IMG/VR virus record: IMGVR_UViG_3300003886_000021 | Location: 1-37,039 of that record | Source of the DNA: a virus | Direction: 5' to 3' (one strand) | Length of the DNA stretch: 37,039 nt | In this document: in pieces, positions 1-37,039 of the stretch | Numbering within the stretch: position 1 is the first letter of the stretch | How the letters are laid out: every line of letters starts with the position of its first letter | Translations under genes and position numbers: made by a program | Notes under the pieces: generated by a model | What the model was told of the DNA's origin: nothing | The model's database searches: none | The model's input: the letters and a program-made list of their open reading frames with translations, nothing else

Positions 1-29
1 CTCCCTATTGGTGCTACCTCTACTGCCCA

Positions 30-144
30 TACCACGCTACCTAGTTACCACAGTCACCACATCACCCCTTACCCCTACACACCAGAGAACCGAGTTGAAG
101 GAATCCCAACGGTTGTATGAATGTGGTAACTAGTTAGCTTGGTA
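30..144. repeat. Imperfect 23-bp inverted repeat
   Basis: The arms are 30-52 and 122-144 and match at 21 of 23 positions when one is reverse-complemented. Both contain CTAGTTACCACA or its complement. A second, shorter pairing (ACCACATCACC at 56-66 with its complement at 197-207) lies around it. No gene with coding character overlaps. Function is unknown; together with the repeats downstream it marks a structured non-coding block ahead of the terminase genes. Confidence 0.7.
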
Positions 145-289
145 GTAGTTGCGACGGTTGGGTGGATAGAATCGAAGGGTGGGGTGAGGTTGCGTGGTGA
201 TGTGGTAGGGTTTATACTACCTACTGTACCGCCCTATCCTGCCAGAACGTGCTGTAAATTATTCTCCAAAACTGTTGGGGACTGACGGG

Positions 290-341
290 GTGGCAAGGGT
301 TGCCACGATGAATCCTACCATCCGGGTCGGCAAGTCTTGCC
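290..341. repeat. Two small adjacent hairpins
   Basis: GTGGCAA-GGG-TTGCCAC (290-306) is a perfect 7-bp stem with a 3-base loop. GGCAAG-T-CTTGCC (329-341) is a 6-bp stem around a single base. Both share the GGCAA core. Neither is followed by a T run, so they do not look like terminators. They could be protein binding sites or parts of a structured RNA. Confidence 0.55.
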
Positions 342-428
342 ATCAGGGAGGGGTTCAACACTGCCAGGGACGGGGTTCTCCCCCTCTGGAGAGGGGTGTG
401 ATCTGTTATAAACATAGTCTCAAACCAT

Positions 429-456
429 GGGGAGTTTGGAGGGAGAACTCCCCATG
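429..456. repeat. GGGGAGTT hairpin, copy 1
   Basis: GGGGAGTT (429-436) pairs with AACTCCCC (446-453) around a 9-base purine-rich loop. The 28 bases 429-456 recur identically at 493-520. The left arm also forms the inner end of the long inverted repeat at 405-436. Confidence 0.75.
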
Positions 457-492
457 CCCGTTTTTGACCCCTTGTTTTATAGGGCGGGCGTT

Positions 493-520
493 GGGGAGTT
501 TGGAGGGAGAACTCCCCATG
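493..520. repeat. GGGGAGTT hairpin, copy 2
   Basis: An exact 28-base copy of 429-456, with the same 8-bp stem and the same loop. It lies inside the outer inverted repeat 405-659. Exact conservation of loop as well as stem suggests recent duplication or sequence-specific recognition. Confidence 0.75.
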
Positions 521-544
521 GGTAGTAGTGGACGAATGTTCACT

Positions 545-563
545 GTGTATCGAAACGATACAC
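545..563. repeat. Perfect 8-bp hairpin with AAA loop
   Basis: GTGTATCG-AAA-CGATACAC is a perfect stem-loop. It has the same outer GTGTA/TACAC ends as the palindrome 12 bases downstream, and both are followed by TTT. No terminator-like T run follows. Confidence 0.6.
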
Positions 564-574
564 TTTCAGAGAGG

Positions 575-595
575 GTGTAGTCAATTTGACTACAC
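575..595. promoter_or_regulatory. 21-bp odd palindrome, possible operator or hairpin
   Basis: GTGTAGTCAA (575-584) and TTGACTACAC (586-595) are perfect 10-base complements around one T at 585. Size and symmetry fit an operator for a dimeric helix-turn-helix regulator, or the tip of the structured block 405-659. No regulator gene lies in the window. Confidence 0.45.
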
Positions 596-611
596 TTTGG
601 TAGCGTGGTAT

Positions 612-637
612 GGGGAGTTCTCAGGAGAACTCCCCAT
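612..637. repeat. GGGGAGTT hairpin, copy 3 (longer stem)
   Basis: GGGGAGTTCTC (612-622) and GAGAACTCCCC (625-635) form a perfect 11-bp stem with only two unpaired bases. It is related to the copies at 429 and 493, but the loop has become part of the stem. A fourth relative, AACTCCCCTCCCCATGG, lies at 838-854. Confidence 0.7.
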
Positions 638-692
638 GGTTTGAGCCTACGTTTATAACGAATTGGGGAGGTTGAGGGGAGTTCTAAAACGC

Positions 693-732
693 TGCATCTT
701 GTAAGAATATACTACTATAATAGACTATAGGG
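693..732 (+). promoter_or_regulatory. Possible promoter with consensus -10 box
   Basis: A perfect TATAAT lies at 716-721, followed by CTATAGGG at 725-732. A -35 at the usual distance would fall near 693-698 (TGCATC), a poor match to TTGACA, and there is no extended -10 TG. The CTATAGGG resembles the core of T7-type promoters, but the spacing from TAATA does not match T7. It points toward the small-terminase candidate about 490 bases downstream. Weak call. Confidence 0.3.
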
Positions 733-751
733 ACTTTTTTCCTACTACTGT

Positions 752-850
752 GGGGAGGGGAGATGTAAATAGTAGTTCAGAGTGTAGAAAAAGTAAAAAA
801 GAGAGTAAAATAAACATATACTGTCAATGTGAAAACAAACTCCCCTCCCC
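752..850. repeat. 11-bp inverted repeat flanking an A-rich stretch
   Basis: GGGGAGGGGAG (752-762) and CTCCCCTCCCC (840-850) are perfect complements. The 77 bases between them are strongly A-rich on the + strand, with runs such as AAAAAGTAAAAAAGAGAG. An easily melted segment between GC-rich arms could be a replication or packaging element. Nothing in the sequence proves a function. Confidence 0.55.
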
Positions 851-943
851 ATGGTAATTCCTTGGCCACCACCCACCCATTCTTGGGCAGAGTAATATTC
901 TCCTTGGCTGGCAGTTGCCTTTCTCTTCTCTGGAGGAATATCC

Positions 944-1107
944 CTGACAAGCTCTCAGGCACGCCGTGTGGGCCTCGGATAGTAAATAGCAGTTCTGATA
1001 GGGTCTCACCTCCGAGAGCCTTAGAAGGCACGTCAGGGCCTCACAGACTCATAACCTTTCTCCAGGTCGTCTCTGACAGGCTCTCAGGGGCCCCCTAACG
1101 GCCTCGG
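944..1107 (+). repeat. Two 35-bp direct repeats
   Basis: 944-978 and 1073-1107 both start CTGACARGCTCTCAGG and end GGCCTCGG at the same spacing, with a variable middle of about 11 bases. Each contains a short CTGA/TCAG pairing. They lie 113 bases before the TerS candidate, where small-terminase recognition sites (pac or cosB) are often found in phages. The rest of 1108-1219 shows only a pyrimidine-rich stretch and the ribosome binding site GAGGAG before 1220. Confidence 0.6.
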
Positions 1108-1219
1108 TGGGGTCGGGTGGGATGTAACCTCTCGGGTGTGGGGTTTATTTTCCCTTTTCTGAGGATTTTTCCTATTATTCCGGAAGTGTGGCGGTATATT
1201 GTAAGTAGCGAGGAGTACT

Positions 1220-1708
1220 ATGAGGTGCATTCATCTAGGCAGACGCGGGCAGTGTACTCTTCCCAAGGTGGATAACAGTGATTACTGTTCCAAACATTCT
1301 AACGAGAAAGACCGGATGACACGTTACCGTATTCAGGATTCTTCCCTTAGAGAACGCATGACAAGACATGCAGAGGGTGGGGTTCTAGCTACAGTGGTCG
1401 ACGAAGTCATACTGTTGCGTTCTTTAATCGAAGAACGGCTCGAATTGGCCCAGTCCAAGGCCGAGAAGGAGGCCGCTTTCAGCGTTGTGACCCCAATGGT
1501 CGCACAAGTCAACAAACTTGTGGAAAATTTGGCCAAAATGAGGAAAAGTAACAGTGAGGTTCTCGACAAGGACTCTATTTCCCGTCTAGGTGACGCTATT
1601 GTCACTATTCTCATTGACGAACTGAACGATATTCACGACCGGGACACAATTATTGACAAAGTGGCGGAGCGGATCGCTTCTACGATTGTTGAGGCCCAGA
1701 ATGCCTAA
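1220..1708 (+). CDS. Probable terminase small subunit with N-terminal zinc-binding motif
   Basis: A 162-residue protein, the first gene after the repeat-rich block. The N-terminus (residues 3-26) has Cys3, Cys12, Cys23 and His26 spaced like the short zinc motif seen at the start of some phage small terminases. Residues 60-160 are helical, with heptad-like leucines and valines, as in the oligomerisation core of such proteins. In phages TerS binds the packaging site and hands DNA to TerL. Here TerL lies almost 4 kb downstream, which weakens the call. The start ATG has GAGGAG four bases upstream. A DNA-binding regulator is the main alternative. The function is inferred from position and composition. 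Confidence 0.5.
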   Translation: MRCIHLGRRGQCTLPKVDNSDYCSKHSNEKDRMTRYRIQDSSLRERMTRHAEGGVLATVVDEVILLRSLIEERLELAQSKAEKEAAFSVVTPMVAQVNKLVENLAKMRKSNSEVLDKDSISRLGDAIVTILIDELNDIHDRDTIIDKVAERIASTIVEAQNA

Positions 1709-1898
1709 CATGATTGAGTGCCCTGACTGTGCCGGTGACATTCCCATGGTGGGGGACATCTCTTCCTGCCCTAAATGTGGTGCGGAATTCCGACCACGGA
1801 TTTATATTCGGGTGAAACCACACGAATTCAGAAATCCCGTGCTGTGGGCTAAGGCCCACCTCAAAGCAGCCGACCAATTACTTAACTCTCTTGCCTAA
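1701..1898 (+). CDS. Small zinc-ribbon protein
   Basis: A 65-residue protein with two CxxC knuckles (CPDC and CPKC, about residues 8-11 and 25-28), the layout of a zinc ribbon. It is followed by a basic and aromatic stretch and a short C-terminal helix. I start it at the ATG inside the end of the preceding gene (overlap 8 bases), because the upstream in-frame extension merely reads through that gene in another frame. An ATG at 1710 is also possible. It may bind DNA or a protein partner of the terminase, but I do not recognise a specific family. Confidence 0.65.
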   Translation: MPNMIECPDCAGDIPMVGDISSCPKCGAEFRPRIYIRVKPHEFRNPVLWAKAHLKAADQLLNSLA

Positions 1899-1910
1899 CT
1901 GGAGCCACGA

Positions 1911-2705
1911 ATGAAAAAATGGATATCTGATCTGGTGAAGAGCCTAACTGTAGTTGGTTTGCTTTCTATGCCAGTAGGAGTTGCTCTTTATGACTCTGGG
2001 GATGAAGCCATTTACACACAGACAACGACCATCCTGGGTCAAGAGCGTGCCGAAGTCGGAGAGCTAGTTCGGTTAGAGGTATCTGGTGAAGATGTTGAGT
2101 GGACCGTACTGCCAGAGGTTGCCGACTTTCAAGTCTTCGGAGAGAACAGTCAACGGATGGTGATTTCTTTTCGCACACCTGGAGTTTACACTGTAATAGC
2201 AGCAGTAATCACTCCCGAGATCACAGTGAATGTCGAAACCCGACGGATTGAAGTCTACACCAACACACCTGCACCCACACCGACGATCGCCCCTACACCC
2301 AAACCAGAACCGGAAGTGTCAATCGTAATTAAGAACTACGATAACGATTCGTCTCGGGCCGTAACACTTTGGGCAGAGATGGATTCTTTGCCACCTCGCT
2401 TAGCCAAGGATATAGCAACTCAATTAGATTTGGTTGCAGCCGAAATTGACAACGGCGAGATTGTTACGCCCGAAGGCGTGATTGCACGCACCTCCAACCT
2501 CTTAGGCACAATGAACCTCACTCCGTACGCTCCTTTTCTCCAAAAGTTGCAGCAGCTTATGACGGACGAGGCCGACGCCGGGAACCTTTCTACTCAAGAA
2601 GCACACTCCCTTCTCTGGAAGTCGGTCGCTTACGGCCTAAAGTCCTACGCCGCCCAACCTAAAGGATTGAACTTCTCTAAAGCCGTTATGATGAGGTCCA
2701 ACTAA
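1911..2705 (+). CDS. Exported protein with Ig-like domain and proline-rich linker
   Basis: A 264-residue protein with GGAG six bases before the ATG. Residues 1-26 have a basic start (MKKW) and a hydrophobic run, consistent with a signal peptide or membrane anchor. Residues about 45-116 are beta-rich and resemble Ig/PKD-type folds, including the pattern PGVYTVIA. A linker rich in Thr-Pro (about 117-137) leads to a helical C-terminal region (150-264). The stop overlaps the next start (TAATG), so it is probably translated together with the protease that follows. It may be a cell-envelope accessory or binding factor; the exact role is unknown. Confidence 0.7.
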   Translation: MKKWISDLVKSLTVVGLLSMPVGVALYDSGDEAIYTQTTTILGQERAEVGELVRLEVSGEDVEWTVLPEVADFQVFGENSQRMVISFRTPGVYTVIAAVITPEITVNVETRRIEVYTNTPAPTPTIAPTPKPEPEVSIVIKNYDNDSSRAVTLWAEMDSLPPRLAKDIATQLDLVAAEIDNGEIVTPEGVIARTSNLLGTMNLTPYAPFLQKLQQLMTDEADAGNLSTQEAHSLLWKSVAYGLKSYAAQPKGLNFSKAVMMRSN

Positions 2706-3703
2706 TGTGGAAAGCCTTCGCTATCGCCACTATGCTGGCTGCACTCATTTATTCGACTTCGGAAACCCCGAAGAACGCAAGAGTACGTGACTACGGATGG
2801 TACGCCCCTTCCTGGAGAAGCATAGAGGACCCGCACGAACTGCTGGCAATTCCGAATGTATGGAAACAAGACGGTGCCAATAAAACCCGCCTCCTTTACA
2901 AAGACTATGAGACGGTTCACGGTTACGCCTACAACGCCAGGAACCAGGGTGCCGCACCAAGCTGTGTAGGGCAGGCTACAGCCGCCGCTGTGGACTTCCT
3001 AGCCGCTACCCAGATTGCCACTGGTAAGCGTGAGAGAGCCCCTCCTGGGGGTGCCAGTGCGGCTGTGATATACGGGTGGAGTCGAATTCAGATAGGTGAA
3101 ATCAACATCTCCAAGTTTGGGGGTGGGAGCCACTGCCGATGGGCAGCAGCAGCAATTCAGAAGTATGGCACGGTACCGAATAGGAACTACCCGTCTCTGG
3201 GTGTTGACCTTTCGCAGGAGAGTGCCAAAAGGTGTTTGAAGTATGGGGTGAGGGGCCCACCGGAGGGCTTTGAAAAGATAGGTATCCTCCATCCTGTCAT
3301 TGAATACATAAAGGTTGAAACCTACGAGGACGTGCGAGACGCGGTCTTTAACGGATGTCCAGTCATTATAGGTTCCAGTATTGGATTCGGAGAACGATCG
3401 GGTGCCATGCGGGACCCCGACGGATTCTTAAACAGGCCGTCCAGTTTCTTTGGATTCCGTCAGAGTAAATGGAATCACGCTATGGTCATTATAGCCGTAT
3501 GCGATGAAGGACGCAAGGGGTGCCTAGTTTTGAACTCCTGGGGACCACGGTGGATCAACGGGCCCACAAGATTCGGATCGGAGCCCGAAGGCTCGTTCTG
3601 GGTCAGTGTAGAGAACATCGAAGATATAGTGTCACAGGGTGACTCTTATGCCCTCCACGGGTTTATTGGCTACCCCAATTATAAACTGTGGAGTGGAAAA
3701 TGA
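2705..3703 (+). CDS. Membrane-anchored or secreted papain-like (C1 family) cysteine protease
   Basis: A 332-residue protein with the hallmarks of family C1 peptidases: oxyanion Gln81 in NQG, nucleophile Cys87 in PSCVGQA, catalytic His258 in WNHAM and Asn277 in LNSWG, followed by a papain-like GSFWVS strand near residue 297. Residues 1-17 form a short hydrophobic segment, so the enzyme is probably exported or anchored. The C1 fold and residues are clear; substrate and timing are not. It could help lysis, process exported phage proteins or act on host envelope proteins. It sits between an Ig-like exported protein and a thioredoxin, with stop-start overlaps on both sides, suggesting co-translation. 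Confidence 0.88.
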   Translation: MWKAFAIATMLAALIYSTSETPKNARVRDYGWYAPSWRSIEDPHELLAIPNVWKQDGANKTRLLYKDYETVHGYAYNARNQGAAPSCVGQATAAAVDFLAATQIATGKRERAPPGGASAAVIYGWSRIQIGEINISKFGGGSHCRWAAAAIQKYGTVPNRNYPSLGVDLSQESAKRCLKYGVRGPPEGFEKIGILHPVIEYIKVETYEDVRDAVFNGCPVIIGSSIGFGERSGAMRDPDGFLNRPSSFFGFRQSKWNHAMVIIAVCDEGRKGCLVLNSWGPRWINGPTRFGSEPEGSFWVSVENIEDIVSQGDSYALHGFIGYPNYKLWSGK

Positions 3704-4197
3704 AGAAATCGCATTTAGCTCTTGGGGGTTGTTTTGTTTCGTTTGCTCTTACGATTATGGTTCACTTCTCGCAGCCAGCTTTCTTTCAGGGAGAAGTGCA
3801 AGAAGTTCGGCCTGATTATCGGCAGATTTTTAGCACGTTCTTCGCGTCCGAGCAAGAACAAAAAGAAGAGAAGGCGTCTACGCTTTTGGTCGTGAGTAAT
3901 GCCACTTGGTGTGCTCCGTGCAAAAAGCTGCACCCCATCCTGGAGAAGCTACAAGAGCAAGGTTACGACGTAACCATAGTAACCCCAAAGAAGTATGCCA
4001 AACGACACAAGAGTAAAAAAGTCCCGATTGATAAGTTGCCCACCCTTTTGTTTGAGAACGATAAAGGGAAGATCATTTTGAAGGCCGTTGGTTTCAAAAC
4101 CGAATCCTACATTAAGAAAAGGTTGAAGAAGAATGAAAAGAATACTAAGACTTTTCGTGTTTTCCCTTCTCGTAACAATGATCGCCCCAAGCTGTGA
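3700..4197 (+). CDS. Membrane-anchored thioredoxin-like protein
   Basis: A 165-residue protein. The start is the ATG at 3700, which overlaps the protease stop as ATGA and has GGAG five bases upstream; an upstream in-frame GTG at 3688 is less likely. Residues 8-24 are a hydrophobic anchor, then a charged spacer, then a thioredoxin fold with active site WCAPC (Cys71, Cys74) and the cis-proline loop KLPTLLF (Pro114). The C-terminus is Lys-rich. The family reduces or exchanges disulfides; topology predicts the active site outside the cytoplasm. Direct coupling to the cysteine protease suggests it may keep Cys87 reduced there, which is my inference. Confidence 0.85.
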   Translation: MKKSHLALGGCFVSFALTIMVHFSQPAFFQGEVQEVRPDYRQIFSTFFASEQEQKEEKASTLLVVSNATWCAPCKKLHPILEKLQEQGYDVTIVTPKKYAKRHKSKKVPIDKLPTLLFENDKGKIILKAVGFKTESYIKKRLKKNEKNTKTFRVFPSRNNDRPKL

Positions 4198-4330
4198 AGC
4201 AGGGTTGTTCCAACGCAGGGCCGTTAGGACGTTCTGGTATCCCGGAGTGTTCTTGCAACTCAAGGGACGTGACTTTACACCAATGGTTTACCGTGGAGAC
4301 TGGGTCCCCACTTCGGAGCTAAGACGATGA
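4133..4330 (+). CDS. Small exported protein overlapping the thioredoxin gene
   Basis: A 65-residue protein whose first 65 bases lie inside the 3' end of the thioredoxin gene in another frame. It begins MKRILRLF and continues into a hydrophobic stretch ending near PSCEAG, a typical signal peptide. The Cys might be a lipoprotein site, although the residues before it fit the lipobox poorly. The mature part is about 40 residues, basic and aromatic. The next gene overlaps its stop (ATGA). The layout recalls nested Rz/Rz1 spanin genes, but the sequence lacks the usual Rz1 proline richness, so I do not call it a spanin. Confidence 0.6.
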   Translation: MKRILRLFVFSLLVTMIAPSCEAGLFQRRAVRTFWYPGVFLQLKGRDFTPMVYRGDWVPTSELRR

Positions 4331-4659
4331 AACTAGAGTTCCCCAATTTCGACGCTAAAGGACGTGAGAATTTCGAGGAGTTCGTCGATAAGATGATCCG
4401 CAACCGTAACGCCCTATGTAGAGCACTGCGAGTGTTGGGGTTGGAAGAAGACTACAGGAACGACAAGGAACTGGCATACGAATTCCTTCATTGGTGTATG
4501 TCAAACGTCGAGGACTTCACTTTGCAAAATCTCCACCCTAGTGAGTGGGTATCCTCAGGGGTTTACCCCCAACGACCGGGAACAAGACAGGCAGTAAGAG
4601 GGTGTACCGCCGAAGTTTGTATGGCGAATATGATCGTCGACCACAGTAGAACCAAATAA
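4327..4659 (+). CDS. Hypothetical soluble protein, 110 residues
   Basis: I do not recognise a family. The protein is mixed helical, with no signal peptide or membrane segment, and has four Cys, two of them in GCTAEVC near residue 91. The start overlaps the preceding stop as ATGA, so it belongs to the same translationally coupled run. Composition is unremarkable and consistent with a real cytoplasmic protein. Confidence 0.65.
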   Translation: MKLEFPNFDAKGRENFEEFVDKMIRNRNALCRALRVLGLEEDYRNDKELAYEFLHWCMSNVEDFTLQNLHPSEWVSSGVYPQRPGTRQAVRGCTAEVCMANMIVDHSRTK

Positions 4660-4662
4660 TAC

Positions 4663-4935
4663 ATGATACTCGACCTCTATCTGGCGATGGCAACAGCCAC
4701 CTTAACAGTGTGCATCAGCACAGCAGAGATAGGTCACTTCCTAAGAAAGAGATTTAATCCGGCAGGGGTGCTCAATTGTGTGTTCTGCACAAGCATTTGG
4801 GTAGCAGCCGTTTTAACGTCCTTCACGGGGTTCGATTCATTTTGGCTAAGGGTGCCTGCCATTGTAGCAGTATCCAACGTGGCCATCCTTTTAATTCACC
4901 TGGGTATGTCCATTGTAGGAGACGAGAATGATTAA
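4663..4935 (+). CDS. Small multi-pass membrane protein with CxxC
   Basis: A 90-residue protein with about three hydrophobic segments (residues 5-22, 40-56 and 65-84). The motif LNCVFCTSIW at the start of the second segment resembles the C..C.S.W signature of small DUF1360-like membrane proteins. Its end overlaps the next start by 8 bases. It could belong to a lysis or envelope-modifying set with the neighbouring membrane genes. The start at 4663 has no strong ribosome binding site; an internal Met at residue 9 is possible. Confidence 0.6.
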   Translation: MILDLYLAMATATLTVCISTAEIGHFLRKRFNPAGVLNCVFCTSIWVAAVLTSFTGFDSFWLRVPAIVAVSNVAILLIHLGMSIVGDEND

Positions 4936-5227
4936 ACGATTCAAACGATGGCGTAACCGATCGCGTCTACGGAAGGGTCTTCTGGAGGCCACGCGTTCTC
5001 AATTGCTGGATGGCGAAATTGATATTGACGTGCATGACGAGGTCGTTTATGCCTGCAATAACAAAGAAGCCCTTAACCGCACACTGGATCAGCTAGAGAC
5101 ACAAGACGGGGCACTGGGTCAGATCAATTGGACGAAGATCAAAGAGTGGATCATTGAAAATTGGCCACAAATTCTAAAATTACTGTTGAGTGTACTTGTA
5201 ATACTCGACACCCAATACCAATCCTAG
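4928..5227 (+). CDS. Hypothetical protein with C-terminal hydrophobic helix
   Basis: A 99-residue protein, with AGGAG seven bases before the ATG. The N-terminus is very basic (MIKRFKRWRNRSRLRKG), followed by an acidic middle and a single hydrophobic helix near residues 76-94. This suggests a peripheral or tail-anchored membrane protein. The family is not recognised. Its place between two small membrane proteins suggests an envelope role, possibly in lysis; that is inference only. Confidence 0.6.
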   Translation: MIKRFKRWRNRSRLRKGLLEATRSQLLDGEIDIDVHDEVVYACNNKEALNRTLDQLETQDGALGQINWTKIKEWIIENWPQILKLLLSVLVILDTQYQS

Positions 5228-5236
5228 GAGAGACCG

Positions 5237-5449
5237 ATGGCTAAAATTGCTCTATTGATTACCAAGGCTCTACGGAGTCGGACCCTAATCGTCAACTACG
5301 CTGTGCTGATTGCTGGCACCCTAACCCTGTGGACGGGTAGCGACGTGATCACGGACAACCCCGAAGTGGCGGCTGTCATGGGCTCCATCCTGGCCGGCGT
5401 GAACATTGTGCTCCGTCTGCTTACCACGAAGCCTCTGGAAGATAAGTAA
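5237..5449 (+). CDS. Small two-helix membrane protein, holin candidate
   Basis: A 70-residue protein with AGGAG seven bases before the ATG. It has two hydrophobic segments (about residues 19-33 and 43-60), a short loop with ITDNPEV and a polar C-terminus (TTKPLEDK). Size and topology fit class II holins, and similar small proteins ending in LRLLTTKP are common beside phage structural genes. Holins form pores that release or trigger lysis enzymes. No muramidase-type endolysin is visible nearby, so the holin label stays tentative. The following 116 bases (5450-5565) contain no gene; a short CCTGT/ACAGG pairing is the only structure I saw. Confidence 0.55.
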   Translation: MAKIALLITKALRSRTLIVNYAVLIAGTLTLWTGSDVITDNPEVAAVMGSILAGVNIVLRLLTTKPLEDK

Positions 5450-5565
5450 CACACCTGTTTCCCCTCTACATAGTACGGGTATAAAGGACAGGTTTAAGGG
5501 AGCCCAGCTACAAACTAGGGCGTAAACGATCCGACGAGGGCGTCCCAATACTCAAAGGCCAGCTT

Positions 5566-7233
5566 ATGCTAGACTTCTTTCAAGATCGAATAGCTAAAGC
5601 TCTAGTCGACCGCACCTTAGACAAATGTGCTCGTTGGTGCCAACACCGCATCTGGTTGCCTAAGCCCTACGAGGGTTACATGGGTTTCGACCGGTTCCCT
5701 TGGCTGAGGGAGTTGTTGAACATAGACGAAGGCCTAGTTACGATCCGAAAGGGGTCGCAGATGGGACTCAGTGTGGCCGCGATGGTCAAGAGTCTACATC
5801 TAGTATGTGAGAAAAAAGAAGACTTGTTGTATGTTTTGCCGACTGCATCATTAGTAGGTGACTTCTCCAAGGGTCGTCTCGAACCGATTATCCAACTTAG
5901 CCCAGAGCTTTCCGATATCTGGAAGGATGCTAATGTAGGATTTAGGCAAACTGACTCTGGAACATCCATGTATATCCGTGGGTCGAAAAGCCAAGCAGGT
6001 CTAGTAAGTATTCCTCTTGGTCACGCTGTCATAGATGAGTACGATCGCTGCGATATAAGTACAATGGCGTTGGTATTCAAGCGGTTTTCTGCCCGAGAAC
6101 AATTCTACTTAATGAGTCTCTCAACCCCCACGCTCCCTGAGTTTGGGATAGATGAGATTTACCGACAAGGAACGCAAGAACAATTTCGCTTTCCGTGCCC
6201 GAGTTGCGGTAAGAAGATCGAGTTACTGTGGCCGGAGTCGGTCGTCATTTGCGGCGACCATCACCAAGATGACGACTGTGAAAAGAGTCATTTTGTTTGC
6301 ACGGAATGTGGGGTTACCCTTCCGCATGAAGAAAAAGCCGAGTGGTTGAAAAAGTCATATTGGGAAGCTACCCTTAATGTGTCAGGCCATCGGAGTTTTC
6401 ACATCAATCAACTGTATTCTCCAGGGATGAACGCCCCCAAATTAGTGCGGGAACACTTTAAGGGCGAGATTTCGGAAGTATCAAGGATAGAGTTTTACAA
6501 CCAAGCACTCGGCCTACCCTATGTAATGGACGGAGCTAGGTTGACCCCGGACCTCATCGCACGATGTGTCCGGGGGCACTCGAAGGAAGACAAGAAGCCT
6601 ACAACGGGCAACCGACTTATCTGTATGGGCATCGATACCGGGGCATTCCTGGATATCGTGATCTCAGAATTCTTGTTCGACGCTGACCCAAGAAACGAGC
6701 CCTCTCTTAATAGTGTGGAGAGAGTGTTGTGGGAAGGGCGAATGGCGGGGAATGATTGGAATGGTCTCGACCTGCTAATGCAGGGCTGGCAGGTTCAGCA
6801 CGCCTGTATTGATAGTTCCCCAGAAACAGAACTTGCCAAACAGTTTGCTAGAAGGTATCACGGGTTTGTATCCCTGGTACAATACCGTCAAGGGACTATA
6901 GGTCACCAAATCAAATCCGTAGAGGACGAGAACGGGACCCCGACTCTAACAGTAGACAGAACTACTTTCATGGACATGGCCCTGGGACGGATCACAAAAG
7001 AAAGAATTGAATTCCCTTCGGACGTTTCCTCAGTGTTCAAAGAGCATTTGCAGTCCCCCGTTAGAACCTATGAGATCAATGACTCTGACGGCAGGCCACG
7101 AGCCGTTTACCAAAACAACAAAGATGATCACGGGGCCCACGCCCTAACCTTTTGTGAAATAGCACTTCATCGGGCTTATCACAGGCAAACCGGCAACGCA
7201 ATCAAAGTCGGCGAAAGTTTCTATACATTCTAA
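5566..7233 (+). CDS. terL: Terminase large subunit, lambda GpA-like
   Basis: A 555-residue packaging motor. The N-terminal ATPase has the displaced-lysine Walker A of GpA enzymes (KGSQMGLS, residues 62-69) and Walker B AVIDEYD (Asp157, Glu158). A zinc ribbon follows (Cys211, Cys214, Cys245, Cys248), as in many GpA relatives. The C-terminal nuclease shows acidic residues in MGIDTG (Asp357), ACIDSS (Asp416) and KDDHGAHA (Asp521). The enzyme cuts concatemeric DNA and pumps it through the portal. Length and domain order are normal. It starts the head module; the start has AAAGG seven bases upstream. Confidence 0.93.
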   Translation: MLDFFQDRIAKALVDRTLDKCARWCQHRIWLPKPYEGYMGFDRFPWLRELLNIDEGLVTIRKGSQMGLSVAAMVKSLHLVCEKKEDLLYVLPTASLVGDFSKGRLEPIIQLSPELSDIWKDANVGFRQTDSGTSMYIRGSKSQAGLVSIPLGHAVIDEYDRCDISTMALVFKRFSAREQFYLMSLSTPTLPEFGIDEIYRQGTQEQFRFPCPSCGKKIELLWPESVVICGDHHQDDDCEKSHFVCTECGVTLPHEEKAEWLKKSYWEATLNVSGHRSFHINQLYSPGMNAPKLVREHFKGEISEVSRIEFYNQALGLPYVMDGARLTPDLIARCVRGHSKEDKKPTTGNRLICMGIDTGAFLDIVISEFLFDADPRNEPSLNSVERVLWEGRMAGNDWNGLDLLMQGWQVQHACIDSSPETELAKQFARRYHGFVSLVQYRQGTIGHQIKSVEDENGTPTLTVDRTTFMDMALGRITKERIEFPSDVSSVFKEHLQSPVRTYEINDSDGRPRAVYQNNKDDHGAHALTFCEIALHRAYHRQTGNAIKVGESFYTF

Positions 7234-7242
7234 GGAGAAATC

Positions 7243-7710
7243 ATGGCTAAGCACACCCCAACAGACGAAGAGATTAAACACAAGAACGAGACCGAAGCCT
7301 TGTTCCGGCAAGAAGAAAAAGAGGCCGACGATGCACTCCGAGCGGATATTGAGAGCACCAAAGAGTGTGATACCAAAGAGTGTGATACCAAAAAACTAAA
7401 GTGCCAGGACGAACTCCAAGAACTCTTCGCCGACCCGAATAAACTAAATAATCTGACGCAGAAAGAAATTGAAGAGATGCAGCGAAAGATCAAGGAGCAA
7501 AAGTGTGGCTCCGAAGAGTTCGAAAAAGACCCTCTAGGCAACCTACCCGAAGAGTGCAAGGCCCCTAAGTATCCGGTAGCACTGATTCGTGAGTTGCGTA
7601 AGGTGGACCGGGTAAATATTAACAAGACATGCTCAGCTTGTGCCACCAGAAAGCCCCTAGCTGAGATGGGTAATGGGCTGGCGGATATTTGTACCTCCTG
7701 CAAAGAGTAA
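7243..7710 (+). CDS. Charged Cys-rich protein with C-terminal zinc ribbon
   Basis: A 155-residue protein between TerL and portal, with GGAG five bases before the ATG. The N-terminal two thirds are highly charged and helical, with a KECDT pentapeptide repeated twice, encoded by a 15-base direct repeat (7357-7371 and 7372-7386). The C-terminus has CSAC and CTSC about 16 residues apart, a zinc-ribbon layout. The position is that of gpW-like or portal-associated accessory proteins, but the sequence does not resemble gpW. The function is unknown; it may tie TerL to the portal or bind DNA. Confidence 0.65.
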   Translation: MAKHTPTDEEIKHKNETEALFRQEEKEADDALRADIESTKECDTKECDTKKLKCQDELQELFADPNKLNNLTQKEIEEMQRKIKEQKCGSEEFEKDPLGNLPEECKAPKYPVALIRELRKVDRVNINKTCSACATRKPLAEMGNGLADICTSCKE

Positions 7711-7713
7711 TCA

Positions 7714-9483
7714 ATGGCTGAGAATAGCTTTAGGCTCAATAATGATCTGCGGCATCCCGATTCGTTGTTTGATAGCAACGAGTGGTATGACTGGCGTCTT
7801 ACGTTTGAAGGCGGAGTCGAGTACCGGGATCGCTACTTAAACAAGTGGTCCGACCGGGAGACCGACGAGCAGTTTCGTATCCGTAGACACTGTACGCCTA
7901 TTCCTACATTCGCCAAAGCAGCTATCCTGGATATCCGAAACAGTATCTTCCAGAGGCTTAGTGATATTTCTCGCATTGGGGGTTCCAGTTCTTACCAAGC
8001 CGCTATGAGGGGAGAGAACGGCGGGGTCGACCGAAAGGGCTCTTCAATGAACTCCTTCATTGGCCTGCAAGTTCTGACCGAACTGCTTCTAATGGGTCGT
8101 GTGGGAATCTACGTGGATGCTCCCTCGGTAGTACCGACAAGTTTAGCGGAAACCGCACGGGCTCCTTACCTCTACGTTTATCAGATCGAGGACATACTTT
8201 CTTGGACCCTGGAGTCCGAAGAGAACCCAGGACAGTTCAAGGCCGTGCTATTGCGGGACCACTCTTTAGAATTCGATGTCTCGCTAGGTGTGGAACTACC
8301 TTCCGCCCGTGCCACGCGATACCGATTAGTGTGGAAGGACGACACCACAGGAAAAGTTCATGTGCGAATGATGAATGAGAATAAAGAGACGATCTTTATG
8401 CCGGGCTCCCGTGAAGACGGGTCGATCATGCTGGACATTGAAGAAGTCCCATTCATCATGCCCAATATTGGAGACTCCTTAATGAAGGACATCTGGACGT
8501 ACCAGAACGCTCTTCTCAATACGGCGTCCGCGGATGTAATGTGGGCCATCACCTCGAATGCTCCTTTCCTAACAATCCAACAAGACCTAAGAACTGCTGG
8601 GTCTCACTTAAAGCGGCCTAGCCACACGAGTGCCGAGCCAGGAGCCCAGCCTGGGCAAGGCAGAGAAGAAAGAGTGGGGAGTGGTAAGGGGCGTTATTAT
8701 GACAAAGACATGGACCGCCCGGACTTTATCGCCCCTCCAACCGCCCCTCTTATCGCCTCAATGCAGTTGCAGGAGAAGCTAGAGGACGATATTCGTAAGC
8801 TGGTTAATCTTGCGGTCACGAATAAAGCAGGTTCCCGTACGGAGTCTGCGGAGTCGAAAAAGCTATCTTCCCAAGGTCTGGAAGCAGGGCTGTCGTTCAT
8901 CGGGCTAGTAATGCAACAAGTTGAACGGCTTGTCGCGTCTACATGGGCCTCTTATGAGAACCCGTCGAACCCCAAGCCCGCCTCTATATCTTACCCAAAC
9001 AGGTATATTCTTAAAAGTGACATGGAACGTCTGGATGAGAGTGATAAGATTCTCGATCTGGCCGATCGGATTCCTAGTCGAAAGATGAAGAAACACTTAC
9101 AAACCCTCGTGGCCACTGTGCTACTAAGCGGTCGTGAGACCTCGGAAGAAATAGATTCGGCGGCCAAGGAAATCCAGGCAGCAGGGTTTACTACCACGGA
9201 TGTTACCGATGTCCTGGCAGCCCATGCGGCTGGTCTGGTAAGTGACGAATTAGCCAGTCAAGCATTGGGATACCCGGATGGGGAAATTGATAAGGCCAGA
9301 GAAGATCGAGCGATTAGGAATGCTCTTACTCTGATTGCCCAGACTTCTCCAGGAGAAGCACCAGTCAACCCGGCTTCCAGGGGTGTGCCCGATATGGACA
9401 TGGACCCCGAAAGCGGCAAGAAAGAACAATCGGAACACCACGACGGGGATAAGAAACCTTCCCAACATATGGGGGACATGTAA
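7714..9483 (+). CDS. Portal protein
   Basis: A 589-residue protein. It sits in the expected place after TerL and before the connector. Recognisable features are an alpha/beta N-terminal part with the conserved-looking DWRLTFEGGVEYRDRYL, a central region typical of DUF4055-like portals (APYLYVYQIEDILSW, residues about 150-165), a long helical stretch (about residues 355-420) and an acidic and polar tail ending KKPSQHMGDM. Portals form the dodecameric ring through which DNA is pumped and to which the tail connects. The stop overlaps the next start (TAATG). Confidence 0.85.
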   Translation: MAENSFRLNNDLRHPDSLFDSNEWYDWRLTFEGGVEYRDRYLNKWSDRETDEQFRIRRHCTPIPTFAKAAILDIRNSIFQRLSDISRIGGSSSYQAAMRGENGGVDRKGSSMNSFIGLQVLTELLLMGRVGIYVDAPSVVPTSLAETARAPYLYVYQIEDILSWTLESEENPGQFKAVLLRDHSLEFDVSLGVELPSARATRYRLVWKDDTTGKVHVRMMNENKETIFMPGSREDGSIMLDIEEVPFIMPNIGDSLMKDIWTYQNALLNTASADVMWAITSNAPFLTIQQDLRTAGSHLKRPSHTSAEPGAQPGQGREERVGSGKGRYYDKDMDRPDFIAPPTAPLIASMQLQEKLEDDIRKLVNLAVTNKAGSRTESAESKKLSSQGLEAGLSFIGLVMQQVERLVASTWASYENPSNPKPASISYPNRYILKSDMERLDESDKILDLADRIPSRKMKKHLQTLVATVLLSGRETSEEIDSAAKEIQAAGFTTTDVTDVLAAHAAGLVSDELASQALGYPDGEIDKAREDRAIRNALTLIAQTSPGEAPVNPASRGVPDMDMDPESGKKEQSEHHDGDKKPSQHMGDM

Positions 9484-9974
9484 TGATAGCTTACGGCAAC
9501 ATCACTTCCGCCGATCTGTTCTTCGCCAACCGCCTATTTACCTTCGATTGGGACAACGCCAATATTGACGACCGTCAGAAAGCCATCTCCCATGCGACGA
9601 TGCTGATTGACCAGTTCGCGTATATCGGTGACAAGTATAGCGTATCGATGATAGTCGACCCAACACAAGAGCAACGGCAGGCGGCGGAAATAGCCCAACC
9701 CTTAGAGTTCCCAAGAGGAGATTCTAGTGTTGTGCCTTCGGAAATTGAGCACGCCTGCTACCTAATTGCCCAGGCACTACTTTCGGGACGCAACCCCGAT
9801 ATGGACTTAGAGGGGCTAGCGAACACATCCGTATCATACGGCGGAGTTCGCACAAACTTTGACCGATCAGAAATCATGGAGCATGTGAGTCATTTGATTC
9901 CAAGCCCCGAAGCCTTTAACCTTCTGCGGCCTTTCTTCCGTAGGAAGAACAGCTTCTATGTAAAACGAGTATAA
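9483..9974 (+). CDS. Head-tail connector or head-completion protein
   Basis: A 163-residue mostly helical protein directly after the portal. It has the pattern of DnaT-like or HK97 gp6-like connectors: an N-terminal helix with regularly placed aromatics, a helix starting PSEIEHACYLIAQALL, a short linker and a C-terminal RPFFRRKNSFYVKRV. These proteins form the ring under the portal. The start overlaps the portal stop. The placement before scaffold and coat is common in P22-like and related head modules. The assignment rests on position and composition rather than on clear motifs. Confidence 0.65.
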   Translation: MIAYGNITSADLFFANRLFTFDWDNANIDDRQKAISHATMLIDQFAYIGDKYSVSMIVDPTQEQRQAAEIAQPLEFPRGDSSVVPSEIEHACYLIAQALLSGRNPDMDLEGLANTSVSYGGVRTNFDRSEIMEHVSHLIPSPEAFNLLRPFFRRKNSFYVKRV

Positions 9975-10033
9975 CGCGGCTACCTGGGGACCGCTTCTTC
10001 CCCTGGGGATCACTGAAAGAGTGAGGACGAGAT

Positions 10034-10843
10034 ATGAATTTTTATGAGTGGGACTTGACAGCTTGGGAAAACGACCCCGATGTAACTCCGGAGCAAACTC
10101 CGGAGCAAACTCCGGAGCAAACCCCCGAACCATCCGGTGAAAAGACTTTCACCCAGGGTGACATCGATCGCATTGTTCAGAAACGAACTAAGGCTGCTAA
10201 TGCCAAATTGGAGCAGGCAGAAAATTCATATCAAAGCCTCCTAAAACAATCTAACTTGTCTTCGGAACAGCGTGACGACTTTGAAGCTAAGCTGGAAAAC
10301 ATCCAGTCCGAAATGCGTACAAAGGAACAACAGCTAGAATACGACAAAAAGCAGGCCAGTGATAAGCACAAGGTCGAACTTGGTCAGGCCACGGAGAAGG
10401 CAGACCGGTACCAAGACCTGTTTGAGCAGAGCACCATCCAGCGAGCCATCGTGGACGCCGCAATGTCCGACGAGGGGTTCTCTGGGGAGCAGTTCGTTTC
10501 GCTCCTGGGCCCTAAAGCCAAGATAGTGGAAGAGCTTAACAGCGACGGTGACCCAACGGGCAATCTGGTGCCACGGATCGACTGGAGCGTAAAAGCGGAA
10601 GACGGGTCTGTAAGTGTGGTTCGCATGAACGCCGCAGAGGTCGTCAAGCTAATGAAAGAAGACACAGAGAACTACGGGAATATGTTTAAGAGCAATGTAT
10701 CCCGTGGGATCGGAGAGGGCAGCGCCGCTGGAGAAAATAAAGCCACCAACGGGAAAATAGATGTAACAAAAATGACAGACGCAGAGTATATGAAGATGGC
10801 TTCCACCCCCGAAGGGCGAGCCTCTCTGGGTCTAGTTCGATAA
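10034..10843 (+). CDS. Capsid scaffolding protein
   Basis: A 269-residue acidic protein preceding the coat gene, with AGGA seven bases before the ATG. Residues 18-33 are four TPEQ-like repeats. FTQGDIDRIVQKRTKAANAK is followed by a Gln/Glu/Lys-rich coiled coil (about residues 55-125), which is the usual start of phage scaffolds. The C-terminal half is alpha/beta, with a short helix near the end (DAEYMKMASTPEGRASLG). Scaffolds guide coat assembly and are then released or cleaved. No protease domain is fused to it, unlike many HK97-type systems, which fits the P22-like coat. Confidence 0.82.
   Translation: MNFYEWDLTAWENDPDVTPEQTPEQTPEQTPEPSGEKTFTQGDIDRIVQKRTKAANAKLEQAENSYQSLLKQSNLSSEQRDDFEAKLENIQSEMRTKEQQLEYDKKQASDKHKVELGQATEKADRYQDLFEQSTIQRAIVDAAMSDEGFSGEQFVSLLGPKAKIVEELNSDGDPTGNLVPRIDWSVKAEDGSVSVVRMNAAEVVKLMKEDTENYGNMFKSNVSRGIGEGSAAGENKATNGKIDVTKMTDAEYMKMASTPEGRASLGLVR
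10085..10132 (+). repeat. 12-base tandem repeat inside the scaffold gene
   Basis: ACTCCGGAGCAA occurs three times in a row (10085-10120), and a degenerate fourth unit follows. Each unit encodes TPEQ. Such a repeat can expand or contract in frame and lengthen the linker at the scaffold N-terminus. Confidence 0.8.
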
Positions 10844-10918
10844 GTACTGGTGAGTATTATACTTTCGTGCCGAATGATAATACGTCTCAGGTAAGGCCGA
10901 CCACATGCCTTAAAGTGG

Positions 10919-10932
10919 GTAAACAAGTTTAC
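10919..10932. promoter_or_regulatory. GTAAAC-AA-GTTTAC inverted repeat before the coat gene
   Basis: The 117-base gap between scaffold and coat (10844-10960) contains this perfect 6-bp inverted repeat 29 bases before the coat start, and a TATTAT near 10855. It may be part of the coat leader or an operator. I found no clear -35/-10 pair. Confidence 0.3.
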
Positions 10933-10960
10933 TAACCAATCCTTTAATATGGAGAAAACT

Positions 10961-12370
10961 ATGGATCATTTTTATGGTTCCCCAGAGCTAACGCCTTGGG
11001 TGAATAACAATGATGCGTTGATTCCTGAGATTTGGGCACGAGAGGCGCTTCGCACGCTCATGTCCAACATGGTCATGGGTTCTCTAGTGAACCGAGATTT
11101 TTCGAGTATGGTTGCCGACTACGGTGACGTTGTAAATACCAGCCGACCCGCCGACTTTACTGGTCGACGTAAGACGGACCTGGACAACGTAACCGAGCAG
11201 GACGCAATTAGCCCGAATATTCCGGTTCCCTTGAATCAGCATATTCACGTAACCTTTGTAATCCGTGACGGTGAAATGAGTCGTGCATTGCCCGATCTCG
11301 TAACCCGTTACCTAGAGCCCGCTGCTCGTGAATTGGCCGAAAAGGTCGATCAAGTTCTAGCAGGTCAAGCCGTTCGTCTCATCGGTAATACCGAAGGTCG
11401 TTTGACCGAGATGGATAAGACCAATGCCGAAGACTTTGTCCTGGATGCCAACACCGCGTTGGATATTCAGCGTGCTCCTAAAATGGGCCGATATCTAGTC
11501 TTGGGCCCCCGTGCTCAACGGGCTGCACTAGGTGCAAACCTGTTTGTAGCTTCGGACCAGCGTGGTGATGAGGGCACTGCCCTACGAACCGCAAGCCTGG
11601 GTACGGTCTACGGTATGGATACCTTTATGGATCAGAACGTAAGTTACGTTGATCCAACCGCTACGGACTCCACCGCTGGTACCAATACTGCCGCTATTCC
11701 CGCAGGGACTACGGCTAGTATTACGGTTGCTATCACCGGGTACGAAGTGGTCGTAGGCGACTACGTTGTCTTTGAAGGCGACGGAGAAGCATACGAAGTA
11801 TCGGCTTCCACCACTGGTGCAGGCAATACCACTGCCGTAACTATCCTGGGCGGTACTGAGCACGCGATTGCTGCTGGTGCTGTTGTGACTGCTTACGCAA
11901 CCGCCGCTGCGGCTGCTGCGTACCCAATGGGTCACTCCGCAGACGTAGTTATCGATGGTCAAACCGCAGGTCGAGAGTTGCAACTCGGTCAGTGGATCAG
12001 CTTCGGTGTGGGTGTCGCACGTCATAGTTATACGGTTATCGCCGTTGACAATGACATTGCTGGTACCTCAGTTGCTCTTTTGGACCGACCTTTGGATGCC
12101 GCTGTGGCAGACAATGATAACGTCCACACGGGTCCTGCTGGTGGTGCCAATATCGCGTTCCATAAGGACGCGTTGGCACTAGTAACTCGACCTCTAGCTA
12201 TGGTTCCGGCTGATACCGGGGCTCGTAGCTTTGTGGCCAGCTTCGGCGATTTGTCGATGCGTGTTACGATGCAGTATGATTCGGTCGTTCAAGGTATGCG
12301 TGTGACTTTCGATCTTCTGTGCGGCGTTGCCGTTCTAGATCAACGTCTCGCCGTTGTCTTGTATAGCTAA
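10961..12370 (+). CDS. Major capsid protein, P22 gp5-like
   Basis: A 469-residue protein starting at the second in-frame ATG (MDHFYG), because GGAG lies six bases before it; an ATG at 10949 has no such site. The N-terminal third resembles the P22 coat family: IWAREALRTL, then DYGDVVNTSRPADF and QHIHVTFVIRD, then helical PAARELAEKVDQVLAG. A large Ala/Thr/Gly-rich beta insertion (about residues 225-395) interrupts the fold before the final region with SFVASFGDLSMRVTMQYD. The coat forms the icosahedral shell. Third positions favour GGT and CGT codons, as expected for strong expression. Confidence 0.88.
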   Translation: MDHFYGSPELTPWVNNNDALIPEIWAREALRTLMSNMVMGSLVNRDFSSMVADYGDVVNTSRPADFTGRRKTDLDNVTEQDAISPNIPVPLNQHIHVTFVIRDGEMSRALPDLVTRYLEPAARELAEKVDQVLAGQAVRLIGNTEGRLTEMDKTNAEDFVLDANTALDIQRAPKMGRYLVLGPRAQRAALGANLFVASDQRGDEGTALRTASLGTVYGMDTFMDQNVSYVDPTATDSTAGTNTAAIPAGTTASITVAITGYEVVVGDYVVFEGDGEAYEVSASTTGAGNTTAVTILGGTEHAIAAGAVVTAYATAAAAAAYPMGHSADVVIDGQTAGRELQLGQWISFGVGVARHSYTVIAVDNDIAGTSVALLDRPLDAAVADNDNVHTGPAGGANIAFHKDALALVTRPLAMVPADTGARSFVASFGDLSMRVTMQYDSVVQGMRVTFDLLCGVAVLDQRLAVVLYS

Positions 12371-12378
12371 AACTCAAC

Positions 12379-12410
12379 CCCGCCCTCTTTCGAGGGGGCG
12401 GGTCTTTATT
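12379..12410 (+). terminator. Hairpin terminator after the coat gene
   Basis: CCCGCCCTC (12379-12387) pairs with GAGGGGGCGGG (12392-12402), with a small bulge, around a TTTC loop, followed by TCTTTATT. The downstream T run is short, so termination may be partial. It would reduce transcription from the abundant coat gene into the decoration genes. Confidence 0.7.
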
Positions 12411-12423
12411 ACAAGGAGCCATA

Positions 12424-12714
12424 ATGGGGAAAATTCAAACCGTAGAAATTGGTCGTACCGTTACTGGCTATCACCAAGTAACTAACCTAGCTACCGCAAT
12501 ACAGTGCCCCGGCGTGGGTTCTGTTGTAACAATTCAAGCAGAAAATCAGGACATCCGGTATCGACCGGACGGCGTTGACCCTACTGGGTCCGTAGGTGTT
12601 CTGTTGCTGGCGGGCCAGACGCACACATTGAGTGTGCCTTATGGCGAGATTGCCCGCATTCATCTAATCCAATCCGCCCCAGGGGCAATCCTTAATGTGA
12701 TTGCGTTCAAATAA
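12424..12714 (+). CDS. Small beta-rich head decoration candidate
   Basis: A 96-residue protein directly after the coat terminator. The centre (DIRYRPDGVDPTGSVGVLLL) and C-terminus (APGAILNVIAFK) match a pattern common in small proteins next to phage coat genes, where an arginine-rich RYR-DG motif precedes a beta strand and the protein ends in LNV. It probably coats the capsid or the head-tail interface. The ribosome binding site is AAGGAG. Its stop overlaps the next start (TAATG). Confidence 0.55.
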   Translation: MGKIQTVEIGRTVTGYHQVTNLATAIQCPGVGSVVTIQAENQDIRYRPDGVDPTGSVGVLLLAGQTHTLSVPYGEIARIHLIQSAPGAILNVIAFK

Positions 12715-13409
12715 TGGGATGTATAGTTATAGGCACCGGTATATTCGGATGTAGTGAAGGTGGCTCTGGCGACCCACTACATCTCCGTGCCCATAACTTT
12801 TTAGGGCTGGAAGATGAAGCCACAAGAGAAGGAAGCGAGTGGACCCGAAGTTCATTCGATGATGTGTCTTTGGTGCAGAGTGAATACTTTGTAGAATCTG
12901 TGACAACGCCCATGGCGTTATCGGATTTTACTACAACAGTACGACACCAATTCACAGAATTAACAGGCCCATTATCATTTGTCGAGTCGATAACAGTGTC
13001 GGGTGGGAGATTCGAGTTGCCGAGTGGTGAGAACATTCAGATTCCCGCCATATTTGACAGTGCGACTCTAGCAGGGATGCCCGTATATGTGAGTGGCGAC
13101 GGCAGGGTGGACCTGTCGGATGCAAGTTCACCGGCCACCACCAATGGAACTGTTGGCCTAGCTATCCAGGATGCGATGGCCTCTGGCACAGGATTTTACA
13201 TTGCGGACGGGCAGCTTAATTTGCCCGATTGGACGGACGCTACCGGATCAGCTTCCCTAATACCTGGGGCAACTTATTATCTGTCCACCACACCTGGACT
13301 ATTAACGGTGACGCCACCTTCTCAAGTTGGGGAGCTAGTGCTAAGAGTAGGTACTGCGACAACTACGAGTGTACTTGACATAGAAATTTCACAATCGATA
13401 TTGCTTTAA
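12714..13409 (+). CDS. Putative capsid decoration or fibre protein, 231 residues
   Basis: The N-terminal 75 residues are low in recognisable features and contain two Cys near the start. Residues about 108-231 form a beta-rich domain: GMPVYVSGDGRVDLSDASS, then TVGLAIQDAMASGTGFYIADG, and a closing GELVLRVGTAT. This pattern occurs in phage tail fibre and head fibre tips. The gene sits among other surface-type genes after the coat. An adhesin or decoration role is likely; the specific receptor is unknown. Confidence 0.55.
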   Translation: MGCIVIGTGIFGCSEGGSGDPLHLRAHNFLGLEDEATREGSEWTRSSFDDVSLVQSEYFVESVTTPMALSDFTTTVRHQFTELTGPLSFVESITVSGGRFELPSGENIQIPAIFDSATLAGMPVYVSGDGRVDLSDASSPATTNGTVGLAIQDAMASGTGFYIADGQLNLPDWTDATGSASLIPGATYYLSTTPGLLTVTPPSQVGELVLRVGTATTTSVLDIEISQSILL

Positions 13410-13410
13410 C

Positions 13411-13677
13411 ATGGCACGAATACGATCATTAAATGTTGAAGCTGGGCAACTGCAAGTCCGACAAGACGGGGATTTTGTAGAGCCGAATCCAAGCGACTTA
13501 ACCTTCACCTATCTTCCCGACGGAAGACTGGACACAATTACCGGCCCTATCGGGGTCAAAACCTTTACCTATGCTGGCGGGCGGCTGAGTACCATATCGG
13601 ACACAGCCTCAGGTAGAGTATCGACTTTCAACTATACGGGTTCAAGCCTGTCTAGTATCACGATCACAAATATCTAG
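13411..13677 (+). CDS. Small YD-repeat-like beta protein
   Basis: An 88-residue protein made largely of three short repeats of the type aromatic-Y-x-GGRLxTI: FTYLPDGRLDTIT (near residue 30), FTYAGGRLSTIS (near 50) and FNYTGSSLSSITI (near 70). These resemble the YD repeats that build the shells of RHS/Tc toxins and teneurins, here as a minimal unit. A short repeat of this kind may form a beta spike or fibre section on the virion. Assignment is by repeat pattern only. Confidence 0.55.
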   Translation: MARIRSLNVEAGQLQVRQDGDFVEPNPSDLTFTYLPDGRLDTITGPIGVKTFTYAGGRLSTISDTASGRVSTFNYTGSSLSSITITNI

Positions 13678-13688
13678 GAGATACAGCC

Positions 13689-15380
13689 ATGCCAATGGTA
13701 GATTTAGACTGGACCATCACACGGGCCACCGGGGATATCCGGTATATTGGGGACGACCACGGTGCGGCGACCCCCTCATATGCAACGGTGATTGAATTCC
13801 ATCGTTGGCTGCAAGACTTTGCCGACCAGGAAGTAAGTGCCGGGGACGACGAACACGATATCACAGATAACACCTCCTCTGACCGGTCGACCGACAACAT
13901 TATCACGTTGTTGGGTGCGTATAACATCGACGCAAATGCGGCCGAGCATCTGTACGACGGGTCCATTATTCAGGGGGCCGGTGGTACTGCTGAGTTTTAC
14001 GACGGCATTGTGAACTTTGGTAACGCCTCTGTTCAAATCCAACTCATCCAGAATGGTGCGGTTATCGTAGACGACTGGTGGAACTTCGCTGGTGGAGGGT
14101 TGAATCCGGATGCGAATGCGGGAATCAGTCACAGATTTATGGTACTGACCCACACCTCGGGTGCCGATATTGACGGACGTAGGCTGATTGGTACAAGCCG
14201 GACTTATGGGAACACCTATTCAGAGTTTAGTATCAATGGTACTTCCCGTGGTAACAACGTGTTGGCCCTCGTCGACACGAATGACCTGAATAATAGCACT
14301 GCATCCGGCACGGTCGCCGGTTACACCGGAATCACAAATGTTGAGGGCTATCGGGCCATTGATGTTGATAACAATGGTGCCGACGAATTCTACTACTCCG
14401 AGTGGAACACAAACCAACCCACCCGTTCAATTAACGACTTCTATGAACGGATGAAGTATAACTCCCGAGATGGTTCTGCTGAAACTCTATATGGGCTCAG
14501 CGGGGAACTCTTCCGTGGTATCACCCATGCAATCACAATCGACACACCCACCGGCACCTTCGCAGCATTCGAGGCGGTATCATGGCCCGGTGGCACGGGA
14601 CAGATGCTAGCTATCAACAGCACAACTGCCGGAACAGAGATGTGGATTCAACTCCTAACGGGTGTCGCACCGGTTGACAACGAACTTATCACTGGGGCCT
14701 CCACGGCAACAGCACTTGTCAATGTGACTGTTATCTCTCGGGCGATCTCCACACCCTTTATTGGCCAGTCTACGGGCTCTGCTTTGATCGGTGCTTATGG
14801 TGTTGGTGTTGAAGCTGCGGACCTAAGTGCAACTGACACTGTGTTCGATCTTGGTAATAACCAGATTACCCCGCCAAATAACGTGACCTTTACGGTCTTT
14901 GGTTTGGAGTCGGGTGAGGACCGTGTTCTGGTCACCAATGACAATGCGAGTGCTATCGACTTCACTCAGATGGCGTTGAACACAACTTTGAATGGGGCCA
15001 CGGAGACCTCTGTTGTGGTTGGTGCAGCGAGTATTCCAGCCGACACCCCCAACACTGGAACACTTCGCATTGAACTGGATGACGGTCGTTACCGTCGAGT
15101 TCCTTACATCTCTTACGCAGGTGGCAATACTTTCACGATTGCCTCGACGGACTTTACCGGTATCAACGCCGCAACGGCGACTGCTAATGTGTTCCTAGGC
15201 TATATCGACCTACTAGCAACTGGGGCGTCCGAGGCATTCACTACGGTTTATGATGCAGATAGAACCCTGTTTATTCGGGTGAGGGATGGTGGGGTCACTC
15301 CTATCCGCACTTTTGAGACCACGGGTACGCTCGGGTCGAGTGGAGGTTCCGCTACAGCTATCCGCACAACCGACGAGTAA
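13689..15380 (+). CDS. Large beta-rich virion surface protein, 563 residues
   Basis: A start with GGAG eight bases upstream. The N-terminal 130 residues (TRATGDIRYIGDDHGAATPSY, then a helix with FHRWLQDFADQ) precede a Gly/Asn/Thr-rich beta region typical of phage structural proteins, including an SHRFMVLTHTSG stretch and many GT/ST loops. The C-terminal third contains repeated strand-turn units, as in fibres. I do not recognise enzymatic motifs. It is probably a capsid spike, head fibre or large decoration protein, because it lies between the coat and the head-tail joining genes. Confidence 0.6.
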   Translation: MPMVDLDWTITRATGDIRYIGDDHGAATPSYATVIEFHRWLQDFADQEVSAGDDEHDITDNTSSDRSTDNIITLLGAYNIDANAAEHLYDGSIIQGAGGTAEFYDGIVNFGNASVQIQLIQNGAVIVDDWWNFAGGGLNPDANAGISHRFMVLTHTSGADIDGRRLIGTSRTYGNTYSEFSINGTSRGNNVLALVDTNDLNNSTASGTVAGYTGITNVEGYRAIDVDNNGADEFYYSEWNTNQPTRSINDFYERMKYNSRDGSAETLYGLSGELFRGITHAITIDTPTGTFAAFEAVSWPGGTGQMLAINSTTAGTEMWIQLLTGVAPVDNELITGASTATALVNVTVISRAISTPFIGQSTGSALIGAYGVGVEAADLSATDTVFDLGNNQITPPNNVTFTVFGLESGEDRVLVTNDNASAIDFTQMALNTTLNGATETSVVVGAASIPADTPNTGTLRIELDDGRYRRVPYISYAGGNTFTIASTDFTGINAATATANVFLGYIDLLATGASEAFTTVYDADRTLFIRVRDGGVTPIRTFETTGTLGSSGGSATAIRTTDE

Positions 15381-15396
15381 ATAATAGGAGGGGAAT

Positions 15397-17115
15397 ATGG
15401 TAGCTCCAGTACAAACCAACGACGCCGTTGTTATCGCGGATTTCCAGACGACTGGAAGCATGAACGTCACCCAGTTCGGGGTCAATGACGCCCCCTTTGA
15501 CAACACTAGTGCCCGCACCGTTGTTGTCAATGCAGCACCGAATGGTATCGGTGAAGGCATCCTCATGGCAAACAACGCCTCCGGGACCCGGTGGCACGCG
15601 GGGGGTGCTAGTTTCGCCACGGCGGACTTCACGAATGCCATCATAATTGGTGGGCACCGCCATAAAACGGGCGGTGATAACGGCGAGAACTTCGCACCCG
15701 GCGGTTACGGGATGGTTATCGAGGACGGGTCTGGTAGACTGCGGGCGTGGAAATACGGAGGCCTAGACGAAATCCGTGATAACGATTCAATGCTTACTCG
15801 GTATACATCTGTCAATGCCGCCTCGACTTTCAACGGCAATGGCTTTACTGAAAATGGTGCCTTTGACCTTACCGATATTGTGCGTGCGGGTTACTTTACA
15901 GGAGCAAACGGGTCACCGGGTTCCCGGGGCTCCATTGTTCTCCAGATGTTTTACGTCATTGTCGGAGTGACTGTCACGCGAGGTGACACCGCTGATCCTG
16001 CTACCTTTTTCAACTATAAGGAAGAGGCGGACAATGCGGGAGCATATGACTTTGAGATCGTGGAAGTCATTGGTGGAGCTTTGTTTCGTGGCGTAATGCC
16101 ATTTACCTTCGGGAACAATGATGCACTTGAGCACAGGTTCGTCACAAGTGGGCAGTCCTTGGGGTGGATTCAAGAAGTGAACGATCTCAATGCCCTTATT
16201 AACAATGGTGGTAACGGCGAGCGTTACGGGATGATAGTCGAGAATAATGATCTCGGCATAACGCTGAACATCGGGTCGAATTTCCATTTTGATATGTCCT
16301 TCGGTTCAATCAGCAGCTTTGACCGGAAGTGGTACCTCCGTATTATACCCAACGGAAACACATCGGAGGTATGCAACTTTAACTCCGTAGCGTTCACAAA
16401 CCTTGGGAACGATGCAACACGGGTGACCCACAACACCATACTCGCTGCGCCGGCCATTTTCACGGGGTGTGCCTTCAGTGGAGGGGACCCACTGAACGTC
16501 AATGACGCTACCCTCACGACCTGCACGTTCTCAAACCCTTCGGCCACACACCTTATCGTCATAGATGACACCCACGATGTAACCAATTCCAGCTTCGCAA
16601 CGGACACGGCTACAGACATTGCCATCCTGATCGACCAGTCCGGGGGGGCAACAATTGACTTAGATGGCTTAACATTCTCCGGGTTTACCGATAAGATTGA
16701 GATTGATCCCGCGATAACAACGGGTACCTACACAATAAACTTGTTGAATGGCACCTCGGTATTAGACGCAGAGGTTGTACGTGACGCGGGGGTCACTGTG
16801 AATATTGTCTCCGCACCCGTCACAACGACAATCACTGCCGTGGAAACAGATGGCACCGTAATACCAGATGCCCGAGTACTGTTGGAAGCCGCCGCAGGTG
16901 GCCCCTTGGCAATTGGGACGGACATTATTAGCGGCCTGACTGATATCAATGGCGAGATTGCGGACACCCGGTCCCTGGCTAGCAATCAACCGGTGACCGG
17001 CAGAATTCGAAAAAGCTCTGCCCCCGGCGACTTGTTTCAAACGGCTTCTATCATAGGGACGATTAGTAATGTGAATGGATTAAATGTAACAGTTGTAATG
17101 GTGACCGACGAATAG
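15397..17115 (+). CDS. Beta-helix-like virion protein with C-terminal Ig-like domain
   Basis: A 572-residue protein preceded by a strong AGGAGGGG. Residues about 300-440 show short repeating strands with Asn and Cys (for example TLTTCTFSNPSATHL), suggesting a right-handed beta-helix such as those of tailspikes. Residues about 475-572 look like an Ig-like or carboxypeptidase-regulatory-like domain (VETDGTVIPDARVLLEA, then GLTDINGEI). It lies directly after another large surface protein. A fibre or spike role is likely; possible polysaccharide binding cannot be shown from the sequence. Confidence 0.58.
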   Translation: MVAPVQTNDAVVIADFQTTGSMNVTQFGVNDAPFDNTSARTVVVNAAPNGIGEGILMANNASGTRWHAGGASFATADFTNAIIIGGHRHKTGGDNGENFAPGGYGMVIEDGSGRLRAWKYGGLDEIRDNDSMLTRYTSVNAASTFNGNGFTENGAFDLTDIVRAGYFTGANGSPGSRGSIVLQMFYVIVGVTVTRGDTADPATFFNYKEEADNAGAYDFEIVEVIGGALFRGVMPFTFGNNDALEHRFVTSGQSLGWIQEVNDLNALINNGGNGERYGMIVENNDLGITLNIGSNFHFDMSFGSISSFDRKWYLRIIPNGNTSEVCNFNSVAFTNLGNDATRVTHNTILAAPAIFTGCAFSGGDPLNVNDATLTTCTFSNPSATHLIVIDDTHDVTNSSFATDTATDIAILIDQSGGATIDLDGLTFSGFTDKIEIDPAITTGTYTINLLNGTSVLDAEVVRDAGVTVNIVSAPVTTTITAVETDGTVIPDARVLLEAAAGGPLAIGTDIISGLTDINGEIADTRSLASNQPVTGRIRKSSAPGDLFQTASIIGTISNVNGLNVTVVMVTDE

Positions 17116-17126
17116 GAGAAATGATT

Positions 17127-17411
17127 ATGAGCGTTGTAATTTCCCCCAAGAATAACTTGACACAAACAGATGAGGGTACGCATAAGGACGCAGAACAATT
17201 GAGGGCAGAATCAAAACTAGTCATCGCCATGAAGAACGCTGACGCGATTGCACAGACTCTAGTAAAGCATGGCGAACTTATTAGTGCATTGCATCAGGAG
17301 GTCTCCGATCTTAGAACCCAGGTCACAAACCTTAGTGCAGAAGTGCAAATGAATAAGTCCCAAATTCATAGAGCTTTGGTACAAACTTACGGAACGGGGC
17401 CGACTGCTTAA
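17127..17411 (+). CDS. Small coiled-coil protein between fibre genes
   Basis: A 94-residue protein. The ATG at 17127 is chosen because AGGAG lies eight bases upstream; the in-frame ATG at 17121 is too close. It is helical, with a heptad stretch near residues 48-80 (ISALHQEVSDLRTQVTNLSA), so it probably trimerises. Small coiled coils of this type connect or chaperone phage fibres. Its stop overlaps the next start (TAATG). Confidence 0.6.
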   Translation: MSVVISPKNNLTQTDEGTHKDAEQLRAESKLVIAMKNADAIAQTLVKHGELISALHQEVSDLRTQVTNLSAEVQMNKSQIHRALVQTYGTGPTA

Positions 17412-17911
17412 TGGCAATCACAATCGACTACATCACGAGAATCATAAATATCCAACAAGCGGACCTTACCCTAGTGGGCGGGACACTGTTTGAGCTGGAT
17501 ACCAATATGTTCCGCCTAACTGTACTCGATATCCAGGATAGTGAAGAGGGTATGTTCGCTGATACTGCCATCCGGCATAATACCCAAGTGACCGTAGCGG
17601 GGACTACGTTCGCCAGGACCATTGAGATCATTAACGGATACTCTGTGAGATTCGAAGATGGCTCTTATACTGTAAGGCTGTCCGGATCAAACAATAATAT
17701 CTTTGACGTGGAAAACGGAATTTTGGTACAGAACCAAGTCCAAATCATTGCCCAGAATTCGGGCGGTTTAATTGTAGTCGACTCAGGTGCCGTAGTTGCA
17801 CCCACCCAACAACAGATTAGAGACGCTATGACTATTGACAGCACTGGCGGAGAACAGCCTATCGACGACAAACTCAACAACAACTTTGCTATCTCAGCGG
17901 CGGGGGTATAA
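17411..17911 (+). CDS. Beta-rich structural protein, 166 residues
   Basis: The protein consists of short hydrophobic strands separated by polar turns (ITRIINIQQADLTLVGGT and similar) and ends with an acidic helix. A region near residues 125-145 (VVAPTQQQIRDAMTIDST) is typical of the edges of phage fibre modules. Coupled on both sides by TAATG overlaps. Probably a fibre, spike or decoration subunit that acts with its neighbours; no enzymatic motif is visible. Confidence 0.55.
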   Translation: MAITIDYITRIINIQQADLTLVGGTLFELDTNMFRLTVLDIQDSEEGMFADTAIRHNTQVTVAGTTFARTIEIINGYSVRFEDGSYTVRLSGSNNNIFDVENGILVQNQVQIIAQNSGGLIVVDSGAVVAPTQQQIRDAMTIDSTGGEQPIDDKLNNNFAISAAGV

Positions 17912-18291
17912 TGTCTTGCTGCTTAGGGGCCGTATACCGGCCATTGATTACAGACTGCACAGGGGTTACACGCCACCTGGAGCTAGGCGAAGAGCTGAGA
18001 ATCAACGATCAGATTATCGGATACCGGGTCATAAATATTGACTCTAGTATTACCATTGATTTCCACAACGTGGTTATAATCGCAGACGCCACAGGAGGCT
18101 CTATCACTATTACCCTGCCTCTTTCTTTGAGGGGGCAGAGAGTTACTGTAAAGAAGGTTAGTGCCTCTAATAACATTACAATCACAGCCACAGGCGGTCA
18201 GCTTATTGACGGCTCGGCAACAGAAGTTCTTAATTCTCCCTTTTCAACCGTAACTTTACTCGGCGACGGCGCGGCTTGGCACATAGTATGA
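17911..18291 (+). CDS. Small fibre-tip-like beta protein
   Basis: A 126-residue protein. Residues about 55-126 (NVVIIADATGGSITITLPL, then GQRVTVKKVSASNNITITA, ending GDGAAWHIV) match a beta domain often found at the ends of phage tail or head fibres. The N-terminus has a CC pair. The stop overlaps the start of the next gene. Likely part of the same surface structure as the preceding genes. Confidence 0.6.
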   Translation: MSCCLGAVYRPLITDCTGVTRHLELGEELRINDQIIGYRVINIDSSITIDFHNVVIIADATGGSITITLPLSLRGQRVTVKKVSASNNITITATGGQLIDGSATEVLNSPFSTVTLLGDGAAWHIV

Positions 18292-18479
18292 ATTGGGCTT
18301 CCTTAATAAAAGACGTTGGCCCTTATATCGGCATCATGTTCTTCTTCATCTGGAGAGATTACAGGCGTGAAGAGCACTTGGTAAAGCAGGTAGCAGAACT
18401 CCAAACATTCATACGGGAAGAACTTATGAACCTAATCGAGAAAACACACAAGGTGATTAAAAATGCCTCCAAATCCTAA
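18288..18479 (+). CDS. BhlA/UviB-like small holin candidate
   Basis: A 63-residue protein. The ATG at 18288 overlaps the preceding stop (ATGA); a TTG twelve bases upstream is less likely. It has one hydrophobic segment (about residues 6-23), immediately followed by a basic RDYRREE and an amphipathic helix, which is the layout of BhlA/UviB-type holins. Such proteins form membrane pores. Its position between fibre and head-tail joining genes is unusual for a holin, so an anchoring or assembly role remains possible. The end overlaps the next gene by 17 bases. Confidence 0.5.
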   Translation: MNWASLIKDVGPYIGIMFFFIWRDYRREEHLVKQVAELQTFIREELMNLIEKTHKVIKNASKS

Positions 18480-18960
18480 TCTGCAAAGAGAGATTCGGCA
18501 GGTACTATACCAACTGAAAAGTCGGTATGGGGCCCCGGTCGATGTATACCAGGGTAGCTCCCAACAGACAGACTACAGGAGTGGAGCTAAGACTGCGGTA
18601 GCCACGAAGACTTCAATTCGTATGGCAATCGTGATGCCAGCCGATGCCACACGAAAGTTCTTTTATAGCATCTCTTATCTTGCCGAGAGCCGTGCGTTTA
18701 CCTCGCAGGGCGGACCGGGTTGGGACGACGAGTCAAAGGGGTTCATTTTTGATGGCCGGGACATGCCCGGCCACACTTGGGAAGTGGAAGACTGGGTGGT
18801 CTATGACGGTAAGCGTTATGACGTGTCCAATATTGAAGAGCTAGAATTTGGCACAGGGTGGATGATCATTGGCAAGCGGGCCAAAGGCACAAATGCTGTT
18901 GAACAGATCGACTTAAACGTGGTAGACGGAATGGGATTCGGACAAGAGGCACAGGATTAA
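18463..18960 (+). CDS. Head-tail joining protein candidate
   Basis: A 165-residue protein. The N-terminal helix (LQREIRQVLYQLKSRYG) is followed by a beta barrel-like middle, and the VEDWVVYDGKRYDVSNIEEL region has the shape of head-tail adaptors of the gp9/gp16-like or Ne1-type families, where a short barrel follows a helix. Its position two genes before the tail tube supports it. No catalytic motif seen. Confidence 0.55.
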   Translation: MPPNPNLQREIRQVLYQLKSRYGAPVDVYQGSSQQTDYRSGAKTAVATKTSIRMAIVMPADATRKFFYSISYLAESRAFTSQGGPGWDDESKGFIFDGRDMPGHTWEVEDWVVYDGKRYDVSNIEELEFGTGWMIIGKRAKGTNAVEQIDLNVVDGMGFGQEAQD

Positions 18961-18961
18961 C

Positions 18962-19423
18962 ATGGACCCACTACTTCCTAAGCATCTAATGTCTTCACTG
19001 GCCGTTTATTTTGAGCCCATCGCCGCTGCACAGGGTATATCCTACTTTGTTGAGGGGGTGAATGAAGACAGTACAGATGTGTTCCAAACGGATTCCGCCC
19101 TGCTGAGAATGAACGGCCCTATCCTGTTTGAAGGGACCTCTACCGAAGAGTGGTATGGAATAGAGATACAAATTCTACTTACCGATATTATGCAGTCTAA
19201 CGAGCCTGCTTACAATATCTACGAGTGGTCTGGAGCGTTCCAGCAGGCGTTGCAGAATGTCATTCAAATATTCGACTTCGACCCTCCTGAGGAACTAATA
19301 GGGTGCTTACAACCTGATCGAAGTGTACGAAACAACATAAGAGTTGTCAACTATAACATAGTTGATAGAGATGTCCGCGTTCGGCAGATGAGTGTGAACG
19401 CACGATACATCCTCCATAACTAA
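18962..19423 (+). CDS. Tail terminator candidate
   Basis: A 153-residue alpha/beta protein located immediately before the major tail genes, the canonical place for the tail terminator (lambda gpU-like). The N-terminal helix (LPKHLMSSLAVYFEPIAA) and a C-terminal strand (VRVRQMSVNARYILHN) fit the general fold of this family. The sequence has no unique motif, so the call is by position and size. Confidence 0.5.
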   Translation: MDPLLPKHLMSSLAVYFEPIAAAQGISYFVEGVNEDSTDVFQTDSALLRMNGPILFEGTSTEEWYGIEIQILLTDIMQSNEPAYNIYEWSGAFQQALQNVIQIFDFDPPEELIGCLQPDRSVRNNIRVVNYNIVDRDVRVRQMSVNARYILHN

Positions 19424-19448
19424 ACAGCGAACATAACCTGGAGATACA

Positions 19449-20576
19449 ATGGCAAGACTCCAATTACGAGATACTAACATCTTTCTTCAAGATGGGCTAT
19501 CGGGGTCGGCTCAGGTCGACGAGGGTAACTCGTCTCTGGCACAGGTCCCGGTGGTGACTACCACGCAAGGGGCGATGGCCACAGACGAAGTGCAGACGGT
19601 TGTCCAGTATGGGAGAGCACCTACTGGCGGTACCTACACCTTATGGATTAGCGATGGTACTACGTCCTTTACTACTGCGGACATTGCATTCAACGCTGCT
19701 GCTGCGGTGATTGAGACCGCAATCGACGTAGCCGCTACTGCTGCAACATACCCGGCGTTTACCAATGGTGACATTACTGTCGCGGAAGTGGGCGGCGTAG
19801 CGGGTGTATCCGACGGCGGCGGAGTCACATTGACTTACGACGGGGCCTCAGTCACGAATACAAATTTCGAGACTACCATTATTAACGGTGCGTCCCTTAC
19901 TGGGACTACGATTACCGGGGGCTCCACACTGGGCCTGCAAATGTTAGTCCTGAACTCCGATGTAACGAACCGAGTTCCAGTTGGGGGGAGATTCACAATC
20001 GCCACTGAAACCGGGACACCGATTCATACCATTACGTCCCGATATCAGAACCCCATGGACGGCACTCTGACGATTGCATTTACCCCTGCCATCGCTTCCA
20101 CGGTGGCCGAGAGCGATGCAGTTGTGTTCATGCCACAGCGTCTCTCAATTCGAATTGGTGACGGAGATGTCACTTGGACTGAGAGCCGGGAAATGATCTA
20201 TGACCTCGACCGGGACCTGCTTGACAGTGTCCGAGAGGGGCAAGAGCAGCCTGTAGAAATCGAACTTAACTTCGTATTCGAAGAGGTTACCGCTACAAGC
20301 GGACAACCTGTTTCTCCAGTAGACGCTTTGAAGAGAATTGGAGAGGCCACAGAGTGGGTTTCCTCTTCGGCAGATTTGTGTCAACCTTATGCCGTTGACC
20401 TGTTCGTCATTCACTGTGTGCCCTGCGGCACAGACCAGGATCAAGACTTCTTGTTCCAAGATTTCCGTTGGGAGAGTTTAGATTACTCCATTCAAGACGC
20501 TGCTATTGCCGTGTCGGGACGTTGCAATGTTGCTAACATCACAACGACACGAGGCAACTTTAACGAATGTAGTTAA
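19449..20576 (+). CDS. Major tail (tube) protein, long paralogue with inserted domain
   Basis: A 375-residue protein with GGAG six bases before the ATG. Residues 1-20 and about 160-375 match the protein encoded at 20666; the last about 148 residues differ at only eight positions. The extra section (about residues 30-155) is beta-rich, with TYTLWISDGTTSFTTADIAF and GVTLTYDGASV, as in Ig-like or decoration domains added to tail tubes. It probably builds a decorated tube or caps it. Nucleotide third positions differ widely from the copy, so this is an old duplication under protein-level constraint. Confidence 0.72.
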   Translation: MARLQLRDTNIFLQDGLSGSAQVDEGNSSLAQVPVVTTTQGAMATDEVQTVVQYGRAPTGGTYTLWISDGTTSFTTADIAFNAAAAVIETAIDVAATAATYPAFTNGDITVAEVGGVAGVSDGGGVTLTYDGASVTNTNFETTIINGASLTGTTITGGSTLGLQMLVLNSDVTNRVPVGGRFTIATETGTPIHTITSRYQNPMDGTLTIAFTPAIASTVAESDAVVFMPQRLSIRIGDGDVTWTESREMIYDLDRDLLDSVREGQEQPVEIELNFVFEEVTATSGQPVSPVDALKRIGEATEWVSSSADLCQPYAVDLFVIHCVPCGTDQDQDFLFQDFRWESLDYSIQDAAIAVSGRCNVANITTTRGNFNECS

Positions 20577-20665
20577 TTATAGCCACGTCGGCGGCTCATT
20601 AGGTTGGCACGAACCCGAGAAAGCCAAGACGGTTTATTTACTTTTTACACTAGCTGGAGAATGAA

Positions 20666-21412
20666 ATGGCTCGAATCCAATTGCGAGACACAAACATCTT
20701 TCTTCAAGATGGCCTATCTGGTGCCGCCCTGATCAATCAGGTCACGGCAGGCGGGGAAACCACCTTGACGATCGACGCTGTTGTCTTGAATTCGGATGTG
20801 ATCGACCGCGTACCAGTTGGGGCGAGGTTTACTATCTCTACTGAGACAGGAACCCCTATCCATACGGTAACGGCTCGCACTCCGATGAGTGGCAATCCGA
20901 CCACGGACATTACGTTCACTCCTGCTTTAGGTGCTGGTACTACTGACAACGACGCTATCGTATTCTTGCCGCAACGGCTTGCAATTCGTATTGGCGACGG
21001 TGACGTAACCTGGACCGAAAGTCGTGAGATGATCTATGATCTTGATCGTGATTTGCTGGATAGTGTACGAGAAGGTCAAGAACAGCCTGTCGAAGTCGAA
21101 CTCAACTTTGTGTTCGAGGAGGTTACCGCTTCAAGTGGGCAACCCGTTTCGCCAGTAGACGCACTAAAAAGAATTGGTGAAGCTACAGAGTGGGTTTCGT
21201 CTTCTTCGGATTTGTGCCAGCCTTATGCTGTTGACTTGTTCGTGATTCATTGTGTTCCTTGCGGTACAGACCAGGATCAAGATTTCTTGTTCCAGGACTT
21301 CCGTTGGGAAAGTTTAGATTACTCAATCCAGGACGCAGCCATTGCTGTTTCTGGTCGATGTAATGTAGCTAATATCCCCACAAGTCGTGGTGATTTCAAT
21401 GAGTGCAGTTAA
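20666..21412 (+). CDS. Major tail (tube) protein, short paralogue
   Basis: A 248-residue protein, the core version without the inserted domain of the gene at 19449. It shares RIGDGDVTWTESREMIYDLD and the ending NECS. Codons favour CGT, GAT and GGT, like the coat gene, suggesting stronger expression and making it the likely main tube subunit. The 89-base gap before it contains two short GC pairings (AGCC/GGCT near 20581 and TTGGC/GCCAA near 20604) and a T-rich stretch. Followed by a strong terminator. Confidence 0.75.
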   Translation: MARIQLRDTNIFLQDGLSGAALINQVTAGGETTLTIDAVVLNSDVIDRVPVGARFTISTETGTPIHTVTARTPMSGNPTTDITFTPALGAGTTDNDAIVFLPQRLAIRIGDGDVTWTESREMIYDLDRDLLDSVREGQEQPVEVELNFVFEEVTASSGQPVSPVDALKRIGEATEWVSSSSDLCQPYAVDLFVIHCVPCGTDQDQDFLFQDFRWESLDYSIQDAAIAVSGRCNVANIPTSRGDFNECS

Positions 21413-21421
21413 TTTGAATCG

Positions 21422-21452
21422 GGTGGGCGGGTAAATCCGCCCACCTTTTCTT
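21422..21452 (+). terminator. Strong rho-independent terminator after the tube genes
   Basis: A perfect 9-bp stem, GGTGGGCGG (21422-21430) with CCGCCCACC (21437-21445), a GTAAAT loop and then TTTTCTT. It ends the tube transcript and would keep expression of the tail chaperone and tape measure lower than that of the tube, as expected from their stoichiometry. Confidence 0.9.
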
Positions 21453-21472
21453 AACCTTGAGAGGGTTTGAAA

Positions 21473-22003
21473 ATGAAAATCGGTGGACTAGAAGTTAGCG
21501 GACCGGCAGAGGAAGTTTTGGTGCTGCCACGTCTGGATAATGACATTATTATTCGGACCGAAGCCGTCCTGGATATGTCCCCTTTTGAGGCTCTTTGTCC
21601 GGTGCCTAGTGCCCCGACAAAGCTAAAGCCGGGGGGTTTTACAAAGGACATAGAGAACACGGGATACATCGAGCAGACAAAGAGGCATGGAGATTTGCGG
21701 TTCGCATTTATCTGTGTCACGTCTCTGGTGCCCAGCGAGATCGAGTGGGAAGATGTTGACCTAGGTGTGCCAGATACTTGGCTCAAATGGGACCAAGAAC
21801 TCACAAAAGCGGGGTTTAGTTCTGTGGAGTTGAACCGGGTGGTCATGTGTATCATGCAGGCTAACTCGCTAGACGAGAATAAACTCAAAGAGGCCCGTGA
21901 GCTTTTTCTACATGGTCAGGTGGAGGGGGCCCCAAAATCCTCTGGCCCAAGTACCGAACCGGGGAATACTCAGTCTGGCGAGCCTGTGAACGCTTCGGCG
22001 TAA
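21473..22003 (+). CDS. Tail assembly chaperone, unshifted product (lambda gpG-like)
   Basis: A 176-residue protein starting at the ATG at 21473; a TTG six bases upstream is not favoured. The position between tube and tape measure and the mixed helical sequence (KWDQELTKAGFSSVELNRVV, then NKLKEARELFL) fit tail assembly chaperones that coat the tape measure during tail building. After residue 155 the zero frame continues only with a low-complexity Pro/Ser/Gly tail (SGPSTEPGNTQSGEP), which is what such genes show beyond a frameshift site. The stop overlaps the next ATG in TAATG. Confidence 0.8.
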   Translation: MKIGGLEVSGPAEEVLVLPRLDNDIIIRTEAVLDMSPFEALCPVPSAPTKLKPGGFTKDIENTGYIEQTKRHGDLRFAFICVTSLVPSEIEWEDVDLGVPDTWLKWDQELTKAGFSSVELNRVVMCIMQANSLDENKLKEARELFLHGQVEGAPKSSGPSTEPGNTQSGEPVNASA

Positions 22004-22176
22004 TGCCCCCTGGAGTCGCCGGTGGTTGGGATGACATAGACGTGTGGACGCAAGCGAAGTTAATAGCCTACGAACAAACACGTTCTTATGAAGAAAATGA
22101 TCCCGGACCTAAATCCCCTAAGAAACCTTCGACGAAGTCTAGACCTAAAAAGGGAAAGAAACGGAGAAAACGTTGA
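21473..22176 (+). CDS. Tail assembly chaperone, -1 frameshift fusion (lambda gpGT-like)
   Basis: Reading through CCCAAAA at 21931-21937 with a -1 shift gives join(21473-21937, 21937-22176), a 234-residue protein. The -1 frame is open from 21901 to 22176. Beyond the shift it encodes YSVWRACERFGVMPPG, then WDDIDVWTQAKLIAYEQTRS and a Lys/Arg-rich tail, the typical T-domain layout. Without a shift, an ATG at 22003 could yield only a 57-residue fragment lacking the N-terminal part of that domain. In the known families G and GT act together on the tape measure. Frameshifting is inferred, not shown. Confidence 0.82.
21931..21937 (+). promoter_or_regulatory. -1 ribosomal frameshift heptamer CCCAAAA
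   Basis: In the zero frame the heptamer reads C CCA AAA, the exact X XXY YYZ pattern. After slipping, the tRNAs would pair with CCC and AAA. It lies inside the short overlap (21901-22003) where both frames are open. A GGAGGGGG run (21922-21929), close upstream, may interact with the ribosome. I did not see a strong downstream hairpin by eye. Confidence 0.82.
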
Positions 22177-22673
22177 GATTCAATGCCCAAATAAGTATCA
22201 TTGATTTTAACCTTCGGGGATTTCGCAGGGCACTAGACCAGGAGATGCAGGAAAATACTAAGGACGCTGCCCGCAGTTGGCTAAGGACCGTGTTGGTAAT
22301 CATACCAACATGGTCCCGAGCCTCTAGGGCCACGTTCGAGAAGCTAGCAAGTGCTGTTGGGTATAACGTAACATACGGCCCTCTTAGAAGTCGGCAGGAT
22401 AGGGCTTCCTTAGGTAGGTCAGAAAGTGAAGGTGGGGTAGACTTTACTCCCACTAGCTGGCACTTCTTTTATGAAACTGATTTAAGGTATTTGGCGTACA
22501 ATGAGTTTAACCGGGTTGTCTTTGGTCAGGCACCAAACGTATTTTCCCGAAGTGGATTGACGAACCCCACTCCTTACAGATTCCAAGACGCTGGTATGGC
22601 AGACTTCCAGAGTTTTTCCTCTAACATAATTCTGCCATCCCCCATAGAATTCATTCGAGGACGAAGGATATAA
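22173..22673 (+). CDS. Minor tail protein, probable TTG start
   Basis: A 166-residue protein. The TTG at 22173 has GGAG six bases upstream and overlaps the preceding stop (TTGA); the first in-frame ATG is 75 bases later and would remove the N-terminal strand. The helical first half (DAARSWLRTVLVIIPTWSRAS) and later aromatic motifs (WHFFYETDLRYLAYNEFNRVV) resemble HK97 gp10-like or tail-completion proteins, but the place between chaperone and tape measure is not the usual one. Function uncertain. Confidence 0.62.
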   Translation: MRFNAQISIIDFNLRGFRRALDQEMQENTKDAARSWLRTVLVIIPTWSRASRATFEKLASAVGYNVTYGPLRSRQDRASLGRSESEGGVDFTPTSWHFFYETDLRYLAYNEFNRVVFGQAPNVFSRSGLTNPTPYRFQDAGMADFQSFSSNIILPSPIEFIRGRRI

Positions 22674-22676
22674 GAG

Positions 22677-25600
22677 ATGGAGATAACCCAACGCTTAGGC
22701 TTTGAAGCCACACAGGCAATAGCAACTCTTAACTCTTTAAGAACTGCTATCAGTGGCGTCAATCGTACATTGCTTACGTTTAATAACCGAGCCAATGCCG
22801 CTGGGGTAAGTGCTGCTGCACAGAGTTTCGGACAACTTTCTTCCGCGGCACAAAGAGCAGATGGTTCTTTGCGAACGAATGCCAATAGCTTCCGACAAGC
22901 GGGCGTAGCGGGTTCGACCGCAGGACGCCAGATAACGGCTTCGTGGGAAACTATGCTTCGGGTCGTTCAAACCCAAGTTCTGGTCCGTGCTCTTTCTACT
23001 GTTGTGCAACTGTTCGGAGAGAGTGCGACCGCCGCTGGTGAGTTTGAAATAGCGGTGGCCCGGATTGCCAATATTACCGACGGTCCTGGAGGAAGTATAG
23101 ATGAACTCACTACATCCTTACGTGAATTGGCTGTAGAGCTTGGGCGGCCAATCGACGAAGTCACCACGGCTGCCTTTGAGGCATTCCAGAACGATATAGG
23201 CGATGTCACCCAGACCATGAACATTCTGAGGACCTCAGCCAATGACTTGGCTTTGGTCACCGGGGGTGAGCTAGTCGACTCAGTTAATACCATTAGTTCC
23301 GTGCTCCGTATTTTCAATATGGACATCAGCCAAGCAGACCGCGTGGCCGACATCTTGTTCGGTACGGTGGATGCAGGGCGTGTAACACTCGATGACCTTG
23401 CAAGCAGCCTGGGTAGTGTGGCCCCACTTGCTAGAGACTTGGGAATTAGCTTCATCGATATGTCTGCTGCAATTGCGGCCATCACGCTCCAGGGTGTTGA
23501 CTCCTCTCGTGCTCTGACACAACTGCGTGGAGTAACTAACTCTCTCTTGCGTCCCACAACCGCGTTGCAGGAAGCGTTCACCACTTTAGGTGTGTCCTCG
23601 GGCCCACAATTGATTGAGCAGTTCGGAGGCATCGTCGGAGCCCTGCAAGCCCTTGAAGGGGCGGCCATGGGTAACGAGGAAGTGTTCGCTTCGTTCTTCG
23701 GACGAATCCGGGCCTTAACGGGTGCCACGAATATTCTCAATAACGAAGCATCTGATACCACCAGAATCGCCGCCGAATTAGCCACCAACTTAGGCCGAGT
23801 TAGCCAAGCGGCGGACAACGTAGATGCCACACAAGCACGGCAGTTGCGGATTGAAATAGCCGCTCTTAATGATGTTCTCCTGGGGGCCGGTGGCGGCATC
23901 GTCCAATTCCAGACAGACTTAGCTCGTGGATTCAACCGGGTGGTTCTCCTGGCAAGGGTACTAGCGGGCGACATTGATCTTTCAGAAGTGGCCTTAATGG
24001 GGGTCCGTAATGAATTCAATCGGACCGAGCAAGAAGCCCGACGCTTATACCAAACGGTAGCTAATGGAAATCAGGCTCTAGCCCGTTCGGGGGTATCTGA
24101 ACAGACAGCCGAAATACGCAGATTCGCCGGAGAGGTTTCGGAGGTCTATCGACGGTTGGCCATGGAAACCGGGCAGATACAATTAGAGATTCAACGAGGT
24201 CTCATATTAGCTTCCTCAAACTTCTCCACAGAGATCACGAATATTGTTGACGAAGTGGCACGAAGAATCGGCGGACTTCAGAGTACCATAGACTCCCTAA
24301 CGGACAGAGCGAGCCAAGCCTTAGAGCAACAGGGAGACGCTTCGTTTGAGAATCAATTAAACAGCCTTAATGCACAAGAGCGTGTCCAGGCTAGAATCAA
24401 TCGCTTGGTGCAGGCCGAGTTTCAGCTACGGGATCAGGCTTCTGAGGTCACAGGCGACCCCGCTTCCGTTGAACGTCTGGTAGAGCAAGAACGTCGAGTT
24501 CGTGACAGAGCGAATGAGCTTTTGAATGAAGCCAACCGGCGGCGAAGGGACGACACCACACGGCAGGTTACCGCCGCAGAGAGGGCACAACAAGAGGCAA
24601 CAATCAGGCAAGCAGAGAGACTGAGGATTGATTCCTTAGGCACAATCGTACAGGCCAACGAAGCCGCCGCTCGACAGATTGCTGCCCTGCAAGATGGGAT
24701 AGACACACGCCGCCAAGCAGGTTTGGTTGCTGACCTTAATGAACTTAACAGGTTGCAACAGCAACTCGCGGAAGCCGAACCCGCCAGCCCAGAGGCACAG
24801 TCTCTTCGGGATCAGATAAATGAATTAAACCGGGGCGTTGACACCGAACTCCTGGACTCTTTGGGATTAGAAGATGCCTTCTTGAATTCCTTGGAGACAT
24901 TCCGCACTGCTTTGAACTCCGCCACCTTTGAGTGGTCTGGGGCCGTGGCTTCATTGCAAAGAGCTATTAGTGATGAGATTTTCACAGTGGCCGCCGAATT
25001 TGATCTCCCCCAGGGGGCAATTGACGCTGCACAAAATGCTACCGGTGATCCGGGAGTGGCTATTGAGAATACCATCAACGCAGGTACAGCAGCTTTGGAG
25101 AGGCAGGCTCTCGCACAAGCTGGTGTGGCCGAGCAGACATTCCTGTCCCAAAACGCATACGAACAAGCAGGGATACAAATTGAGACTTTACGCGAGCAGG
25201 CGAGATCGTCGATTAGCACTCTCGCTGCCCTGACCGCAGCAGCCACGGGGTCGGAAATCGACACTTCGGCGGCGGACGGCTTAGCGGCTAGTGCTACGAA
25301 CCTGGAGAACATAAGGTCCGAAATTCTTCGAGGTGACGCGGCTCAACAGGGAGCAATTACAGAACGCCTAGCTAGCATTGAAGCAACAACCGGCACATTA
25401 AGAGAAACCGGCGAGCTTTCCAGTGAACAGGCGACTTCTGTTCTTACTGCTGTAGAATCTCTTCGTCGATTGCAAACCTCTTTGTCTGAGAGAAACGCAC
25501 AAGAAGGACTAATCAATGACGAACAAACTATGCAGGACATTCAGAACTTAGAAGATATCACCCAGGCGGGTGGAGAAACTCAAACTTCCGTGGACGCCAT

Positions 25601-26120
25601 TCGCACTAGTGCTAACGGGGTATTGGCCCCTTTGATTCTAGTGCCAGGAGTATTAGAAGAAGGCAGCGTGGCGGCACAGGGCATTAACGATCAAGTGGGT
25701 GGCATTCCAGCCCGCGTGGCACCGGCGATTCAGGCCGCTAATCGATTAGCTGAGGCTTTTCTTAGGGCGGCCCGAGCAGCGGCGAGTATTCCATCCGGCG
25801 GTGCAGCGAACGCTTTCTTCGGAGGTGGTATTCAGTTCCGTCAAGATGGGGGAAGAATCGGCAGAGGTCAGGACACAATACCAGCAGTCCTTTCTCCCGG
25901 AGAGTTCGTTGTAAATTCCCGTGCGGCACGGAACTTCTCTGGTGAACTACAAGCAATTAACGCGGGTCAAAGCCCGCAATTCAGGCAAGAGGGTGGCTCA
26001 GTAACAAACATCGGGGACATAAATGTCTCCGTCCAAACCGACTCAACCCGAGGTGTATCGGGAGGAGACATTGCAAGTGCATTGCGTCGAGAGCTCCGAC
26101 GCGGAACATCAACCCTATAG
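22677..26120 (+). CDS. Tape measure protein
   Basis: A 1147-residue protein directly after the chaperone genes. The region at about residues 120-370 (AAGEFEIAVARIANI, VDAGRVTLDDLASSLG, then ALTQLRGVTNSLLRP) matches the PhageMin_Tail-type tape measure domain. A long Gln/Glu/Arg-rich coiled coil follows (about residues 480-720). The C-terminal IPAVLSPGEFVVNSRAARNF (about residues 1060-1085) is a common tape measure ending. By the known rule of about 0.15 nm per residue, the tail would be near 170 nm. Start ATG has AAGGA nine bases upstream. Confidence 0.92.
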   Translation: MEITQRLGFEATQAIATLNSLRTAISGVNRTLLTFNNRANAAGVSAAAQSFGQLSSAAQRADGSLRTNANSFRQAGVAGSTAGRQITASWETMLRVVQTQVLVRALSTVVQLFGESATAAGEFEIAVARIANITDGPGGSIDELTTSLRELAVELGRPIDEVTTAAFEAFQNDIGDVTQTMNILRTSANDLALVTGGELVDSVNTISSVLRIFNMDISQADRVADILFGTVDAGRVTLDDLASSLGSVAPLARDLGISFIDMSAAIAAITLQGVDSSRALTQLRGVTNSLLRPTTALQEAFTTLGVSSGPQLIEQFGGIVGALQALEGAAMGNEEVFASFFGRIRALTGATNILNNEASDTTRIAAELATNLGRVSQAADNVDATQARQLRIEIAALNDVLLGAGGGIVQFQTDLARGFNRVVLLARVLAGDIDLSEVALMGVRNEFNRTEQEARRLYQTVANGNQALARSGVSEQTAEIRRFAGEVSEVYRRLAMETGQIQLEIQRGLILASSNFSTEITNIVDEVARRIGGLQSTIDSLTDRASQALEQQGDASFENQLNSLNAQERVQARINRLVQAEFQLRDQASEVTGDPASVERLVEQERRVRDRANELLNEANRRRRDDTTRQVTAAERAQQEATIRQAERLRIDSLGTIVQANEAAARQIAALQDGIDTRRQAGLVADLNELNRLQQQLAEAEPASPEAQSLRDQINELNRGVDTELLDSLGLEDAFLNSLETFRTALNSATFEWSGAVASLQRAISDEIFTVAAEFDLPQGAIDAAQNATGDPGVAIENTINAGTAALERQALAQAGVAEQTFLSQNAYEQAGIQIETLREQARSSISTLAALTAAATGSEIDTSAADGLAASATNLENIRSEILRGDAAQQGAITERLASIEATTGTLRETGELSSEQATSVLTAVESLRRLQTSLSERNAQEGLINDEQTMQDIQNLEDITQAGGETQTSVDAIRTSANGVLAPLILVPGVLEEGSVAAQGINDQVGGIPARVAPAIQAANRLAEAFLRAARAAASIPSGGAANAFFGGGIQFRQDGGRIGRGQDTIPAVLSPGEFVVNSRAARNFSGELQAINAGQSPQFRQEGGSVTNIGDINVSVQTDSTRGVSGGDIASALRRELRRGTSTL

Positions 26121-26131
26121 GGAGAAGAATT

Positions 26132-26641
26132 ATGAGTAAAATTAAAGGCCAAGGGAACTTTGTACCATTGTCTGGTAAGTTCTCGGTCGAACACAGGAAT
26201 AAGGAAGGTGGCCTTGTTGCCACTTACGACTTCCCGAATGCTATCGTGGATGAAGGTTTGAACCACATCCTGGACACCCAATTTAATGCGGGTACAGCAA
26301 TAACGGCTTGGAACATCGGCTTGGTAGACAATGCCGGTTTCTCCACGTTCGCCAATGCAGACACTATGGCTAGCCACGCAGGTTGGACAGAGTCTACAGC
26401 ATACTCCGAATTGAATCGAGTAGGCTGGGGCTCGGCTGCCGCAGCGGGTCGTGCTATCACGAACCCAGTAACTTCGGACTTTTCGATTGACGCCACAGTG
26501 ACTCTTCGGGGCATCTTTATTACCTCTGATAACACTAAGGGTGGCACTACGGGAATCTTGTGGTCGACTGCGGCATTCGCATCGAACGTAACTGCCAACA
26601 ATGGTGATACTCTCCGTGTGACGTATAGCGTCACCGGTTAA
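26132..26641 (+). CDS. Tail or virion structural protein, 169 residues
   Basis: GGGAG lies before the ATG. The sequence has a pattern frequent in phage structural clusters: GKFSVEHRNKEGGLVATYDF, then IVDEGLNHILDTQF, IGLVDNAGFSTFANADTMAS and a closing LRVTYSVTG. Proteins like this occur next to tail tip or head fibre genes in many phages. I infer a beta-sandwich structural subunit; the exact place in the virion is unknown. The next gene begins 51 bases downstream. Confidence 0.7.
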   Translation: MSKIKGQGNFVPLSGKFSVEHRNKEGGLVATYDFPNAIVDEGLNHILDTQFNAGTAITAWNIGLVDNAGFSTFANADTMASHAGWTESTAYSELNRVGWGSAAAAGRAITNPVTSDFSIDATVTLRGIFITSDNTKGGTTGILWSTAAFASNVTANNGDTLRVTYSVTG

Positions 26642-26692
26642 TCCACCCTCTCGGCGGGGGAGATGGCATCAAACCCGCTCTTTGGAATAACT

Positions 26693-28249
26693 ATGGCTAT
26701 TATCTTCTTTGAAGGTTTTGAAACACTGGGCCCGGACGTGGGTATAGCTAACAATACGGCTATGCGTTTAAGGCTACAGAAACGTATGGGTGTGTTTAAT
26801 AACCTGGGGGATATGCAGACCAGCAACCAATTCTTAGCAATCGGGGACGAGGGTGTAGGGTTCGCTTGGCACATGGGCACGGAACCACAGTCATTTGCGA
26901 ACACCATTTCATTCTTACTACCGACACAACTTGCCGTTGAAACTAACACGGCCACGCCACTAATAACTATGGGGTGCTTGGTCCACATACCTAGTAGCCC
27001 TAGAACATTCCCTCTATTCACTATGACGCACACCGGGGCCAATGAGCCCAATCTGTTAGTGGATAACTCCACCGACTTGATTTTCAGAGTGGGGACTACA
27101 GTAGTCGCCACTGCTCTAGGAGTCTTGGATGCAGGGGAGTACAACTATGTTGAGTTCCAAATTGTGGTGGATGGCACTGAGGGACAAATCGGAACCTCTA
27201 CAATAAATGAGGATATCACGGACACATTCATCATCGATCCCGGAGCCGCGGACATAGTGGACATCGACATATCCGCCCCGGCTTTCTATGAGCCCCTGTG
27301 GGATAGCACGGTCACCTACACTATCACTAATACAGTAAGGTGGCAGGGTTCCGAATATGAAGCCTTGAACCCTGGAGGGGCCAATTTGGGGCAAGAGCCC
27401 GGAGTTGAAATGGGTGGGTTCTGGAACTTAGTAGGAGTGGAACAAAATAACACCATTACCTCTGTGCCCAATGGGTCTACGTTTCACTTCTTGAATGACC
27501 CCAACCGAACAATTTATACAGTAACGAGCACAGACACGACCACGAACATTGTGTTCACTCCTGGACTCACTGCGGCAAGTTACCTTCCTGCTAACACCGA
27601 ACAGGTAGTGTTTGGCACGCGTGCTCAATTCGAGGCTAGAGTAGCGAGTCAGAGAGTGATGGGCGAACTGGGTTTACTCACAATGGACGCCGGGGTTCGT
27701 GAAACCCTCCAGGAAATAGAGTATGGTGCAACCTCCTCTGACACCGGAACCAACTTTGTGGCTTACGATGATCTTTATGTCACCACCCCGGATGGAACCG
27801 GTAATGACGGGTTTTTGAATGCCGTGAGGGTGATCAACCTGCCACCTACCACGGCCACCCAGGAACAATGGGAACAAAGTGAGGTAGCTGCCAACAATGC
27901 CGATCTGGTAAGAGAGCATGGGGTGAACGAAACTACATTCCTTAGATCGAATGATAACACCTATGTGGACATCATGGAACATGGGCAGGTAATCTCCGAG
28001 GGGTCGGCACTCGCAGTAAAGATAGAAACAGAAGTGGAGAATCTAACCGCAGGGAATCCTCAGGTTCGAGCAAGGTTACACTTAGGTGGAAGCAATGTGG
28101 AAACCAATTCTCCCGTGATCGTGTCCGGGGATACCATCGTCACCCAGGCATTCATCCCCCAGCAACCGGGTGGTGGGGATTGGGACGTAGCTTCATTAAA
28201 CGCCTCACTTATACAAATTCAAATGTTCTCTGGGTTCGGGGTATTATAA
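26693..28249 (+). CDS. Minor tail protein with CBM5/12-like module, paralogue A
   Basis: A 518-residue protein. I start at MAIIFFEGFET because the next gene begins with the almost identical MAIFWFEGFET; an ATG 30 bases upstream (26663) has a ribosome site only two bases away. Residues about 196-250 (EPLWDSTVTYTITNTVRWQG, then EYEAL and FWNLVG) follow the W-x-Y-x-V-x-G-x-Y-x-A pattern of CBM5/12 carbohydrate-binding modules. The rest is beta-rich, with FVAYDDLYVTTPDGTG before a fibronectin-like end. Probably a tail-tip or side-fibre component that binds surface sugars. Its stop overlaps the next start. Confidence 0.65.
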   Translation: MAIIFFEGFETLGPDVGIANNTAMRLRLQKRMGVFNNLGDMQTSNQFLAIGDEGVGFAWHMGTEPQSFANTISFLLPTQLAVETNTATPLITMGCLVHIPSSPRTFPLFTMTHTGANEPNLLVDNSTDLIFRVGTTVVATALGVLDAGEYNYVEFQIVVDGTEGQIGTSTINEDITDTFIIDPGAADIVDIDISAPAFYEPLWDSTVTYTITNTVRWQGSEYEALNPGGANLGQEPGVEMGGFWNLVGVEQNNTITSVPNGSTFHFLNDPNRTIYTVTSTDTTTNIVFTPGLTAASYLPANTEQVVFGTRAQFEARVASQRVMGELGLLTMDAGVRETLQEIEYGATSSDTGTNFVAYDDLYVTTPDGTGNDGFLNAVRVINLPPTTATQEQWEQSEVAANNADLVREHGVNETTFLRSNDNTYVDIMEHGQVISEGSALAVKIETEVENLTAGNPQVRARLHLGGSNVETNSPVIVSGDTIVTQAFIPQQPGGGDWDVASLNASLIQIQMFSGFGVL

Positions 28250-29817
28250 TGGCCATATTTTGGTTTGAAGGTTTTGAAACTTGTGGCACCCTGGTAGGTG
28301 CTGCCAATGCTACTGCCACCAGAGCAGAAATTGCGAAGAGAGTGACCACCATGTTTAGTGGGGGACCTTTTTTGATCGACGATCCCGATATAGACGGGTT
28401 CGCTGTAAATTTCGGGGGCAACTTTCAATCTGCATTTGACCTAACTTTCGACGGCTCAACATTGGGAAATGAACGATTGGGTCACGACGGGTCCATCATC
28501 ACAGTGGGTGCAAATATACATTTTCCAAGCCCGGCCCGGAATTTTTCCCTTATCCGTATGTATAGCCAGTCCAATGCTGGTAATGACAATTTTTTAGACT
28601 TGGGAATGAGGGCAGACGGGGGGCTTGCTATTGCAAGAGGTGCATCCGTTCGTATGGAAACAGGTCCTTTAACCCCTTCGATTACAGGCGAGTGGGCCTA
28701 TGTAGAGTTCTCTTATCGAAACTCCGGCATGGCCGGTACTTATGCCACCGCTAAAGTGGCTGCTATTCCCGCAGACGGGGCTACCATTTTAGAAATCGAC
28801 ACTCTCGAAGAACGAAGGCCCTTTTGGAGGGCAGGTACTAGCTATTCGACAGGCACGGAACGTTCTTGGATGGGTAGAGTCTATGAGATGGTGGCGGGTC
28901 CGAATAGTACAGGCGATATCCCAGATGAAAACCCCCTCATTTGGGAAGATGTAGGATCGATGAATGACCCGTCGTTCTTAGAAGTATTCGATTCTTCATT
29001 TCAGCCGCATTTCCATATTTTACAGGACCCGGAACGTAGAATGAGGAATACCCTAGGGATTGATAACAACCCTGCCGATCAAATTCGCCTTAGCGGCAAC
29101 AGTTATGATATTGTTGGAGGGGACTACCAGCCCGCTATAGGCGATGATATTGTGGTGGGGGATTCTAGCTTTGTTGAAGTTAGACTCAACGGAGTTCGAA
29201 TAATGGTTGCCCACCTACGGCCCAATGGGTCTAGATTCAACGACTTGGGCAGTGCCTCCGGCGATGTAACAGGGCACACATTAGATCGGACTACATTCAT
29301 TCAGACTTTTGGCATTACAGGAACCGGAGAGAATTTTGTGGGGTTCGATGATGTCTATATTAGTTCTTCGAGTCAAATGTGGAACCCCGACACCCGAGGG
29401 GTTTCTTTAATAAGAAGTTTGCCCCCTACCTCCGACATTGTATCCGACTGGACTGCTGTGCCCGGTCCCGATAACTTTTCTGGGGTGGATGAAAACGGAA
29501 ATGACGCAGCCGACTATGTAGACGCCGCCAGCAACACTCTAGTTGACAGATACGGTTGCACAGATTTCACAGAATTTAGTGACGGACAAATCCATGCTGT
29601 TCGAGTAGAGGCAGAAGTGATCAATACCACAATGGGTTCTCCCGTAATTGAAGTCAGTGTCGGACCCTCTGGGGAAATCTCCGAAACATTCATAGTGGAT
29701 AACATAGTAGCCAGCGAAGTAGTACAAGTTGACACAGAAATAAAACCCGGTGGAGGCTTTTGGGGCTTCCCCGACATAGATGATCTACAAGTAGGCATCG
29801 AATCCTCTGGCCTTTAA
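28249..29817 (+). CDS. Minor tail protein with CBM5/12-like module, paralogue B
   Basis: A 522-residue protein with the same architecture as its upstream neighbour: the FEGFET start, a CBM5/12-like segment at about residues 189-237 (RRPFWRAGTSYSTGTERSW, then GRVYEMVAG and IWEDVG), FVGFDDVYISSSS and a Gly-rich end. Apart from these motifs the two proteins have diverged strongly. The start ATG overlaps the previous stop as TAATG; the long upstream extension in this frame is not needed. The pair probably arose by tandem duplication followed by diversification of binding. Confidence 0.65.
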   Translation: MAIFWFEGFETCGTLVGAANATATRAEIAKRVTTMFSGGPFLIDDPDIDGFAVNFGGNFQSAFDLTFDGSTLGNERLGHDGSIITVGANIHFPSPARNFSLIRMYSQSNAGNDNFLDLGMRADGGLAIARGASVRMETGPLTPSITGEWAYVEFSYRNSGMAGTYATAKVAAIPADGATILEIDTLEERRPFWRAGTSYSTGTERSWMGRVYEMVAGPNSTGDIPDENPLIWEDVGSMNDPSFLEVFDSSFQPHFHILQDPERRMRNTLGIDNNPADQIRLSGNSYDIVGGDYQPAIGDDIVVGDSSFVEVRLNGVRIMVAHLRPNGSRFNDLGSASGDVTGHTLDRTTFIQTFGITGTGENFVGFDDVYISSSSQMWNPDTRGVSLIRSLPPTSDIVSDWTAVPGPDNFSGVDENGNDAADYVDAASNTLVDRYGCTDFTEFSDGQIHAVRVEAEVINTTMGSPVIEVSVGPSGEISETFIVDNIVASEVVQVDTEIKPGGGFWGFPDIDDLQVGIESSGL

Positions 29818-29825
29818 GGTCCCCG

Positions 29826-31811
29826 ATGGCAATACGAGTAACAAACGTAACAGCGCAGTTTTTCTTTAACCCGACCACTCGTTTACGCAGTGTCTCTAAC
29901 ACTCTAAACTTGCAGGACGAGGCGGAAAAACGCGCTCTCAATGTTCACAACGTCACCTTTCAGGCGTTGATACCCGCCACCCCCACACTGGGTGCCACGG
30001 CTTCGGATACGATTCTATTCGACGAAGTCACCATCTTCCTAAATTCTGTTGGGGAGAGACAGATACCGGTCAATGATCTCGGTTTCTCTGATATAGCGTC
30101 CGCTCAAGGGCAGTTGACGAATTTCAATACTCTGATGTTTACCCAATCACTCCTTCCAGGATTGTATGATGGTATTGCCGGTAACGGATTAGGTCTTTCA
30201 CAAGGCACCCACCATTGTTTCGGCCCCACTCTAACGGGATACTTTCTCGAACACGCCCTGGAACTTGGACACACCGCAGGTGAGGGCCGGGACGCCTCTG
30301 CCACGAATGCCCTTTCCTTCTTGGGGGTGGTAGAGGAACGCGAAGATATGGGTAACTTCCTTAACCTCTTCGATTTGGCAGAGGCCGGGCGTAGCATCTT
30401 AGTGCAGAATAATTTGACGTTCGACCAGACCTTCCAAGCAGTTTCGGCATTTGGTACAAGCATCACCCAAATGGGACTTGTCACCCAGGCGTTTACTTAT
30501 TACGTGGAGAATAACAGTCGACCGAAAGCTCACGAACAATTTGAGGGAGAGGGGCAAGCGGTTTCAGAGCCCACAAATCCGAGACTGCAATTCGATTCGG
30601 ATTTCGTATTAGAGACTCTTACAGGGCCGAAGATGCAATTGAGGTTACGGTCGCCAGAGACAGATGATATCGATCGTTTAGGGTTTAACAGAGTGAACCG
30701 TGAGACCCGTGGCGGCGAGCTTGGCGTGTTCTCCGACCCTAACTGGGCTCAGGTCAATACTCTTCTCTTTACAATAGTGGCCCTAAAGCCTGATACTTTA
30801 ATCGAACTGCAAGAGTTTATGCGAGCCTCCCTAGGGCAAGAGATCATCCTACAGGATTGGACCGGCACATTCTGGAAGGGCGTAATAACTACCCCAGATG
30901 AATCGGCAGTCGAAGACGCTGAAGGGTTCTGGACGATTAGTTTTGAATTTGAAGGGGAAGCCTTCGAAGGCTCCGCCGAAGACCAGAGCGTAACATTCAC
31001 AGATGCAATCGGGCTACAAGTCGATTACACCCGGTCCGCTTTCCACGACCTCTCTTTAACGGACAGTTCGACAGCGGGAGGAGATATTAACCTCGAAGAA
31101 GAATCGGATAATCTATTGTTCCAAGACCCGCTAATCGGTATTCTGGCTACGAGATTGATATTCGACAACTTCGATGGGGCGGCTGTACCTCTCAATGCCA
31201 CAATAGCGGATGTTGGCGGGACCTGGAACGCACACCCTAACTTCCAAGCCGACGGCACTATTACCACTCCAATAAACAGTGGGGCTTATCTTCCTTTTGT
31301 GCCGGTAAACGGTACAAGATATGAGTGTATCTGGAGGCCACGAGGCTGGTCAGATACAGGCGGGGCCGGTCAAGAACTAAGGTTCTTTATATCCGAAGGC
31401 CAGCCATCCAGTGTTTCCGCTGGGCTTCTATTCGACGGTTCCTCCGGGGACTCTTCCTTAAAGGCCGGGTTCATTCTTCGCTCCTTAGGGGGCTCGGGCA
31501 ACGAAAGCCATCTTGCAAGAATGGGAGATTCCGAGTCTGCTGATTCGGACGGAGCCGTATTCTCTGATGGGTCTATAGGGGCCATGGGCGAAGACCTTGA
31601 CCTTCGATTAGATTTGGATACTACCGGGGGCACTAACAATTGGACAGTTACATGGTTTGCTAAGCACGCAGCCGACGACGTCTGGATTCAAGTCCGGCCC
31701 ACTCAGGGAGTCCTGGACGAATTGATAGGTGGAATTGGGTTTGCTTCAGACAATACTACCGAAACATTCTCTATGTCAGAAATCTCCGTAACGGAGGAGG
31801 TAATTCTATAA
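29826..31811 (+). CDS. Minor tail protein with C-terminal lectin-like domain
   Basis: A 661-residue protein. The N-terminal 420 residues show no family I can name but include TQAFTYYVENNSRPKAHEQF and, near residues 325-380, a beta-rich ELQEFMRASLGQEIILQDWT resembling parts of minor tail proteins. Residues about 440-661 look like a concanavalin-A/LamG sandwich (RLIFDNFDGAAV, then GGTNNWTVTWFAKHAADDVW and a final SMSEISVTEE). It could bind surface sugars or form the tail-tip shell. The stop overlaps the next start in TAATG. Confidence 0.62.
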   Translation: MAIRVTNVTAQFFFNPTTRLRSVSNTLNLQDEAEKRALNVHNVTFQALIPATPTLGATASDTILFDEVTIFLNSVGERQIPVNDLGFSDIASAQGQLTNFNTLMFTQSLLPGLYDGIAGNGLGLSQGTHHCFGPTLTGYFLEHALELGHTAGEGRDASATNALSFLGVVEEREDMGNFLNLFDLAEAGRSILVQNNLTFDQTFQAVSAFGTSITQMGLVTQAFTYYVENNSRPKAHEQFEGEGQAVSEPTNPRLQFDSDFVLETLTGPKMQLRLRSPETDDIDRLGFNRVNRETRGGELGVFSDPNWAQVNTLLFTIVALKPDTLIELQEFMRASLGQEIILQDWTGTFWKGVITTPDESAVEDAEGFWTISFEFEGEAFEGSAEDQSVTFTDAIGLQVDYTRSAFHDLSLTDSSTAGGDINLEEESDNLLFQDPLIGILATRLIFDNFDGAAVPLNATIADVGGTWNAHPNFQADGTITTPINSGAYLPFVPVNGTRYECIWRPRGWSDTGGAGQELRFFISEGQPSSVSAGLLFDGSSGDSSLKAGFILRSLGGSGNESHLARMGDSESADSDGAVFSDGSIGAMGEDLDLRLDLDTTGGTNNWTVTWFAKHAADDVWIQVRPTQGVLDELIGGIGFASDNTTETFSMSEISVTEEVIL

Positions 31812-32185
31812 TGCTAATTATCCAAGGACCTTATCCGGCTCTACAAACCACTGTAGTGTTACCCTCCGCCCAGCTTGGAAACCAAGTGAATATGTCAGGA
31901 ACGGTACAAACTCTTCGATCGATGAACGGCACATTGTATACCTATGTGATTGAGCGTCGAGCTCGAAGGGTATTCCAATGGGACATTCTCAGCACAGAGC
32001 AGAAGTCAAATGAGATCAAAGACTTTGTCCGCAGGTATGCTGGCAACAAAGTGAAACTAACGGACCACAATGAAACTGCCTATATCGGATACATCACCAT
32101 CAACCCATTTGAGTCGATGGGGGCAGGCGGTGGACGGGGCGGAGAATACTACCAGTTTACTATTCAGTTATCGGAGTCAGCATAA
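31811..32185 (+). CDS. Small tail-tip protein, 124 residues
   Basis: GGAGGAGG precedes the ATG, which overlaps the stop of the previous gene. The protein is beta-rich, with RRARRVFQWDILSTEQKSNE and a Gly-rich loop (GAGGGRGGEYYQFTIQL) near the end. The first half of this motif set recurs in small distal-tail or assembly proteins that sit directly before the hub. Role inferred from position. Confidence 0.58.
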   Translation: MLIIQGPYPALQTTVVLPSAQLGNQVNMSGTVQTLRSMNGTLYTYVIERRARRVFQWDILSTEQKSNEIKDFVRRYAGNKVKLTDHNETAYIGYITINPFESMGAGGGRGGEYYQFTIQLSESA

Positions 32186-35166
32186 TGCCGAGAACATTCC
32201 CAACGTCAATTCAAGGTGAGTTGAACAAGAGATTAGGTACAGAGCCTTTAATCATTGTCGAGATTGAATGGGTTCCTGGGGGCCGTGTAGCCTATTCGGA
32301 CCGCAAACTAAACGGAGAAGACTACCCCTTCCCCCAGTTGCACCAAGTCGGTCAGTTTGATACCACTACAATTGTGGATGGTAGCAGCGACTCTCAGAGC
32401 GTCCAGGTTACACTAAGTGATATAGATGGTGAACTGAGAAACATCATCGACACGCAAGACATTCATCTGAGGCCCGTTAGAATCTTAATGGGCTTTCAGG
32501 GGTTCCCTCTGAGCGAAGCGGCTCTTATGTTCGAGGGTATCATTAACTCTGAAATCGTATGGGACGAAGGTTCCCGAACGCTAAAATTTGACGTACTGTC
32601 CCAACTCGAAGACAATGAGGTCGGGTTCACCATGGAGGATGGTGATTTTCCGTTTGTTCCGCCCGCTGACCGGAACCAACCCTGGCCTCTTGTTTTCGGG
32701 ACAGTATGTAATATGGAGACAGTTCGAGTTACCACGAACCGCAAGGGGTTTTTGGTATCGGGGCAGGGGGTAGTTGATCCTACAATCGAAGATCGGTTGT
32801 GCCAAGCAAAACTACTCATTTGCCCATTCGAGAGGGAGACGGTAACTACCACCGACCCCATTACGGGGGAAACTACCAGTGAGGAAGTCGTCACGGAGCG
32901 GCTCCAGCAGAATTGTTTGACAAGCAGGTTTAATATCATCTGCGGGATTATAACCGAGAGGACTCAACAGGAAGAGTTCGTCCAAGAAACTCTCACGGTT
33001 GCCAACGGAGAAGACTTCCCGCAGGGTACGACGATCACGATCCAAATCGCGGACGTTCGATTCGAAGGTATCATGGAAGGTGACATATTCACTATCTCAG
33101 AGACTTTCCACCCCGACTTGGAGATTGAAAACCCACCCTGTGTACCCATCAATGAAGCTTCAAATGGTTTTCGTTTTCTGGCTAGCCAAACCTTAATACC
33201 CTGTAGTCAAGAGGTATGTGACAATGGCGGGTCTGAATTCCAAAGGGATATAGTCGACGGAGCGGGAGCCTCGTTGGAGTATTTTAATAGCTTCGAAGAG
33301 GGAAGATTCATCTGGTTGCCGCCCGGGAGCGAAGTTCTTCTGGCCGCAGAGTCGGAGATTGTTCACTTGGTTTCTCTTATACCCGGAACAGTGAATGAGG
33401 TAGCTGCTTATAGAACTTACGGTGACGTTACCTTGCTCTCCGAAGTGGACCCCTCCCGATACACGGTAGTTACTTCGGACTTCGGAGCGTACGATGTAAC
33501 CGAGGTGCGTCTGAATACCCAGCTTAGTTTAATCCAGGATGAGGATTGGGACGACACGATATACGTGTCCTTCACCAGCAGTGTGGGGCCAAACCCGGTG
33601 GACGCCATTGACTACTTAGTGAACACTTATACTGACTTCACTATTGACAACGATTCATTCAACTCAGTAAGGCTAGACTTAGCGAACTATCCGGCCAACT
33701 TCTACATTAAAGAACGCCGTAGTGTGTTAGAGGTAATGCGGGACATAGCATTCCAGTTCCGGTGTGCAGTGTTTATCCGGGACAATACAGTATTTTTGGT
33801 ATACCTCTCGAAGGAACCGGATTCCTTTAAGACTTTGACTGAGACCGATATTGTCGCCAACTCATTTATGTTCAACCACAGTTCTACAGAGAGCCTACAA
33901 ACTAGCCATTTGATCAACTGGTCGGACACCGAAGCGGCTGTGTTCCAAGATGCTGAAACCGAATTTGAATTCGTCTTAAAGCACAACATTCCCTCTTATG
34001 GGACCATCAACGCGACTTACGATTACTTTACCCAGAACACGTTTAGCACAATTCTAAAGTCGGCTACATTCTGGATGATACGTCGTGCGAATACCTGGAG
34101 GCTAGTAAGTTTTAGCACCCCGATTACGCATTTGGACTTGGATGTATTCGATTGCATCACCCTGGATATAGAGCAATTCCCTACCACTAAAGTCGTTATT
34201 ACGTCTACCAATTACAACGTAGATGATAACACGATTGACTTCACAGCTTGGACTCCTATTCGGAGCGGCACTACGCAGCCATATATATGGGCTTGGCCTG
34301 CACTACAGTCCCCTAATGCCATCTTCCCGTTGAACGAAGAGCAACCAGATACAGGGGACGGTTCGGGGCTAACGGTCGTGCCCCCTATGGATCACCCTCT
34401 CTTCGGAGGGTTCGACCCGGAGACTGCCGACATTCAAACTGCTGGGGATAGAAACCCTAGTGACTTAGATGATTCATTCCCAATAGTAGAATGCCGTATC
34501 GCCACCGGAGCAGAAATTCAAGACACTGTTGAACCTGAGATTCGCCCATTTGAGCCTTTAGCACAACAGAACCAACAGGAAGCACTAGACCGCCAGGAGA
34601 TTGCTAATGGGGGCGGAGGGGGACAGGGTGACGATGGTGACGAGGACACAGTATGCGGACAGCCTAGAGTTCGCGGGTCCGGGTGTAACTATATTGTTAC
34701 GGTATTCTATGTTACCCCCGATTTAGTGACCACTACATTCGTTGCCTCCGCAGGCTGTAAGGCGGGGGGACCATGCTCTAGGACTATGCTAAATCAAGGG
34801 AGAGTCTGTACCGGAGCAATTCATTCGTTCTGCCACAGTTTCGGAGCACTTTTCTCAGCTACGTTCTTTCAGTCTTCCCGCAGGCAGGAGGCAGAGGACA
34901 ACTTTAATAACTGCTTATACATTACGGGCGTGACCGCGATTTCTAGTGTGTCCGGGATTACCACTGTCGATGGGCCCGGGCCGTTCGATAAATGCGACCC
35001 TGTACCGCCGGAAGGGGCCGGGGGGGCCGGTGTGGAGGGTCCGCAGACTACGACTCCCGGTTTATCCTCTGGGGACAGCAGTACCGCACCCGATGCGGGT
35101 TCGCTACCGGGAGGCGGCGATGCGGCGGCGGATGCTATTCTTCTAGCAGGGGGTGGGGCAAACTAA
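32185..35166 (+). CDS. Tail hub / tail-tip protein with Cys-rich C-terminus
   Basis: A 993-residue protein. The N-terminal 180 residues (VQVTLSDIDGELRNIIDTQD, then RTLKFDVLSQLEDNEVGFTM and WPLVFGTV) match the usual opening of phage hub proteins at the tail tip. A long beta-rich middle follows, with a helical segment near residue 510 (RRSVLEVMRDIAFQFRCAVF). Residues about 825-935 contain nine to ten Cys, likely disulfides or metal sites, followed by a Gly/Pro/Thr-rich tail. The hub attaches the tape measure and contacts the host. The end interlocks with the stop of the opposite-strand gene. Confidence 0.7.
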   Translation: MPRTFPTSIQGELNKRLGTEPLIIVEIEWVPGGRVAYSDRKLNGEDYPFPQLHQVGQFDTTTIVDGSSDSQSVQVTLSDIDGELRNIIDTQDIHLRPVRILMGFQGFPLSEAALMFEGIINSEIVWDEGSRTLKFDVLSQLEDNEVGFTMEDGDFPFVPPADRNQPWPLVFGTVCNMETVRVTTNRKGFLVSGQGVVDPTIEDRLCQAKLLICPFERETVTTTDPITGETTSEEVVTERLQQNCLTSRFNIICGIITERTQQEEFVQETLTVANGEDFPQGTTITIQIADVRFEGIMEGDIFTISETFHPDLEIENPPCVPINEASNGFRFLASQTLIPCSQEVCDNGGSEFQRDIVDGAGASLEYFNSFEEGRFIWLPPGSEVLLAAESEIVHLVSLIPGTVNEVAAYRTYGDVTLLSEVDPSRYTVVTSDFGAYDVTEVRLNTQLSLIQDEDWDDTIYVSFTSSVGPNPVDAIDYLVNTYTDFTIDNDSFNSVRLDLANYPANFYIKERRSVLEVMRDIAFQFRCAVFIRDNTVFLVYLSKEPDSFKTLTETDIVANSFMFNHSSTESLQTSHLINWSDTEAAVFQDAETEFEFVLKHNIPSYGTINATYDYFTQNTFSTILKSATFWMIRRANTWRLVSFSTPITHLDLDVFDCITLDIEQFPTTKVVITSTNYNVDDNTIDFTAWTPIRSGTTQPYIWAWPALQSPNAIFPLNEEQPDTGDGSGLTVVPPMDHPLFGGFDPETADIQTAGDRNPSDLDDSFPIVECRIATGAEIQDTVEPEIRPFEPLAQQNQQEALDRQEIANGGGGGQGDDGDEDTVCGQPRVRGSGCNYIVTVFYVTPDLVTTTFVASAGCKAGGPCSRTMLNQGRVCTGAIHSFCHSFGALFSATFFQSSRRQEAEDNFNNCLYITGVTAISSVSGITTVDGPGPFDKCDPVPPEGAGGAGVEGPQTTTPGLSSGDSSTAPDAGSLPGGGDAAADAILLAGGGAN

Positions 35167-35762
35167 GCGTCGGCCCCGAACATCCCCAGCGGACAGGCCT
35201 CGGTGGCCATACGGAGTTTATTGGCAAGACCCTTAGAGTCTTGGTTGACGGAGCAACCACAGACTTTACAAGAATGTGTCTTCTTATCGTACTTCTTGCA
35301 CCCGCTGCAATAGGTCTCAAAGATATACTTCACCTGTTCATCGGTTCTTTTGGGGCGACCTGCTTTAATCCAATCCCGAACGGCCCCGTAGTAATTGACG
35401 AGCATATTGGTCTTCGTAGCCGTCGTATTGCGAACATCCTCGTCACACCTATTACAGATTTCTGGGGTAACAGGAAGTTCAGTAACAGTACAGTCACATC
35501 CGCCTTCGAGGCAGTGGCGATAAACACAATCCTTGAACCCCTCCGGGGTGCTAAGGATGGGGAGTTGGATCATGGTGCCTGTAGGCTGGCGGATGGGTTC
35601 AGGCGTACAGGGCTTCTTCGGAGTGATGAACTTACGCACTGGACAGTCGTGGCAAATGTCCGCATCCACATTTGCTCTATAGTGGTCCGAAGAAGGCTCA
35701 ATACACCTTAACCTATCCTCGCCTTTATAGATTTCTGATTGTCTCTTTAAGCAGTCTTTCAT
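35163..35762 (-). CDS. Cys-rich zinc-ribbon protein (DUF6171-like end)
   Basis: A 199-residue protein. Start at the ATG at 35762, which overlaps the preceding stop as ATGA; the 11-residue upstream extension reads back into the ClpP-like gene. It has many Cys: DICHDCPVRK, VYRHCLEGGCDC and EICNRCDEDV in the first part, and a C-terminal CSGCKKYDKKTHSCKVCGC followed by TEACPLGMF. The last piece matches the C..C / C..CGC / CP pattern of small phage zinc domains (DUF6171-like). It may bind nucleic acid or a tail component. It closes the minus-strand group. Confidence 0.7.
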   Translation of the reverse strand: MKDCLKRQSEIYKGEDRLRCIEPSSDHYRANVDADICHDCPVRKFITPKKPCTPEPIRQPTGTMIQLPILSTPEGFKDCVYRHCLEGGCDCTVTELPVTPEICNRCDEDVRNTTATKTNMLVNYYGAVRDWIKAGRPKRTDEQVKYIFETYCSGCKKYDKKTHSCKVCGCSVNQDSKGLANKLRMATEACPLGMFGADA

Positions 35763-36322
35763 TTCTCCACCCAGATGGCATCTGCCACTCCCCACGTTAC
35801 CGCTTCCTGGGCCGAGAAGTAAAAATCACTAGCTTTAGCACTCTTACTACGCCAGAAACGTAAAGGCATATTAGACCTTTCGGCGATCAGAGCATTCCAC
35901 TTGTCGTCCATATAGGAAGTTTCCTTTACCTCCGACATCATCGCGGACACCTTGCCAGACATCTCGTCGCTGGAAGCGTGGGTCATTAACCTACAGTTTT
36001 CGGACACCCACCTATAGCCGGGCTCGCCTACCGCCAACAGCAATGGTGCCGCCGAGAAGCAACTCCCAAATGCGAACGTATGCACGGGAGCTTTGATGGT
36101 GTTGATAATATCCACGATGGCAAACGTGTGATAGACTGAACCTCCAGGTGAGCAAATGAATAGTTCAATTGGGGTTTCCGAGTCGATCGCGTCCAAGAAG
36201 TAAAGTGCCTTTACCACATCGAAGCTAGACTGGTCTTCAATATCCGATAGAAAGATTCTACGGCTCTTGAGATCGATCCCACGCTCGAAGTAAGTGTCGG
36301 CCCATGCTCTATCAATATTCAT
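35759..36322 (-). CDS. ClpP-family serine protease
   Basis: A 187-residue protein with GGAG five bases before the ATG. The ClpP fold is clear: LFICSPGGSVYHTFAIVD carries the GG substrate loop, the nucleophile is Ser90 in GSCFSAAPLLLAVG, His115 lies in RLMTHAS and Asp166 in ASDFYFSAQEAVTWGVAD. All three triad residues are present. Phage ClpP-like enzymes often mature capsids, but here it lies far from the coat gene, on the opposite strand and in a small operon of its own. It could process head proteins in trans, or host or phage targets in infection. It lacks an obvious ATPase partner here. Confidence 0.88.
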   Translation of the reverse strand: MNIDRAWADTYFERGIDLKSRRIFLSDIEDQSSFDVVKALYFLDAIDSETPIELFICSPGGSVYHTFAIVDIINTIKAPVHTFAFGSCFSAAPLLLAVGEPGYRWVSENCRLMTHASSDEMSGKVSAMMSEVKETSYMDDKWNALIAERSNMPLRFWRSKSAKASDFYFSAQEAVTWGVADAIWVEK

Positions 36323-36332
36323 CTTCGCTCCA

Positions 36333-36731
36333 TTATATTAAGGTACACCTTAGGCTCCATACCGGACCTGCCAGGAGTGTGTAAAGTTCGGCCCGCACTA
36401 TAATATGGTCATTGTAGGCAATCTCTCCTCCCCTGATATTTACACTAGGGGGAATAACAAATTGTTTTTCGGGCATACCCTCGAAAGTCTCGAACAGTGC
36501 TCTCGCACAAGGGAAGAGAAACCTTTCCCGGAACTCACTCTCCGTATAATCCCCGTTGGGAACCCGAAACGCTACCTCCTGGGTTATTGGGACTACGGGG
36601 TCAAACATACCATTTGGCTCCAGAGTGTACGGCCCCCGTTCTTCTAGTATGGCCAGTGGAGATTGCTCGTCAATCCGAACCATAGACACTAAATACTTGA
36701 GAATAATAAGAGCTACTGACTGTTCATCCAT
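36333..36731 (-). CDS. Hypothetical protein, 132 residues
   Basis: The start is the ATG at 36731 (MDEQSV), which has GGAG five bases upstream inside the preceding gene and overlaps that gene by 8 bases. An ATG eight codons upstream lacks such a site. The N-terminus has a helix with hydrophobic residues (ALIILKYLVSMV), the rest is alpha/beta. It is Glu/Arg-rich and I do not recognise it. Tight spacing (10 bases) to the ClpP-like gene suggests a shared transcript and possibly a shared function. Confidence 0.6.
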   Translation of the reverse strand: MDEQSVALIILKYLVSMVRIDEQSPLAILEERGPYTLEPNGMFDPVVPITQEVAFRVPNGDYTESEFRERFLFPCARALFETFEGMPEKQFVIPPSVNIRGGEIAYNDHIIVRAELYTLLAGPVWSLRCTLI

Positions 36732-36945
36732 CTTTTCTCCATTTGAAAATGGCATAGAAATCCAACAAAGTCATCATTACTGAAGTCACCACAAGGGACC
36801 ACAATTCCGTCATGCAACCGACAACGCCGAACATGATATTGCCCGCAATCATCCACCAGAACCCAACAATCTTTTTATGGGCGACATATATGCTGGCAAC
36901 CGCAAAAGATGCAGTTCCTATCCACCCTATTGTCTCAGGTTCCAT
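36724..36945 (-). CDS. Small PnuC/YgjV-like membrane protein
   Basis: A 73-residue protein, with AGGA upstream of its ATG. It has three hydrophobic segments (about residues 6-20, 28-43 and 47-66) with the pattern GFWWMIAGNIMFGVVG and ending LLDFYAIFKWRK, which is common in short phage membrane proteins related to PnuC/YgjV segments. It is far too short to be a transporter alone. It is the first gene of the minus-strand operon, and its start codon is only 11 bases from the start of a divergent gene. Confidence 0.65.
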   Translation of the reverse strand: MEPETIGWIGTASFAVASIYVAHKKIVGFWWMIAGNIMFGVVGCMTELWSLVVTSVMMTLLDFYAIFKWRKDG

Positions 36946-36956
36946 TGGAGTTTCCT

Positions 36957-37039
36957 ATGAGTTGTAAGCGTTGCAGCAGCCGGATTAAACCGGTGAAGAT
37001 AACATTCGAAAGAGGGATTAAGAATCCCCGTCGAGTAAG
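36957..37039 (+). CDS. 5' part of a divergent gene, CxxC start (partial)
   Basis: An ATG at 36957 with GGAG six bases upstream opens a frame that runs past the window end. The visible 27 residues begin MSCKRCSSRIKPVKITFERG and are basic, with an early CKRC. Too little is present to assign a function. It is probably real because of its ribosome site. Confidence 0.45.
   Translation, partial: MSCKRCSSRIKPVKITFERGIKNPRRV

Follow-up and report, generated by a model that had tools for sequence, protein, structure and literature searches.

An exported papain-like protease and a neighboring thioredoxin form a conserved, putative proteolysis module in a clade of uncultured tailed phages

Within a linear stretch of viral DNA of 37,039 bases (hereafter the window, which is an entire IMG/VR virus record and a genome fragment), we found a module in which an exported papain-like (C1) cysteine protease lies between an Ig-like protein and a thioredoxin. 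This phage module is real and conserved, and it is previously undescribed in the literature searched, where we found no description of a phage-encoded pairing of an exported cysteine peptidase with a thioredoxin. From the genes and their order, the fold and conserved catalytic residues of the protease, the export signals and the co-inheritance of the parts, we infer chemistry and purpose; the reading that we favor, and consider reasonably probable, is of an exported proteolysis module with a dedicated reducing thioredoxin, carried by a clade of uncultured tailed phages.

The window carries mainly structural genes, including those for the terminase, portal, major capsid and tape measure proteins of a tailed phage. 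A preliminary description of this DNA had reported three genes that overlap as TAATG and ATGA. They lie head to tail on the + strand, and its coordinates, overlaps and motifs were all correct: the Ig-like ORF stops with TAA at 2703-2705 where the protease ATG begins at 2705, and the thioredoxin ATG at 3700 overlaps the protease stop TGA at 3701-3703. The span first assigned to the module (1911-4330) extends to the end of an additional small exported ORF (Table 1). The conserved gene that bounds this slot on its other side (1220..1708) is small-terminase-like by position only.

Table 1. Genes of the module and its surroundings in the window
Feature	Position	Strand	Evidence
Conserved gene at the slot's other border, Zn-binding N-terminus	1220..1708	+	Homologues adjoin TerL in module-less relatives
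Exported Ig/PKD-like protein	1911..2705	+	ORF; low-confidence model; homologues upstream of C1 protease in relatives
Exported C1 (papain-like) cysteine protease	2705..3703	+	Model and fold search; invariant catalytic residues; Sec-type N-terminus
Thioredoxin, membrane-anchored or signal-bearing, WCAPC, cis-Pro114	3700..4197	+	Pfam Thioredoxin; neighbor in all exported-protease relatives
Small exported protein, 65 aa	4133..4330	+	Homologue in L027 and L039 only
DUF1360 membrane protein, CVFCTSIW	4663..4935	+	PF07098 E 3e-4; alignments, scans
Small protein, C-terminal transmembrane segment	4928..5227	+	Syntenic in close relatives
Small membrane protein with two TM segments; only its appearance is holin-like	5237..5449	+	Position relative to module varies among relatives
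Large terminase subunit (anchor gene for finding relatives)	5566..7233	+	phrog_675 E 2e-77

Elsewhere in the window, the non-coding left end (405-659) contains a palindromic 29-nt element, TGGGGAGTT..AACTCCCCATG, in three copies, together with long inverted arms. Tandem duplicate proteins, probably of the tail, are encoded at 19449-20576 and 20666-21412 (79% identity across 234 residues), and two adjacent large structural proteins at 26663-28249 and 28180-29817 look paralogous and have a common IxxFxEGFETxG start. At the extreme right (35759-36322), a ClpP-type head maturation protease is encoded on the opposite strand, distant from the portal and capsid genes.

Searched alone, the window protease gave weak evidence, with a Pfam match to Peptidase_C1_2 below the cut-off (E 0.32) and a PDB match by phmmer at E 0.15, and the protease of one relative (L083) scored 17.8 bits against a PF00112 cut-off of 20.7. 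Structure prediction with AlphaFold from an 18-member alignment (mean pLDDT 82.6), a check that the preliminary description had proposed, recovered a papain fold. The best match to the model was xylellain (Foldseek E 1e-11; Z 22.2, 3.0 A across 240 residues), cathepsins and papain matched at Z of 18 or more, which places the model within the papain fold, and C1 peptidases from uncultured phages were matched as well (BFVD). Gln81, Cys87, His258 and Asn277, which the preliminary description had noted as intact, are invariant in the alignment of 18 diverse phage C1 proteins, and also in 17 of 17 exported lineages with full-length sequence. Predicted fold and residue invariance together support assigning the window protein to peptidase family C1, with proteolytic activity predicted. 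Across the 17 full-length exported-lineage proteases Cys87 is the sole conserved cysteine, unlike papain itself, which has conserved disulfides. One phage C1 protease (L011, 5716-7888) is split by an intein-like insertion right behind its NSWG motif.

With the window protease as query, tblastn gave no detectable relative among annotated phages, single-sequence scans of viral contigs by protease and by terminase did not recover relatives, and genome-contig scans returned a single remote match, in a Clostridia MAG. The family became accessible when DNA was scanned with the degenerate cysteine-box pattern QGxxx[ST]CVGQA; of the 33 viral stretches that this yielded, three were close homologues. 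Relatives were gathered by scans with capsid and terminase alignments followed by profile searches of all DNA obtained. A maximum-likelihood tree of the terminase (53 rows) separated a clade of 32 with all module phages (support 100/99) from another clade, of 21, lacking the exported module. Eighteen lineages of the larger clade carry the exported C1 protease, and the core order of Ig-like protein, protease and thioredoxin is located between the gene at 1220 and the terminase in relatives. Rare adjacency in related phages, which the preliminary description had set as a refutation of the pairing, was not what we observed: in 18/18 of these lineages a thioredoxin accompanies the exported C1 protease. 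The lineages share ancestry, so these are not 18 independent events. The other members of the larger clade comprise four lineages with a C39-like peptidase and thioredoxin, three in which the thioredoxin is visible and the remainder cut off or unrecognised, six whose locus is lost at a contig end, and one (L043) whose visible 3.4 kb shows an array of tRNA genes plus a trypsin-like gene. Neither exported protease nor thioredoxin was found in the nine members of the sister clade with more than 2.5 kb visible.

Exported trypsin-like serine proteases (Pfam Trypsin_2) lie immediately upstream of the terminase in L038 (2715-3431) and L043 (2723-3412). L043 (59-2719, 14 genes) and L044 (2462-3311, 6 genes) carry tRNA arrays between the terminase and the place where the module would sit.

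Every case lies within one clade, as would be expected if the gene block were kept by descent with the thioredoxin in an unrelated role such as general disulfide exchange or oxidative stress. We consider this unlikely, in part since small flanking genes shift position among relatives while the module core keeps its place, and in part since the thioredoxin is kept when the protease is exchanged. The slot of L084, L093, L099/L100 and L127 holds a signal-bearing peptidase, with a lipobox in most, that has the motif GEGSCV, replaced by GEGACV in L099/L100, together with GGxHM and LLDNN in those cases with an intact frame. This peptidase had no Pfam match; its C39-like label rests on the order of Cys, His and Asn, a short profile alignment and a weak best PDB match to the C39-like 3erv (E 0.48). 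The thioredoxin persists at these loci, mostly as a lipoprotein, and because L092, which has a C1 protease, nests among the C39-type lineages in the terminase tree, at least two peptidase changes occurred without thioredoxin loss. This swap is our best argument that the thioredoxin would serve the exported cysteine peptidase as such.

Beside signal-less C1 proteases on about 21 other phage contigs no thioredoxin was found nearby in the DNA examined, which likewise argues against mere inheritance as a block. In the sister clade, L107/L108 encode an exported Ig-like protein and a signal-less C1 protease whose ribosome-binding site is clear, but a thioredoxin is missing. Thioredoxin presence thus seems to track protease export, in a contrast that phylogeny partly confounds.

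Exported, C-terminally anchored proteins that are thioredoxin-fold-like and without CxxC occur beside the C39-like peptidase in L093 (7531-8319), L084 (916-1641) and L127 (4182-4934). Permuted papain-like proteins (C92-like, E 0.12) are encoded upstream of this peptidase in L093 (6262-7023), L100 (1336-1995) and L127 (2733-3407), and are possibly lysis enzymes.

The protease of the window's clade has a Sec-type hydrophobic N-terminus, and in seven relatives (L079, L081, L083, L088, L089, L095 and L097) it opens with a twin-arginine motif (TAT_signal profiles). In most of these Tat-type relatives the thioredoxin and the protease end alike (DYRIW, DYDIW or DYKLW; shorter DYDL and DYTL). Of 11,934 ORFs, 16 have the strict C-terminal ending [DNE]Yx[ILVFM][WFYL]; 14 of these encode module proteases or thioredoxins (including some from near-identical contigs), and the remaining two are near-identical ORFs on the reverse strand. 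A motif common to both proteins speaks further against a thioredoxin carried along in an unrelated role. In the window the motif is missing from the thioredoxin, which we count against the favored reading, and in the protease, whose C-terminus reads GYPNYKLWSGK, it lies a few residues short of the end. The L081 record (L151) also encodes, at 45769-46668, an exported phage M28 peptidase with PPDYIIW near its C-terminus, resembling the module tail motif, and because of this the motif may be a sorting signal and not a pair-specific dock.

The identity of the thioredoxin is secure (PF00085 E 9e-11, with CxxC and cis-Pro present); in four close lineages about 16 positions are invariant at ~30% identity, including C71, C74 and P114. 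Its N-terminus has two lysines and then a hydrophobic segment, so that by the positive-inside rule the domain should lie outside the cytoplasm. The preliminary description had recognized an anchored WCAPC thioredoxin and a hydrophobic N-terminal segment on the protease, and these assignments hold; both proteins have such a segment. Unlike the window and most relatives, one sub-clade (L079/L082/L083) has thioredoxins without a signal, for which passenger export with the Tat-borne protease is one possibility and action within the cytoplasm another. Because the CxxC motifs vary across relatives (CAPC, CSWC, CPPC, CIHC) and the Trp ahead of them is not conserved, the redox direction of the thioredoxin is not fixed by sequence. 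The signal-less thioredoxins, the variable motifs and the shared ancestry of the lineages also count against the favored reading. The window thioredoxin is a single domain behind its anchor with no DsbC/DsbG match or dimerisation domain, and since that domain is missing we do not place it in the DsbG family.

In the mechanism that we propose, the module genes in the interval ahead of the large terminase gene would provide a C1 protease that is exported (by Sec in the window's clade, by Tat in distant relatives) and acts on host envelope proteins, together with a thioredoxin that would keep the protease's single conserved Cys reduced and that in most cases has a membrane or lipid anchor placing it outside the cytoplasm. 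The thioredoxin would draw electrons from a host membrane thiol relay and might also open disulfides of target proteins, enabling cleavage; the timing would be late, possibly at lysis. Reduction of the catalytic Cys by the thioredoxin is plausible because this is the only conserved Cys in the protease family. DsbG protects single cysteines in the periplasm, according to a passage of PMC4597128 that cites Depuydt 2009, and phage cysteine endolysins are activated by reductant, partly perhaps via envelope thiol changes (PMC8586454). Thiol transfer, the envelope-protein substrate, the late timing and the planctomycete-like host considered below are the parts of this account that we infer.

The Ig-like protein consists of an N-terminal hydrophobic segment, a beta-sandwich, a Pro-rich linker and a C-terminal helical bundle; its low-confidence model has seven strands followed by five to six helices and gave weak PKD-like matches. 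A homologue lies upstream of the C1 protease in all relatives with readable upstream DNA, L075 excepted, and the gene is missing from C39-type loci. Since it is present at C1-type loci only, it goes with the C1 protease and not with the thioredoxin, and it is probably a partner of that protease, whether inhibitor, chaperone or targeting subunit. We considered a chagasin-type (I42) inhibitor and rejected it, as there was no Pfam match and the NPTTG and RPW loop motifs are absent. We likewise considered that the DUF1360 protein might relay electrons across the membrane to the thioredoxin, as its CxxC is kept throughout the window's Sec-type clade, but the gene was not detected in Tat-type or C39-type relatives by alignments and scans; because it is missing there, we do not regard it as a general part of the module.

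The preliminary description had also suggested a role in lysis, noting that no classical endolysin was visible, an observation that is uninformative in a linear fragment holding mainly structural genes. Module proteins matched no peptidoglycan-cleaving (endolysin) family in Pfam and PHROG, six endolysin families were not found in the records of eight relatives (largest 177,656 bases), and CHAP was not found in those of 18. We do not take these absences as proof of a lysis role, since the records are fragments and Amidase_2 and Phage_lysozyme were also not found in the module-less sister clade. The originally proposed coupling of protease and thioredoxin is strongly supported, by its constancy in the exported lineages, its retention through the swap and its absence beside signal-less C1 proteases, whereas the proposed lysis role is a possibility.

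Those same absences fit a different emphasis, in which the thioredoxin's main client would be the disulfide cross-links of a host protein wall, so that a wall loosened by reduction would then be digested by the protease, leading to lysis of hosts with protein-rich walls. The planctomycete SDS-resistant envelope has been described as almost wholly protein, Pro- and Cys-rich and disulfide-stabilised (PMC3035269; PMC2754498; PMC8567305, on YTV proteins). The L081 record has at its end a gene that matches the planctomycete surface signal PF07595 at E 1e-4, below the cut-off, and fits the published surface motif RRLxxExLExRxLLA; the LEPR-XLL profile NF012209 gave nothing useful, and the protein matches other phyla through its repeats. 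This one sub-threshold match in one distant relative is a thin hint of a planctomycete-like host. We regard the wall as main client as doubtful, given this host lead, the lack of two of these endolysin families in the module-less sister clade as well, and the finding that, among the visible sister lineages, none carries a thioredoxin in the absence of a peptidase. Doubtful to a similar or slightly greater degree is the wider idea of a lysis or exit system for disulfide-linked protein walls, pairing an exported thiol protease with a dedicated reductase and, in many members, a shared C-terminal docking or sorting motif; if true, it would be the protein-wall counterpart of the endolysins that act on peptidoglycan. 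A further reading, exclusion of superinfecting phages or remodelling of the host surface, in which the protease would trim a receptor or surface protein early in infection with support from the thioredoxin, would suit exported, anchored proteins without an identified peptidoglycan-cleaving domain, but the module is grouped with late packaging genes and not with early genes, and we think this very unlikely.

Under the favored reading of a protease with a dedicated reducing thioredoxin, a pair that stays together while the peptidase family changes would offer a compact example from nature of a thiol enzyme run in an oxidising compartment, and if the hosts are planctomycetes, how phages breach a disulfide-held protein wall becomes testable. 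DsbG/DsbC with YbiS-type enzymes likewise join a thioredoxin-fold protein outside the cytoplasm to a client with one catalytic cysteine; the pair described here differs in being phage-encoded, dedicated by gene neighborhood and built on a single thioredoxin domain where DsbG is dimeric, and its thiol transfer is putative. Phage cysteine endolysins (CHAP, Amidase_5; Skl, Pal) have the same papain-type topology, thiol chemistry and activation by reductant, but they cleave peptidoglycan, and the C1-type protease of the window matches neither family. In the staphopain-staphostatin and SpeB-Spi systems a secreted papain-like protease is co-encoded with a small partner, whose phage analogue is perhaps the Ig-like protein; to our knowledge these operons are without a thioredoxin. 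Xylellain of Xylella fastidiosa (PDB 3ois; clan CA family C1) shares the papain fold over the whole catalytic domain and the Q/C/H/N residues, whereas the window protease, ~19% identical to it, is phage-encoded, carries an N-terminal export segment and has a thioredoxin as its neighbor.

Follow-up and report, generated by a model that had tools for sequence, protein, structure and literature searches.

Two putative tail-tube genes with matched wall-forming parts, one bearing an inserted surface domain, in an uncultured phage family

Why would a phage maintain two neighboring genes for what appears to be the same tail-tube subunit, with an additional domain in only one of them? The question is raised by a virus record of 37,039 bases (IMG/VR record IMGVR_UViG_3300003886_000021), here called the window and analyzed over its whole length, in which such a pair, belonging to an uncultured family of bacterial viruses, stands within a tail module (Table 1).

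Table 1. Features of the gene pair and its surroundings in the window
Feature	Position	Strand	Basis or remark
153-aa gene in the tail-terminator place	18962..19423	+	position only; no family match
Long (decorated) putative tail-tube gene	19449..20576	+	375 aa; ORF and BLASTP to the short copy, 5' of tail chaperone and tape measure genes
N-terminal arm, long copy, residues 1-19	19449..19505	+	common to the short copy
Decoration domain, long copy, about residues 20-156/158	19506..19922	+	no counterpart in the short copy; matches Bxb1 surface domain
Outer barrel, long copy	19923..20135	+	diverged from the short copy
C-terminal tube domain, long copy, residues 230-375	20136..20573	+	139 of 146 residues agree with the short copy
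Covarying three-helix RNA element in the spacer, right after the long gene's stop	20579..20632	+	covariation and covariance model
Short (plain) putative tail-tube gene	20666..21412	+	248 aa; ORF and BLASTP to the long copy
Outer barrel, short copy	20723..20971	+	modeled structure similar to a domain in a phage tail tube (9n71) and to one in T5 pb9
C-terminal tube domain, short copy	20972..21409	+	aligned with the long copy
Intrinsic-terminator-like hairpin, 3' of the short gene and 5' of the chaperone gene	21421..21446	+	consensus match only
Tail assembly chaperone, gpG-like frame	21473..22003	+	between tube and tape measure genes
Slippery heptamer C_CCA_AAA	21931..21937	+	-1 frame open to 22176 (gpGT-like extension)
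Tape measure protein	22677..26120	+	matches PF10145 (E 1.4e-22) and several tape-measure families in PHROG

Both genes are complete, each with its own start codon and GGAG-type ribosome site, an arrangement distinct from a single gene expressed through a +1 frameshift. Their products share 186 of 234 aligned residues (BLASTP, E 4e-140). The first-pass annotation of this DNA had counted about eight differences in the C-terminal 148 or so residues against a background of many synonymous changes, and both points were confirmed: exactly eight of the last 148 positions differ, and within the part that runs from the QRL motif on, where seven of the differences leave 139 of 146 residues identical, synonymous sites are saturated (pS 0.83; pN 0.022). 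The arm (the first 19 residues) contains one difference, and the barrel-like outer barrel is 58% identical. We take residues 1-19 and the C-terminal 146 to be the tube part and the middle to be an outward domain. Codon choice, from which the short copy had been read as the more abundant, shows no significant bias across the 76 silently different codons: judged by the preference of the major capsid gene, the commoner codon lies in the short copy 38 times and in the long copy 30 times (P=0.13), and the background genes give 40 versus 36 (P=0.33).

The proposal that the two are major tail (tube) protein genes is supported by position. In siphophages, the major tail protein gene sits 5' of the chaperone and tape measure genes, and the pair lies between the head-tail joining genes and this chaperone/tape measure block. 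Downstream of it follow a chaperone gene with a canonical -1 heptamer, a 166-aa ORF and the tape measure gene; the slippery heptamer and the open -1 frame, situated between tube and tape measure, are those of a gpG/gpGT chaperone. Across the family, the pair is followed by an ORF of 151-200 aa, an ORF of 161-178 aa and a large ORF (558 aa or more) in 21/21 loci listed, an extra 180-aa ORF preceding the large one in L093 and a second large ORF following it in L010, and the large ORF was identified as PF10145 in 7/7 loci tested. Structural evidence is limited by the AlphaFold models of the two copies, which are poor (mean pLDDT 38 and 48, tube domain under pLDDT 50) because they were built from alignments of 9 and 11 sequences that predate the 70-sequence alignment; with these models as queries, Foldseek matched tail tubes only at E 0.01-0.06, with no value below 0.001. 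In the short model, the confidently predicted stretch (residues 17-105) has its best match in a domain of the Acinetobacter phage Mystique tail tube (9n71; Z 11.0, rmsd 3.2, 90 aligned), followed by T5 pb9 and others. Sequence searches with the short form returned no relative in the PDB or Pfam, and its only PHROG match was a distal tail protein (1.8e-5), spanning the arm and the outer barrel.

Several other features of the module are worth recording. The hairpin behind the short gene could reduce expression of the tail genes downstream. Two genes located 3' of the tape measure gene (26663-28249 and 28180-29817) are paralogous tail genes (28% identity, E 1e-32), and the former also contains a further copy of the outer barrel seen in the tube proteins (iE 3.8e-6). 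In addition, a GpA-type terminase (PF05876, 5566-7233) and a P22-type coat protein (PF11651, 10949-12370) are encoded alongside this siphophage-type tail module.

The extra part of the long copy had been described as a beta domain of about 125 residues. A domain of this size is present near residues 20-156, the long copy being 127 residues longer, but it is predicted, from the poor model, to be alpha/beta with one helix (residues 85-98 of the long copy) and not purely beta. A profile built from nine inserts matched the tail tip cage gp23 of Bxb1 (E 1e-7), the C-terminus of its capsid protein (0.009) and its tail tube gp19 (0.04), and a type-2 insert, one of those found at other sites in the family, matched the Bxb1 tail tip, capsid and tail tube at 2.8e-11, 2.3e-5 and 1.2e-4. 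The type-2 profile also recovers the type-1 inserts, with a best value of 3e-9 and 0.004 for the insert of the window. In structural comparison, the insert as modeled in the long copy has Bxb1 or Patience virion proteins in all of its top five rows, at Z values that are modest alone (4.6-6.1), and seven of the nine members of the major tail protein family phrog_10909 match the insert in their C-terminal part (best 1e-4). By similarity in both sequence and structure, the insert is therefore a domain of the Bxb1 surface type, and the initial reading of a duplication with one decorated copy is supported. In the excerpts of PMC13033339 drawn on here, Ig-like domains on the capsid and tube of mycobacteriophage Douge bind mycobacterial glycans; these domains may share the fold of the insert. 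Given the matches to Bxb1 virion proteins and this glycan binding, the most likely role of the insert is that of a surface adhesin, one that would probably bind glycans on the host surface. The same domain also occurs in tandem elsewhere, with three matches in a 367-aa ORF (L121:3195-4295) and five matches at iE under 0.01 in 1070-aa ORFs (L130:1827-5036; also L132 and L133).

Scans of IMG/VR and of GTDB genomes yielded 106 loci including the window, of which 78 remained after removal of shared DNA; three loci cut from the window itself were omitted. The family counts draw on three scans, the largest contributing its best 80 of 211 relatives; the metagenomic contigs are fragments, and several loci are near-duplicates. 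On this basis, 26 of the 78 loci carry two copies: 19 a decorated and a plain one, five two plain ones, one (L085) a first copy extended C-terminally without an insert, and one (L025) a pair that is cut. Among the matches listed, the remaining 52 loci are single-copy, and the 33 clear ones, in which the gene is complete and flanked by at least 1.3 kb on each side, are all plain (242-263 aa); the other 19 have short flanks or cut genes. Searches of the whole records of 20 contigs detected no second copy outside the pair. Since five of the 26 two-copy loci are plain plus plain, decoration is not the sole use of a second copy. Type-2 long copies (L061, L064, L082, L084, L090, L099, L102 and L105) carry the domain after the HTVTAR strand, except in L084, where it occupies the last loop of the barrel, so that among the loci listed the same domain is inserted at three different sites. 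The decorated state requires at least five changes on the tube tree, which together with the three sites shows that decoration was gained more than once: it has been added repeatedly to one of two copies and never to a sole copy in the sample. Apparent coding sequence separates the tube genes in L085 (3386-3916, about 531 nt) and L026 (3115-3412, 298 nt). Three family members had no tblastn match in 50,697 phage records. The only match among GTDB genome contigs was a single-copy relative (L108, DYKV01000002.1) on the contig of an Anaerolinea (Chloroflexota) MAG, a hint as to the hosts of the wider family.

Within the 26 pairs, identity is 80-100% in the tube part, 67-100% in the arm where measurable, and 38-82% in the outer barrel. 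With copy 1 of each pair as the reference, and leaving aside copies from other genomes that reach 97% or more, the nearest tube part is the pair's own partner in 22 cases; the two ties (L025/L026) and two losses (L102/L105, 0.850 vs 0.871) are each a pair of near-identical contigs. Trees of nine type-1 pairs (omitting L002, L003 and L025 as near-copies or cut) conflict between the two regions. Eight of the nine long copies form one clade in the outer-barrel tree (95/93), whereas in the tube-part tree all nine pair with their own short copy, and forcing one long clade on the latter is rejected (delta lnL 395). This conflict indicates that the duplication is old in the type-1 clade and that the tube parts were matched later. 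Type-1 tube parts are thus homogenized within each genome, and the outer parts keep the old long/short split. The earlier suggestion of an old duplication under strong constraint is therefore incomplete. Lineage-specific recent duplication is ruled out for the type-1 pairs by the same conflict, and it may apply to some plain-plain pairs, such as those of L050/L051 (pS 0.18-0.19). Exact recent duplicates in relatives, a finding that would have told against the first-pass annotation, were not encountered, as the tube parts of the 26 two-copy loci have synonymous-site differences of 0.18-0.83.

Gene conversion is evident in part of the family. Identical codons are clustered in L002, L003, L004, L007, L008, L009 and L061 (P of the longest run 0.0084 or lower in each), with runs of 39 codons in L061, 31 in L009, 26 in L004, 25 in L007 and 21 in L008 (P<0.01 each). 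Clustering is weak in L048 and L025/L026, and by this measure the window pair contains no conversion tract (P=0.73). Six residues separate the genomes L004 and L005 in both copies, four of which lie in or beside conversion tracts, one in L004 covering roughly tube codons 0-59 and a short one in L005 around 60-74. At the remaining two, tube codons 90 (V/V vs A/A) and 118 (I/I vs V/V), the residue goes by genome and the third bases and flanks by gene type; these two are parallel substitutions. Purely parallel substitution was nevertheless rejected as the cause of the identity, given the tracts in the codons of L004/L005 and the restriction of parallel change to codons 90 and 118. The pairs of L005, L006, L068 and the window retain residue identities of 0.947-0.993 at 4-fold differences of 0.57-0.72, and three single-copy ortholog pairs have already fallen to 0.83-0.86 at 0.33-0.42. 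Below a 4-fold difference of 0.4, paralogs (seven pairs, 0.914-1.000) do not significantly exceed between-genome pairs (six, 0.828-0.953) in identity, with P values of 0.14 and 0.11 in two bins; nine near-duplicate genomes were omitted from this comparison. The matching is accordingly attributed to conversion together with selection, the selection part being moderately supported.

The spacer between the two genes harbors a further element of about 55 nt and three helices, carried by the window and seven type-1 loci (L001-L005, L008 and L044). Over six sequences, eight of its 14 pairs have changed on both sides and 91.6% of cells are paired; its covariation (0.581) exceeds that of shuffles (0.275), none of 500 being as high. 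The covariance model finds one match in the window with filters off (next match E 0.92) and one in each of 7 of the 77 other loci, always between the long and short genes; a match in L030 at E 0.61 is at chance level. Rfam yielded nothing at gathering score in eight sources and nothing plausible in the spacer at lax thresholds. None of the type-2 loci, nor L006 or L007, has the element, so that it is not generally required; where present, it probably adjusts the relative amounts of the two products. Stop-codon readthrough at the element was considered and rejected, since, with spacers of 89, 94, 98 and 99 nt, the two genes do not share a reading frame in every locus.

Collectively, the pair is probably best understood as encoding the plain and decorated subunits of one mixed tail tube from two sequence-locked genes, with co-assembly proposed from sequence comparison; a mixed tube was also among the uses suggested by the first-pass annotation. 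The near-identity of the wall-forming parts suggests that both proteins are built into one tail: sharing the same tube-forming part (arm and C-terminal domain), both subunits could occupy equivalent places in the rings, and the long one would bear a Bxb1-type surface domain on its outward side. The density of decoration would then be set by the relative expression of the two genes, with the intergenic RNA element perhaps fixing the ratio of plain to decorated subunits, and the tail would acquire a sparse coat of adhesive domains. Under this model, gene conversion and selection for matching changes would keep the two tube parts of each phage alike, because both kinds of subunit must fit the same lattice, and the outer parts would be left to diverge. 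That decoration never occurs in a clear single-copy genome of the sample suggests that, for this family, decorating every subunit of the tube is either disadvantageous or impossible. A stronger version, in which the decorated subunit works only with the plain one, selection acts beyond conversion, the RNA tunes the ratio and decoration had several origins through insertion of the same adhesive domain at different outer loops, is somewhat less likely than not.

The two proteins might instead occupy separate zones of the tail, the long one forming the first or last rings at the neck or tip and the short one making up the remainder. Other phages are known to have tube-fold paralogs at the ends of the tube, and the tube paralogs of actinophages Damascus and Chikenjars, considered below, are 41-51% alike, as separate roles predict. 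However, the tube parts here reach 80-100% identity within a genome and change in step, which leaves no basis for sorting the two proteins by tube contacts, and the gene order varies, the short gene coming first in eight loci (L007, L061, L082, L084, L090, L099, L102 and L105); we regard this arrangement as unlikely. Slightly less likely still is neutral conversion alone, acting between tandem repeats and stopped by the divergence of the outer domains, with the long copy as a spare or alternative that takes no part in joint assembly. The identical-codon tracts of L004, L061, L009, L007 and L008 are what such a process would leave, but the window pair is 95% identical despite lacking a tract and having saturated silent sites, and the arm is matched as well, although diverged sequence splits it from the tube domain. 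The two parallel point changes in L004/L005 and the strict tie, in this sample, between decoration and the presence of two copies also argue against it.

Two further possibilities carry little weight. That the pair encodes some other tube-like component, such as the distal tail protein, is improbable: a weak PHROG match to that protein in 29 of 70 family members and the resemblance of the outer barrel to T5 pb9 are outweighed by the constant downstream order of chaperone-like gene and large ORF, by the tail tube as the outer barrel's best structural match, and by the similarity of the insert to a major tail protein family. The first-pass annotation had also raised selection against recombination as a source of the silent divergence. 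The saturated silent sites of the window pair would agree with this, yet its identical codons number 59 against 51 +/- 5 by permutation and are thus not fewer than chance; seven other pairs likewise share at least the chance number, and conversion does occur between copies in relatives, so that such selection can be given hardly any credence.

In the openly licensed literature, so far as the excerpts retrieved from it extend, searches for two-gene tail tubes and for conversion between phage tail genes brought up only the systems named here; matches to "two tail tube proteins" or "two major tail" in PMC10504331 and PMC9394477 proved irrelevant in the portions returned. The insert resembles a surface domain found on the Bxb1 capsid, tail tube and tip, but to our knowledge Bxb1, like Douge, has only one tube protein, which is always decorated, whereas the window has two genes. 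Closer in gene content are Damascus and Chikenjars, described in the excerpts of PMC11080557 and PMC10652937 as having two or three major tail protein genes. As in the window, several tail-tube genes lie close by and one has a long extension (609 aa); by contrast, the genes are not all adjacent, the extension is C-terminal, and the paralogs are 41-51% alike against 58% for orthologs (gp25/gp17), with no homogenization. No relation of the window family to these actinophage tail proteins was detectable (hhalign probability 0.1), nor is the pair by sequence a member of phrog_2645, which comprises the multi-gene major tail proteins of actinophages.

Mixed tubes themselves have precedents. In lactococcal 936 phage PhiC0139, according to the excerpts of PMC4759559, MTP and MTP-TpeX form a mixture whose extended subunits spiral on the tail. 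Plain and extended subunits are mixed there, as is proposed for the window; in PhiC0139, the extended form arises by a +1 frameshift and bears a C-terminal extension with a carbohydrate-binding domain. SPP1, in the parts of PMC6316719, PMC8718954 and PMC7666168 consulted, builds a mixed tube of gp17.1 and gp17.1* by a +1 frameshift at a ratio of 3:1, and the decoration is dispensable. What the window shares with SPP1, at the level of genes, is a subunit that comes in plain and decorated forms over a common tube part. SPP1 achieves this with one gene, a frameshift and a C-terminal FN3 domain, whereas the window has two genes, an insert near the N-terminus and tube parts that evolution has kept alike; with its two full genes, the pair is not of the SPP1 kind in mechanism. 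If the mixed-tube model is correct, one evolutionary route has recurred within a single uncultured phage family, namely to duplicate the gene, insert an adhesin into one copy and keep the lattice identical, and the pairs offer a natural test of how strictly the subunits of a helical polymer must match. In the frameshift tubes of the cited papers, one tube sequence is fixed by construction; here two genes would have to stay matched, and natural variation would therefore mark the residues of the lattice apart from those that are free to change.
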